In this document: positions 1 to 64,000 of the stretch, in pieces
Layout of the letters: each line of letters begins with the position of its first letter
Numbering within the stretch: the stretch's first letter is position 1
From: Peribacillus sp. FSL P2-0133
Lineage (GTDB): Bacteria; Bacillota; Bacilli; Bacillales; DSM-1321
Reading direction: 5' to 3'
DNA length: 64,000 nt
Assembly (NCBI RefSeq): GCF_037975445.1
Contig: NZ_CP150254.1
Span: 5,578,001-5,642,000 of the forward strand
Made by a program: the position numbers and the translations under genes
The notes under the pieces: model-generated
Database searches by the model: none
What the model saw: the letters and a program-made list of their open reading frames with translations, nothing else
Told to the model about the DNA's origin: nothing

Positions 1-6
1 GTAACA

Positions 7-369
7 CTATAAACCAATATGTTCAAAATCTTTGGGCTTAATATCATTTTGTTTGGACCCAATGAATTGAACCCTCTCGGCAACCACTTCAGTTACATAT
101 ACATATTTGCCCTCCTGATTTTCGTATCTCCTTGTTTGTATTCTGCCAGTTATGCCGATCGTTGCACCTTTTTTACAATATTGAGCAGTATTTTCAGCCG
201 ACTTTTTCCATATGATACACTGTACGAAGTCCGCCTCATAGTTACCGACAGTATTACGGAAGTTCCGGTTGACTGCTAACGTGATATTGGAAACAGCCTT
301 GCCATCGGGTGTGTATCTTAATTCGGGATCCTTCGTAAGCCTGCCGACGAGGGTAACTTGGTTAATCAT
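7..369 (-). CDS. ssbB: Short single-stranded DNA-binding protein (SsbB-like)
   Basis: This 120-residue protein is a single-stranded DNA-binding protein with one OB fold, opening with [19 protein letters not shown], the hallmark of the SSB family. It ends in EHIGL and lacks the acidic DDDLPF-type tail that SsbA uses to recruit partner proteins, so it matches the short SsbB/YwpH paralogue, which in B. subtilis coats internalised DNA during competence. The start is supported by GGAG seven bases upstream. The neighbour ywpF on the opposite strand is the same as in B. subtilis, which supports SsbB over SsbA. The competence role is inferred from the family. Confidence 0.9.
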
Positions 370-418
370 CTTTTCACTCCTTCCTCTTTAATATGCTTTA
401 ATCATACTCTTTCTTCCA

Positions 419-434
419 TCGATTAAAAAATCGA
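419..434. repeat. Inverted repeat upstream of ssbB
   Basis: A perfect 6-bp inverted repeat (TCGATT, four A, AATCGA) lies 50 bp upstream of the ssbB start, inside the 359-bp ssbB/ywpF divergent spacer. It could be an operator or a weak hairpin. The rest of the spacer is AT-rich; a TATAAT hexamer at 630-635 may be the -10 of ywpF but has no good -35. Confidence 0.35.
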
Positions 435-728
435 GGAAATGGTCTTATTACACCATTTTTCTTCATAAAAAACCGTTTGGATTGATGCAAAATCATTTTT
501 TATTGATTAAAATCAGGTGAAAAGCGAATAGTTAACAAAATTAAATATTTTGCAAATTTTTATTCTATCCTTCATAATTTAGACAAATGTTGGGTTTTCA
601 TTTCATTAAGGGACTTTTTTTTAGTATGATATAATTACCTTTAAAAGGATTAAATCGATATGTACCATTTCAAAATTACGTTTAAGAGAGGTAATACCGC
701 TCTTTCTTGCAAGAAACGGAGGAATTAG

Positions 729-1163
729 ATGAAATCATTTAAATTGATCTCGTTGCAAATTGTTACTGAAAATTTAAACTTGATTGATATCGCATTAACA
801 GATGGACTGATAATAAATAAAGAAAATGACGCCAGAACATGGTTACTGGAAGCCTTTGTAGAAGAAAATCATTTCAATAAGCTTCAACCCTCACTTCCCA
901 ATATAGACGGAGAGGTGTATATCCAGGCAGTCATTACCAAAAAGGACAATGAACCGGCTTTGTTCCACACGGTTTTACGAACAATAAGAAAAGTGGGCAA
1001 CCATTATAGCCTTTTATTCGTTGGCCACATCAAAAAAACACGGAGCAAATATGCTGAACTCCTTCTTGAAGATTTGGTCCAAAAAGGTCTATCCGGCGAT
1101 GAATTAATAAAAGAGTTCAAGCAAAAAATCCGCTCAAAGCCTAAATTGGCAACTAATAAATAA
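729..1163 (+). CDS. ywpF: YwpF family protein
   Basis: The 144-residue product opens with MKSFKLISLQIVTE and matches the YwpF family of Bacillus in length and in position next to ssbB. It is predicted to be soluble, with no signal peptide or membrane segment, and has a basic C-terminus. GGAGG lies seven bases before the ATG. It is one of three plus-strand genes here and is divergent from ssbB. No biochemical function is established, and I see no catalytic motif. Confidence 0.8.
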   Translation: MKSFKLISLQIVTENLNLIDIALTDGLIINKENDARTWLLEAFVEENHFNKLQPSLPNIDGEVYIQAVITKKDNEPALFHTVLRTIRKVGNHYSLLFVGHIKKTRSKYAELLLEDLVQKGLSGDELIKEFKQKIRSKPKLATNK

Positions 1164-1204
1164 ATACCCTTCCCATAATTCCCATCCCTAATCGAATGCA
1201 CATA

Positions 1205-1264
1205 AAAAAGACTGACTTAGACGAATAAGGATACAAATCCTCTTCTTACCTAAGCCAGTCTTTG
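1205..1264. terminator. Bidirectional terminator between ywpF and lipoprotein gene
   Basis: Arms at 1207-1220 and 1250-1263 pair over 14 bp with one G-U, enclosing a smaller inner stem, with A runs on the left and T on the right. It sits between convergent genes and can serve both. Confidence 0.75.
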
Positions 1265-1276
1265 TCATTCTGCTAA

Positions 1277-1582
1277 TTACTTATTGTCGTCGTCTTTTTT
1301 ATCTTTAATCAAGTCATCCGCATCATTATCGACGTTATCATCGACGTTATCATCGACGTTATCATCGACGTTATTATCGCCGTTATCAAGCACTCCATCA
1401 TCATCGTTATCATTCATATCGTTATCATCGTTGTTATCATTTACATCATTGTTATTATCATCTATGATGTTGTTATCATCTTCTGGTGCGGGATTGTTGT
1501 CATTATCATTCGTTCCACATCCAGCAAGGAACATAATAGATAATAAAGATCCCCCAATTAGTGCAAAAATTTTCTTCATCAT
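1277..1582 (-). CDS. Asp/Asn-repeat lipoprotein
   Basis: The product has about 101 residues. It begins with a lipoprotein signal peptide (MMKKIFALIGG, lipobox LAGC, Cys near residue 22), so it should be lipid-anchored on the outer face of the membrane. The mature part is almost entirely Asp and Asn, including four near-perfect NVDD repeats, and ends in a short Lys/Asp segment. The start at 1582 is chosen because GGGAGG lies nine bases upstream; an upstream in-frame start at 1612 has no such site. A strongly acidic tether of this kind could bind cations or act as a spacer, but no function can be assigned. Expression and function are unproven. Confidence 0.7.
   Translation of the reverse strand: MMKKIFALIGGSLLSIMFLAGCGTNDNDNNPAPEDDNNIIDDNNNDVNDNNDDNDMNDNDDDGVLDNGDNNVDDNVDDNVDDNVDNDADDLIKDKKDDDNK
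1325..1372. repeat. 12-bp tandem repeat inside the lipoprotein gene
   Basis: Four head-to-tail copies of a 12-bp unit (plus-strand ATCATCGACGTT; first copy differs by one base) encode the NVDD repeats. In-frame units of this size are prone to slippage and copy-number change. Confidence 0.9.
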
Positions 1583-1690
1583 TTTTGGCAACCTCCCTTC
1601 TTTCTTTATCATTAGTTATTTTGCCCGAATGTGAAAATAACTTGCGCCCTATTTTAAATTTAAAAAGAAATTTCGCTTTGCTTAATCATT

Positions 1691-1723
1691 AAAAAATGCC
1701 GGACATATAAAATGTCCGGCATT
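1691..1723 (-). terminator. Terminator downstream of fabZ
   Basis: A perfect 12-bp stem (arms 1695-1706 and 1712-1723, five-base loop) is followed on the minus strand by a T run. It lies about 150 bp past the fabZ stop and is the only terminator candidate for that transcript. Confidence 0.8.
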
Positions 1724-1870
1724 CAAAGGGAGAATAGAAAGATCTAAAAACAGCTCTTGCTTTAAAAAAGCAATGCAGTGCTTTTTATATACACCGCTTC
1801 ACGATTCCTTAAACCATTTTTCGATAAATATAGTTAAAACATTCCATTTCCCTTTCGCGGAAAATGAATC

Positions 1871-2299
1871 TTATTTGTCACCAAAAGCAAACATGATATC
1901 GGCTTCACATGCTGTTTCTCCATCTACCGTTGCCACTGCTTTCCCTTTACCCATTGACCCTCTCATACGCACTATTTCCACTTCCAGACGCAGCTGATCA
2001 CCTGGTTTAACTTGCTTTTTAAAGCGGCAATTATCAATCCCAGCGAAAAAAGCAAGCCTTCCTTTGTATTCTTCTTGTTTCAAAACGGCTACAGCACCGA
2101 CTTGCGCTAATGCCTCTACAATCAAAACTCCAGGCATAACTGGATAATCGGGGAAATGGCCATTAAAGAATTCTTCATTTGCTGAGACATTCTTCAATCC
2201 AACCGCTCTTTTCCCTTCATCTATTTCTATGATCCGGTCGACTAATAAGAATGGGTAACGATGTGGGATAATTTCCTTTATTTGTGTGATATCAAGCAT
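1871..2299 (-). CDS. fabZ: 3-hydroxyacyl-ACP dehydratase FabZ
   Basis: FabZ (142 residues from the chosen start) removes water from 3-hydroxyacyl-ACP in fatty acid elongation. The start [19 protein letters not shown] is typical, with the [12 protein letters not shown] segment and the active-site helix motif [13 protein letters not shown] containing the catalytic His, followed by the Glu-bearing EALAQ. The ATG at 2299 has AGGAGG at ideal spacing, so the longer open frame to 2356 is not used. It follows the EpuA-type gene by about 130 bp. The position near flhP/flhO/mbl is as in B. subtilis (ywpB). Confidence 0.95.
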
Positions 2300-2427
2300 A
2301 CATGTTCCTCCTATGACTAAAATATTTCTAACATAACATAAACTCGCCCCTGCCATGTAGACAGAGGCGTAGTTGCCATGTAATATAAATCCGATAACGA
2401 CAGCAACTACTTCAAAAAAACATGGAA

Positions 2428-2682
2428 CTACGCGCCCTTGTTCACTATATCAATAATATGGGTCCATGTGGATTTTTGGAAAACATCCATTGCATGTCCT
2501 CCACCAATCACACTATATCCTAATAGTGCCCCGGATAATACAGCAATGAAAATCAATCCAATAACAATGAGTAAACGAAGCCAAATTGGCAAAAGACGGA
2601 CCTTGATTCTACGATTCGGTTTCGCCTCAACTTCCTTTATCTCTTCTTCAATTTCTTGTCTCATTACACGATTTTGTTCCAT
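2428..2682 (-). CDS. Small EpuA-type membrane protein
   Basis: An 84-residue protein with a charged cytoplasmic N-terminus (many Glu, then Arg/Lys), one transmembrane helix around residues 33-55, and a short extracellular tail. It matches the family annotated as DNA-directed RNA polymerase subunit beta (EpuA, PF11772), a name that comes from a region found attached to RpoB in some Firmicutes and does not mean it is a polymerase subunit. It lies between flhP and fabZ. Function unknown. Confidence 0.75.
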
Positions 2683-2851
2683 ATAGAATGTGAAAGCTCC
2701 TTTTAAGAAAACTCGCCGACTGATTTTCCCTATACACCAGAAATTCAGCAGCTATGCAAAAATGATCGGCACGAATGATTCTCTTTGTTATGAATACATT
2801 ATAACCGATTTGCTCTAATTCCGCAGGGAGACATTTTATTTACCAGATACC

Positions 2852-3694
2852 TTAACGGATTCCATTGACCAATCCGCTCATTTGATCAGCCATCGTTACA
2901 GCACGGGATTGAAATTGGTAAGACCTCTGAACATTGATTAGATCCGTCATTTCTTTGGAAAGATCGACATTTGATGACTCCAAAGACCCTTGACGGACTG
3001 CTGCCCGGTTGCGGGAATCCCCTGTTAATGCAGTCATGATATCGTCTTCAGTAACACCCAAGGCATTGAAGTTTTTGGGCAGTCCAAGTAAATTTCCGCC
3101 TAGCCGGTCAAGAAATTGCGTTTTCTTGACCGAGACGATTCCGAGCCCAAAACTCTTTTCGCCATATTCTTCCGTATCCACTATCAATAAGCCATTTTCT
3201 GAAATCTTAATGTCTTTAATATTCCCCTCAATGAGGATCGGTTCACCATTTTCATCAAGGACTTTATGTCCAGCAGAGGTAACGAGCATCAGTTGGTCGT
3301 TAGCATTAGGAGATAAATAAAAGGCCCCATCCCTTGTAAGCCTTGTATTGACCCCTTTATCGTCATGAACGCTTACGGTGAAGAATTGGTCATCCCGGGT
3401 GAATGCAGCATCAAGGTTGCGGTCCGTCGTTTTTAAGGCTCCCTGTGAAAGCACCAATTGAGATTGGCTTATCATAGCACCTGTTCCTTGCCGGATTCCA
3501 GGTGTGGTCAATCTTCCTTTTTCCTTGGTCTCACCCGGTTGATTATTGAAACTCTGTGTCAATAAGTCATTGAAACTCGTTTGGGTCTTTTTGTAGGCGG
3601 TCGTGTCCGCATTCGCGATATTATTACCTATTTGGTCGATTTTACTTTGAAGTTGGTTCAGCGTATTCGTCGCCGTCATCATCGTCCGATTCAT
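2852..3694 (-). CDS. flhP: Flagellar rod/hook basal-body protein FlhP
   Basis: A 280-residue FlgG/FlgF-type protein. It carries the N-terminal flagellar rod signature (IGNNIANADTTAYKKT) and the C-terminal FlgG-like block ending SRAVTMADQMSGLVNG, which form the coiled-coil that packs in the rod. It lies 54 bp downstream of flhO and probably shares its transcript. In B. subtilis FlhO and FlhP build the distal/proximal rod. An ATG with weak upstream purines is used as start. Confidence 0.9.
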   Translation of the reverse strand: MNRTMMTATNTLNQLQSKIDQIGNNIANADTTAYKKTQTSFNDLLTQSFNNQPGETKEKGRLTTPGIRQGTGAMISQSQLVLSQGALKTTDRNLDAAFTRDDQFFTVSVHDDKGVNTRLTRDGAFYLSPNANDQLMLVTSAGHKVLDENGEPILIEGNIKDIKISENGLLIVDTEEYGEKSFGLGIVSVKKTQFLDRLGGNLLGLPKNFNALGVTEDDIMTALTGDSRNRAAVRQGSLESSNVDLSKEMTDLINVQRSYQFQSRAVTMADQMSGLVNGIR

Positions 3695-3748
3695 GGTTTT
3701 TCCCCTTACATGTTCAAATTTCCAAAATCATTTTTCCCTACTGTTTAA

Positions 3749-4588
3749 TTAAAGCCTGCCAACTTCATTGACCGCTTTATCCAAACTTTTATCATAGGCT
3801 TGAAGAACCTTCTGACTCGCTTCAAAAGAGCGGTATGCCGACATCATTTCTGTCATCGTTCTCGATTGGTCAACATTGGAGCCTTCAAGAAAGCCTTGCT
3901 TAGTAGAAAAACCGACATCTGCAGCAGCATATGCGCTAGGTAAATCCCCATCATTCACAGCCTTGTACAGGCCTTCCCCATCCTTCATGAGCTGTAATGA
4001 CGGATCATCCGAATAACCGATGCCCATACGTGCGATTTGAACATTTCCTTCTAAAATAACACCGTTTTCCGCTACTGTGAATTGATCGCCATCAAGCTGG
4101 ATCTTTTCATTATTTTCGTTCAATACATAATGACCGGAAGGCGTAGTCAGATAACCTTGCCCATCCAGGGTGAAACTGCCGTTACGTGTATAACGGATAG
4201 CACCATCACCATCCTGGACAGTAAAAAAAACCGATCCTTGCCGACCCGTTTCTTCATTGATCGGAAGGTTTTCATCAACCAAGGAAATATCCGTATTAAG
4301 CTGGGTTTCCTCCAATGTGCCCTGGGCAAATAAAGGATTCGCTTCCTGTACGTAAACACCCGTACTGAGCCCCCCAACCTGGGATAAGTTAGACATGCTC
4401 AATTTGCTCTCCGTAGGAACCGTTTTACCACCTATGTTGCTTATGAGCATTTCCGGAAAAGACCTTACACTCATTTGATCCGCTTTATACCCTGTTGTAT
4501 TCGCATTGGACATATTGTTTGTGAGCAATTCTGTGCGCCTTTGCTGTGTAAGCATCCCGGAAGCAGCCGTATAAAAACCTCTTAACAT
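3749..4588 (-). CDS. flhO: Flagellar rod/hook basal-body protein FlhO
   Basis: This 279-residue FlgG-family protein starts MLRGFYTAASGML and has the rod signature LLTNNMSNANTTGYKA and the C-terminal SLDKAVNEVGRL helix. The ATG at 4588 follows GAGGAG by eight bases and is preferred to an in-frame GTG nine bases upstream. It is first of the flhO-flhP pair and is preceded by a sigma-D-like promoter, fitting expression with the motility regulon. Confidence 0.92.
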   Translation of the reverse strand: MLRGFYTAASGMLTQQRRTELLTNNMSNANTTGYKADQMSVRSFPEMLISNIGGKTVPTESKLSMSNLSQVGGLSTGVYVQEANPLFAQGTLEETQLNTDISLVDENLPINEETGRQGSVFFTVQDGDGAIRYTRNGSFTLDGQGYLTTPSGHYVLNENNEKIQLDGDQFTVAENGVILEGNVQIARMGIGYSDDPSLQLMKDGEGLYKAVNDGDLPSAYAAADVGFSTKQGFLEGSNVDQSRTMTEMMSAYRSFEASQKVLQAYDKSLDKAVNEVGRL

Positions 4589-4642
4589 CTTCTTCACTCC
4601 TCAATTTACATAACTTATCCCGTTCAATTTCTCATATCTATC

Positions 4643-4669
4643 ATATCGGTCATGAACATCAGTATCTTA
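4643..4669 (-). promoter_or_regulatory. Sigma-D-like promoter of flhO-flhP
   Basis: On the minus strand TAAG (4666-4669), exactly 15 bp, then ACCGATAT (4643-4650). The sigma-D consensus is TAAA-N15-GCCGATAT, so 10 of 12 positions match at the right spacing. It lies 55 bp before the flhO start. Confidence 0.65.
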
Positions 4670-4867
4670 AGGAAAAGGGACAGCATTAGGCAGAAGAATT
4701 TGTCTATATCGTAGGCTAGGTCAGATTTAAAGGAATGGTGTTAAATTCTCGATTAAAAGAAGAGGGCCTATTGCTCATCTGTACTAGAACTGCACGCACT
4801 TTCACTATGCCTCACGTTTGTCTGAACCTTAGACCCCTATCTTATGATGCGGATTTCCATCCGCTTT

Positions 4868-5869
4868 TTAGTTGAATTTGTGCCGTGGCAATTTATCCAT
4901 ATTATCAAGCATGATACCGGTTCCGATTGCTACACAATCCATTGGCTGCTCGGCAACAAGTACTGGGACCTTAAGTTCTTCAGCAAGGAGTAAATCAATC
5001 CCGTGAAGTAATGCTCCTCCGCCTGTTAAAATGACGCCGCGGTCGATGATATCAGCAGAAAGTTCTGGCGGTGTCCGCTCAAGCACGCTTTTTGCAGCTT
5101 GTACAATGATGGAAACCTGCTCGCGAAGAGCCTCCTCAATTTCTTCCGAGTTGACCGAAATGGTTCTAGGCAATCCCGATACCATATCGCGCCCACGGAT
5201 ATCGATGACTTCATTACGAGATCCAGGGAAGACGGTTGCAACCTGGATTTTAATGTTTTCCGCTGTGCGCTCACCAATAAGGAGCTTGTACTTCCGCTTG
5301 ATATAATTTAAAATTTCATTATCGAATTTGTCACCGGCCATTTTGATAGAAGAAGATGTAACGATATCCCCCATTGAAAGAACGGCAATATCCGTTGTAC
5401 CCCCGCCAATGTCTACGACCATATTGCCGCTTGGTTGAAAAATATCCATACCGGCACCGATAGCAGCCACTTTTGGTTCTTCTTCAAGGAATACTTTTTT
5501 CCCGCCGCTTTTTTCAGCAGCTTCTTTAATCGCTTTTTGTTCGACACTTGTTATGTTGGTCGGGCAGCAGATTAAAATTCTAGGCTTTGAAAGGAAGCCT
5601 TTCACATTCAATGTATTGATAAAATGCTTAAGCATCGATTCTGTTACATCAAAATCCGCAATGACACCGTCTTTTAAAGGACGGATTGCGATGATGTTTC
5701 CTGGAGTACGGCCTACCATTTTACGAGCTTCTTCCCCGACGGCAAGAACACGGTTCGTATTCTTATCAATCGCAACTACCGAAGGCTCATTTAACACAAT
5801 TCCTTTACCTTTGACATGTATAAGAACATTGGCTGTTCCAAGATCTATCCCAATATCTCTAGCAAACAT
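4868..5869 (-). CDS. mbl: MreB-like actin homologue Mbl
   Basis: Mbl (333 residues) is a bacterial actin that forms membrane-associated filaments guiding lateral cell-wall synthesis. The start MFARDIGIDLGTANVLIHV is near-identical to B. subtilis Mbl and carries the phosphate-1 loop; later come VVDIGGGTTDIAVLS (phosphate 2) and LTGGGALLHGID (adenosine loop). Length is as expected. It lies between spoIIID and flhO as in B. subtilis. A GCGGAT/ATCCGC hairpin follows the stop but has no minus-strand T run, so termination there is uncertain. Confidence 0.97.
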   Translation of the reverse strand: MFARDIGIDLGTANVLIHVKGKGIVLNEPSVVAIDKNTNRVLAVGEEARKMVGRTPGNIIAIRPLKDGVIADFDVTESMLKHFINTLNVKGFLSKPRILICCPTNITSVEQKAIKEAAEKSGGKKVFLEEEPKVAAIGAGMDIFQPSGNMVVDIGGGTTDIAVLSMGDIVTSSSIKMAGDKFDNEILNYIKRKYKLLIGERTAENIKIQVATVFPGSRNEVIDIRGRDMVSGLPRTISVNSEEIEEALREQVSIIVQAAKSVLERTPPELSADIIDRGVILTGGGALLHGIDLLLAEELKVPVLVAEQPMDCVAIGTGIMLDNMDKLPRHKFN

Positions 5870-6178
5870 TTCTTAAATCCTCCTTGAATATCCTCACATA
5901 TAACCTACTTCTGTCCTAATTGTTTATTTTACCATATTGCATTGGCACAAGTAAGTATGAATTATAAATAAACACTAATAAATACTATTATTCCCTTTTT
6001 TGCCAATATGTAAAAAAAATCGATGCCTTATGTACTAAATTTTCCGCAATTCCCCATAAAAAAAATCCCGGCATGGAACCGCAATCAAGGTTAAGAAAAA
6101 AGCTGACATTCACTTTCATGTCCCCTTATTCTGCCCCGATTGCCCGATTCACTTCCAATTGCCGGAATGATTCAAGTA

Positions 6179-6451
6179 TCATTTAACGATTTCTTCTTCT
6201 CTTTCAGAACGTTTATATTTTAACTTTGTCGCTTCTCCACCTCTAAGGTGGCGAATGGATTTATGATAATCCAATATATCCTTCACTTCGTTAGCCAAAT
6301 CAGGATTAATTTCCGGCAGCCTCTCAGTTAAGTCTTTATGAACCGTGCTTTTAGAGACTCCGAACTCTTTTGCAATGACGCGGACTGTTTTTCTAGTTTC
6401 CACGATATACTTTCCTATCTTGATAGTTCTTTCTTTGATGTAATCGTGCAC
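6179..6451 (-). CDS. spoIIID: Sporulation transcription factor SpoIIID
   Basis: SpoIIID (90 residues) is the mother-cell DNA-binding regulator that adjusts the sigma-E regulon and helps turn on sigK. The helix-turn-helix is VRVIAKEFGVSKSTVHKDL (about residues 24-42), followed by the basic C-terminal region used for DNA contact. The GTG at 6451 is chosen since it gives the family start VHDYIKERTIKIG and has GGGAGG nine bases upstream. It is followed by a 310-bp spacer to mbl in which I see no clear terminator. Confidence 0.96.
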   Translation of the reverse strand: MHDYIKERTIKIGKYIVETRKTVRVIAKEFGVSKSTVHKDLTERLPEINPDLANEVKDILDYHKSIRHLRGGEATKLKYKRSEREEEIVK

Positions 6452-6753
6452 ACCACTCGACCTCCCCAAATTGGATGTGAGAAGTGTGAAATGAGATTCG
6501 TATTTTTCGAATCGAATACCGCTGCCCTATAAACAATGAAAGATAGAATTATTCACCTATTAGATAATTTGTAATAAACGATTCCTCACCTCAAACACTC
6601 TCTTTGCATGGTTTATAACATCTTATTAGCTTGGTTAAGAATATATGCCTAATGGGACAGGCGGTTTGGATATATTTCTGATTTTCATCTGTTTATTTTC
6701 ATTAAGCGTAAATTATTTCCCGAGAAATTTGTCAGAAATTCAAAGGTTTCAGC

Positions 6754-6767
6754 ATATTGGCCAATAT
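6754..6767. repeat. 14-bp perfect palindrome in spoIIQ-spoIIID spacer
   Basis: ATATTGGCCAATAT is a perfect palindrome just beyond the spoIIQ terminator, in the 434-bp gap between spoIIQ and spoIIID. It could be a dimeric regulator site. Apart from this and the terminator I see no gene in the gap. Confidence 0.5.
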
Positions 6768-6773
6768 TTCCTC

Positions 6774-6815
6774 GAAAAAAAAAAGGAAGCCGTTCAAAGT
6801 GAACGGCTTCCTTTT
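6774..6815 (-). terminator. spoIIQ terminator
   Basis: A perfect 15-bp stem (6781-6795 with 6801-6815, five-base loop) followed on the minus strand by an uninterrupted T run. It lies 70 bp past the spoIIQ stop. Confidence 0.92.
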
Positions 6816-6885
6816 ACCAAATTTTCAGTTGTTGTCATTCGTAACGCTCTAGGTTTTTGTTTTGATTTTATTAAAAATCTTAATC

Positions 6886-7785
6886 TTAATTAGATTGATT
6901 TAACGAATCTTTTAAGGAATCGCTGTCTTCAGTTTTATCTTCACCAGGGACAGAGCCTTCCTCATCAGTGCCACTCTCTAAATCAGTGCTCTCGTCAGTT
7001 TCGTCAACTGCAGGTGTTTCCTCTTTATCAGCTTCAGATCCTTCGACTGCAGGTGTTTCTTCTTTATTAGCTGAATCTTCAAGTTCGCTGCCTTCAGCTT
7101 CAGTTGCCGATTGAATCGCAGAAGCTTGTTTATCAACAAAATCAAGTGGGTTTAAAGCAATGTTATCTTTTCTGATTTCGAAGTGTACATGTACGCCAGC
7201 CTCTTCATTGATTTGGCTTTTTCCAGCTGTAGCAATTGCTTGTCCTTGTTTCACTTTGTCACCGACTGCAACCTTAATGTCTTTAACAGATTGATAACGG
7301 GTAACAACTCCATCTTCATGCTCTACTTCAACTAAATTTCCAAGTAACGCATCGTCTTGAACTTTCGTTACATTTCCACTTAAGGAAGCTTTTACATCGA
7401 AAGTCTTTCCATCTTCCATTGCAATGTCTATACCTTTGTTTTGCTCATATCTATTGTTGTAGAATACCAATGCTTCTTCTTGTGCCTTTTCATCCGCATT
7501 CACATCATAAAACTGTTTCTTGATAACCGTTTTGTCCGCATCGGCTACAGGCATCTTGATTGTCTCAAGATTACTATTAACCTCTACAGAAGGCTCACCA
7601 TAGTTTTTTCCTGTTTCAGCTGATTCCTCTTTACCATCTTTAGCTGAATCGTCAAAACTATTTTGTAATAAGAAGGCCGCGGCTAAGATTATGGCTGCAC
7701 TTGCGATATAGATTGCTGATAATGCCCAACGTTGTTTTAGTATACGTCGGATTGTGGAAGTTGGTTTCTTTTCTTCCTCTCTCAT
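6886..7785 (-). CDS. spoIIQ: Forespore engulfment/channel protein SpoIIQ
   Basis: SpoIIQ (299 residues) is a forespore membrane protein that pairs with mother-cell SpoIIIAH in the engulfment zipper and feeding channel. It has a cytoplasmic basic start, one membrane helix (about residues 24-43), and a LytM/M23 domain (about 80-205) with HVHFEI. The first zinc-binding His is replaced (NKGIDIAMEDG), so the peptidase fold is degenerate as in B. subtilis. The last 85 residues are acidic low complexity with a duplicated KEETPAV motif. ATG at 7785 has GAGGTG upstream; an in-frame start at 7815 lacks this. It is followed by a strong terminator. Confidence 0.93.
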   Translation of the reverse strand: MREEEKKPTSTIRRILKQRWALSAIYIASAAIILAAAFLLQNSFDDSAKDGKEESAETGKNYGEPSVEVNSNLETIKMPVADADKTVIKKQFYDVNADEKAQEEALVFYNNRYEQNKGIDIAMEDGKTFDVKASLSGNVTKVQDDALLGNLVEVEHEDGVVTRYQSVKDIKVAVGDKVKQGQAIATAGKSQINEEAGVHVHFEIRKDNIALNPLDFVDKQASAIQSATEAEGSELEDSANKEETPAVEGSEADKEETPAVDETDESTDLESGTDEEGSVPGEDKTEDSDSLKDSLNQSN

Positions 7786-7936
7786 ATTAATCACCTCAGC
7801 AATCATTCTGAACATTTTGTTAAGATTATATACATTCAGGAAAAAATTTTTTACATTTATTTTGTGGAAATGAAACCGATTTTATTCGTAGAATGGTAAA
7901 ATGTTTGGTATCTTACTGTTGAAGGATGTTTAAATC

Positions 7937-8362
7937 ATGAAAAAAGCTTTTAAACTTGTGTTAACGTTATTGCCCTTTCTATATATGATTGCCATTTGGA
8001 TAATGTCGAGCAACCCCGATGATATGATTCTTGATCTTCCCTCATCCTCAATTGACCGATTTATCAAAGAGGCACTTCATCTGGTCGAATTTGCCCTTTT
8101 GTATATATTATTAGTTTCCGCCCTTGCTGCAAACCAAAAACTGAAGCCTGGTTTAAGCCTGTTGGCGGCACTTGTGGCTTGCCTTTACGGAGTTATTGAT
8201 GAATACCACCAATCTTTCGTCCCATACCGCTCCTCTACCTTAATAGACGTCATTAAAGATATCATAGGAGTAGCAGCAGTCTATTTTCATGTCCAATATC
8301 ATTATTTCAAGCGTGAACGGGGCTTTTTGACCATTATAGAAAAATTAAGCGCAAAAAAATGA
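7937..8362 (+). CDS. VanZ-like membrane protein
   Basis: A 141-residue protein with about four membrane helices and the VanZ family pattern: HLVEFALLYILL, then IDEYHQSFVPYRSST and DVIKDIIGV. VanZ in Enterococcus gives low teicoplanin resistance; for chromosomal Bacillus members the function is unknown. AAGGATG lies eight bases before the ATG. It is a single plus-strand gene, divergent from spoIIQ and convergent with spoIID, sharing a terminator with the latter. Confidence 0.85.
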   Translation: MKKAFKLVLTLLPFLYMIAIWIMSSNPDDMILDLPSSSIDRFIKEALHLVEFALLYILLVSALAANQKLKPGLSLLAALVACLYGVIDEYHQSFVPYRSSTLIDVIKDIIGVAAVYFHVQYHYFKRERGFLTIIEKLSAKK

Positions 8363-8392
8363 GAGATGGGGATTCCCATCTCTCATTTTTTT
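8353..8392. terminator. Bidirectional terminator between vanZ-like gene and spoIID
   Basis: A perfect 12-bp stem (8359-8370 with 8375-8386, loop GATT) flanked by A run on the left and T run on the right. It overlaps both stop regions of the convergent genes. Confidence 0.93.
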
Positions 8393-9420
8393 GCTGTCAT
8401 CGTATTCAGCCACTTATTTGAAGACTGAACTTTGACTCCTTTATAATAATATTTCACGATGTCTTCATAGGTTTTACCTTCCCTGGCCATGCCATTAGCA
8501 CCGTATTGGCTCATTCCAACTCCGTGTCCGGATCCTTTTGTCGTGATGACAATCTGGTTGCCCTGACGCTCCCAGTCAAAATCGGATGATGTCAGCCCGA
8601 GCTTCTCACGAATCTGTTTTCCTGTCATTTTCTTTCCTGCGATTTCCACTACACCTACGCGATTACCTGATGTTCTTTCAATGACAGTCCCTATTGATGT
8701 TCCCGAAGAAAGACTTACACCCAGTTTTTTTTCAAAATCGGCAGTATCCACTACAACTTTATTATAAAATTTTGGTGATTCTTCTTTATCCCACGGACTG
8801 GATACACTTTTTAAATAGGGATAATCAGCTTGCCAATAGTCCTCGGAATTCTCCGTGTAGCCATTACTGGTCGAAAAAAAAGTGGCAGTAATCGGTTTTC
8901 CTTCATAGGTTAAAATTTGACCCGCAGTTTCTTTTATAGCCTTGTTAATTTTTTGCATCTTCGATTTATAATCAGAGCCCCACTGTTTTTTCAGCTCATC
9001 ATTATTCTTATAAACTTGGTGCATGACCGTATCGCTTACATCGGCACCATCCGGCAAGCCCAATCGACTTTCACTTATAAGCTGATTGACAATGTAAGTT
9101 CTCGCTGTCAATGCTTGAGCCTTCAGCGCTTCTTCTTCAAAATCCGCTGGCATTTCAGCTGCAACCACACCAGTCAAGTACGATTCAATCGGCAGTTTTT
9201 CAATCTTTTTTGCAGATGTTCGGTAAACGGCAACTTCTACGGAACTCATTTCATTTGCTGCTACCTCTTTACCCTCATTCTTCACTTTCTTTTCTAATTG
9301 TTCGGTCAACTGCCCACTTGTCTTATCATTTGAAAATGGAAGCACAAGCACTGCCGGAATCATGATAATTACGAATGCTACTGCTATGAATAGTACGATC
9401 ATCGGTTTGATTGCTTTCAA
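8383..9420 (-). CDS. spoIID: Stage II sporulation protein D, lytic transglycosylase SpoIID
   Basis: SpoIID (345 residues from the TTG start) cleaves denuded glycan strands in the mother cell, driving engulfment with SpoIIM/SpoIIP. It has one N-terminal membrane helix (KAIKPMIVLFIAVAF...) and the catalytic segment LTGVVAAEMPADFEEEALKA, whose Glu corresponds to the catalytic Glu of the B. subtilis enzyme, plus the C-terminal GSGHGVGMSQYGA motif. The TTG at 9420 has AGGGAGG nine bases upstream and gives the family length; the longer open frame to 9582 has no site. A sigma-E-like promoter lies 72-101 bp upstream. Confidence 0.94.
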   Translation of the reverse strand: MKAIKPMIVLFIAVAFVIIMIPAVLVLPFSNDKTSGQLTEQLEKKVKNEGKEVAANEMSSVEVAVYRTSAKKIEKLPIESYLTGVVAAEMPADFEEEALKAQALTARTYIVNQLISESRLGLPDGADVSDTVMHQVYKNNDELKKQWGSDYKSKMQKINKAIKETAGQILTYEGKPITATFFSTSNGYTENSEDYWQADYPYLKSVSSPWDKEESPKFYNKVVVDTADFEKKLGVSLSSGTSIGTVIERTSGNRVGVVEIAGKKMTGKQIREKLGLTSSDFDWERQGNQIVITTKGSGHGVGMSQYGANGMAREGKTYEDIVKYYYKGVKVQSSNKWLNTMTAKK

Positions 9421-9491
9421 ATTCCTGAGCCTCCCTACACTTGTTTTCTCTGCCGTATATAATCGTATCCAGCAGGTATCTTTACATAACA

Positions 9492-9521
9492 AATGTATGT
9501 CGAAGGACAAGCTTTTATGAA
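9492..9521 (-). promoter_or_regulatory. Sigma-E-like promoter of spoIID
   Basis: Minus strand TTCATAA (9515-9521), 15 bp, CATACATT (9492-9499). The -10 matches the sigma-E consensus CATACANT fully; the -35 is approximate. SpoIID is a classic sigma-E target, supporting the assignment. Confidence 0.6.
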
Positions 9522-9570
9522 TAGAAAAACGACATCTATTTAACTGTAGTCGATGAATCCCGATCAAGAC

Positions 9571-9613
9571 AAAAAAAACCATTCACAGTTCAATGACTCG
9601 AACGTGAATGGTT
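9571..9613 (-). terminator. murAA terminator
   Basis: A 9-bp outer stem (9578-9586 with 9604-9612) continues into a GTTC/GAAC inner stem and is followed on the minus strand by eight T. It lies just past the murAA stop and isolates spoIID. Confidence 0.88.
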
Positions 9614-9624
9614 CTATAAGCTAT

Positions 9625-10926
9625 TTATGCGTTTAAATCTGCAATTTTTTTTGTTTCAGCAGGTACATCTTCGTTAATACGTTCCACATCTGCACCTAGG
9701 GATGCCAATTTACCATGGAAATTCACGTACCCTCTGTCAAGATGCTTCAGTTCTGTAACACGTGTAATGCCATCTGCAACCAATCCAGTCAGGATGAGCG
9801 CTGCTGCGGCACGTAAATCTGTTGCAGCTACTTCAGCACCTTGAATGTTAGTTGGTCCATTAACGATAACGGAACGACCTTCTATTTTAATATTGGCATT
9901 CATGCGACGGAATTCCTCAACATGCATAAAACGGTTTTCGAAAACGGTCTCCGTAATCATACTTGTTCCTTCAGCACGCAGTAATAATGCCATCATTTGC
10001 GATTGCATATCAGTCGGGAAACCAGGATGCGGCATTGTTTTGATATCAATGGCCTTCAAGGTTTTTGGACCGATAACGCGTAATCCATCTTCTTCTTCAA
10101 GAATTTCAACGCCCATTTCCTCCATTTTAGCTATAAGGGAAGTAAGGTGTTCAGGTACAGCTCCTTGAACAAGAACATTGCCGCCAGTAAGAGCGGCCGC
10201 AGTCATGAATGTACCAGCTTCGATACGGTCAGGTATAATCGTATGTTCAGTGCCATATAATTTATCGACACCTTCGATTCTCATCGTACCAGTACCGGCA
10301 CCTCTGACTTTGGCACCCATTTTATTAAGGAGATTCGCAAGATCTACAATTTCAGGCTCTTTGGCCACATTTTCAAGAATAGTTATACCTTCAGCAAGTG
10401 TTGCTGCCATCATGATGTTTTCAGTGGCACCCACACTCGGGAAGTCAAGATACACTCTTGCACCCTTAAGTCTGCCTTCTACCTCGGCATCAATGAAACC
10501 ATTGCCGACCTTCACTTTTGCTCCCATCGCTTCAAAACCCTTTAAATGCTGGTCGATAGGACGTGATCCGATGGCACAGCCACCAGGAAGAGCAACGCGG
10601 GCCCGGCCATTCCTTGCTAGTAATGAGCCCATCACTAAAACGGAAGCTCTCATTTTACGTACATATTCAAATGGTGCTTCTTCTAATAACTCTCTTGATG
10701 CATCTACAGTTACTTGATTGTCATGAAAGGCAACATCTGCATTTAAGTTGCGCAATACTTCATTGATTGTATATACATCGGAGAGCGTAGGAACATCTTT
10801 AATGATACTTTTCCCATCACTTGCTAATAATGTTGCAGCGATAACTGGCAAAACGGCGTTTTTAGCACCTTCTACTTTAACTGTCCCGCTAAGCCTTTTT
10901 CCGCCGCGGACGATGATTTTTTCCAA
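9625..10926 (-). CDS. murAA: UDP-GlcNAc 1-carboxyvinyltransferase MurAA
   Basis: MurA (433 residues) transfers enolpyruvate from PEP to UDP-N-acetylglucosamine, the first committed step of peptidoglycan synthesis. The active-site loop [20 protein letters not shown] carries the catalytic Cys117, the residue alkylated by fosfomycin. It is the major paralogue by position (between ywmB and spoIID as in B. subtilis); a second MurA lies at 47941-49224. Its start has GGGG a short distance upstream. Confidence 0.97.
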
Positions 10927-10958
10927 AAGTATTCCCCTCCGCGTCCATTTTCTCTATA

Positions 10959-11708
10959 TTAATATTCAAACGTTATGATTGGTGTGCCAACTACAAAGTT
11001 CGTTCGGTCACCCAATCCTTCTGTCCGTAGCCCAAACTGCAAATTTAATTTTTCTTTTGTCAATGGTTGTTTAAACAAAGTTGAATGCGCAGATATAGAT
11101 GTAAAGTTTGTTTCATGCACACTCTCAATTTCCCTTGCTTGGAACATATCTAACAGGTCTTCAGTTTTAGAGTTTAAAACCGAATCCATATTATCATTGA
11201 TAGACCCTTTAATACAAGAAAAAATTGAAGGAGTTCCTATAAATAGGTCATTCACCCTGTTTTGGAACGTAGCAGTAAAAAATGCCGCATTGGCTTCCTT
11301 CCACTCTTTCCCCTCCACTTCGTAAATAACATAGGTAACTTTATCAAATTTCTCTTCCGTTGTCATTATTTTGATAGACTCGGTCAGACCTGAATCGACA
11401 TTGTAAGTTAACGCCTCAGCCTTCCAGCCGGAAGCATCATCTTTCCGGTGCCATTGAAATTGAGGGTATTTTCGTTTTAAAGCTGTAACTTCGCTTTCAA
11501 ACTCTTGTTTAGTTGTAATCTCTTTATTTATTTCTCTAGTGAGTACAGACCAATCCCCTATGTCCAAATCTTCATCTTTTTGTAACAGTCCCACCATTTT
11601 AACTATATCTGGTTTACTTTCTGCCACAATCGTACTATTCCCAATTAAAATCACCGTCAAACCGAGAAATACTATGTATGTTAACATTTTTTTGTTTAAA
11701 TTAAACAT
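10959..11708 (-). CDS. ywmB: YwmB family secreted/membrane-anchored protein
   Basis: This 249-residue protein starts with a signal peptide or anchor (about residues 8-27, ending near VAES) and belongs to the YwmB family (TATA-box-binding-like fold, DUF1779). GGGGAGGG precedes the ATG by seven bases. It lies 32 bp upstream of murAA, so co-transcription is likely. Its function is unknown; conservation in spore formers next to murAA suggests an envelope role, which is only inference. Confidence 0.85.
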   Translation of the reverse strand: MFNLNKKMLTYIVFLGLTVILIGNSTIVAESKPDIVKMVGLLQKDEDLDIGDWSVLTREINKEITTKQEFESEVTALKRKYPQFQWHRKDDASGWKAEALTYNVDSGLTESIKIMTTEEKFDKVTYVIYEVEGKEWKEANAAFFTATFQNRVNDLFIGTPSIFSCIKGSINDNMDSVLNSKTEDLLDMFQAREIESVHETNFTSISAHSTLFKQPLTKEKLNLQFGLRTEGLGDRTNFVVGTPIITFEY

Positions 11709-11868
11709 GTTAAATCCCTCCCCTTTTACACATTCTTTCCATAAGGAGAGAGATCATACTTCAAGTTTTCCGACAATTGGTGACAACTTCCCCTTAAACT
11801 GGCAGGAAGCAAAAGCGAATACAAGAGAGTAGAATCATATTTTGCTATAAGAAAACTCTCACAGCTTA

Positions 11869-12111
11869 TCAGTCATTACTAAACATATACGGAAGTTGGT
11901 TTGCAAATCCCAGGTAGTCGAGGAAGAAATTACTTACAACTGAACCGATGGCAACAGTTAATAAAATATATAAAACCCTGGCCTTGATGACCGAATTGGA
12001 TCTTAACATTTTATCAAAATGTAATGCCTGTAAAGCCCACCAGGTAACTGCGATGAAAAACAAGTGTGCAATAATCCCTGTTAAAGCCTGCTGTCCCATT
12101 GCTGAAAACAT
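11869..12111 (-). CDS. ywzB: YwzB family small membrane protein (DUF1146)
   Basis: An 80-residue protein with two membrane helices (about residues 5-25 and 48-66), matching the DUF1146/YwzB family in length and position. The ATG at 12111 (MFSAMGQQALTG) is chosen because AGGAGG lies seven bases upstream; an ATG six bases earlier would overlap that site. It lies 160 bp upstream of ywmB. Function unknown. Confidence 0.85.
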   Translation of the reverse strand: MFSAMGQQALTGIIAHLFFIAVTWWALQALHFDKMLRSNSVIKARVLYILLTVAIGSVVSNFFLDYLGFANQLPYMFSND

Positions 12112-12216
12112 GTACATACCTCCTAAAAGACACCCAAAGTCTATTCTAACACAAAACTCCTGCATATTTGGAATTTAAAAGGAAGAATTGCAAAATATCT
12201 TTTTAAAACTGTAAAT

Positions 12217-12245
12217 AGAGGCTTGATCCAATGGAACAAGCCTCT
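12217..12245 (-). terminator. nuo operon terminator
   Basis: A perfect 9-bp stem (12217-12225 with 12237-12245) lies just past the nuoN stop. The following minus-strand bases are AT-rich rather than a pure T run. Confidence 0.7.
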
Positions 12246-12260
12246 GATACAGGCATTATA

Positions 12261-13787
12261 TCATTTACTCGAAATAAAGTCTGTAAATTCGCCAAATTGA
12301 TCATGAATAAAATCAAAGGCAATATTTGGCGCCACCCCGAAAAGAATGGTGCCTATCACGCAAATGATCAACACGGCGTAAAGACCCGGACGAATTTTAA
12401 TGACCTTCTCCGAATGAATGGGTCGGAAAAAGACCTGCACCAATAATCCGAAATAATACACATAGGAAACAATGGTTCCTGCAATCATGATTCCCGCAAG
12501 GACAAAATGTCCAGGCTCCGTTATGAATGTTCCTAGAAAAATATTGAGTTTGCCAATGAAACCTGTCGTCCCGGGAATTCCAGCAAGCGCCAGGATAAAT
12601 ACGGTGAATGCCATGGCAAGATACGGTGATTTCCTCCCCAGCCCTGCAAGAATGCTAATATCTTCTGACCCACTTTGACTGGAGAGCAGCTGAATGACTG
12701 CAAATACACCTATATTCATCAATACATAAGCCATTAGATAAAACCAAACAGTATCCAGCAAGAAATATCCCCCGCCCAATGTTGCCACTGCTACAAGCAG
12801 GTAACCCGCATGGGCGATGCTTGAATAGGCGAACAATCGTTTTAAATTTTGCTGCCTTAACGCAACCACATTTCCAATGATGATCGTCAGCCCCGCCAAT
12901 GAAGCTATATAGATATTATTCTTTTCCAAAAAGTCGAGCGCTCCGAACGTATCACCCGAAGCTGTTAGGAATAACGAGAGAAAAATGCGCAGGATGATGA
13001 TGAAACCCGCCATTTTCGAAATTACACTCAAGAAGGCTGTGACCGGTGTCGGTGCCCCCTCATAGACATCCGGCGCCCACATATGAAATGGGGCGGCAGC
13101 TATCTTGAAGGATACACCGACAAATACCATGAAGAAAGCGAGTCCCATAATGTATTGCAGCTGGCCGTCCGTCATTGCAGCCATCGTCCGGCTCATTTCG
13201 CCTAGATTGACGGAACCGGTCACTCCATATAAATAGCTCATTCCAAATAAAGTGATCGCTGTGGAAATGCCTCCGTTTATCACATACTTCATGGACGCTT
13301 CGTTGGACTTTCGATCATGCTTGCGTATTCCGACCAATATATAAGATGAAAGTGAAAGAAGTTCCAGTCCAACGAACAGCGTTATCAAATCACCGCTTGA
13401 GGACATGACCATCGCTCCAAGCAAAGCGGTCAGGAACAGGTAATAAAATTCCCCCCGGTGCTCCCGCAGCCCCTCTTGCGGTTCATATCCTTCAGCCAGA
13501 AGGATGATTAGGGCCGCTCCGAATAAAAGCAGCAGCTTAAAAGCTTTTGCAAATGAATCTAAACGAAACGTATCGGATAAGATACTGACCGTCTCAAAGG
13601 ATAGCAGGCTAATTAGTGACAAACATGCCAAAATGATTCCGGTTAACGCGAGCCATGCCAGTTTTCTCCGATCAAAGTGCTTCGGCCAGAATAGATCCAA
13701 TATCGAAAGAAACATGGCCGTTCCAAGGATGATGAATTCCGGCATCATCGCTCCCCAATCATAAGAAAGCATCGTGTTCCAATCCAT
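12261..13787 (-). CDS. nuoN: Complex I subunit NuoN
   Basis: NuoN (508 residues) is an antiporter-like membrane subunit of NADH-quinone oxidoreductase, one of three proton-translocating modules. About 14 hydrophobic helices are visible, with the conserved membrane Glu in TLFVGLELLSLSSYIL and buried Lys residues such as KMAGFIII. It is last in the operon, three bases after nuoM, and followed by a hairpin. Confidence 0.96.
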   Translation of the reverse strand: MDWNTMLSYDWGAMMPEFIILGTAMFLSILDLFWPKHFDRRKLAWLALTGIILACLSLISLLSFETVSILSDTFRLDSFAKAFKLLLLFGAALIILLAEGYEPQEGLREHRGEFYYLFLTALLGAMVMSSSGDLITLFVGLELLSLSSYILVGIRKHDRKSNEASMKYVINGGISTAITLFGMSYLYGVTGSVNLGEMSRTMAAMTDGQLQYIMGLAFFMVFVGVSFKIAAAPFHMWAPDVYEGAPTPVTAFLSVISKMAGFIIILRIFLSLFLTASGDTFGALDFLEKNNIYIASLAGLTIIIGNVVALRQQNLKRLFAYSSIAHAGYLLVAVATLGGGYFLLDTVWFYLMAYVLMNIGVFAVIQLLSSQSGSEDISILAGLGRKSPYLAMAFTVFILALAGIPGTTGFIGKLNIFLGTFITEPGHFVLAGIMIAGTIVSYVYYFGLLVQVFFRPIHSEKVIKIRPGLYAVLIICVIGTILFGVAPNIAFDFIHDQFGEFTDFISSK

Positions 13788-13790
13788 CCT

Positions 13791-15314
13791 TCATCGCCCC
13801 CCTAGAGCTAGCATCATGGCTTCAATCGTTCCTTGAAGAGGCCCGCCTAACAAATTTGGGTATACCCCGACAGTTATTATCAAACCGAGAAGAACCAATG
13901 CCGGCAAAAACTCCCAGCCCCTAAGGTCCCGTTTCTCTGCTTCTATCAAGCTATCATTTTTTCCAAAAGTCATCAGCATGACCGCCCTCAGTACATAAAC
14001 AGCGGTTAATACCAGCCCTATCACACCTATTGCCGCAAGCAACGGCTGACTTTTGAATAAGCCAAGAAATACCATGAATTCACTGATGAAGCCGGACATG
14101 CCGGGCAAACCGAGTGAAGCCAGCCCGCTAGCTAACATAAATCCTGAAAAAATCGGCATCGACTTGGCCAATCCCCCAAGCTTAGGAAGCATCGTGGTTC
14201 CCGTCCGCTCATACAACACTCCCACCAGGAAAAACAACAAAGCGGCAATTAGCCCGTGTGAGATGACTTGAAAAATAGCTCCCTGAATGCCCGCTTCATT
14301 CAAGGCTCCCAGCCCCATCATGACTATACCCATATGTGAGATTGACGAGTAAGCTAAAACGAGCTTGAAATCCGTTTGTACCAACGCTAGAAATGCACCA
14401 TATAAAAAACTGAGGACCCCAAACAGGACAATGGTAAAGGCCAAGCTTTTATATTGTTCAGGAAATATCCCCATTCCAAACCGGATGATTCCATATGCCC
14501 CTATTTTCAATAGGACACCCGCATGTATCATGACTATGGATGGAGGTGCTTCTGCATGGACCCGCACCATCCAGCTGTGAAGGGGAAAGACGGGCAGCTT
14601 TATCGCAAATGCAACGAGAAAGGCGAGACATAAACCATATTTCATCGAACCGGATATGGGTGCAAAAAGCGAAACACCGCCCATTGTCATCATCTGTGTC
14701 AATGCCGCAATGTTAGTCGTACCTGTCCTGGCAAACAAAATCAAAATGGCCACCAATAAAACAGCCGAACCAATGCCATTATAAATCAGAAAACTATAAG
14801 AAGCTTTCTCCCTCTCCAGAAAGCCCCATCTACCAATTAAAAAGAAAGCAGGAATCAATGTCATTTCAAAAAAGATGAAAAAAAGGATCAAATTTTCTGC
14901 CGTGAAGACACCGAGCATCCCGATCTCCAGGATCAAAAATAACAAATAATACCCTTTCCAATCTTTTTTTATATAAATGGACGCGATTGCGGCCAGTGAT
15001 GAAATGATTGTTGTCAGTAATATGAAGATGAGGCTTAATCCATCCAGCCCCAACTCAAAGTCAACCGTGAAGAGCTTGGGATCATACATCTCCAAGTTCC
15101 CAAACCTGATCCAATTCAACTTAATGTCAAATAAGGATAGGGCCACACCCGAATAATATTGGCTGCATAGAAAGAACGAGAGGAAAAGGGGAGGCAGTGT
15201 TCCGAAAAAGCCAAATTGTTTAATCGTCCTTTCCTCTTTTTTCGGCATAAGGGCAACCATCACTATGCCCAGCAGCGGTGAAAACACTAAAAGCGAGAGC
15301 AAATAGACATTCAT
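13791..15314 (-). CDS. nuoM: Complex I subunit NuoM
   Basis: NuoM (507 residues) is the second antiporter-like proton-pumping subunit. The key membrane Glu is visible in LILFFIFFEMTLIPAFFLIG and the conserved Lys in FAIKLPVFPLHSWM. Its start overlaps the nuoL stop by four bases, so translation is coupled. Confidence 0.97.
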   Translation of the reverse strand: MNVYLLSLLVFSPLLGIVMVALMPKKEERTIKQFGFFGTLPPLFLSFFLCSQYYSGVALSLFDIKLNWIRFGNLEMYDPKLFTVDFELGLDGLSLIFILLTTIISSLAAIASIYIKKDWKGYYLLFLILEIGMLGVFTAENLILFFIFFEMTLIPAFFLIGRWGFLEREKASYSFLIYNGIGSAVLLVAILILFARTGTTNIAALTQMMTMGGVSLFAPISGSMKYGLCLAFLVAFAIKLPVFPLHSWMVRVHAEAPPSIVMIHAGVLLKIGAYGIIRFGMGIFPEQYKSLAFTIVLFGVLSFLYGAFLALVQTDFKLVLAYSSISHMGIVMMGLGALNEAGIQGAIFQVISHGLIAALLFFLVGVLYERTGTTMLPKLGGLAKSMPIFSGFMLASGLASLGLPGMSGFISEFMVFLGLFKSQPLLAAIGVIGLVLTAVYVLRAVMLMTFGKNDSLIEAEKRDLRGWEFLPALVLLGLIITVGVYPNLLGGPLQGTIEAMMLALGGR

Positions 15315-17182
15315 CTTAGATACCCCCCAGTCACTGCAAAAATCACCAACAGTACCGCAAGTCCCAGAAAGGCTATCATGCCATATTGCTGTACCTGTCC
15401 CGTTTGCAGTTTAGACCCTATTTTCCCCAATCCTTCTATTGAACTTGTTACAGTGGAAACCAGGCCACCGATAATGAACCTTTCAATATAAGATAGGAAT
15501 ATACTAAAGCCTTTGATTGCATAACCTGCAGTAAGGTGGTAAATCTCATCTATATAATACTTATTTTCCAAAACCCTATATACCCCGGAGTTTTCTTTGA
15601 CAAGCCATTCCCGAGGTAACTTCTTTTTAGCGTATATCATATAAGCAAGGTATATCCCGGCCAGCGATACAAGCACGGCCATCAACATGATCCAAACGGG
15701 CCCCTCACTATGGCTGGCGCCTAGAAGAGTTTCATTTCCCTCCACAAGCCACTCCCCAAGGAAAGTTCCAAACCACGGTGTTTGGAAATACCCACCGATT
15801 ACAGCAAGCAACGCCAATGCGAGCATCGGAATTAACATGATGGAAGGTGATTCCTTGACCTGTTTTACTTGACTGCGCGAGTCGCCTGCAAATATCATGA
15901 AAAACAGCCGGAACATATAAAACGCAGTTAAAAAGGAGGTAACCACCGCTAGACCAAACAATATATAACTACCATTCTCCCAGGCAGCCATCAGAATTTC
16001 ATCTTTACTGAAAAAACCCGAGAGCAACGGAAACCCCGATATCGCCAAAGTGCCAGTCAAGAACAGCGGCCCAGTCCAATTCAACTTACCCCATAGACCG
16101 CCCATCTTTTCCATATCCTGTGTATGTATAGCGTGAATAACACTGCCTGCCGCCAAAAACAGCAATGCTTTAAAAAAGGCATGGGTCATTAAATGAAACA
16201 CCCCGGCCACATATCCCGAAGTACCCAAAGCAAGCATCATAAAACCGAGCTGAGAGATTGTCGAATAGGCCAATACACGCTTAACATCCTTTTGCACTAT
16301 GGCAATGCTTGCGGCAAATATGGCTGTAATTCCACCTGTTATTGCTACGACCTGCATCGCAGCAGAACTAGCCATAAATAACGGAAACATGGCCGCCACC
16401 AGGTAAACCCCTGCAGCAACCATGGTTGCTGCGTGTATCAATGCGGAAACCGGAGTCGGGCCTTCCATTGCATCCGGAAGCCATGTGTGAAGCGGAAATT
16501 GTCCAGACTTCCCAACCGCACCGATAAAAATCAAAATAGCGATTAAAGTCAGTTTTCCACTTGATATCATGCCCGATTGAACGGCTTGAAAGATCTCTCC
16601 ATATTCAAAGCTGCCTGTTTCCCAGAATAGAAGAATGATGCCGATTAAGAGCCCTACATCCCCAATCCTGGTCATGATGAATGCCTTCTTCGCTGCAGCC
16701 TTAGCTTCCAGTTTATAAAAGTAAAACCCGATGAGCAGGAAAGAACCCACCCCGACCAATTCCCAGAAGATATAAAGCTGTAATAAATTAGGTGCCATGA
16801 CTAGACCAAGCATGGCAAAGGTGAAGAAGCCCAGATAAGCATAAAAAATGGAGAATCGCACTTCACCCTTCATATACCCCTTCGAATATATCTGGACAAG
16901 CAGGCTGACAAGGGAAACGATCACAAGCATCAAGGCATTAAGCTGATTGATTTCGAATCCGGCTGTAAGTTGTGTCCCTCCGAAGGAAAGCCAATCTATC
17001 GATATATTATAAGTAGGTTCTTTAAATCGTTCTATCAGGACAAGCAACGATAAAACAAACGAAGCCAATGTACATATTATTCCTATAAAAGCCCCTCGTT
17101 CCCGCAACCGCCCGCCTGATAGAAGCAGAACCAGAAACGTGACGAGTGGAAAGATCGGTATGAGCCATGCGTGCTCCATCAT
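15311..17182 (-). CDS. nuoL: Complex I subunit NuoL
   Basis: NuoL (623 residues) is the distal antiporter-like subunit with the long lateral C-terminal helix that spans the membrane arm. Motifs include LYIFWELVGVGSFLLIGFY (pump Glu) and GKSGQFPLHTWLPDAMEGP. Its length is normal. It begins 34 bp after nuoK with GGGG upstream. Confidence 0.97.
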   Translation of the reverse strand: MMEHAWLIPIFPLVTFLVLLLSGGRLRERGAFIGIICTLASFVLSLLVLIERFKEPTYNISIDWLSFGGTQLTAGFEINQLNALMLVIVSLVSLLVQIYSKGYMKGEVRFSIFYAYLGFFTFAMLGLVMAPNLLQLYIFWELVGVGSFLLIGFYFYKLEAKAAAKKAFIMTRIGDVGLLIGIILLFWETGSFEYGEIFQAVQSGMISSGKLTLIAILIFIGAVGKSGQFPLHTWLPDAMEGPTPVSALIHAATMVAAGVYLVAAMFPLFMASSAAMQVVAITGGITAIFAASIAIVQKDVKRVLAYSTISQLGFMMLALGTSGYVAGVFHLMTHAFFKALLFLAAGSVIHAIHTQDMEKMGGLWGKLNWTGPLFLTGTLAISGFPLLSGFFSKDEILMAAWENGSYILFGLAVVTSFLTAFYMFRLFFMIFAGDSRSQVKQVKESPSIMLIPMLALALLAVIGGYFQTPWFGTFLGEWLVEGNETLLGASHSEGPVWIMLMAVLVSLAGIYLAYMIYAKKKLPREWLVKENSGVYRVLENKYYIDEIYHLTAGYAIKGFSIFLSYIERFIIGGLVSTVTSSIEGLGKIGSKLQTGQVQQYGMIAFLGLAVLLVIFAVTGGYLR

Positions 17183-17216
17183 CGTATCAAATCCCCTTCT
17201 TCATTTATATAAACCT

Positions 17217-17531
17217 TCAATTCTTCATTATTTCCATTTCATCGACATTGACCGTCTTCCGATTGCGATAAAGGGACATTAGTATAGCCAGCCCTACAGC
17301 TGCCTCGGCCGCAGCAATCGTAATCGTGAATAAGGAAAAAACTTGACCCGTAATGGATGGCGTTACCCCGAATTTACTGAAGGCGACTAAATTGATATTC
17401 GCGGCGTTCAGCATCAGCTCGATTGAAATCAAAACAATGACCGCATTTCTTTTCGTCAAGGCACCATACAGCCCTATACAAAATAAAACGAGTGCCAATA
17501 CAAGGTAAGCCGACAAGGGAACTCCCGTCAT
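17217..17531 (-). CDS. nuoK: Complex I subunit NuoK
   Basis: NuoK (104 residues) is a three-helix membrane subunit carrying two conserved Glu residues in the proton path, here in [16 protein letters not shown] and [12 protein letters not shown]. It overlaps nuoJ by four bases. Confidence 0.96.
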
Positions 17532-18046
17532 GATCGATCTCCCTCCTCATCATCTTTTTTAGCCAATACGATGGCACCGACTAAAGCAACAAGCAGGAGT
17601 ACCGACATCACTTCAAATGGAATCACATATTTTGAAAAAAGTTCGATTCCTATTTGCTTTGTATTTTCCTCATGCAAGGCCGTTGGCTGTACAGGTATAT
17701 CCAGATTATAAATCCCCAGATAAACCGCCACGGCGAATCCAGCAATCGCTGCGAGCAAGGAAAATTTCCCCCAGCCCCCTTTAGCAGGTGCATCATTTTC
17801 CTGGTGCTTTGTCAGCATAATCCCGAATAGCATCACGATCGTGATTGCCCCTGAATAAATAAGGATTTGGACAATGGCGACAAACTCAGCCGAAAGCAAC
17901 ATATAAATGCCTGCAATGCCCAAGAAAGTAAAAACAAGTGCAATTACCATGTGCACCACTTTTGTTAAGGTAATCAGCAGCACCCCGCCTAATATCGCGA
18001 CGAGTGCCAAACCAATAAAGGCAATTAATTCACCCGACAAACTCAT
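17528..18046 (-). CDS. nuoJ: Complex I subunit NuoJ
   Basis: NuoJ (172 residues) is a five-helix membrane subunit beside NuoK, with the typical [19 protein letters not shown] segment. It overlaps nuoI and nuoK by four bases on either side. A highly charged [10 protein letters not shown] tail ends the protein. Confidence 0.95.
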
Positions 18047-18462
18047 ACTTTATTCACCTTCCGGATATTTTCATCATTTTCATCCAGCCACTCCAGATTT
18101 TTAAATAGATGATCACGGCTATACTCTGCCAGCTCAAATTGATTCGTCATCACGATCGCTTCTGTAGGGCAGACCTCCGTACATAAATCACATAAAATGC
18201 AAATCTCGAAATTGATGTCATACGTATCGATGATTTTCCCTTTTTTCGATGGGTCCGGATGTTTCTTACCAGTTAATTGAATACAATCCGTTGGACAAAT
18301 CGTCACGCATTGATTGCATACAATACACTTTTCAGGATAGAATTTTTGGATTCCGCGGAATCGGTCAGGGAGCGGAAGCGGCTCATTCGGGTAGTCATAG
18401 GTCACTTTTTTCCTCGTCAAGTTCTTTAATGTATAGGTTAAACCTTTTGCTAAACCAAGCAT
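18043..18462 (-). CDS. nuoI: Complex I subunit NuoI
   Basis: NuoI (139 residues) carries two [4Fe-4S] clusters (N6a and N6b) that pass electrons toward NuoB. Both ferredoxin motifs are intact: CIVCNQCVTICP and CILCDLCTEVCP. It starts 33 bp after nuoH. Confidence 0.97.
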   Translation of the reverse strand: MLGLAKGLTYTLKNLTRKKVTYDYPNEPLPLPDRFRGIQKFYPEKCIVCNQCVTICPTDCIQLTGKKHPDPSKKGKIIDTYDINFEICILCDLCTEVCPTEAIVMTNQFELAEYSRDHLFKNLEWLDENDENIRKVNKV

Positions 18463-18495
18463 ATAAATCCCTCGCTTTCCGACCAGCTTATGTTT

Positions 18496-19503
18496 CTAAA
18501 AAAGGTTAATCAATTCTTTTATTAGTGCCGTCAAAAATATATTTGCTAATGCAACCGGAAGCAGCACTTTCCATCCGAATTCCATCAATTGATCGGCCCT
18601 TATACGAGGAAAGGTTACACGAATCCAGACCAATACATAGAATACGGCACTGAACTTCAAACCGAACCAGATGGCTGCCGGAATAAAATCCAAAAACGGA
18701 ATAGAATTCCATCCTCCTAAAAATAATACAGTGGTTAGCGTTGCCATTGCAAACATATACACATATTCGGATAACATAAAGAAGGCCCATCGAAATCCAG
18801 AGTATTCAACATGATAGCCTGCAACAAGTTCGGATTCCGCTTCCGGAAGGTCAAAAGGAACCCTGTTCAACTCGGCAACCGCTGCAATAAAAAACACGAT
18901 AAACGCAATCGGCTGAAGAAAAATGAACCAAACCTTTTCCTGGGCTGCAACTATATCATTCAAGTTTAAACTGCCTGTTAGGAGGACGATTCCCACTAGC
19001 GACATCACCAATGGGATCTCATAAGATATCATTTGCGCGGCTGCCCTCATTCCGCCAATCAAAGAATATTTATTATTGGAAGCCCAACCCGCAGTGACGA
19101 TGCCGATGGTCGATATGCCGGAAATCGCAATATAATAAAGCAGTCCTACACCTATATCCGCAAATTGAAAGGCATCGGTGAACGGCAAGGTGGCAAGGAC
19201 CATGAAAGCAGGAGCAAAAGCAATTACCGGAGCTAAAATATATAACGGCTTATCAGCTTTTTTGGGTATCGTATCTTCCTTGATCAGAAGTTTCAAAACG
19301 TCAGCAACGGTCTGCAAGAGACCCCATTTCCCCCCAATTTGGTTTGGGCCGACACGCATTTGCATGAATCCCATGATTTTTCGTTCTGAAAGGATTCCAT
19401 AGGTTACAAACCCTAATACGACGAACAGGAGCAGGACTGCCAAACCAAAAAAAATGCCAAAATTCAGTAGGCTTGGAGCGGAGTGGAGAAGATCCTTGAT
19501 CAT
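18496..19503 (-). CDS. nuoH: Complex I subunit NuoH
   Basis: NuoH (335 residues) is the membrane subunit that forms the quinone chamber with NuoB and NuoD. It shows the signature MQMRVGPNQIGGKWGLLQ and the Glu-rich loop NRVPFDLPEAESELVAGYH. It directly abuts nuoD. Confidence 0.97.
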   Translation of the reverse strand: MIKDLLHSAPSLLNFGIFFGLAVLLLFVVLGFVTYGILSERKIMGFMQMRVGPNQIGGKWGLLQTVADVLKLLIKEDTIPKKADKPLYILAPVIAFAPAFMVLATLPFTDAFQFADIGVGLLYYIAISGISTIGIVTAGWASNNKYSLIGGMRAAAQMISYEIPLVMSLVGIVLLTGSLNLNDIVAAQEKVWFIFLQPIAFIVFFIAAVAELNRVPFDLPEAESELVAGYHVEYSGFRWAFFMLSEYVYMFAMATLTTVLFLGGWNSIPFLDFIPAAIWFGLKFSAVFYVLVWIRVTFPRIRADQLMEFGWKVLLPVALANIFLTALIKELINLF

Positions 19504-20601
19504 TTATCCATCAACCTCCCCTAAAACGATATCGATTGCACCTAATATCGTTATCAAGTTCGCCATATTTTCCCCTTCCAATAATTTCGGAAGAATTTGC
19601 AGATTATAAAATGAAGGTCTGCGAAATTTCAAACGGTATGGCTCCTTTTTCCCTTCACTCGCGATATAACAGCCTATTTCCCCTCTTGGCGATTCAATTC
19701 GGACAAATGCTTCACCCTTAGGAACCTTTATTATTTTAGGGACCTTAGCAAGGATCGGCCCTTCTGGAAATTGCTCAACCGCCTGCTCGATGATTTTCAG
19801 TGATTCTTCGATTTCTTCCATTCTACAGTGATAGCGTGAAAAGGCATCACCCTCTTCCCTTGTAGGAACATCAAATGTGAACCTGTCGTAAATGGAATAT
19901 GGCTCATTTTTTCGCAAATCCCATTCCACACCTGTACACCTTAAGTTGGCACCGCTAAGCGAATACTGCAGAGCTTCTTCCTTCGTATAGATGCCTACCC
20001 CTTTAACCCGATTAACAAAGATTTCATTCCCTGTCACAAGCTCATGGTAACCGGCAAGCTGCTCCCTCATATAAGGGACAAACTCGGCAACCTTCGCAAT
20101 CCAGTCTTCAGGAGCATCCCATTTCACGCCTCCGACACGCATATAATTGAATGTAAGGCGCGCCCCTGACAATTCAGTCAATAAATTAACGATCATTTCA
20201 CGTTCTCGAAATGCGTATAGGAAAGGGCTCGTCGCACCTATATCCAGCAAGTATGTACCCCACCAGACAAGGTGGCTTGCCACTCTGCCCAATTCCATTG
20301 CGATAACCCGCAAATATTCTGCCCTTTCGGGGATCTCCACCCCCATCATTGTCTCAACAGCATGGCAAAGCACATAATTGTTTGTCATTGCCGCTAGATA
20401 ATCGAGCCGGTCGGTATATGGGATTATTTGTGTATATTGCAGATTTTCCGCTAGTTTTTCCGTACCGCGATGCAAATACCCAATGACAGGTGTTGCCTCT
20501 TTTATAATTTCACCGTCAATCTTGATGACAAGCCGAAAAACACCATGTGTACTCGGATGCTGCGGCCCGACATTGAGAAGCATTTCTTCCGTCCTTAACA
20601 T
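19504..20601 (-). CDS. nuoD: Complex I subunit NuoD
   Basis: NuoD (365 residues) is the 49-kDa quinone-site subunit. The quinone-binding HPSTHG motif is in LNVGPQHPSTHGVFRLV, and the C-terminus ends IDIVLGEVDG as in the family. It follows nuoC by five bases. Confidence 0.97.
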   Translation of the reverse strand: MLRTEEMLLNVGPQHPSTHGVFRLVIKIDGEIIKEATPVIGYLHRGTEKLAENLQYTQIIPYTDRLDYLAAMTNNYVLCHAVETMMGVEIPERAEYLRVIAMELGRVASHLVWWGTYLLDIGATSPFLYAFREREMIVNLLTELSGARLTFNYMRVGGVKWDAPEDWIAKVAEFVPYMREQLAGYHELVTGNEIFVNRVKGVGIYTKEEALQYSLSGANLRCTGVEWDLRKNEPYSIYDRFTFDVPTREEGDAFSRYHCRMEEIEESLKIIEQAVEQFPEGPILAKVPKIIKVPKGEAFVRIESPRGEIGCYIASEGKKEPYRLKFRRPSFYNLQILPKLLEGENMANLITILGAIDIVLGEVDG

Positions 20602-20606
20602 TGGGC

Positions 20607-21866
20607 TTACACCTCCACATCATAAGGCTGATAATCTTTTCTAAGGGGATACCCTTTCCATTCTTCACCAAGTAAAATCCGCTTTAAATCAGGGTGTTCA
20701 TAAAAGTTAATACCTAATAAATCATACGCCTCACATTCTGGCCAATTTGCTCCTGACCATAATGGGACCAATGATGTAATAACGGGAGAATCCCTATCAA
20801 GTTTCACTTTCAAGGCAACTGATTGGTTCATTTTGAATGAATGTAAATGTACATAGATTTCCATATGGGTTTCAAAGTCCGTACCATGAAGTTCCGATAA
20901 ATACGAAAAGTTAAGCTGTTCATCGTACCGCAGAAATTTTGCTATTGAGAAATATGTATCCGGATTAGCCACTAAAGTGGGTACATCTTTTGATAATCTA
21001 TTAATATAGTGCTCTAATAATGCCCCTTGTCCTACATGGCTCTCAATAGCAGAAACGATTTGATCCAGTTTCGACTGATTTGGGGAAAGTTCGCTAGGGG
21101 TGTTAACTTCCTCGCTTTCCTTTACAGCAGTCCTGCTCTTCGCAGCAGCAGCCGCTTTCGCTTTGGCAGCGGTGGCTGCCTTCGCCTTGGCCGCGGCCGC
21201 TGCTTTTTGCTTTGCTATATCCATTTCGCCTTCCAGCTTTTCCGCACTTTCAGCTTTCGCCTGTTTTCGGGCCAATGCAGCTGCCTTCGCCTTGGCCGCG
21301 GCCGCCGCTTTTTGTTTCGCTTTATCCATTTCGCCTTCCGGCTTTTCCGTTGCTTCTTCTTTTGCCTGTTTTCGGGCTAATGCCGCTGCCTTCGCCTTGG
21401 CTGCTGCCTCCGCTTTTTGCTTTGCTATATCCATTTCGCCTTCCGGCTTTTCCGCACTTTCAGCTTTCGCCTGTTTTCGGGCCAGTGCTTCAGCCTTCGC
21501 CTTGGCCGCGGCCGCCGCTTTTTGCTTGGCTATATCCGTTTCGCCTTCCGGCTTTTCCGCCGCTTCTTCTTTTTCCTGTTTTCTGGCTAATGCGGCTGCC
21601 TTCGCCTTGGCTGCTGCCTCCGCTTTTTGTTTCGCTATATCCATTTCGCCTTCCGGCTTTTCCACCGCTTCTGCTTTTTCCTGTTTTCTGGCCATTGCGG
21701 CTGCCTTCGCCTTGGCTGCTGCCTCCGCTTTTTGTTTCGCTATATCCACTTCGCCTTCCGGCTTTTCCACCGCTTCTGCTTTTTCCTGTTTTCTGGCCAT
21801 TGCGGCTGCCTTCGCCTTGGCTGCTGCCTCCGCTTTTTGTTTTGCTAAGTCCTCCTTTTCACTCAT
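20607..21866 (-). CDS. nuoC: Complex I subunit NuoC with repetitive N-terminal extension
   Basis: The C-terminal ~160 residues form a normal NuoC (30-kDa subunit) with the family motif WPECEAYDLLGINFYEHPDLKRI and ending PLRKDYQPYDVEV. The first ~250 residues are an Ala/Lys/Glu-rich extension of six full 35-residue repeats plus a partial seventh, each of the type IAKQKAEAAAKAKAAAMARK then a KPEGE linker. Such a segment should form long helices exposed to the cytoplasm. The start directly follows the nuoB stop, with GGGTGA upstream. Typical NuoC is 150-220 residues, so more than half of this protein is added sequence; its role is unknown. Confidence 0.94.
   Translation of the reverse strand: MSEKEDLAKQKAEAAAKAKAAAMARKQEKAEAVEKPEGEVDIAKQKAEAAAKAKAAAMARKQEKAEAVEKPEGEMDIAKQKAEAAAKAKAAALARKQEKEEAAEKPEGETDIAKQKAAAAAKAKAEALARKQAKAESAEKPEGEMDIAKQKAEAAAKAKAAALARKQAKEEATEKPEGEMDKAKQKAAAAAKAKAAALARKQAKAESAEKLEGEMDIAKQKAAAAAKAKAATAAKAKAAAAAKSRTAVKESEEVNTPSELSPNQSKLDQIVSAIESHVGQGALLEHYINRLSKDVPTLVANPDTYFSIAKFLRYDEQLNFSYLSELHGTDFETHMEIYVHLHSFKMNQSVALKVKLDRDSPVITSLVPLWSGANWPECEAYDLLGINFYEHPDLKRILLGEEWKGYPLRKDYQPYDVEV
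21219..21848. repeat. 105-bp tandem repeats in nuoC
   Basis: Six head-to-tail copies of a 105-bp unit encode NuoC residues 7-216, with a degenerate seventh reaching about 21120. The two copies nearest the start (21639-21848) are nearly identical in DNA, which points to recent duplication. Confidence 0.93.
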
Positions 21867-22379
21867 CTATATCACCCGCTTTCCGGTTTTCGCCTCGTAA
21901 CGGATTTTTTCTTTTAATTTATTGATCCCATAAATAAGTGCAGCTGGGTTTGGGGGACAACCCGGTATATATACATCGACAGGTACAATTTGATCTACCC
22001 CCTTGACCACTGAGTAAGAGTGAACATAAGGCCCGCCAGCAGTTGCACAGGATCCCATCGCAATAACCCATTTCGGTTCTGGCATTTGTTCGTATAATCT
22101 GCTTATTATTGGAGCCATTTTTTTCGTTACCGTTCCTGAAACAATCATGACATCTGATTGTCTGGGTGATGTCCGAAAAAATGAACCAAATCGGTCCAAA
22201 TCATAATGAGAGGAACCGACACCCATCATTTCAATTGCACAACATGCCAAACCGAAAGTCATTGGCCAGAGTGAGTTACTTCTAGCCCAGCCTTTTATTT
22301 GCTCAAGTGTGGATAAAAAAATACTATGGCGCATTTCTTCCATTTCTTTAGGGGTAAGTTCATCCAACTTCAATTCCAC
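21867..22379 (-). CDS. nuoB: Complex I subunit NuoB
   Basis: NuoB (170 residues) holds cluster N2, the last iron-sulfur centre before quinone. Its four Cys ligands are visible: the CC pair in [18 protein letters not shown] and GCPPNP. A GTG start at 22379 ([13 protein letters not shown]) is preferred: AGAAGG lies seven bases upstream and it overlaps the nuoA stop by 10 bases; the open frame extends to a TTG at 22400 with no site. A short Glu-rich N-terminus precedes the core. Confidence 0.95.
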
Positions 22380-22744
22380 TTTAACACCTTCTTTTTCCAA
22401 GCGTAGATTAGCCCAAGCATTAGGATCAGGACAAAAAACAGCATTTCAATCAATGCAAACAGTCCGAGTTCATCATAGGCAACCGCCCATGGATAAAGAA
22501 AAACCGTTTCTACGTCAAATATGACGAACATCAATCCGAATAGATAATACCTGACATTGAATTGAACCCTTGAATCCTGAAAAGGTTCGATTCCACTTTC
22601 ATAAGTCGTATATTTCATATCTGTCGGTTTATACGGCCTTAGCAGTCTACCAAGAAATAAAGCGATCACAGGTAATAAAATGCCAAGACAAAGGAAAACA
22701 AATACAATTAAATAATTATTTTGGTAAATATGCAGCTGTCCCAT
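22370..22744 (-). CDS. nuoA: Complex I subunit NuoA
   Basis: NuoA (124 residues) is a three-helix membrane subunit next to the quinone channel, with the conserved [20 protein letters not shown] loop and [19 protein letters not shown] at 22744 is chosen because AGGGAG lies six bases upstream. It is first in the operon. Confidence 0.96.
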
Positions 22745-22886
22745 GTTCATCTCCCTTTATGGATAATTCATGTTAAATGGGTACAATTCAAATTTGCTTG
22801 TCTTCTTTTTGGATACCGTTTTAAATATTATGCAGGGTAACATTCTTTTAGAAGCAACGTGAAAGGAGGGGGTATGAAGCAATAAA

Positions 22887-22900
22887 TGTAAGCGTATACA
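22887..22900 (-). promoter_or_regulatory. cre-like site (CcpA) overlapping the nuo start region
   Basis: TGTATACGCTTACA on the minus strand matches the cre consensus TGWAARCGYTWNCW at all but one position and shares its first base with the -10. Binding of CcpA here would block initiation. Identification is by sequence only. Confidence 0.55.
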
Positions 22901-22928
22901 TTATAACATTAGGATAAAATCATGTCGA
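22900..22928 (-). promoter_or_regulatory. Sigma-A promoter of the nuo operon
   Basis: Minus strand TCGACA (22923-22928), 17 bp, TATAAT (22900-22905). This is a near-consensus sigma-A promoter about 155 bp before nuoA, in the 341-bp spacer to atpC. Confidence 0.8.
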
Positions 22929-23027
22929 CGAGTTAAGGTTTAAAATGGAAAATACTTTACTCTATAATTCGACCTTTTTTTCCTAATTCCGATATTAAAT
23001 ATCAATAATCCTCAAAAACCTTCTGGA

Positions 23028-23074
23028 TAAAAAAACACCTGATCTTACCACGAATGGTTTGATCAGGTGTTTTC
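23028..23074 (-). terminator. atp operon terminator
   Basis: A 13-bp stem (23032-23044 with 23061-23073) with an inner ACCA/TGGT stem, followed on the minus strand by eight T. It directly follows atpC. Confidence 0.93.
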
Positions 23075-23085
23075 ATAAATTAAAG

Positions 23086-23508
<423 letters not shown>

Positions 23509-23512
23509 TTAA

Positions 23513-24931
<1,419 letters not shown>

Positions 24932-24998
24932 TTATAACGACTATCGAGATTATGGAACGGCCAAGCTTCGTTCGGGCCGACCGTCCCCGTTAATGATT

Positions 24999-25859
<861 letters not shown>

Positions 25860-25896
25860 TCATTCTCACCACCCTTTATAAATTAGTTAGACCTTA

Positions 25897-28610
<2,714 letters not shown>

Positions 28611-28631
28611 ATTGAACTTTTTCAAGTTACC

Positions 28632-28883
<252 letters not shown>

Positions 28884-28928
28884 TTATTTTTTCATCAATA
28901 TAATGTTCAAAATGAACAATATTTATAA

Positions 28929-29651
<723 letters not shown>

Positions 29652-29667
29652 TCACCTCTCTTCTTTA

Positions 29668-30036
29668 CTACCTACGTATGTTTTGCATAAAATAATCTAT
29701 CATAATGACAAAGTAAACTGTCATTAATCCCACTACCACGCAGACCACTTGAAACTCGTCAGGATATCTCAATGCAATAATTGCAGCTAAACCCGCTACA
29801 GACATTCTAGTTAAACTACCAAGGGAGCGCGTTTTCTTACCTTCGGCAACCTCTTGAGCGAACTTTTTGTTCTTTTTGACCATTGACCAGAATATAAATA
29901 GGCTGAAGGCTGTTCCAAGCAATAATCCTTGGAAGACTGAATCATGTGAAGTGAAGCCCACCCCGAGTACATAAATACCCATTAAATACAACATGTATTT
30001 TAGCTGCCTATTGAACATTTTTTCCAATTCTAGCAT
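29668..30036 (-). CDS. atpI: ATP synthase assembly protein AtpI
   Basis: AtpI (122 residues) is a four-helix membrane protein that assists c-ring assembly and magnesium supply. It opens the operon. The ATG at 30036 has GGGAG about 13 bases upstream, longer than ideal; an ATG at 30044 with good spacing opens only a four-codon frame that overlaps the atpI start and could act in translational coupling. Confidence 0.88.
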   Translation of the reverse strand: MLELEKMFNRQLKYMLYLMGIYVLGVGFTSHDSVFQGLLLGTAFSLFIFWSMVKKNKKFAQEVAEGKKTRSLGSLTRMSVAGLAAIIALRYPDEFQVVCVVVGLMTVYFVIMIDYFMQNIRR

Positions 30037-30184
30037 TTTGTCATGTAATCTCCCTAGAAATATTGTAGTATCTGTGTTTAGCTAGGGAATTTGCCCGTAA
30101 CAAGTCCAAATAGAAGGTCAAAAACTAGCTTCTATTTGACACGTTATTAACGTATGAAACCCCTCTCATTTTACATCCTTAGTT

Positions 30185-30213
30185 AGCATACAATAGGCAA
30201 GAATCAATGTCAA
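30185..30213 (-). promoter_or_regulatory. Sigma-A promoter of the atp operon
   Basis: Minus strand TTGACA (30208-30213), 17 bp, TATGCT (30185-30190). The -35 is perfect and the spacing ideal; it lies about 150 bp before atpI in an otherwise empty 285-bp spacer. Confidence 0.85.
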
Positions 30214-30321
30214 TGAGTGGTTAGTGAAATTTGTCACAGGTTTGTAATTATTAACGAATTGTTCACAAATTATCTTTTTTATACTATTGACATCCATTTT
30301 ATTTTACTTATTATCCTCTAT

Positions 30322-32550
30322 TCACTCAATAAGTAACGTCTTTTCTATCCGATCTTCCCTTCCACCCTTTCTCGCAAAGATTATCGCTTTATACACTCCC
30401 TTAGGCGGCAAGTTCTTTTTCAATACATCTTTTTTGATCAAACCGGAAGGTGCCGATTTGGACCAATCCAAGTATCCAGCGAATTTCAAGCTATCTTCCT
30501 CATAAAGGGCAATACCGAATTCTTCAGCCCCGCGCGGAAGGTACATTTCGTATCGATATGTGCCTTTCTGGTCCCCTTGGCCAAAATCAAATCCCATTAT
30601 CCTTGGGTAATCAGGCTCTTCCTTTACATATAAATAAGGAAGGGATATTCTTTTGGTTCCTTCCATTATAATGAGGTATCCATCAAAGACTCCTTTTTTA
30701 AGCTTGGCTGGGTTGACCTGCAGCCCCACTTTTATCCGTTTTTTTTCCTTCGGATTCAAAGTAAGGGATTTCGGCAATTCCCAAGTAAGTCCCGTCTCAT
30801 TCAATGGAACCATGAAAGAGTACTTCCTCATTTCCGTTCCGGTATTTTCTATGACTATCGTTTCATGATGTTCTTCAATTCCTTCTTTTTTCGTATACAT
30901 CCCAAAAGACAATGAGCTTGGACTCAAGAGCGTGTCCGCTTTTAATGCTTCGTCGACCCGGATGCGTCCAGCCCCCTGTTCATATGTGTGATACAATTGA
31001 TTCGTAGATTTCCTCAATGGTTTGGAAGTGCTCATCAATGCAGATTTCACTTGCTCCGGGTTCCATTCGGGGTGTTTTTGCAGGATTAAGGCGCATGCTC
31101 CTGCAACATGCGGTGCGGACATACTTGTTCCATCCAGGGACATATATCCTTTAGGGATGGTACTTTCAATTTCCACTCCCGGTGCCAATACGTCAGGCTT
31201 TATTCCCCATGATACGGTTACCGGTCCCCTGGAGCTAAAATCTGCGAGCTTATCCTGCTCGTTCTTATAAACAAATTGAACGGTTTTGCTCTGCCCTTGC
31301 TCCAAGATTTGCTTTAGCTGTAATCCATCTCTTCTATTAATAGAAGCAGCTGGGATGTTCATTTCTTTTTCCAAGCTTCCAGTAAAGGTCCCGCTTGTAT
31401 TATTATAAACAATTACCCCCTTTGCACCTGCCTTCTCTGCATTGGATACTTTCTGCTGGAAGGTAAGTGTGCCACGTTCCATCAACACAATCTTATCCCG
31501 AACATGTTTCAGGTCCTTTTCATTACCCAGACCCCCAAATATGACATCCTCGGAAAACGTCAGGTTCCATTTTTTAGAACTTTGAAACACGGTTAAATGC
31601 GATTGATGCTTTTTCGATCCAAGTCCGTAAATCATATACGGAACCCTTAAGGGAGGAGTCGATGCCCCAACGGAAATCGCTTTTTCCGCTGTTCCGGGTG
31701 AGCCTACGGTCCATACAGCAGGACCGGAATTCCCGTTGGATGTCACGGCAACGATGCCGCTTTCCACAGCTTTATTCAACGCAAGGGAGATAGGTAAATC
31801 AGGGCCATTGATGTTATTGCCAAGAGAGAGGTTCAATACATCCACCCTATCCTTCATGGCTGACTCAATAGCCATCAAGACTTGGTCTGTATCTCCTGCA
31901 CCACCTGGTCCCAAAGCTCGATATGCATATATCTCCGCTTCTGGTGCGACGCCTTTCATTTTTCCATTGGCTGCAATGATGCCTGCCACATGAGTCCCAT
32001 GTAATGTATCCAGGTCGCCTTGATTTTTGGTTTCCATCGGATCTTCATCACCATCTACCAGATCCTTCCCTCCTTTATAAGCACGTTGCAAATCTGGATG
32101 TGTATAATCGATTCCAGTATCTATGATTCCTACTTTTACCCCTTTCCCGGTGATCCGGTGATTCTCCTTATCAAAGAAACCCCTGACCCTTCCTCCTCCT
32201 ATGTATGGGACACTTTTATCCAACACCGCTTGATAAACGGTTACTTCCGTTACAGCCTGAATTGCATCCTCCTTTTTAAGTTGTTCTATCTCATTCATTT
32301 TCCCCTGAACGGAAAATCCTTTCAGGGCAACTGAATAAACATTCCGTAATTGAAGAGATGGATATTTCTCAAGCAGTTTTTCGATTTTTTTTCGTTGAAA
32401 CACCTTATCCATCGTGACAACAACCGTTACTTCCTTAGATTCAGATAGTTTTGGTAATGGCGGCAGAATGACGGATGCCAATCCCTTTTCATTTTGATAA
32501 ATAAATATAAAAAGGAAAACAAACACTATGAACGTTTTCTTTCCCAACAT
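30322..32550 (-). CDS. Vpr-type secreted subtilisin-like serine protease
   Basis: This 742-residue S8 peptidase has a signal peptide (about residues 1-26), an I9 inhibitor prodomain (about 40-108), a subtilase domain with a PA domain inserted (about 330-430), and a C-terminal beta-rich region. The catalytic triad is intact: Asp144 in VGIIDTGID, His184 in LHGTHVAG and Ser476 in GTSMSAPHVAG, with oxyanion Asn274 in SNGNSG. ATG at 32550 has AAGGGG six bases upstream. This architecture is that of minor extracellular protease Vpr; B. subtilis has no such gene beside atpI, so it is likely an insertion in this lineage. No terminator is clear. Confidence 0.9.
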   Translation of the reverse strand: MLGKKTFIVFVFLFIFIYQNEKGLASVILPPLPKLSESKEVTVVVTMDKVFQRKKIEKLLEKYPSLQLRNVYSVALKGFSVQGKMNEIEQLKKEDAIQAVTEVTVYQAVLDKSVPYIGGGRVRGFFDKENHRITGKGVKVGIIDTGIDYTHPDLQRAYKGGKDLVDGDEDPMETKNQGDLDTLHGTHVAGIIAANGKMKGVAPEAEIYAYRALGPGGAGDTDQVLMAIESAMKDRVDVLNLSLGNNINGPDLPISLALNKAVESGIVAVTSNGNSGPAVWTVGSPGTAEKAISVGASTPPLRVPYMIYGLGSKKHQSHLTVFQSSKKWNLTFSEDVIFGGLGNEKDLKHVRDKIVLMERGTLTFQQKVSNAEKAGAKGVIVYNNTSGTFTGSLEKEMNIPAASINRRDGLQLKQILEQGQSKTVQFVYKNEQDKLADFSSRGPVTVSWGIKPDVLAPGVEIESTIPKGYMSLDGTSMSAPHVAGACALILQKHPEWNPEQVKSALMSTSKPLRKSTNQLYHTYEQGAGRIRVDEALKADTLLSPSSLSFGMYTKKEGIEEHHETIVIENTGTEMRKYSFMVPLNETGLTWELPKSLTLNPKEKKRIKVGLQVNPAKLKKGVFDGYLIIMEGTKRISLPYLYVKEEPDYPRIMGFDFGQGDQKGTYRYEMYLPRGAEEFGIALYEEDSLKFAGYLDWSKSAPSGLIKKDVLKKNLPPKGVYKAIIFARKGGREDRIEKTLLIE

Positions 32551-32600
32551 AATCATCCCCTTAGCTGTTATCTTTTCTCAACAACCTTGGAGTATGCAAA

Positions 32601-32636
32601 TAAAAAAAGGAAAAGCGCATGGCTTTTCCTTTTTTA
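32601..32636 (-). terminator. Terminator after UDP-GlcNAc 2-epimerase gene
   Basis: A long stem (AAAAAGGAAAAGC with GCTTTTCCTTTTT around a CATG-centred loop) ends at the epimerase stop and has a T run on the minus strand. Confidence 0.9.
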
Positions 32637-33776
32637 TGAGTCAAATCTAGTTGGTGGCATGTCTGCTTGCTTAAAATAGTAACGGATGGCTTCAGCAATG
32701 CGGACCGAAGCATTTCCATCCCCATATGGATTTGAAGCTTTGGACATTTTTTCGTGCACGTCTTGATCGGTGAGCAATTCATGTGCCAAATTATATATGT
32801 TTTGTTCATCAGTACCCGCCAATCTTAAGGTTCCAGCAGCAATCCCCTCAGGACGTTCGGTCGTATCCCTTAAAACTAGGACAGGTACACCAAGTGACGG
32901 TGCCTCTTCCTGGATTCCTCCAGAATCTGTCAAAATAAGATAGGCTCTTGAAGCGAAGTTATGGAAATCCAATACATCCAGCGGTTCAATCAAATGAACC
33001 CGCGGATCGTCCCCGAGAATTTCATTTGCCAATTCCTGAACAAGCGGATTTAAATGGACAGGATATACCACTTGAACGTCATCATGCTCAGCAATGATTT
33101 TCTTCACGGCCCTGAAGATATTCCTCATGGGTTCGCCAAGGTTTTCCCTGCGATGGGCTGTAAGCAAAATGAGCCTGTCTTCTCCAAGTCCATTTAAAAC
33201 TGGATGGGAATACGTGGAACGTACAGTAGTTTTTAAAGCATCGGTTGCCGTATTTCCCGTTACGAAGATATTATCCTTCTTGTTTTCGTTCAGCAGATTC
33301 TCCTCCGCTTTCGAAGTCGGCGCAAAATGCAAATCTGCCATAGTACCTGTAAGCTGCCGATTCATCTCTTCCGGATAGGGGGAATACTTATTCCATGTGC
33401 GCAGCCCTGCTTCTACATGCCCAATGACAATTTGATTATAAAAAGCTGCCAGACTTGCGACAAACGTTGTGGTTGTATCACCGTGTACAAGAACAATATC
33501 AGGTTTGGCTTCCTTCATTACTGAATCAAGACCATTTAATGCTCTTGTTGTAATGTCAGCAAGCGTTTGCCTTTCCTTCATTATGTCCAAGTCATAGTCC
33601 GGCTGTATCGAAAATAGTTCGAGAACTTGATCTAACATTTGGCGATGCTGAGCCGTAACAGCAACGATCGGCTTGAAATATTCTGGGTGTTTTTGAAATT
33701 CGAGTACTAAGGGCGCCATTTTGACAGCTTCTGGTCTCGTCCCGAAAATGGTCATGACTTTTATCGGTTTATTCAT
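32634..33776 (-). CDS. mnaA: UDP-N-acetylglucosamine 2-epimerase (non-hydrolysing)
   Basis: The 380-residue enzyme interconverts UDP-GlcNAc and UDP-ManNAc, supplying ManNAc for teichoic-acid linkage units and other surface glycans. It shows IFGTRPEAVKMAPL, VHGDTTT, GHVEAGLRT and the C-terminal SGGIQEEAPSLGVPVLVLRD typical of WecB/MnaA. ATG at 33776 has GAGGTG six bases upstream. It follows upp closely, so the two are likely co-transcribed. Confidence 0.95.
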   Translation of the reverse strand: MNKPIKVMTIFGTRPEAVKMAPLVLEFQKHPEYFKPIVAVTAQHRQMLDQVLELFSIQPDYDLDIMKERQTLADITTRALNGLDSVMKEAKPDIVLVHGDTTTTFVASLAAFYNQIVIGHVEAGLRTWNKYSPYPEEMNRQLTGTMADLHFAPTSKAEENLLNENKKDNIFVTGNTATDALKTTVRSTYSHPVLNGLGEDRLILLTAHRRENLGEPMRNIFRAVKKIIAEHDDVQVVYPVHLNPLVQELANEILGDDPRVHLIEPLDVLDFHNFASRAYLILTDSGGIQEEAPSLGVPVLVLRDTTERPEGIAAGTLRLAGTDEQNIYNLAHELLTDQDVHEKMSKASNPYGDGNASVRIAEAIRYYFKQADMPPTRFDS

Positions 33777-33799
33777 TCGTGACACCTCAGTTTCTCTCC

Positions 33800-34429
33800 T
33801 TATTTTGTGCCGAATAAACGATCTCCCGCGTCTCCAAGACCTGGAACGATATACCCGTGTTCATTCAGTTTTTCGTCAAGACCCGCAATATAAATATCAA
33901 CATCAGGATGGGCTTCTTTTAATGCTTCTACACCCTCTGGAGCTGCAATCAAACACATGAATTTAATATTGACTGCACCGCGCTTTTTAATGGAATGGAT
34001 CGCTTCGATGGCTGATCCGCCAGTGGCTAACATCGGGTCAACGACAATGCATTCCCTTTCAGCCAAATCGCTTGGCATTTTCGCATAATACTCCACCGGT
34101 TTCAATGTTTCAGGATCACGGTAAAGTCCAACATGTCCGACCTTTGCAGCAGGAATCAGCTTAATGATCCCGTCCACCATCCCTATGCCTGCACGTAAAA
34201 TAGGGACGATACCCACTTTTTTACCAGAAAGCATTTTCACTTTCGCTGTGCTTACAGGCGTTTGGATTTCCACCTCTTCCAGCGGCATATCCCTCGTGAT
34301 TTCAAATGCCATCAATGATGCAACTTCATCCACTAGTTCACGGAATTCTTTTGTTCCTGTATTTATATCACGTATATAGGCTAATTTGTGTTGAATTAAC
34401 GGGTGATCGAAAACATAAACTTTTCCCAT
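33800..34429 (-). CDS. upp: Uracil phosphoribosyltransferase
   Basis: Upp (209 residues) makes UMP from uracil and PRPP in pyrimidine salvage. The PRPP-binding loop is [16 protein letters not shown] and the uracil site is [17 protein letters not shown]. Start [16 protein letters not shown] is as in B. subtilis. It follows glyA across a 234-bp spacer holding only the glyA terminator. Confidence 0.97.
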
Positions 34430-34623
34430 TTAGCATCTCTCCAATTCCATTGCTTAGTTTTGCGCTTTTTTATGATTTCCCTAATCGAATAGAAAAATTT
34501 TCGTGTCTCTTAAAATTCACTTCAACCTATTTTACAGAAAAAAGGTTCAATCTTCAATAAAGGTTTAGATGTCAGACCTATTTTCACTATTCGGATTCTT
34601 CTAACACCGGCCTTCCATAAGAT

Positions 34624-34654
34624 ACAAAAAAACCGCTCCCTTTAAAAGGGAGCA
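34624..34654 (-). terminator. glyA terminator
   Basis: A perfect GCTCCC/GGGAGC stem extended by an A/T pair region and followed on the minus strand by seven T; located right after glyA. Confidence 0.92.
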
Positions 34655-34663
34655 GCTACGAAA

Positions 34664-35905
34664 TTACAATGAAGGATATAATTCAAATTTGTTCGCTAAT
34701 GATTCGACACGCTGTTTTGCTTCTTCAAGTTTAGCTGCGTCTTCATTATTTTTCAAAACAAGTCCGATGATTGCAGCTATTTCATCCATGTCTTCCAATC
34801 CGAAGCCACGTGATGTCACCGCCGCAGTCCCAATACGTATACCGCTGGTTACGAATGGTTTTTCCGGGTCATAAGGAATCGCATTTTTGTTCACGGTAAT
34901 ACCGATTTCATCCAAAACATGTTCTGCGATTTTTCCCGTTAATCCAGTAGAGCGCACATCAAGAAGAATCAAGTGATTGTCCGTTCCATCAGAAACAAGG
35001 GTGAACCCTTCTTTCTTCAAACCTTCGCCCAAGCGTTTAGCATTATCGATGATTTGTTGTGCATATACTTTAAATTCATCTTGAAGCGCTTCGCCGAATG
35101 CAACAGCCTTAGCGGATATAACATGCATCAACGGACCGCCTTGAATTCCAGGGAAGATGGATTTATCGATCTTCTTACCGAATTCTTCTTTACAGATGAT
35201 CATCCCTCCGCGTGGTCCGCGAAGTGTTTTATGAGTGGTTGTCGTTACAAAGTCAGCAAAAGGAATCGGGCTTTGATGTAATCCAGCCGCAACTAAACCT
35301 GCAATATGCGCCATATCAACCATTAAATAAGCCCCGACTTCATCTGCAATTTCACGGAATCGCTTGAAGTCAATTTCCCGTGGATATGCACTTGCACCCG
35401 CTACGATCAATTTCGGTTTGTGCTGACGCGCTTTTTCCAATACATCATTGTAATCGATACGGTGATCTTTTTCGTCTACACCATATTCAACAAAATTGTA
35501 GTTAACACCACTGAAGTTAACTGGACTTCCATGTGTTAAGTGACCTCCATGCGAAAGGTTCATCCCAAGCACTGTGTCTCCAGTTTGAAGAACAGTAAAG
35601 TAAACGGCCATATTGGCTTGAGCTCCAGAGTGAGGCTGTACGTTCACATACTCTCCTCCGAAAATTTCTTTCGCACGCTCACGTGCTAGATCTTCAACGA
35701 TGTCTACATACTCACATCCGCCATAGTAACGTTTTCCAGGGTATCCTTCTGCATACTTATTAGTCAAGACCGAACCTTGTGCTTCCATGACAGCTTCACT
35801 CACGAAGTTTTCAGAAGCAATAAGCTCAATCTTACTTCTTTGACGCCCTAATTCCAGTTGAATTGCGTTAAACACTTGCTCATCTTGCTTTGCTAAACGA
35901 TTCAT
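34664..35905 (-). CDS. glyA: Serine hydroxymethyltransferase
   Basis: GlyA (413 residues) converts serine and tetrahydrofolate to glycine and methylene-THF, feeding purine and thymidylate synthesis. The PLP-binding Lys is in [18 protein letters not shown] at 35905 ([12 protein letters not shown]) has AGGAGG nine bases upstream, so the open frame to 35962 is not used. The 360-bp upstream region holds an inverted CGAACGTT/AACGTTCG repeat. Confidence 0.97.
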
Positions 35906-36058
35906 TCCGTAATTCCTCCTCAAATTGTGCGTGATTCGCTTTTTAGTATTTATGTGCAACATGCCTTCAAAAAAGCATGAAAAAGCCTTACCAATAGTTA
36001 TTAGAAAATTCTACTCCATTTTAACATGTCTAATTTAGAAGTGATAGTCTAATTTTAT

Positions 36059-36093
36059 CGAACGTTAAATGTTTTTTTATTTAAAAACGTTCG
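36059..36093. repeat. Inverted repeat upstream of glyA
   Basis: CGAACGTT at 36059-36066 and AACGTTCG at 36086-36093 form an inverted pair about 155-190 bp before glyA. The CGAAC core resembles PurR boxes, but the spacing does not fit the known pair geometry. Confidence 0.4.
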
Positions 36094-36221
36094 TATTTAA
36101 CATCGAAATTATGCTAAATAGCTCTTTCACCCTATATTTCATAAGCAAAATCACCATTCTATTAGCACTATAAAGTAATGTTTTTTTGCGAAGAGCTTTA
36201 CGATAACGCTCGCATTCAATT

Positions 36222-36254
36222 AAAAAACAGCATTCCCCATCCGAGAAATGCTGT
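36222..36254 (-). terminator. Terminator after ywlG
   Basis: An ACAGCATT/AATGCTGT stem (36227-36234 with 36247-36254) followed on the minus strand by six T; lies directly after ywlG. Confidence 0.85.
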
Positions 36255-36266
36255 CCCACTTACCCA

Positions 36267-36860
36267 TTAAGTACAACTTTTGTTATCAGAAATGTCCTGA
36301 TAAACGGCCCGCTCCCCGCCAATCAGTTTCGGACGCGTTTTTGCCATGGTCACATGTGCATGTCCTATTTCTTTAATGGCAGAGCGAATTGGAACCGCCA
36401 CATGCTTCAGATGCATGCCAATGAAGGTGTCCCCAATGTCTATCCCCGCATCTGCTTTAATATGTTCGACGACGACAGCATCTTTCCATTGTTGGTAGGC
36501 GTACGTCGCCATCGATCCCCCAGCTGTTCTTACAGGTACAACCGAAACTTCTTCATAATCATATCGAACCGCGGTTTCTCTTTGCAAAACCAAGGCCCTG
36601 TTTAGATGTTCACAACATTGATATGCAACCTGAACACCCGTTTTCCCTTGAAAATCCCTAACTACGGAAAAAATCATCCCTGCAACATCTAGCGTCCCTT
36701 CAGTACCGATCCTTTTCCCGATCACTTCACTTGTACTGCAGCCGATCACCAGTAGCTGTTTCTCTTTTAAAGCTGTCTGTTCTTGAAACTCATGTAAAAG
36801 TTCCCGAAACTGGTTTTCCCATATCTCAAGCTCATTTGAAAATGTAGCATCACTTGTCAT
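36267..36860 (-). CDS. ywlG: YwlG family protein (TIGR01440/DUF436)
   Basis: A 197-residue soluble protein matching the TIGR01440 family by sequence and by its place between glyA and rpiB. Motifs include [18 protein letters not shown] and [22 protein letters not shown] at 36860 has AGGA nine bases upstream; an in-frame TTG at 36878 precedes it. The molecular function is unknown. Confidence 0.88.
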
Positions 36861-36931
36861 GAAAACGCATCCTTTCAATAAGAAAACTTGCTATCGGTAG
36901 AAAAGGGTTCTCTCCAAAAAAACCATAAGAA

Positions 36932-37378
36932 TTAGCTATGTTTACCTTCATACTCCGCAATCTTACCGATCCTGTTTTGATGACGCCCGCCTTCAAATTC
37001 CGAAGTCAGCCATGTTTGTGCAATTTCCCTGGCCAGACCCGGGCCAATGACGCGTTCCCCCATCGCTAACATATTGGTATCATTATGCTGGCGGGTCAAT
37101 TTCGCACTATAGACATCATGAACCAATGCACATCGTATTCCTTTAACTTTATTGGCAGCAATGCTCATTCCAATTCCAGTTCCACAGATTAAAATGCCTC
37201 GATCGAACTCACCCCGCGCCACTTTTTCAGCAACCGGCAAAGCATAATCAGGATAATCCACCGACGTACTGCATTCACAGCCAAAGTCCTCAAATGGAAT
37301 CTGTAACTCATTTAATAAATTCTTTATTTCTTCACGAATATGTATACCACCGTGATCCGAAGCAATCGCAACTTTCAT
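36932..37378 (-). CDS. rpiB: Ribose 5-phosphate isomerase B
   Basis: RpiB (148 residues) interconverts ribose 5-phosphate and ribulose 5-phosphate. It starts MKVAIASDHGGIHIREEI and holds the active-site Cys in ILICGTGIGMSIAANK and the phosphate-binding GGRHQNRI. ATG at 37378 has AGGAGG six bases upstream. Co-transcription with ywlG is likely. Confidence 0.94.
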   Translation of the reverse strand: MKVAIASDHGGIHIREEIKNLLNELQIPFEDFGCECSTSVDYPDYALPVAEKVARGEFDRGILICGTGIGMSIAANKVKGIRCALVHDVYSAKLTRQHNDTNMLAMGERVIGPGLAREIAQTWLTSEFEGGRHQNRIGKIAEYEGKHS

Positions 37379-37532
37379 CATAATCCTCCTCTAGCTTTTT
37401 CATTTGATTTTATTGTGTCACAAAATTATGAAAAGATAAAGGATGTCCATCCTTTTTCCCCGCAAAGAAGCAGGAAACCAACTCGGGTTTCCTGCAGTAA
37501 AATGTCAAGTGTGAAAGCGGGTAATGGTCCTG

Positions 37533-37743
37533 TTAACCCTTTTCCGCTTGCACTTTAAGTTCCATTGCCGATTTTTCGACATTTTCCATGACTAGCGCTT
37601 GTTCACTTGTCGTAGCCGTCACTTCTTCCGCTCCAGCAGATGCTTATTCTGCATTAGCAGCCACTTCTTGGGACTGCCTTGTTCCTGCACTTTGCATTGA
37701 CGGGCAACAAGCTTAGTAATATCTTTTACTGCAGCGACCACAT
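37533..37743 (-). pseudogene. Degraded methyl-accepting chemotaxis protein fragment
   Basis: The minus strand encodes a broken C-terminal signalling tail of a chemoreceptor: NVVAAVKDITKLVARQ in one frame, then after a frameshift MQSAGTRQSQEVAANAE, an in-frame TAA, ASAGAEEVTATTSEQALVME and NVEKSAMELKVQAEKG before a final stop. This matches the end of MCP proteins (QEVAASAEE, EEVTAS, NEQA, V..A...L), with one frameshift and one stop, and no start or upstream domains. It sits between ywlE and rpiB, where B. subtilis has no receptor. It is inactive. Confidence 0.75.
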
Positions 37744-37755
37744 TATGTACCCCGT

Positions 37756-38199
37756 TTATCCTTTAAGCCTTTTCACTAATTCTTCTATTAATTCCTGCAA
37801 CTCCCTGAACGTTTCACGGTAAATGCCTTCAGAACCGCCAAACGGATCTATTATGTCTCTATCATATTTATCCTCAATAATGAATTCTTTTAAAGTAAAA
37901 GTCTTATCGATCATTTTGGGGTATGCCCGGGTAATGACCGATTTATGCCCTTCCGTCATGGTGAAAATATGAGTCGCCCATTCCATTTCCTTCTCGGATA
38001 AGGGCGCTGAATGATGATTATGCACTATGTCATTTTCAACCAATACATTTTTAGCATGCAGCGAAGCATCCTGGCCTGATGAAGCATACACGCCTGCAGA
38101 CTTCACTTCAACACCCGCAATATTCTTATTTTTCAATATCGCTTCTGCCATCGGGCTTCTGCATGTGTTACCTGTACATACAAATAATACTCGGATCAT
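37756..38199 (-). CDS. ywlE: Protein-arginine phosphatase YwlE
   Basis: YwlE (147 residues) has the low-molecular-weight phosphatase fold. The P-loop is CTGNTCRS, with Thr in the position that gives phosphoarginine specificity in B. subtilis YwlE, and the general-acid Asp is in IIDPFGGS. It therefore likely removes phosphate from arginines marked by McsB, affecting stress and Clp proteolysis. mcsB is not in this window. Confidence 0.9.
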   Translation of the reverse strand: MIRVLFVCTGNTCRSPMAEAILKNKNIAGVEVKSAGVYASSGQDASLHAKNVLVENDIVHNHHSAPLSEKEMEWATHIFTMTEGHKSVITRAYPKMIDKTFTLKEFIIEDKYDRDIIDPFGGSEGIYRETFRELQELIEELVKRLKG

Positions 38200-38343
38200 T
38201 TTTAACGCCTCCTTTTTTATTCATTATAAGCTATCGCCCGTTTAATATAGTCAAAAAAATCACCGTCATTATGTCCGATGAAAAATAAAAACCGCCCCAG
38301 TAATCGGAACAGTTGAGGAAGGAACGATATGAATTCAAGCGGA

Positions 38344-38910
38344 TCAAAAAGAGAATAATAATTTCAATCCAAACGCACACAGGATGCTTCCGCCAAGAAT
38401 CTCACTATACACGCCAAGCAAGCCCTGCATTTTTCTACCCAGTAAAAGCCCAGCCCACGTTAATAGAGTGGCAGCAAACCCAAAACAAAGAACGGTTAAA
38501 ATCGTTTTTGCACCGTAAATTCCCAGTGTCAATCCTACCGAGAAGCTATCCAGGCTTACCCCTAAAGCAAATATGAATAGACCTTTCCCGACAGGAGCCA
38601 GCATCTTATTTTCCCTGACACCAGCTCCATCCTTTTTACCAGGGATAAACATCTGTATACCAAGAATGATCAACAATAGACCGCCAGCGTATGTAGCAAA
38701 GGTCCCGAATTTTTCTGAAATGAAACGGCCTGCCCCCATCCCAAGCAAGGGCATCCAAATATGAAAAATACCTACTGTCAGTCCTATAAAAAGTATTTGC
38801 CTCAACCTTAGCTTAAACATTCCCATTCCAAGGCCGACTGAAAAGGCATCCATTCCCAATGCGAATGCCATTAGCAATAAGGTGATGATTTCTCCAGCAA
38901 ATGTATTCAT
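38344..38910 (-). CDS. mntP: Manganese efflux pump MntP
   Basis: MntP (188 residues) is a six-helix exporter that lowers cytoplasmic Mn2+. It shows the two internally repeated [14 protein letters not shown] and [16 protein letters not shown] motifs with conserved Asp residues. Position matches B. subtilis ywlD. No yybP-ykoY riboswitch is visible in the 74-bp spacer to ywlC. Confidence 0.92.
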
Positions 38911-38984
38911 TCAAATCCCCCTCGGACGTGCCTACTACATGTTATGCATGTCCGAAAAGAAATAGAAGGATAAATCAGTCCTTA

Positions 38985-40034
38985 TTACACATGTTCCTTG
39001 ATGATTTGATGGCCTGCAGCCTTCTCAAGCCGGTTCATGACCGCAGCTCCTATTCCATGGTCAGGAAACATTTCACTAAAAATGACATCGACCTCCAGAT
39101 CGTCAAACTGTCTTAAAGCATCATATAAGCCTGTCGCAACAGTATGTAAATCCGCTAACGAACCTGGGACAACCACATAATCCGCCTTATAATCCTGTTG
39201 ATGTTCATAAGCCGTTATGATGCCCACCTTTAACCCGTCAGTTCTTTTTTCATCCACAAGCTTCTGAAGGAAAACTTGATTACCCTTGACTAAATATAGA
39301 GGGGCCTTCGGAGCATAGTGGGTATACTTCATGCCTGGGGCTTTTGGCGCCGTTTCCTGATTCTTCAATGCGACATCTTGCCTGACTTCCCCTATTACCG
39401 CTTCCAGCTGTTCCAGGGTCACCCCGCCAGGCCTTAAAATAACAGGTACTTCCACAGTACAGTCAAGTACTGTGGATTCTACGCCCACACCCGTAGTCCC
39501 GCCATCGACTATGCCTGCAATCCGGCCCATTAAGTCATCTTCAACATGTTTTGCTGACGTAGGGCTTGGTTTCCCGGAAGTATTTGCACTTGGAGCCGCA
39601 ATGGGCAAATCACTTGCACGAATAAGGCCTAGGGCAACCTGATGATCTGGCATCCTGACAGCCACCGTGTCCAATCCAGCTGTCACAAGGTTTGATAGCT
39701 GGCCCGGTTTTCGTTTCATGATCAAAGTCAAAGGACCCGGCCAAAATTCTGCCATTAGCTTCCTGGCCTGTTCCGGAATCTCTTCTACAATACCTGACAA
39801 CTGGTCATCGGAGGCTATGTGAACGATTAAAGGATTATCACTCGGACGCCCCTTCGCCTCAAACACTTTTTTGACTGCCTCATCATTTTTGGCATTCGCC
39901 CCCAGTCCATAAACGGTCTCTGTAGGAAAAGCAACCACTTGATTTGCCTTTAACAATTCAGCTGATTGTATAATCTGGGGATAACTTTGTAAATTATCCA
40001 CATTTTTATCCACTGACCAAATTTTCGTTTTCAT
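38985..40034 (-). CDS. ywlC: L-threonylcarbamoyladenylate synthase (Sua5/YwlC)
   Basis: The 349-residue protein makes threonylcarbamoyl-AMP for t6A37 modification of ANN-decoding tRNAs. The YrdC domain (about residues 20-205) includes VVAFPTETVYGLGANA, KGRPSDNPLIVHI and SANTSGKPSPT; a Sua5 domain follows (PGMKYTHYAPKAPLYLV onwards). The start at 40034 gives the B. subtilis-like MKTKIW; an in-frame GTG at 40046 is an alternative with AAAGG upstream. A DnaA-box cluster lies just upstream. Confidence 0.93.
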   Translation of the reverse strand: MKTKIWSVDKNVDNLQSYPQIIQSAELLKANQVVAFPTETVYGLGANAKNDEAVKKVFEAKGRPSDNPLIVHIASDDQLSGIVEEIPEQARKLMAEFWPGPLTLIMKRKPGQLSNLVTAGLDTVAVRMPDHQVALGLIRASDLPIAAPSANTSGKPSPTSAKHVEDDLMGRIAGIVDGGTTGVGVESTVLDCTVEVPVILRPGGVTLEQLEAVIGEVRQDVALKNQETAPKAPGMKYTHYAPKAPLYLVKGNQVFLQKLVDEKRTDGLKVGIITAYEHQQDYKADYVVVPGSLADLHTVATGLYDALRQFDDLEVDVIFSEMFPDHGIGAAVMNRLEKAAGHQIIKEHV

Positions 40035-40169
40035 CTTGAACACCATCGCCTTTTAACGTTTCTTATTTTATATAATTGCTTTTATATGAACGATTCTCTC
40101 AAATTATTGTAATAAATTCACTTAAAGATACTTTGAAAGTATAAAAGAACTATACACATAATTCAAGTG

Positions 40170-40275
40170 TTATCCACAAATTGGGGATAACCACATCGAA
40201 TCCGTGGATAAGTTTGTGGATATTAATGATTAATGACAGACTTTTTTGATTTTTTGTTAATAACCCTGTGGATAT
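40170..40275. promoter_or_regulatory. DnaA-box cluster in spoIIR-ywlC spacer
   Basis: One perfect TTATCCACA (40170-40178) and three one-mismatch copies on the other strand (40203-40211, 40215-40223, 40267-40275), plus TGGGGATAA at 40182-40190, lie within 106 bp. Such a density is far above chance. The homologous ywlB-ywlC spacer of B. subtilis is a known DnaA-binding locus. Confidence 0.75.
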
Positions 40276-40297
40276 GTTTACAAAATTATCTGATTTT

Positions 40298-40325
40298 AAA
40301 AAAAGAGGGCATCTGCCCCCTTTTT
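40298..40325 (-). terminator. spoIIR terminator
   Basis: An AAAGGGGGC/GCCCTCTTT stem with four-base loop overlaps the spoIIR stop, followed on the minus strand by seven T. Confidence 0.85.
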
Positions 40326-41274
40326 AAAATAGATCATTGAAGATTTCTGCAAACAGAGACTTCACTTCCACCTCAGGCTCCTTTTCCCCTTCATATAATT
40401 GTTGACCTTGTTTATTGGATGCCGCAAGTTCAACCTGTTTTTCTTCAACATTCCCATCAATGGCTTCCTCCTTCACTTCTTCCTTATCTATTGCTTCTGT
40501 CACTTGTTCCTTATCTTTTGCTTCTGTCACTTCTTCCTTTACTTCCGGCTCTGTAACCTCTTCTTTTACCGTTTCTTCCGGTACTTCTTTTACGCTCTCC
40601 TCCACTACCTTCTCTTCAACTACTTCCTCGGGCCCTTTTTCCTTATTAACCAGCACTTCTTCTTCAACTTCTTCCTCTGCACCCTCTTCATTTGTTGCAG
40701 CATACGCCTTCCCTTCCGAACTCAAGGATCCTTCATCCTCTTCCTCGACAATCGGACTTTGACTTACAGCCGTCCCATTTGAAAAATCCAGGAAACATAA
40801 TGGGGGAAATAGAACACACCACCAATTTGCGCCTTCCCCCTCCCCAAGCGTGATAATCACCGCTTCATAATCCCCTGCCGGATATAAATACTGCCCGTAG
40901 AGTTTTGTCGGAAATTCCGCTTGTCCAAAATCGACTTTAACTGACTGCTCCATACCCTGTTCCTTTATAACTGCCTCAGCCGTCGCTTGGATATCCGGAA
41001 GATGAGAGGTGATCACATCCCTCGCTTCATCCAAAGAAGTAAGTTCTTGGACCCATTTTGTGATATCTTCATTTACCTCATCCCTAATCAGCCGTTTAAC
41101 CGCTTGATCCTTTTCTGCATCACTATTAGCAAGTATCCGCAGACGAATCGCCTCATCCGGAATCACCTTCGTAGCTTCTGCACCGACCACCTCCGCTTTA
41201 GGCATATATATACTTACGATCGTTCCTATAGTTAAGATTAATAGATAAATAATGGCTAAATGTTTAGTTTTCAT
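40324..41274 (-). CDS. spoIIR: Stage II sporulation protein R with acidic C-terminal extension
   Basis: SpoIIR (316 residues) is secreted from the forespore and triggers SpoIIGA to process pro-sigma-E. It has an N-terminal signal/anchor (about residues 6-24) and the conserved core (IRLRILANSDAEKDQAVKRL; YLYPAGDYEAVIITLGEGEG; WWCVLFPPLCFLDF) up to about residue 190. The last ~120 residues are a Glu/Val/Lys-rich extension with repeats of the KEEVTE type; B. subtilis SpoIIR is about 224 residues. A perfect sigma-F promoter precedes the gene. Confidence 0.93.
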   Translation of the reverse strand: MKTKHLAIIYLLILTIGTIVSIYMPKAEVVGAEATKVIPDEAIRLRILANSDAEKDQAVKRLIRDEVNEDITKWVQELTSLDEARDVITSHLPDIQATAEAVIKEQGMEQSVKVDFGQAEFPTKLYGQYLYPAGDYEAVIITLGEGEGANWWCVLFPPLCFLDFSNGTAVSQSPIVEEEDEGSLSSEGKAYAATNEEGAEEEVEEEVLVNKEKGPEEVVEEKVVEESVKEVPEETVKEEVTEPEVKEEVTEAKDKEQVTEAIDKEEVKEEAIDGNVEEKQVELAASNKQGQQLYEGEKEPEVEVKSLFAEIFNDLF

Positions 41275-41298
41275 CGCCTTCGCCCCCTCACATGAATT

Positions 41299-41327
41299 AG
41301 TCTCACCATTTTCCAGCTATCTTAAAC
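41299..41327 (-). promoter_or_regulatory. Sigma-F promoter of spoIIR
   Basis: Minus strand GTTTA (41323-41327), 15 bp, GGTGAGACT (41299-41307). Both elements match the sigma-F consensus GYWTA-N15-GGNNANANT at every position; it lies about 25 bp before the spoIIR start. Confidence 0.85.
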
Positions 41328-41393
41328 TAGTAAAAATAAAAAAAGTTGATTGCTGGAAATATAGATTCCAAAGGATAATGAGGGTGGTTTCCA

Positions 41394-41427
41394 TAAAAAA
41401 ATATCCGTCTCAAAAGGAGAGACGGAT
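41394..41427 (-). terminator. prmC terminator
   Basis: A perfect 9-bp stem ATCCGTCTC/GAGACGGAT with a minus-strand T run, reaching into the prmC stop. Confidence 0.9.
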
Positions 41428-42302
41428 CAATTTAATACAGCGAAGACCATTCGATCTTTCTCATTAATATCATTTACAATGGATACTTCTGCGGCAGGAA
41501 AGGTTCGCTTCAATAAATCGGCAACCGCCTCACCCTGTCCAGTGCCCACTTCAAAACCGATCAGCCCAGGCACCTCCATGATCAGAGGTAACTGCTCCAT
41601 AAAGCGGCGGTAAAAATCCAGCCCATCGATACCGGCAAATAATGCACGATGCGGTTCATGACCTGTCACGACTACTGACATGGATTCATGATCATCATCT
41701 GGTATATATGGGGGATTCGATAAAAGGACGTCCACCTTCTGGTTTATGTTTATGAAAGGCAAAAGCAAATCACCTTGCATGAACTCCACTTCGGCACCAA
41801 GTGATTCGGCATTTTTCCGCGCCACCTCAAGCGATGGTTCCGCTATGTCCGTGGCCGTCACCAACAAGTTTGATTTTTCAAGTTTCATCGTTATGGCGAT
41901 TGCGCCGCTGCCGGTCCCAATATCAGCTAAACGAAGCTTCTGTCCCTCCATAAAAATGGCCGGGATTTTACGTAAAGCATAATAAATCAATTCTTCTGTT
42001 TCAGGTCTCGGTATGAGCACTTCTTCATTCACAAAGAAGGTCCGTCCATAAAATTCTTCACTGCCGATTATATATTGGATGGGCGTTCCCTCAGCATGCA
42101 GCTCAATAGCGGCCTTAAATTGCCCAAAATCCGCTTCGCTAAGCTCATCATGAAGGTTGGCCAGCATTTGGGAGCGAGTTTGTTTTAAAAAGTGCTGTAA
42201 CAGGATTTCCCCAGCATTGGCATCACGATCATTTTCCTTTAAAAAAGAAGAAGCCCATTTAAGGGCTTCAAACACTTTCACGGCAGAATTACTCATCTGC
42301 AT
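41427..42302 (-). CDS. prmC: Release-factor glutamine methyltransferase PrmC
   Basis: PrmC (up to 291 residues) methylates the GGQ glutamine of release factors. It has the SAM motif [13 protein letters not shown] and the catalytic SNPPYIP. The start overlaps the prfA stop; ATG at 42302 or at 42296 ([12 protein letters not shown]) are both possible. The neighbour prfA encodes its substrate, so coupling makes sense. Confidence 0.94.
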
Positions 42303-43368
42303 TTTCCAGCCTTGAAGATTGGTCTTCCATGATTAATGCATCAACGACTTCATCCAGTTTACCTTCCATGATTTGATCCAATTTTTGAATCGTTAAACCA
42401 ATACGGTGGTCGGTAACGCGGTTTTGCGGGAAGTTATAAGTGCGAATCCTTTCGGATCTATCGCCCGTTCCAACGGCAAGCTTCCTATTTTGATCATATT
42501 CCGCCTGTACTTCGCGATGGATTTTATCGTACACCCTGGCACGCAAAACCTTCATTGCTTTTTCTTTGTTCTTGATTTGTGATTTTTCATCTTGACAGGA
42601 TACAACCGTATTAGTCGGAATATGAGTCAAGCGCACCGCTGACATTGTCGTATTGACACTTTGCCCTCCAGGACCGCTTGATGCAAAGGTATCGACACGG
42701 ACATCCTTATCATGGATTTCAACTTCCACTTCCTCAGCTTCTGGTAAAACGGCAACCGTGGCTGTAGATGTATGAATCCGTCCGCCTGATTCAGTTTCAG
42801 GTACCCGCTGAACGCGATGCGCTCCATTTTCGAACTTCAATTTTGAATAAGCACCATTGCCATTAATCATGAATATGATTTCCTTGTAGCCGCCAAGCCC
42901 TGTAGGACTTGCTTCAATGACTTCAGTCCGCCAACCCTGCACCTCGGCAAAACGGCTATACATTCGGTATAGACTACCTGCAAATAAGGCCGCCTCATCT
43001 CCGCCTGCCGCTCCGCGGATCTCCATGATCACGTTTTTATCATCGTTAGGATCCTTCGGAATAAGCAATATTTTCAGTTTATCCTCAAGGCCTTTTATGG
43101 TCTCATCAAGTTCATTGATCTCTTCTTTTACCATTTCACGCATATCCGCATCAAGTTTCTCCTCCAGCATCGCCTTCGCTTCCTGGAGTTGCTCACGAAC
43201 CGCTTTATATTCTTTATAAGTCGATGCGGTCTCTTGAATGCTGGATTGCTCCTTAGAATATTCCCTTAGCTTCTTAGAGTCATTAATGATCTCCGGGTCA
43301 CTTAATAGTTCATTCAATCTTTCATATCTATCTTCTACTGCTTGTAAACGATCAAACAAATTATTCAC
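42289..43368 (-). CDS. prfA: Peptide chain release factor 1
   Basis: RF1 (359 residues) ends translation at UAA and UAG. The hydrolysis motif GGQ is in [12 protein letters not shown], and the tripeptide codon-recognition motif is PET in [14 protein letters not shown] (PxT class, RF1 rather than RF2). It overlaps prmC. Confidence 0.97.
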
Positions 43369-43520
43369 CTCATAAATTTTCCAAAAACATCTGTAACGAT
43401 TTGGAAGTAATCCATCTTTTCTAACTATAAATAAGTAGCTCAGTGCCCCAGCTCAGTTCACTTCTAGGTTAATTATAGTATAGGTGAATAATCAACGTCA
43501 AAGAGGATTCAAAAATGTCG

Positions 43521-43976
43521 TTATTTCTTTAATTTGACATCTAAATTATATTGAGGCACAACCCTGTTTATCATACCTTGTATTCGCTGCATTTCCTCTT
43601 TTCTCTTTTTTTCCGTCTTGATTTGGCCTTTATCATGGACCGTAACATGAATGGTATTTCCATTAAACCAAACGGAGCCCGCCTCATAATTAGTTTCAGA
43701 ATCAATGACTCCGCGGATTTCATCAATTTGCTGCCCCATGGATGGAGAATTATTGGATGTATGATGCGGTGTGTTGAGGAGCTGATCTGATGGCCGTTCC
43801 GTTTCATTGTCCCAATCTTTATTGGATACTTGATTTAAACCCTTGCCAACAAGATCCCTGCCATCACGGGATTGATCCCCATATTCCGAATCATTATTTA
43901 TTGCATTGTCATTTTGGCCGCATGCCGTTAGTACAGCAAGCAGAAAGGCCGTCATAATAAGCAGTTTCGATTTCAT
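43521..43976 (-). CDS. Lipoprotein, YhcN/YlaJ-like
   Basis: A 151-residue lipoprotein with lipobox LTAC (Cys near residue 19). The mature part is Asn/Asp-rich, then a C-terminal globular region (GSVWFNGNTIHVTVHD; RIQGMINRVVPQYNLDVKL) resembling the YhcN/YlaJ sporulation-lipoprotein fold. ATG at 43976 has GGAGGG six to seven bases upstream. It takes the place of ywkF between tdk and prfA. Exact family unproven. Confidence 0.7.
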   Translation of the reverse strand: MKSKLLIMTAFLLAVLTACGQNDNAINNDSEYGDQSRDGRDLVGKGLNQVSNKDWDNETERPSDQLLNTPHHTSNNSPSMGQQIDEIRGVIDSETNYEAGSVWFNGNTIHVTVHDKGQIKTEKKRKEEMQRIQGMINRVVPQYNLDVKLKK

Positions 43977-44131
43977 ATTTTTTCCCTCCATTTTGACTGG
44001 TTAAGAAGAACATTTCCCCGTTAGCCTGCCCAAAATGGGGCAATAGTTATCTTCTATTTCCCTTCCATGTATTGGTCATGAACCACAGCAGTTTTACCAC
44101 CACTTATAATTATTCCCAACCATTTCTTCAT

Positions 44132-44173
44132 AAAAAAAGCACCCTACGATCTCATTGGATCATAGGGCACCAT
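44132..44173 (-). terminator. tdk terminator
   Basis: A long hairpin (GGTGCCCTATGATC with GATCGTAGGGTGC) followed on the minus strand by seven T, adjacent to the tdk stop. Confidence 0.92.
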
Positions 44174-44176
44174 CAT

Positions 44177-44782
44177 TCAAATATGTTCTTTGATCCCAAC
44201 AGCCTGCTTACCCGGAACTTCGTGATGATGGCGGCAGCGGGGCTCGTATGATTCCGATGCACCCACAAGGATGATCGGCTCATCATAGGAGGCCGGCTCC
44301 CCATCTATCAATCGCTGTGTCCTGCTGGCAGGTGATCCGCACACTTCACACACAGCCTGCAGCTTAGTCACCGATTCTGCAAGCGATAATAGAACAGGCA
44401 TAGGACCGAATGGTTCACCTCTGAAATCTTGATCGAGTCCAGCCATGATCACTCGATAACCGCTGTCCGCAAGATGCTGGGCAACCCCGATAATTTCATG
44501 ATCAAAAAATTGCACTTCATCTATTGCAATGATATCCAGGGGCTTGTCCAAATACTTAAAAATATCCGTTGAATGGGCAATCGGTTTTGCCATCACAGAA
44601 GAGCCATTATGTGATACGACAGCCTCTTCCGCATAGCGATTATCAATAGCTGGTTTAAATACAGCTATTTGCTCTTTAGCAAATTGAGCACGGCTGACTC
44701 GTTTAATCAATTCCTCAGATTTACCTGAAAACATGCTTCCGCAAATTAGCTCGATCCAGCCTGTTTGTTTCATTACATACAT
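44177..44782 (-). CDS. tdk: Thymidine kinase
   Basis: Tdk (201 residues, type II) phosphorylates thymidine in salvage. P-loop [18 protein letters not shown], and the zinc-binding Cys/His residues (CEVCG; CRHHH) are visible. The start [15 protein letters not shown] is as in B. subtilis. It lies between rpmE and the lipoprotein gene. Confidence 0.96.
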
Positions 44783-44873
44783 GGAAACAGCTACTCCCTT
44801 CCACCTGTCGATCCCTTGGCCATAATTGAAGTCGACCCGGCTTTATAAAAATTCTTACTTGTTTATGGAAAAG

Positions 44874-44908
44874 AAAAAACAGGCAAGAAAAATACTTGCC
44901 TGTTTTTT
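44874..44908 (-). terminator. rpmE terminator
   Basis: A perfect stem AAAAACAGGCAAG/CTTGCCTGTTTTT (44875-44887 with 44895-44907), just after rpmE. Confidence 0.93.
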
Positions 44909-44920
44909 AAAAAGTCCGGC

Positions 44921-45121
44921 TTATTTAATACCGTATTTTTTGTTGAAACGATCAACACGTCCGCCAGCTTCAGCGAATTTTTGACGACCAGTATAGAATG
45001 GATGGCACTCTGAACAAGTCTCAACTTTGATCTCTTCTTTAACTGAACCAGTTTCAAAAGTGTTTCCGCAAGAGCAAATTACTTTTGAAAGCTTATAATT
45101 TGGATGAATTCCAGTTTTCAT
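44921..45121 (-). CDS. rpmE: 50S ribosomal protein L31 (zinc form)
   Basis: L31 (66 residues) is the zinc-containing form: the ligands Cys16, Cys18 (CSCG) and Cys36, Cys39 (CSECHPF) are present. ATG at 45121 ([12 protein letters not shown]) has AAGGAG upstream, so the longer frame to 45223 is not used. In B. subtilis the zinc-free L31 (YtiA) replaces it at low zinc. Confidence 0.97.
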
Positions 45122-45176
45122 TCTTTTCAGCTCCTTATGCCCTGAATCATTCGAAACAGAGTTATATACTTCAAGT

Positions 45177-45195
45177 TGAGGGAAAAGCACCCTCA
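45177..45195 (-). promoter_or_regulatory. Hairpin in the rpmE leader, candidate L31 autoregulation element
   Basis: TGAGGG/CCCTCA around a seven-base loop lies in the ~95-nt rpmE leader. Firmicutes rpmE leaders carry a structured L31-binding element; this hairpin could be part of one, but I cannot confirm the full fold. Confidence 0.4.
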
Positions 45196-45221
45196 CATTT
45201 ATTGTAAAAACACATGAACTC

Positions 45222-45250
45222 ATTATAACAACTTAAGACTAGTTGTGCAA
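45222..45250 (-). promoter_or_regulatory. Sigma-A promoter of rpmE
   Basis: Minus strand TTGCAC (45245-45250), 17 bp, TATAAT (45222-45227), about 100 bp before rpmE. Confidence 0.7.
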
Positions 45251-45270
45251 CTGTTTGTTTCTTACAGGGT

Positions 45271-46560
45271 TTAAGAACGTTTTACGCTCGCTGGCCCCTT
45301 TTTCATTTCTGACATCTCTTCATCCAGCTTACTGAAAAATTCTTCATTACCTTTTGTCTGTTTTAGACGGCGAAGGAATTTCTCCGAGAAATCAGGTGAA
45401 TCTGACATCGTTTTCCTAATGGCCCATAGTTTATCCAGGCGATCTTTCGGAATTAACAATTCTTCTTTACGAGTGCCTGAGCGACGAATATCGATAGCCG
45501 GGAAGATGCGTCTTTCGGCAAGGGCACGATCTAAATGCAGCTCCATATTGCCCGTACCTTTAAATTCTTCATAAATGACATCGTCCATTCTTGAACCCGT
45601 ATCTACCAATGCTGTAGCAAGGATCGTCAGGCTGCCGCCTTCCTCGATATTCCTCGCCGCACCGAAAAAGCGTTTTGGACGGTGGAATGCAGCAGGGTCA
45701 ATACCCCCTGATAGTGTACGCCCGCTCGGCGGAATGACAAGGTTGTAAGCACGGGCAAGTCGAGTGATGCTGTCCATTAAAATGATGACATCCCGTTTAT
45801 GCTCCACAAGGCGCATGGCTCGTTCTAACACCAGCTCAGCCACCTTGATATGGTTTTCCGGCACTTCATCGAAAGTTGAACTTACCACGTCTCCTGCGAC
45901 TGAACGTTCAATGTCTGTCACTTCTTCCGGGCGTTCATCGATCAACAGTACAATCAATTCCGATTCGGGATGGTTTGTGGTTATCGCATTGGCAATTTCC
46001 TTGATGAGCATCGTTTTACCGGCTTTTGGCGGTGCGACTATCAGACCACGCTGCCCAAAACCGACCGGTGCCAGGACATCCATAATCCTGGTCGATAAGT
46101 TCTTCGGTGTCGTTTCCAGTTTAATTTGCCTGTTTGGATACAGCGGTGTTAAACCTGGAAAGTGGACACGCTCTTTAGCTGATTCCGGATTATCGCCATT
46201 GACTGCTTCAACATGCAGCAATCCATAATAGCGCTCGTTTTCTTTTGGAGGCCTTACCTTACCGGACACTTTATCTCCATTTCGCAAATCGAATCTGCGG
46301 ATCTGTGAAGCAGAAATATAAATATCCTCCGAGCTTGGAGAATAATTAATTGGACGCAGGAAACCGAAGCCCTCTGAAGGTATGATCTCTAAAACGCCCT
46401 CCATGAATAGGAGACCATCCTGCTCAGCTTGTGCTTTCAGGATAGCGAAAATAAGTTCCTTTTTTGAAAGTTTGCTGTAATAGGAAACTTTATATTCACG
46501 GGCGTGCTCATATAGATCCTTTAGTTTCATGTTTTCTAAATTAGAAATAGTTAAATTCAT
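45271..46560 (-). CDS. rho: Transcription termination factor Rho
   Basis: Rho (429 residues) is the RNA-dependent helicase. It has the N-terminal helical region, the cold-shock-like RNA-binding domain ([20 protein letters not shown]), Walker A APPKAGKT, Walker [17 protein letters not shown] and the R-loop. Rho is dispensable and autoregulated in B. subtilis; a leader of about 210 nt supports the same here. GTGGTG gives only a weak ribosome site. Confidence 0.96.
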
Positions 46561-46775
46561 TATGACACCACACTTTTATTAATTAAACGTTTTCACCCAT
46601 ACTGAAAAAGAAATGGTTTGTTAGATGGAAGAAAAACCGCAATCCATGTACCCGACCAGAGTTTTCTTAGAAAGGATGATACATTTTTACATGTAAAGAA
46701 GAAAATTATTTGAAGGCTTCTTGAAGTTTGGAGTGAAAGGGCAGATTTTAAATTATTAATAGTAGACCAAGCTTT

Positions 46776-46804
46776 ATTTTACTTTTTTTATTTTAATTAT
46801 TCAA
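46776..46804 (-). promoter_or_regulatory. Sigma-A promoter of rho
   Basis: Minus strand TTGAAT (46799-46804), 17 bp, TAAAAT (46776-46781), leaving a ~210-nt untranslated leader before rho. The remainder of the 318-bp spacer holds the glpX terminator. Confidence 0.65.
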
Positions 46805-46817
46805 CTTAAATTTTTTT

Positions 46818-46853
46818 AAAGAGAAAGCGAGCGATGAAACCGCTCGCTTTTTA
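46818..46853 (-). terminator. glpX terminator
   Basis: A perfect 10-bp stem AAAGCGAGCG/CGCTCGCTTT (46824-46833 with 46841-46850), about 25 bp past glpX. Confidence 0.85.
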
Positions 46854-46878
46854 AAAGTGATTTTTCTAAAAAACGCTA

Positions 46879-47841
46879 TCAGTCAATCAAACCATTCGGT
46901 TTAATCTTAAGACTGTGACGCCCGTCAATGAATCGAACGGTACCAGATTTAGCACGCATGACCACGGATTGTGTTTCACCGTAATGCCCTTTAAATTGTA
47001 CACCGCGTAAAAGTTCTCCATCAGTCACACCTGTTGCAGCAAAAATTGCGTCATCTCCGCGAACAAGGTCTTCCATTCTGAGGACTTTTCCTAAATTAAG
47101 GCCCATTTTTCCACAGCGTTCCACTTCTTCATCACTATGAGGAACGAGCTTACCCTGAATTTCCCCTCCAAGGCATTTCAAGGCAACGGCTGCAATAACT
47201 CCCTCTGGAGCCCCGCCAGATCCGAATAAGATATCAACACCGGTAAGATCGAAGGCCGTATTTATGGCTCCCGCTACATCTCCATCGTTGATCAACTTGA
47301 TACGTGCCCCCGCCTCACGAAGTTCATGAATGATCTTCGAATGACGATCACGGTTCAATACTGTTGCAACCACGTCTTGGATATCTTTATTCTTTGCCTT
47401 GGCTACCGCTTTCAGGTTGTCCAATACGGAAGCATTGATATCAATCTGACCAACAGCCTCGGGTCCGACAGCTATTTTATCCATATACATATCCGGGGCA
47501 TGCAGCAAGTTCCCCTTATCGGCTATCGCCAATACAGCCAATGCATTCCAGCCGCCAGATGCAACGATGTTCGTTCCTTCCAAAGGATCAACAGCAACAT
47601 CCACTAGCGGCCCAAGACCAGTACCAAGTTTTTCGCCAATATAAAGCATTGGCGCTTCATCCATTTCCCCTTCACCGATTACAACCGTTCCTTGCATGGG
47701 AATAGTATTGAAAACATCCCGCATTGCAGTTGTTGCTGCATCATCTGCTTCGTCTTTCTTTCCTCTTCCCATCCAACGAGCTGAATTCAGTGCCGCCGCC
47801 TCTGTTACGCGGACAAGCTCCATCGATAAACTTCTTTCCAT
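46879..47841 (-). CDS. glpX: Class II fructose-1,6-bisphosphatase GlpX
   Basis: GlpX (320 residues) dephosphorylates fructose 1,6-bisphosphate in gluconeogenesis. It carries the metal-binding [15 protein letters not shown] and DPLEGTN motifs of the class II/lithium-sensitive family. Order murAZ-glpX-rho matches B. subtilis (ywjI). Confidence 0.95.
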
Positions 47842-47940
47842 TTCCGGTTCCCCCTCATGTACACTAGCATGATTTATTTATATATTAGTATAACACATTA
47901 TATCATATATAGTAACACAATGAGGTAACAAGAAAAGGGA

Positions 47941-49224
47941 TCAGCTTTTAAGCTGCTCCACTTCTTCTTGCGTCATTTCTTCACGCCAAATCGTCGCTCC
48001 CAAACCCGAAAGTTTTTCAACAAGATGGCTATATCCGCGATCTATATGTTCAAGCCCGGTCACTTCCGTAATCCCTTCAGCCATTAATCCGGCAATTACA
48101 AGAGCCGCTCCAGCACGTAAATCGCTTGCCTTCACTTTTGCCCCATGAAGTTGGACAGGACCATCGACGACGCCTGCTCTGCCCTCGACTTTGATCTTCG
48201 CATTCATGCGTCGCAGTTCATCAATATGCTTAAATCGTGCCCCGTATATCGTATCGGTCACCATGCTAGAACCGCTTGCTTTTGTTAAAAGGGAAGTGAA
48301 AGGTTGCTGAAGATCTGTTGGGAATCCAGGGTAAACCAATGTCTTGATATCAACGGGTTTATATTTTTCTCCCGGTGAGACAAATATCTGGTCATCACCC
48401 GCTTCAATATTAATCCCCATTTCCCTTAATTTAGCAGTCAATGACTCCAAATGCTGGGGAATGACATTATCGATCAGAATCCCTTCACCAACAGCAGCGG
48501 CTAAAATCATGAAAGTACCGGCTTCAATCCGATCCGGTATGATCGTATGCTTGCACCCATGCAAACTTTCCACACCATCAATACGAATGATATCCGTTCC
48601 TGCACCCTTTATTTTCGCTCCCATATTGGTCAACAGTGTAGCAACATCAATGATTTCCGGTTCTTTCGCAGCATTTTCAATCACAGTGCGGCCTTTGGCC
48701 AAAACGGCGGCAAGCATTATGTTGATCGTTGCTCCAACACTAACGACATCCAAATATATGCGTGCTCCCCGAAGCTCGTCCGCCCTAAGGTAAATGGCTC
48801 CTTGTTCATTCGTCACTTGAGCGCCTAGTGCTTCGAACCCCTTAATATGCTGATCTATCGGACGGGGTCCTAAATGGCAGCCTCCAGGCAAGCCGATTAC
48901 TGCCTTTTTGAATTTACCAAGCATTGCCCCCATCAAATAATAAGAGGCACGTAACTTCTTGACCCTTCCATTGGGAAGAGGCATTGAAATCATCCTGCTT
49001 GGGTTGACTGTCATTTCTCCTTCATCAAAGGATACCTCACCGCCAATTTCCTCCATTAACGCTTTCAGCATCTGTACATCCGAGATATCAGGCAGGCCTT
49101 CAATCGTTACGGGAGAGTCCGCTAAAATTGTTGCCGGAATAAGGGCAACCGCACTATTTTTTGCTCCGCTGACACGAATGCTTCCCTTTAAAGGATAGCC
49201 ACCGGCAATTTTAAGTTTTTCCAT
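47941..49224 (-). CDS. murAZ: UDP-GlcNAc 1-carboxyvinyltransferase MurAZ
   Basis: The second MurA paralogue (427 residues), with catalytic Cys116 in [15 protein letters not shown]. Low-GC Gram-positives carry two MurA enzymes; in B. subtilis MurAA is essential and MurAZ is not. Position between tal and glpX identifies it as MurAZ. Confidence 0.96.
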
Positions 49225-49432
49225 AATAAACTCCCTTCCACGCTAAGCACTTAGAAGCTACTTTCAAAAGTAATATTTTACCACAGGAAAATTGCATAAT
49301 CCGACAACATTTACTATCTAGTTCTTTAGTTTACACAAAAGTAGAAAATTCATGTAAAAAAAAGATAAAAATTTCTAATTTATGTTAATTTTGTTAAAAG
49401 GGTGCAATCTATAGCGACTTAGCGGCAAGGCA

Positions 49433-50083
49433 TTATGCTTCAGTGCGTGAATTCCAATCATTCAAGAAAGCTTCAATCCCTTTATCCGTTAATGGGTGGT
49501 GGAATAATTGCAATAAAACTTTATAAGGGATCGTTGCAATATGTGCCCCTTTAAGAGCCGCTTCTGTAATATGCATCGGATGGCGGATGGAAGCTGCAAT
49601 GATCTCAGCGTTGATATCATGGATCGCAAATATGTCAGCAATATCCGAAATTAAATCCAAACCATTTTGGCCGATGTCGTCCAAGCGTCCTAAAAATGGC
49701 GATACATAAGTTGCTCCTGCCCTAGCTGCCAATAAAGCTTGGTTGGCACTGAAAATAAGCGTGACATTAGTTTTGACACCTTGTTTTGTAAGTGCTGAAA
49801 CAGCCTTCAGGCCGTCTGGGGTCATTGGCACTTTAATCGTGATATTAGGTGCAATAGCAACGAGTTCCTTGGCTTCAGCCATCATTCCTTCAAAATCAAG
49901 CGCAATGACTTCAGCAGAAACGGATTCCTTAACAAGGCTTGTGATTTCTTTTAGCCGGTCATGGAAAGAAACGCCCTTTTCTCTTGCAACAAGGGATGGG
50001 TTAGTCGTAACACCTGCTAAAACGCCAAGTTCGTGCGCTTGTTTGATTTCTTCCATGTTTGCTGTATCTATAAAGAATTTCAT
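49433..50083 (-). CDS. tal: Transaldolase (small TalC/FSA family)
   Basis: This 216-residue transaldolase works in the non-oxidative pentose phosphate pathway. It starts [15 protein letters not shown] and carries the Schiff-base Lys in [13 protein letters not shown] and the [15 protein letters not shown] block. The family also contains fructose-6-phosphate aldolases, but the Bacillus members are transaldolases. The 208-bp downstream spacer shows no clear terminator. Confidence 0.94.
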
Positions 50084-50179
50084 AAAATATCCTCCGTATG
50101 TAATCGATTTTTTACTTCCCTATATGCCTCTGAATTCTAATTGTTCTAAAAATGGAGCCCGGATTCAGCCCTGCATCTA

Positions 50180-50212
50180 AAAGAAACCATTAGGGGGGAG
50201 CCCCCCAATGGG
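50180..50212 (-). terminator. fbaA terminator
   Basis: CCATT-GGGGGG/CCCCCC-TAATGG hairpin followed on the minus strand by TTTCTTTT, between fbaA and tal. Confidence 0.8.
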
Positions 50213-50271
50213 AATATTGCCTTTATCATCCTACATTTAAAGGGATGGAACCCTTATGTTACGTTTCTAAA

Positions 50272-51129
50272 TTATGCTTTGCCGTTTGAACCGAATTCAC
50301 GTATTTTGCCGATTACAGTTTCTTTAATCGCTTCACGGCCAGGTACCATGTATTTACGAGGGTCGTACACTTCGGAATCGTTATTCAAAATTTCACGAAC
50401 CGCTTTTGTGAACACAATTTGATTTTCCGTATTCACATTGATTTTTGATGTTCCAAGAGAAATCGCTTTTTGGATATCTTTCGTAGGTATGCCTGTACCG
50501 CCATGAAGAACAAGAGGTTTGTTCGTTAAATCCCGTACTTCTTCCATTTCTTTATAGCCTAGGTTAGGTTCACCTTTGTATGGTCCGTGAACGGATCCCA
50601 AAGCTGGAGCAAAACAGTCGACATTCGTTTCTTTAACTAACTGTTCACATTCTTGAGGGTCTGCATATACGACTCCATCAGCGATTACATCATCTTCTTG
50701 TCCGCCAACCGTGCCCACTTCCGCTTCAACCGAAACATTCCGTGCGTGAGCGAATTCGACAACCTTCTTGGTTGTTTCGATATTTTCTTCGATCGGATGA
50801 TGTGAAGCATCGATCATTACTGAAGTGAATCCGGCTTCGATAGCTTCCTTACATTTATCAAAACTTGAACCATGGTCAAGGTGAATCGCCACAGGAACAG
50901 TGATTTTCATGTCTTCCAACAATCCTTGAACCATCATGACAGTCGTTTTAAAACCACCCATATGACGGGCAGCACCTTCGGAAACTCCAAGGATGACTGG
51001 AGATTTTTCTTGTTCTGCAGCAGCTAAAATGGCTTGAGTCCATTCAAGGTTATTGATATTGAATTGACCTACTGCATATTTTTCATCAAGGGCTTTATTC
51101 AGCATATCTTTCATAGAAACTAAAGGCAT
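50272..51129 (-). CDS. fbaA: Class II fructose-bisphosphate aldolase
   Basis: FbaA (285 residues) is the zinc-dependent aldolase of glycolysis and gluconeogenesis. Metal ligands are in [18 protein letters not shown] and [16 protein letters not shown] precedes the ATG. Gene order spo0F-fbaA-tal is as in B. subtilis. Confidence 0.97.
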
Positions 51130-51220
51130 TTGATTTCCTCCTACTAGTGGATGTTATGATTTTTAAAGTTAATTCTTTCTAGATATTCCCTAAAACCAAA
51201 GTAGCATACGCTTATAAATC

Positions 51221-51249
51221 AGAATATCTCTCCTCTTTTAGCATATCAA
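51221..51249 (-). promoter_or_regulatory. Candidate sigma-A promoter of fbaA
   Basis: Minus strand TTGATA (51244-51249), 17 bp, TATTCT (51221-51226), about 90 bp before fbaA. The -35 is good, the -10 weaker. Confidence 0.45.
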
Positions 51250-51302
51250 TACATCAAAAAAACAGCAACAATTAGCACTATTCCATGCCTCAAATTTTAT
51301 TC

Positions 51303-51339
51303 CAAAAAAACACGGCTCATCTAAAAAAAGATAGCCGCA
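51303..51339 (-). terminator. spo0F terminator
   Basis: Stem CGGCTATC/GATGAGCCG with one bulge, followed on the minus strand by a T run; about 40 bp past spo0F. Confidence 0.8.
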
Positions 51340-51377
51340 GCAATTACCCCGTCAATAATATTAAATTTTCAAGACCG

Positions 51378-51749
51378 TTAACTTGATTGAATCGGTAAGT
51401 ATTCTCGAACGGCCTTTCTAATATCATCAATATCAAACGGCTTTGCAAAGTGTGTCATTGCCCCTAAATCCTTTGCTTCCTGAATCATATCAAGTTCACC
51501 ATATGCCGTCATGATTATGACCCGGATGTCCGGATCGACGACTTTCATCCTTTTCAAGATCTCAATGCCATCCATTCCCGGAATCTTCATATCCAGCAAT
51601 ACAAGATCAGGTGAATGATTATTTAGCACTTCCAAGGCTTGAATGCCATTAGCCGCTTGAAATGTTTCATACCCTTCTTTATGTAAAACCTCGTTCAATA
51701 AAATACGAATCCCGAATTGATCATCAACAATCAATATTTTCCCTGGCAT
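51378..51749 (-). CDS. spo0F: Sporulation response regulator Spo0F
   Basis: Spo0F (123 residues) is the single-domain receiver that passes phosphate from sporulation kinases to Spo0B. The acidic pair Asp9/Asp10, phosphorylated Asp53 (LLDMKIPG), Thr81 and Lys103 are all present. There is no output domain. It is preceded by a sigma-H promoter. Confidence 0.97.
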
Positions 51750-51891
51750 TTTATCACCTCTCCGCTTCCCGATTCATCAATAAAATATATTAGCCTATTC
51801 GGCCATATTACCCGAAAAAGGGTAGTTACATAGATTGCGTTAAATCACTTTAGGTCCAACGCATTTATTCCTTCATGATTTCTATGTTCAT

Positions 51892-51918
51892 ATTCGATAA
51901 TTGTAACAAAATTCCTGC
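51892..51918 (-). promoter_or_regulatory. Sigma-H promoter of spo0F
   Basis: Minus strand GCAGGAATT (51910-51918), 11 bp, ATCGAAT (51892-51898). Both match the sigma-H consensus RNAGGAWWW-N11/12-RNNGAAT fully. A 0A-box-like GGTCGAA (51954-51960) lies about 35 bp upstream of it. Confidence 0.82.
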
Positions 51919-52063
51919 TATATGGCTAAAAGGAATTTTAATTTTTTTGTTTTTTCGACCGATTTAGTAAATTCAGCCCTTTGGATCAAAAGCCCTGAAA
52001 CCTGTCAATGCATAGGAAAGTCCTTTATAATAAGTATATTATTTTTTAAAGGAGTCCCTGATC

Positions 52064-52594
52064 ATGTTAAAAATTTTCTCGACACAGATAAGCGGTTTAT
52101 TTAAAAAAATGATTGAAAATGAGGCCTTTGAAATGGAGGATGCCGGACGCTTGCTCGCTCAGGCTGCGGTTGGGGACGGTTCTGTGTTCATTCACGGTTT
52201 TGGTGAAATGCAGGGCGTCACTGCCGAGGCTTTGAATGGGGCAGAACCCTTTCCTAAGGCAAAAAGATATGAATCAGGAGAAACTTTTTCCAGAGAAGAT
52301 CGATTTCTTATATTCAGCCGCCATTCGGACGATTCAGAGGCATTGATGCTGGCAAAACAACTCAAGGAAAAAGATATACCATTTGTTGCAGTTTCTACAT
52401 CCGTCCCTTCTGAAGAAGATTCTCTTTTGGAGTTGGCTGACGTTCATATTGATTTACGTATCCAACGGGGATTGATTCCCGATGAAACTGGAAATCGATA
52501 TGGGTACCCTACCCTCATTGCCGCTCTTTTCGCTTATTATGGGATTAAATTCACTCTTGAAGAAATCATAAAAGAATATGAAGATGAAGAATGA
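52064..52594 (+). CDS. ywjG: YwjG family protein (DUF2529)
   Basis: A 176-residue soluble protein with a SIS-like fold pattern (GSVFIHGFGEMQGV; FLIFSRHSDDSEAL; DIPFVAVSTSVPSEED). It is on the plus strand, divergent from spo0F and convergent with pyrG, as in B. subtilis. AAAGGAG precedes the ATG. Function unknown; a sugar-phosphate binding role is only suggested by the fold pattern. Confidence 0.87.
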   Translation: MLKIFSTQISGLFKKMIENEAFEMEDAGRLLAQAAVGDGSVFIHGFGEMQGVTAEALNGAEPFPKAKRYESGETFSREDRFLIFSRHSDDSEALMLAKQLKEKDIPFVAVSTSVPSEEDSLLELADVHIDLRIQRGLIPDETGNRYGYPTLIAALFAYYGIKFTLEEIIKEYEDEE

Positions 52595-52610
52595 TATCTT
52601 CATCCTAAAC

Positions 52611-52642
52611 AAAAAAAACAGCCTCATGGGCTGTTTTTTTTA
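52611..52642. terminator. Bidirectional terminator between ywjG and pyrG
   Basis: Perfect AAAAAAAACAGCC/GGGCTGTTTTTTTT stem with four-base loop between the two convergent genes. Confidence 0.95.
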
Positions 52643-54340
<1,698 letters not shown>

Positions 54341-54548
54341 TTAAAAGCTAAAAACCGTAAACCAGTACAAACCATTAATCACTTAAAGGTCTTTAGTGAG
54401 AGTCATGCAGGATACATGAACAAGAATAAATTTCCTTAAATGACGTAAACATAAATATGTTCTCTATAGTTTTTACAATTCTACGAGAAATCATTTTTAA
54501 AAATAAAAAAATGATGTCATTTATTCATTCCATCATTAAAAACAAAAA

Positions 54549-54578
54549 CGCTCCGCTTACAATAAAAGTAAGGGAGCG
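54549..54578 (-). promoter_or_regulatory. pyrG attenuator hairpin (also rpoE terminator)
   Basis: CGCTCCCTTAC (54568-54578) pairs with GTAAGCGGAGCG (54549-54560) with one bulge and is followed on the minus strand by TTTTTGTTTTT. The C/U-rich 5' arm is what a poly-G tract made by reiterative transcription would pair with, as in B. subtilis pyrG. It begins at about +38 of the predicted transcript. Confidence 0.82.
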
Positions 54579-54611
54579 ATATAATTTAATCATTGTGTCC
54601 TTTTTTAAGGA

Positions 54612-54651
54612 GCCCAAAAATGATTCTACAAATTTCGCCTCAAAAAGTCAA
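54612..54651 (-). promoter_or_regulatory. pyrG promoter with GGGC start
   Basis: Minus strand TTGACT (54646-54651), 17 bp, TAGAAT (54623-54628), then seven bases to GGGCTCC beginning at 54615. The GGGC start sequence is the one needed for CTP-sensitive G reiteration. Confidence 0.82.
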
Positions 54652-54661
54652 GGGCGATTAT

Positions 54662-55243
54662 TTATTTCTCATCCTCTTCATTCAAGTCATCTTCGTCTTC
54701 ATCTTCGTCCTCATCATCTTCAAGGACAAATGCATCATCTTCGATTATTTCTTCTTCCAGATCGTCGTCATCATCCACGTCATCATCCAAAAGCACTTCG
54801 TCGATGACTGGAGAACCTAGAATATCATCATCGTCGTCATCTTCATCCTCGTCCAGATCATCGATATCTTCTTCAAAGTCAAGGTCTTCGTCTTCAAGTT
54901 CATCGAAATCGTCGATAACGACAGCTGCCTTTTTGGCTTTCTTTTTCTTTTTAGGTTTTACAACATGTACGACTTCTTCTTCGATTTGGTCAACCGGGTA
55001 CCATGTTTTCAATCCCCAGCGATTGTCTCCAAGTGAAGTGAAACGGCCATCCACATTTAAATCCGTATAGAATTGTGCAATTTTCTTTTCCACTTCCGCT
55101 TTAGATAAATGGTGCAGCGAAGCTAATTCACTTATTAAGTCTTTAAATGGAATCGGTTCATTTCTTTCCACTAACAAATCATATGCCATCTCTATTAAGG
55201 ACATTTCCAACAATTGCTCTTTTGAGTATTGTTTTAAACTCAA
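54662..55243 (-). CDS. rpoE: RNA polymerase delta subunit
   Basis: RpoE/delta (193 residues) binds RNA polymerase and speeds its recycling. It has the folded N-terminal domain (SLKQYSKEQLLEMSLIEMAYDLL to NRWGLKTWYP), a Lys-rich stretch (KPKKKKKAKKA) and a long Asp/Glu tail that mimics nucleic acid. A TTG at 55243 gives the family start; GTG at 55252 is possible but lies too near the ribosome site. Confidence 0.94.
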   Translation of the reverse strand: MSLKQYSKEQLLEMSLIEMAYDLLVERNEPIPFKDLISELASLHHLSKAEVEKKIAQFYTDLNVDGRFTSLGDNRWGLKTWYPVDQIEEEVVHVVKPKKKKKAKKAAVVIDDFDELEDEDLDFEEDIDDLDEDEDDDDDDILGSPVIDEVLLDDDVDDDDDLEEEIIEDDAFVLEDDEDEDEDEDDLNEEDEK

Positions 55244-55317
55244 ATTCCGCACTTCCCTTCTCTATTCAAACACTGAATTCCGTGTTTTTTCACATAAAAA
55301 AATAATCTAAAACAGTA

Positions 55318-55344
55318 GTTCGATAAAATAACGACAATTCCTGC
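55318..55344 (-). promoter_or_regulatory. Sigma-H-like promoter upstream of rpoE
   Basis: Minus strand GCAGGAATT (55336-55344), 11 bp, ATCGAAC (55318-55324). It differs from the spo0F sigma-H promoter core only in the last base. Confidence 0.45.
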
Positions 55345-55455
55345 TAGACATATACTCCATTATAAACAATCTAAATGGGTTTATGCTAGTTCTATATGAT
55401 ACTTTCACACATTTACCTTATTGTCTATCATTCACAGGAAACCAAAAGGTAAATA

Positions 55456-55617
55456 TCATTCCTTTTTCTTTTTGGATTTCTGACGATATGCTGCCGTAAA
55501 AAAGACAACCGTCAGGATAAAAAAAGAAATGGCACCCAATTGATGCTCATACAGCTCAAATAAAAAAATGATGGCAAGAATGTAACCTATGATTAATCCA
55601 ATCATTTTCAGGTTCAT
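55456..55617 (-). CDS. 53-residue membrane protein
   Basis: ATG at 55617 has GGAG eight bases upstream and opens a 53-residue frame. The product starts MNLKMIGLIIGYILAIIFL, has two membrane helices (about residues 4-21 and 28-43) joined by a short acidic turn (FELYEHQLG), and ends in a strongly basic tail (YRQKSKKKKE). Both ends are thus probably cytoplasmic. It lies between icmF and rpoE. No family recognised; function unknown. Confidence 0.7.
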   Translation of the reverse strand: MNLKMIGLIIGYILAIIFLFELYEHQLGAISFFILTVVFFTAAYRQKSKKKKE

Positions 55618-55714
55618 TTTCTCAACTCCAATAGGGCTGATTCTTCATTTTTGCCCCTTTTCCAAATAATTATAAGGTAAAATCTTCATTTTGTTAAAAA
55701 AGAGGGGAATTATT

Positions 55715-55748
55715 AAAAAAAGAGGCCCCTAAACGTTCGGAGCCCCTT
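55715..55748 (-). terminator. Terminator of the icmF operon
   Basis: A 9-bp GC-rich stem (55721-55729 with 55739-55747, two G-U) followed on the minus strand by a T run, starting right at the icmF stop. Confidence 0.88.
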
Positions 55749-55754
55749 CTTGGT

Positions 55755-58700
55755 TTACATATTCCTTCGATATTGACCTCCTACATCATATAGCGCCCTC
55801 GTTATCTGCCCCAGACTGGCCACTCTCACACAGTTCATGAGTTCGGCAAAGATATTTTCCCCATTCATGGCTGCCAATTTCAGTTTAGTTAGCGCCTCAT
55901 CCGTGAACTCTTTATTTCTTTCCTGGAATGCCCGGAGATTCATGATTTGCCCTTCCTTTTCTTCCTTCGTTGCACGGGCAATTTCCATGCTGTTCACCGC
56001 TTCTTCGGAAGGAGGATTAGGATTCAAATACGTATTGACACCAATGATCGGCAATTCTCCCGTATGCTTTTTCATTTCGTAATGCATCGATTCATCCTGG
56101 ATTTTCCCGCGCTGATACTGCGTCTCCATTGCACCCAGGACACCGCCTCGATCGTTGATGCGATCGAATTCTTGCAGTACGGCCTCTTCAACCAGATCCG
56201 TCAATTCCTCTACGATGAAGGCACCTTGCATCGGGTTTTCATTTTTTGAGAGACCATGCTCCTTTGTAATGATCATTTGTATGGCCATTGCCCGGCGCAC
56301 GGATTCTTCGGTAGGCGTCGTAATGGCTTCATCGTACGCATTAGTATGCAGGGAGTTACAGTTGTCCTGCAGTGCCATTAAAGCCTGAAGCGTCGTTCTG
56401 ATATCATTAAAATCAATTTCTTGCGCATGAAGGGAGCGCCCAGAAGTCTGTATATGGTATTTGAGCTTCTGGCTACGGTCATTCGCACCATATTTATCCC
56501 TCATGACAGTCGCCCAAATCCTTCTTGCCACCCTCCCGATAACCGTATATTCCGGGTCGAGCCCATTTGAGAAGAAGAACGACAAATTCGGAGCAAAGTC
56601 ATCAATATTCATTCCGCGACTTAAATAATATTCGATGTAAGTAAAGCCATTCGCTAATGTAAAAGCCAGCTGCGAAATGGGATTGGCACCCGCTTCTGCA
56701 ATGTGATAGCCGGAAATGGATACAGAGTAGTAGTTCCTGACTTTGCGATCGATGAAATATGCTTGAATGTCCCCCATTAACCTTAAAGCAAACTCCGTAG
56801 AGAAGATGCATGTATTCTGGCCTTGGTCCTCTTTCAGAATATCCGCTTGAACAGTTCCGCGTACCGTTTGAAGGGTATAAGCCTGCACTTCTTCAGCTTC
56901 GGCATCAGTAAGGGGACGGCCTAACTCTTCTTCTTTCCGTTGAATCTGCTGATCGACTGCAGTATTCATATACATGGCCAAAATGATTGGTGCCGGTCCA
57001 TTGATGGTCATGGAAACAGATGTTGAGGGGTGGCAAAGGTCAAAGCCTGCATACAGCTTTTTCATGTCATCCAACGTACAGATGCTGACTCCGCTTTCCC
57101 CTACCTTTCCATAGATATCAGGCCGGTGATCAGGGTCCTCACCATATAAAGTTACAGAATCGAAAGCCGTACTAAGCCGTTTAGCAGTATCATCCTTTGA
57201 CAAATAATGAAAACGCCTGTTGGTTCGGTCGGGCGATCCTTCACCGGCAAATTGCCGCTTCGGGTCTTCCCCTTCACGCTTGAATGGAAAGACTCCAGCT
57301 GTGTAAGGAAAGAAGCCCGGAACGTTTTCACGGAATACCCATCCTAAGATCTCACCATAATCCACATATTTAGGCAGTGATACTCTCGGAATCATTAAAC
57401 CTGATAAACTTTTGGTTTTCAGCTTTGTGACGATTTCTTTATCCCTGACTTTCGTTACAAACTGCTCCCCTGCATACTTTTCTTTTAAATCCATCCATCC
57501 AGAAAGGATTTTTTTAGATTCAGGTGATAAATTCAAAGCGGTTTCCTTTTTCAGTTTTTCTAAAGAAGCCACCATATCGTCGTTGTTATCATTTTCCTTA
57601 ATTGCATCAATTGCTCCTTCAAGCTGGAAAAGCCTCCGGGCAATACGTACTTGTTCAGCCGCACGCTTATGATACGATCTGACCGTATCACTGATTTCAC
57701 GTAAATAATACCGACGGTCAGTAGGAATGATGACATTTTGCTTGTAAACATCCGCTTCTTTCGAAAAGGCCGTACTCCAAACCGTCCCTGATTTTTCATT
57801 AAGCTTTTCAATCAGTGCAGCGAATAATGCATTGGTGCCTGGGTCATTAAATTGGGAAGCGATCGTACCGTATACTGGCATTTCTGATGGATCTTGATCA
57901 AAAAGTGTACGGCTTCTTTGGTATTGCTTTTGAACTTGGTTTTTTGCATCCTCGGAGCCTTTGCGCTCGTATTTGTTAATGACAATCAAGTCTGCATAAT
58001 CAATCATATCGATTTTTTCAAGTTGCGAAGGAGCACCGAATTCACTCGTCATTACATACATGGATACATCGCATATTTCGGCAATTTCTGCATCTCCCTG
58101 ACCAATTCCGCTCGTTTCAACGATGATTAAATCAAAGCCAGCTGCCTTCACGACTGAAATGGCATCTTTTATCGCCAAAGACAACTCACTTTTTGAATGG
58201 CGCGTGGCTAGGCTCCTCATATAAACACGCTCTGAAAAGATCGAGTTCATTCTGATCCTGTCACCAAGCAGGGCACCGCCCGTTTTCTGTTTGGTCGGGT
58301 CTACAGATAGAATGGCGACTCTCTCGTCTGGAATTTCGTTAATGAACCTTCGTATCAATTCATCAGTCAATGAACTTTTTCCAGCGCCGCCAGTCCCTGT
58401 AATTCCTAGAACGGGAACCTTCTTTTCGGAAGTCTTGATCTGCTCAAAAAGACTCTCCACCGCTGCCGCTGATTCCTGTGAAACATCGAGTCTATTTTCG
58501 GCAAAGGTAATAAATTGGGCAATGGCATTTGTTCCCCCGGCAATCAATTCATTAAAACGTTCCTGTAAAGATGGTTTGACTGTCGAGAAATCACACTCCT
58601 CCATCAATACGTTTATCATTCCTTGAAGCCCATATTCCCGCCCTTCATCAGGCGAAAAGATACGGGCAATCCCATAATCATGCAGTTCTTTAATTTCCCT

Positions 58701-59021
58701 TGGGATGATGACCCCGCCGCCGCCGGCAAAAATCCGAATGTGCTCGGCTCCCTTTTCCTTCAGCAGGTCATACATATATTTAAAATATTCCACATGTCCG
58801 CCTTGGTAAGATGACATGGCTATGCCTTGAACATCTTCCTGGATGGCCGCATTCACGATCTCTTCTACCGAACGATTATGACCTAGGTGAATAACTTCTG
58901 CCCCGCTGGACTGAAGGATTCTCCTCATTATATTGATGGATGCGTCATGTCCATCAAATAAACTCGAAGCTGTGACGAATCTAATATGGTTCTTCGGTTT
59001 ATACACCTCAACTGTACTCAT
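55755..59021 (-). CDS. icmF: Fused isobutyryl-CoA mutase IcmF
   Basis: IcmF (1088 residues) is an adenosylcobalamin enzyme that interconverts isobutyryl-CoA and n-butyryl-CoA, with its G-protein chaperone built in. Domain order: B12-binding (about 10-145, axial His25 in [10 protein letters not shown]), MeaB-type GTPase (about 200-420, P-loop GTGGAGKS at 209-216), then the mutase barrel (about 560-1088). Members of this family can also act on isovaleryl/pivalyl-CoA. It is last in an operon of acyl-CoA genes and starts 30 bp after the TetR gene. Confidence 0.95.
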
Positions 59022-59051
59022 ATAGCTCCTCCTTATTGAAACTTATTTATA

Positions 59052-59690
59052 TCAGTGCTTTTTGGAACCCGATACATTTTGAATCAATAATTGCGTCTGC
59101 AGTTCAACATACTCTTGAAGCGTATACTGTTTATGCAAAGCCCATCTTCTAAAACTCCACATCTGTCCCTGAACGAAAATGTTATGTGAAACAAGGCTTA
59201 TTTGTTTTTCCGTTAACGAGAGCTCCCCATTCTCGACACATTTCGTTATCACTTTTTCGAACATGCCAACCATCCGAATTTCTTTGTTCAGAACATATGG
59301 TAAAGCATCTTTCGTCAGGGCCTTCACTTCCTGATACATGACCAACACTTCGTCCTGCATATCATCCATCACTTTATAAAAATAGGCGATCGTCAGCTTC
59401 AAACTTTCAAGTGTCCCATCACTCTGTTCTATTTCTTTCTGAAGCTTTTCCTGGACTTCATCATAGATAAAGTCACAAACGAGATATAATATATCTTCCT
59501 TGGTTCGGATATACTCGTATAACGTGCCAATACTAAAGCCTGCAGCTTTGGCAATTTCCCTGGTAGTCGTACGGTGAAATCCCTTTTCCTTAAAAAGGGT
59601 AACCGCTCCTTTAATCATTTGTGTACGCCTTTTTTCAACCAGCCGCTCATCCTTTACAGATGCAAGAACCTCTCTTTTTTCCATTTCCAA
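59052..59690 (-). CDS. TetR/AcrR family regulator
   Basis: A 212-residue repressor with an N-terminal helix-turn-helix (about residues 23-70: GAVTLFKEKGFHRTTTREIA, then GFSIGTLYEYIRTKEDILY) and a helical ligand domain. It sits inside the operon between the acyl-CoA dehydrogenase and icmF genes, so an acyl-CoA-responsive regulator of this operon is likely. The ligand is not known. Confidence 0.88.
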   Translation of the reverse strand: MEMEKREVLASVKDERLVEKRRTQMIKGAVTLFKEKGFHRTTTREIAKAAGFSIGTLYEYIRTKEDILYLVCDFIYDEVQEKLQKEIEQSDGTLESLKLTIAYFYKVMDDMQDEVLVMYQEVKALTKDALPYVLNKEIRMVGMFEKVITKCVENGELSLTEKQISLVSHNIFVQGQMWSFRRWALHKQYTLQEYVELQTQLLIQNVSGSKKH

Positions 59691-59795
59691 ACCCCTTTTG
59701 AAAGCCCATTATTCAATTATCAAAGACATTCTGAAGAAATTGAAAAGGGAATTCCGGTAAAGGCAGTGCCTCATCGGAAAACCTCAGTTTCAACC

Positions 59796-60935
59796 TTATT
59801 TAGTAACCATTCGTGAGATGACCAGTTTTTGAATTTCCTGTGTACCTTCGTAAATCTGGGTTATTTTCGCATCGCGCATATACCGCTCCACTGGATAATC
59901 CTTTGTATATCCATAACCCCCGAAAACTTGCACGGCCTCCGTCGTCACTTTCATTGCTGTATCCCCAGCAAAAAGTTTGGACATCGCCGACTCTTTTCCA
60001 TAAGGTAGGCCCACTGATTCCAACCACGCAGCCTGATAGGTTAATAGCCTTGAAGCCTCAACACCCGTTGCCATATCCGCCAATTTAAAACCGATTCCTT
60101 GCTGTGCAGAAATTGGCTTGCCGAATTGGACGCGCTCTTTTGCATAACCAACCGCGGCATCCAACGCACCTTGGGCTATGCCTACAGCCTGGGCTGCAAT
60201 TCCATTACGGCCGCCATCAAGCGTCATCATCGCAATTTTAAAGCCTTCCCCTTCTTTACCAAGGAGATTTTCTTTAGGCACCCGACACTCATCAAAGATG
60301 ATTTCCGTGGTCGGTGATGAACGGATTCCAAGCTTCTTCTCTTTTTTACCAACACTGAAGCCTGGGAAGTCCTTTTCAATGATAAAAGCACTCGTTCCTT
60401 TTTGTTTCGATTCAGGGTCCGTCAATGCAAAGACGACATATGTATCCGCAATCCCGCCGTTCGTAATGAAGATTTTTGAACCGCTGATAACATATTCATC
60501 ACCTACAAGCTTTGCAGTCGTTCTCATCCCGCCTGCGTCTGAGCCTGAGCTAGGTTCAGTCAGTCCGTATGCACCGATTTTTTCACCCTGTGCCATCGGG
60601 CGAAGGTATTTTTGCTTTTGTTCTTCAGACCCAAATTTATATATTGGCCATCCTGCGAGCGAAGTATGGGCTGATAAAGTCACCCCAGTGGATGCGCAAA
60701 CGCGGGAAAGTTCCTCAATCGCTATGCAATATGCTAAGTAATCACTGCCAATTCCGCCGTATTCCTCAGGCCACGGAATCCCAGTCAATCCAAGCTCAGC
60801 CATTTTATCGAAGATCTCACGGTCAAATCGTTCTTCTTCATCCCTCTCGGCAGCAGTCGGAGCCACCTCATTCTGGGCAAAGTCGCGCACCATTTTCCTG
60901 ATCATTTCATGTTCTTCCGTTAGTTTAAATTGCAT
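59796..60935 (-). CDS. Acyl-CoA dehydrogenase (first copy)
   Basis: A 379-residue FAD flavoenzyme that introduces the alpha-beta double bond into acyl-CoA. It has [18 protein letters not shown] (FAD/substrate site) and the catalytic-base segment [13 protein letters not shown] at 60935 has GGAGG eight bases upstream. Together with the adjacent paralogue it likely forms electron-transfer-flavoprotein-linked enzymes with different chain or branch preference. Confidence 0.93.
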
Positions 60936-60961
60936 GAATATGCCCTCCAAATTTTTCGTAA

Positions 60962-62098
60962 TTATAGATTCTTACTGATGACCATTCTCTGTATTTCGCT
61001 GGTACCCTCATAAATTTCAGTTACCTTTGCATCCCTGAAATAGCGTTCGACCGGATATTCCGTTGTATATCCATAGCCTCCGAACACTTGGACTGCTTCA
61101 ATCGCCACATCGACAGCCGTCCTCGAAGCGAATAGCTTAGCCATTGCCGCCTCTTTACCGCAATTCAATCCCTGCGAGCGTAAATAAGCCGCCCGATAGA
61201 CCAGTAGCCTTGAAGCTTCTATGCCCGTTGCCATTTCGGCCAGTTTGAAACCAATTCCTTGTTGTTGCGCAATAGGTTTGCCGAATTGCACCCTGCCTTT
61301 TGCATATTGGACAGCATGTTCCATGGCACCCTCAGCAATTCCCAGCGCTTGAGCGGCAATCCCGATCCTTCCAGCGTCCAAGTTGGCCATTGCGATCTTA
61401 AAGCCTTCACCTTCTTTGCCAAGGAGATTGGCTGTAGGGACTTTCATATCCTCGAACGTTACCTGCACGGTGCTTGAGCCATGAAGGCCCATTTTACGTT
61501 CATCTTTACCGATGATTAAGCCTGGCGTCCCTTTTTCTACGACAAAAGCGGAGATTCCCTTGCTTCCCTTCTGAGGGTCGGTTGAAGCAAAAACAATAAA
61601 CACATCCGCTTCCCCGCCATTGGTGATAAAAACCTTGGACCCATTTATTCGATATTCTCCGCCTTCCTTGACTGCCACTGCCTTCGATTTCAAACTCGCA
61701 GCATCGGAACCTGAGCTTTGCTCAGTCAAGCAAAAGGCGCCTAAATATTTACCAGCGGCTAACTTAGGCACATACTTTCGCTTCTGCTCTTCCGTTCCAA
61801 AATAAACGATTGGATTTGTTCCAACAGAAGTATGAACGGACAGTATGACACCGAGAGTGGGACTTACTTTGGAAATCTCATTGATGGCAATGATATAAGA
61901 CATGAAATCCATACCCGCGCCACCGTATTCTTCTGAAATCGGAATTCCCATCAAACCAAGCTCACCCATTTTTTTCAGAATCGCTTTTGGAAACACGCCT
62001 GTTTCCATTGCCTCGATATGAGGAGTGATCTCATTCTCCGCAAAAGCGCTTACCATTTTCCGCATCATTTCCTGTTCTTCTGTAAACTTGAAATCCAT
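60962..62098 (-). CDS. Acyl-CoA dehydrogenase (second copy)
   Basis: A 378-residue paralogue of the preceding enzyme, with [18 protein letters not shown] and [13 protein letters not shown], the catalytic Glu included. It is 26 bp away from the first copy on the same transcript. Which substrate each uses cannot be told from sequence. Confidence 0.93.
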
Positions 62099-62133
62099 CC
62101 TTCATCCCTCCATAGCTGCACATCTTTCCATGA

Positions 62134-62985
62134 TTAGTTATATTCGTAAAAGCCACGTTCTGATTTCTTGCCTAGCCACCCAGCTTTTACATATTTCCTT
62201 AACAGCGGACACGGTCGGTATTTATCGTCTCCCAGCCCTTGGTGAAGGGTTTCCATTATATACAAGCATGTGTCTAGCCCAATGAAGTCAGCTAGCGTAA
62301 GCGGGCCCATCGGGTGGTTCATTCCCATTTTCATTACGTCGTCGATCGCCTCTTTAGTAGCGACGCCCTCATATAGTGTATAGATGGCCTCATTGATCAT
62401 CGGCATTAAAATCCGATTAGCTACAAAACCTGGAAAATCATTGACTTCCACCGGTACCTTGTTCAAGGATTCAGCCATCTTTTCAACTTCTTTATAAACT
62501 TCATCCGATGTAGCAAGGCCTCGAATGATCTCAACCAGCTTCATGACCGGAACGGGGTTCATAAAGTGCATGCCAATTACCTTTTCCGGCCTTTTCGTGG
62601 CAGCGGCTATCTCGGTAATCGGAAGCGAAGAAGTATTGGATGCAAGAATGACGTGTTGCGGTGTGATTTCATCCAACTCGGCGAATATTTTTGTTTTTAT
62701 TTCCATGTTTTCCACCGCAGCTTCAATCACTAAATCTACCGCAGCCGCATTTTTCAAATTAGTCGATGGAGTCAACCGGGAAAGGATTGCATCTTTCTCC
62801 CCGGATTCCATTTTCCCTTTTTCAACCTGCCGGGAAAGGTTCTTGGTAATTGTCCCTAACCCCTTTTCTACATATTCATCTTTTAAATCGTGTAAAAGAA
62901 CTTCATAACCGCTCATTGCACAGACCTGGGCAATGCCAGATCCCATCTGTCCCGCACCAATGACCATCACCTTTTGAATGCCCAT
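62134..62985 (-). CDS. 3-hydroxybutyryl-CoA dehydrogenase
   Basis: A 283-residue dehydrogenase with the N-terminal NAD(P)-binding [16 protein letters not shown], catalytic His in [16 protein letters not shown], and the C-terminal dimer domain ([12 protein letters not shown]). It reduces acetoacetyl-CoA or works in the oxidative direction. It corresponds to MmgB-type enzymes. Confidence 0.93.
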
Positions 62986-63016
62986 GAAAATCCCCCCTCA
63001 TTTATCTATGAAACTA

Positions 63017-64000
<984 letters not shown>

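Follow-up and report, generated by a model that had tools for sequence, protein, structure and literature searches.

A DnaA-box cluster of recurrent geometry at the promoter and first codons of ywlC (tsaC) in Peribacillus and related Bacilli

Why do DnaA boxes crowd the spacer between spoIIR and ywlC in Peribacillus sp. FSL P2-0133, and which function keeps them there? Work by Okumura in 2012 is said to place the ywlC region among the B. subtilis clusters outside oriC. DnaA clusters have been discussed chiefly as sinks for free DnaA. In B. subtilis, the region upstream of ywlC is one of eight high-affinity DnaA regions (region 6 in Table 1 of PMC4447404), with nine sites and Kd values of 0.25 µM (ATP) and 0.45 µM (ADP), and the same source describes ywlC as apparently repressed by DnaA. 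Moreover, expression of a PywlC-lacZ fusion was reduced in an arrA mutant, in which DnaA is raised about twofold, an effect that its authors credit to DnaA (PMC12112137).

The window analyzed here is the whole stretch of 64,000 nucleotides, in which a DnaA box was called as any match with at most one mismatch to TTATNCACA on either strand. Ten such boxes were found across positions 39976–40275 (300 bp): six of them in 40170–40275 (106 bp), three within the ywlC reading frame, and one in the promoter of that gene (Table 1). Two of the ten, at 40170 and 39994 on the plus strand, are perfect TTATCCACA boxes. Elsewhere in the window, the maxima were three boxes per 300 bp and two per 106 bp, and 200 dinucleotide-preserving shuffles of the window reached maxima of six and four, respectively. 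Over its full length the window has no excess of boxes (72 versus 70.4 in the shuffles); what stands out is only their clustering. Our results confirm a DnaA-box cluster that is larger than first noted. An earlier note on this DNA had counted five boxes, one of them perfect, within the 106 bp: a single perfect box does stand there, but the boxes number six, and the cluster itself, although real, is wider and takes in the promoter and ywlC codons. Between the two upstream box pairs, positions 40225–40253 consist of A-tracts followed by GTCTGTCATTAAT (minus strand), and are near-invariant in 19 close relatives despite holding no box. This stretch is perhaps the site of another factor, or bent DNA.

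Table 1. Features of the ywlC region, in window coordinates.
Feature	Position	Strand	Remark
ywlC / tsaC, L-threonylcarbamoyladenylate synthase, t6A tRNA modification	38985..40046	-	TIGR00057
Intragenic box TTATCCCCA (1 mismatch), inverted	39976..39984	-	18 bp beyond 39994 box
Intragenic perfect box TTATCCACA	39994..40002	+	12 bp from 40006 box
Intragenic box TTATCCACT (1 mismatch), in ywlC codons	40006..40014	+	
Sigma-A-like ywlC promoter TTGAAT-17-TATACT	40138..40166	-	9/12 consensus matches
DnaA-box-like CTATACACA within promoter spacer	40150..40158	+	
Promoter array box 4, perfect TTATCCACA, inverted	40170..40178	+	12 bp past box 3
Promoter array box 3, TTATCCCCA (1 mismatch)	40182..40190	-	21 bp past box 2
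Promoter array box 2, TTATCCACG (1 mismatch)	40203..40211	-	12 bp past box 1
Promoter array box 1, ATATCCACA (1 mismatch)	40215..40223	-	
DnaA-box-like TTATTAACA (1 mismatch), outer pair	40255..40263	-	12 bp from 40267 box
DnaA box ATATCCACA (1 mismatch), outer pair	40267..40275	-	box in 19/19 aligned close relatives
spoIIR, stage II sporulation protein R	40324..41274	-	TIGR02837; neighbour, not judged part of element

The genome is a single 5.81 Mb contig, with dnaA (TIGR00362) at its start and the box cluster that precedes dnaA at its end. Because dnaA sits at the contig start, the 192 kb from the ywlC cluster to the contig end are also its distance to oriC. The cluster is therefore oriC-proximal and lies upstream of a ywlC orthologue, but it is not oriC itself, since it does not adjoin dnaA or dnaN; dnaA and its box clusters are at the contig ends. 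Three bases separate array box 4 from the ywlC –35 hexamer. A promoter scan by itself did not exceed chance (four hits versus 2.3 expected). A terminator scan 3' of spoIIR called none, although a hairpin followed by a run of T can be made out there by eye. Among the 19 aligned relatives, the ATG at 40046 is not universal (AAG in L030, TTG in L032), but every one of them has the in-frame ATG at 40034; the latter is therefore the likelier start codon and may be the true one. SpoIIR carries a long Glu-rich C-terminal tail (about residues 171–316; window 40324–40765) beyond its family profile, the match to which stops at residue 170. Eleven relatives whose YwlC is 83–99% identical carry the names Peribacillus or Bacillus sp.

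To follow the cluster beyond this genome, an order set of 186 loci was drawn from 42 family genomes and 150 order genomes, five of them shared and one (G073) dropped because its best hit was only a partial ywlC match. At each locus, 400 bp upstream of ywlC and its first 60 bp (460 bp) were scanned. These stretches hold a mean of 7.39 boxes across the 186 loci, compared with 0.75 in shuffled sequence and 0.88 with the reversed pattern. When the 19 close relatives (L017–L035) were subtracted, with L001–L015 uncounted, at least four boxes remained at 152 of 167 order loci and fewer than four at 15. A class set of 62 loci outside the order, from 32 families (eight order loci removed; f71, f77, and f81 unsampled), had at least four boxes at 35 loci and fewer at 27, with none at all at 16. 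In the 19 distinct sequences of the close relatives, invariance extends to 58 of 63 non-coding box columns compared with 93 of 166 between-box columns (p = 5e-8), and to all 27 coding box columns compared with 35 of 63 other coding columns (p = 8e-6). The conservation that the earlier note expected is borne out both by this spacer alignment and by the order-wide count. Lastly, seven of the 15 low-box loci have a gene on the same strand no more than 110 bp from ywlC, as do 13 of the 152 others (p = 4e-4), and this scarcity of clusters beside a close same-strand gene fits the loss of a separate ywlC promoter.

Box geometry was read along ywlC, with signs for orientation and numbers for spacing in bp. 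The commonest promoter arrangement, upstream of ywlC, is box(+) 12 box(+) 21 box(+) 12 box(–), and the commonest intragenic one is box(–) 12 box(–) 18 box(+); their equivalents in the window are the boxes at 40215, 40203, 40182, and 40170, and those at 40006, 39994, and 39976. At one mismatch, the exact triple +21+12– is present in 76 of 167 promoters and missing in 91, and the intragenic triple –12–18+ is present in 57 of 167 gene starts and missing in 110; geometry is heritable, and the loci in these counts are non-independent. The commonest triple outside the +12+21+12– array was found in 15 promoters. Moreover, 67 of 68 intragenic –12– pairs start at position +32. A constant distance between the promoter and intragenic arrays was not found (85–231 bp in 57 loci).

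The 76 loci with the promoter triple were aligned as a module set; because they were chosen by the presence of the triple, the length of the 12-base spacer is thereby fixed. Its sequence is near random (0.25 bit per column), and the downstream DNA including the promoter carries 0.21 bit. Box 1, which lies outside the selection criterion, carries 1.15 bits per column, and the three bases that link boxes 1 and 2, mostly AAG, are also conserved (1.22 bits). Directly 3' of the array in these loci stands a –35/–10 pair with 17-base spacing, whose hexamers are moderately conserved at the same place (positions agreed at 43–76%). This TTG/TATACT-like promoter keeps a constant distance from the array, and the distance from the second box of the array to the start codon is variable (94–232 bp).

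Inside the gene, the boxes constrain silent positions of ywlC. Codon 12 is GTG in 128 of its 140 occurrences as valine, compared with 444 of 1537 valines elsewhere in the gene parts compared (p = 6e-50; the codon p values count related genomes as independent and are therefore too small, but the effect is large nonetheless). Likewise, codon 13 is GAT in 121 of 126 cases, codon 16 is GTG in 74 of 84, codon 22 is TAT in 79 of 83, and codon 23 is CCA in 101 of 114; at codon 17, GAT is weakly favoured (68 of 80, p = 0.02 on the same count). Such fixed spacing around a spacer of diverged sequence, together with the link to the promoter and the constraint on silent sites, argues for a complex with a required shape.

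Collectively, we read the cluster as the Peribacillus orthologue of the B. subtilis ywlC cluster, with DnaA-responsive repression of ywlC/tsaC as its role and titration as a shared effect, and give this reading a probability of roughly 0.8. By analogy with B. subtilis, DnaA in Peribacillus would bind cooperatively to the four-box array adjoining the ywlC –35, and would also bind the second array in the first ywlC codons. High free DnaA would then lower ywlC (tsaC) transcription and, with it, t6A synthesis. The site would probably take up DnaA as well, because it is strong and near oriC, and would do so jointly with other clusters; titration would follow from the same binding. The sign of the effect could also be the opposite, with boxes just upstream of the –35 activating the promoter. 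The link to tRNA modification that the earlier note proposed finds support through regulation of ywlC/tsaC, given the array against the promoter and the repression described in B. subtilis (PMC4447404, PMC12112137).

The alternative that survives best is a pure titration sink, in which the cluster would be kept only for DnaA binding near oriC and its placement at ywlC would be historical. We regard this as possible but doubtful. Loss of six non-oriC clusters in B. subtilis caused early initiation, which was partly relieved by re-inserting one cluster at various locations (reviews PMC5295017, PMC13220808), and ywlC is separated by 129–640 kb (median 190 kb) from mnmE, which adjoins oriC in the Peribacillus genome, in those 17 of 31 genomes with both on one contig, although draft contigs bias these distances toward short ones and one value presumes a circular contig. 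A contribution of titration, which the earlier note had suggested, is plausible on the strength of the deletions described in these reviews, but one of them states that none of the B. subtilis clusters is known to contribute significantly to the control of initiation (PMC5295017), and the other reports that about tenfold DnaA overproduction gave no over-initiation (PMC13220808). Moreover, titration calls for box number and affinity, not for recurrent spacing and orientation or a set distance to a promoter, and it calls for neither silent-site constraint at given codons nor a geometry specific to each cluster. The commoner loss of the cluster beside a close same-strand gene also speaks against a mere sink. 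Since recurrent geometry is unneeded for passive titration, regulation is favoured, and it is probably regulation, not titration, that maintains the geometry.

That the cluster serves spoIIR or the timing of sporulation, as the earlier note also proposed, is improbable. The cluster does sit in the spacer directly 3' of spoIIR in the Peribacillus genome, and the frequency of clusters drops somewhat where spoIIR is missing or stands elsewhere: within the order, at least four boxes were found at 151 of 160 ywlC loci with a same-strand spoIIR in the stretch versus 20 of 26 without one (16 of 22 where spoIIR was not found nearby and all four with spoIIR on the other strand), and within the class, the cluster is present at 33 of 55 loci of genomes with a spoIIR match versus two of seven without. 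However, this rarity is confounded with descent, as four of the six low order loci belong to one family (f36), and 22 of the 55 class genomes bearing spoIIR have no cluster. Six spoIIR loci without a nearby ywlC (L215, L217, L234, L235, L238, and L239) hold only 0–3 scattered boxes, whereas ywlC in three of those six genomes (L255, L047, and L254) has between 5 and 8 boxes (5, 7, and 8). The array is bound to the promoter and codons of ywlC, and the proposed link through spoIIR is not supported.

Rigid geometry is a feature of DARS, and the head-to-head 12-bp box pair is also found in the datA region. Still, it is very unlikely that the ywlC cluster works like E. coli DARS or datA, which would mean altering the nucleotide state of DnaA beyond binding it. 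We read the triple +14–12– off both E. coli DARS regions, the DARS1, DARS2, and datA regions having been picked by their gene neighbours. A DARS-like core at ywlC was rejected on this basis: the triple occurs in 0 of 167 ywlC loci, and a DARS-like role is unlikely because this spacing is missing from all of them. In addition, the affinities for ATP- and ADP-bound DnaA in B. subtilis are only about twofold apart (PMC4447404), and a review gives datA and DARS loci as absent from B. subtilis (PMC13220808).

Finally, it is scarcely credible that the cluster arose by chance or from base composition, or that it belongs to a different protein whose motif is similar: one-mismatch boxes are indeed as common in the window as in its shuffles, but about 0.2–1 box turns up in shuffles, with the reversed pattern, or at wrong-side edges of genes in the same genomes, and the most frequent match, TTATCCACA (471 of 1479), fits the published DnaA box TTATNCACA (PMC4447404).

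Further box clusters of the Peribacillus genome lie at dnaA, between dnaA and dnaN, 3' of tsaD, between jag and mnmE, and upstream of yqeG and rlmH; the stretches examined were those around listed groups of perfect boxes, and the clusters found are a lower bound. Comparison loci were the best 30 from 31 order genomes, among which the yqeG locus L400 (31% identity) may not be YqeG. On average, 7.17 boxes lie downstream of tsaD (at least four in 23 of 29 order loci) and, on the upstream side, 3.69 at mnmE (17 of 29), 5.27 at yqeG (26 of 30), and 6.83 at rlmH (26 of 30); ywlC in that genome set has a mean of 6.55 (27 of 31), and the opposite sides of tsaD, mnmE, yqeG, and rlmH have means of 0.23–0.83. 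The favoured spacings differ from cluster to cluster: –22–9– at tsaD (11 of 30 loci), +9– at mnmE (19 of 30), –8–13– at rlmH (18 of 30), and +15– at yqeG (22 of 30). The ywlC triples recur at one of 30 rlmH loci and at none of 30 loci each for tsaD, mnmE, and yqeG.

Several observations on these other clusters stand by themselves. Five conserved clusters are present in the Peribacillus genome, namely ywlC in the window and loci L202, L205, L207, and L210; four of the five conserved non-oriC clusters adjoin tRNA or rRNA modification genes (tsaC, tsaD, mnmE, and rlmH), which is offered as an observation and not as an enrichment. The yqeG/sda cluster (L207, positions 3987718–3987858 of the genome; yqeG loci L371–L400) has +15–11– in 13 of 30 loci, and its outer pair is 26 bp apart in 15 of 30; this triple is one base off the +14–12– of the E. 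coli DARS regions, which likewise spans 26 bp. At the sda promoter region of B. subtilis, recovery with ATP-DnaA was about 50-fold above that with ADP-DnaA at 55 nM (PMC4447404). Three further dense clusters, L206 (775393–775575), L204 (194980–195185), and L209 (5412195–5412370), with 9, 7, and 6 boxes per 300 bp, respectively, lie outside the eight high-affinity B. subtilis regions, as judged by eye from neighbouring frames, and are possibly lineage-specific.

The site itself is known from B. subtilis, and the basic finding is ordinary. What comparison adds is that spacing, orientation, promoter distance, and silent codons recur across the order, and do so differently for each cluster. We tentatively suggest, as an idea that may well prove wrong, that the non-oriC DnaA clusters of these Bacilli are locus-specific nucleoprotein architectures and not interchangeable sponges. 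The two-part ywlC array, half of it in the codons of a t6A gene, would read free DnaA and set tRNA-modification capacity; with the tsaD, mnmE, rlmH, and yqeG clusters, it would couple chromosome initiation to the translation machinery. If the geometry matters, DnaA would regulate genes for tRNA and rRNA modification here, and it is in this conserved geometry that the main interest of the site lies.

Compared with known systems, the ywlC cluster is like E. coli DARS1, DARS2, and datA in being a DnaA-box cluster outside oriC, but differs from DARS in that the core triple of the latter is missing. With the B. subtilis ywlC cluster it shares an orthologous gene, the same side of that gene, a cluster of boxes, and a place near oriC. 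The earlier note had equated the spoIIR–ywlC spacer with a homologous DnaA-binding spacer in B. subtilis: the counterpart is indeed a high-affinity DnaA region, but its spacer is not spoIIR–ywlC, the immediate neighbour there being ywlB. Recurrent geometry and intragenic constraint go unmentioned for the B. subtilis ywlC region in the available part of PMC4447404. The likeness extends to the other clusters of the genome. Those at dnaA, dnaA–dnaN, tsaD, jag–mnmE, yqeG, and rlmH have the same placement in B. subtilis, and the B. subtilis regions gcp(tsaD)/ydiF, jag/trmE(mnmE), yqeG/sda, and yydA, the last of which we take to be rlmH, all have counterparts in Peribacillus.
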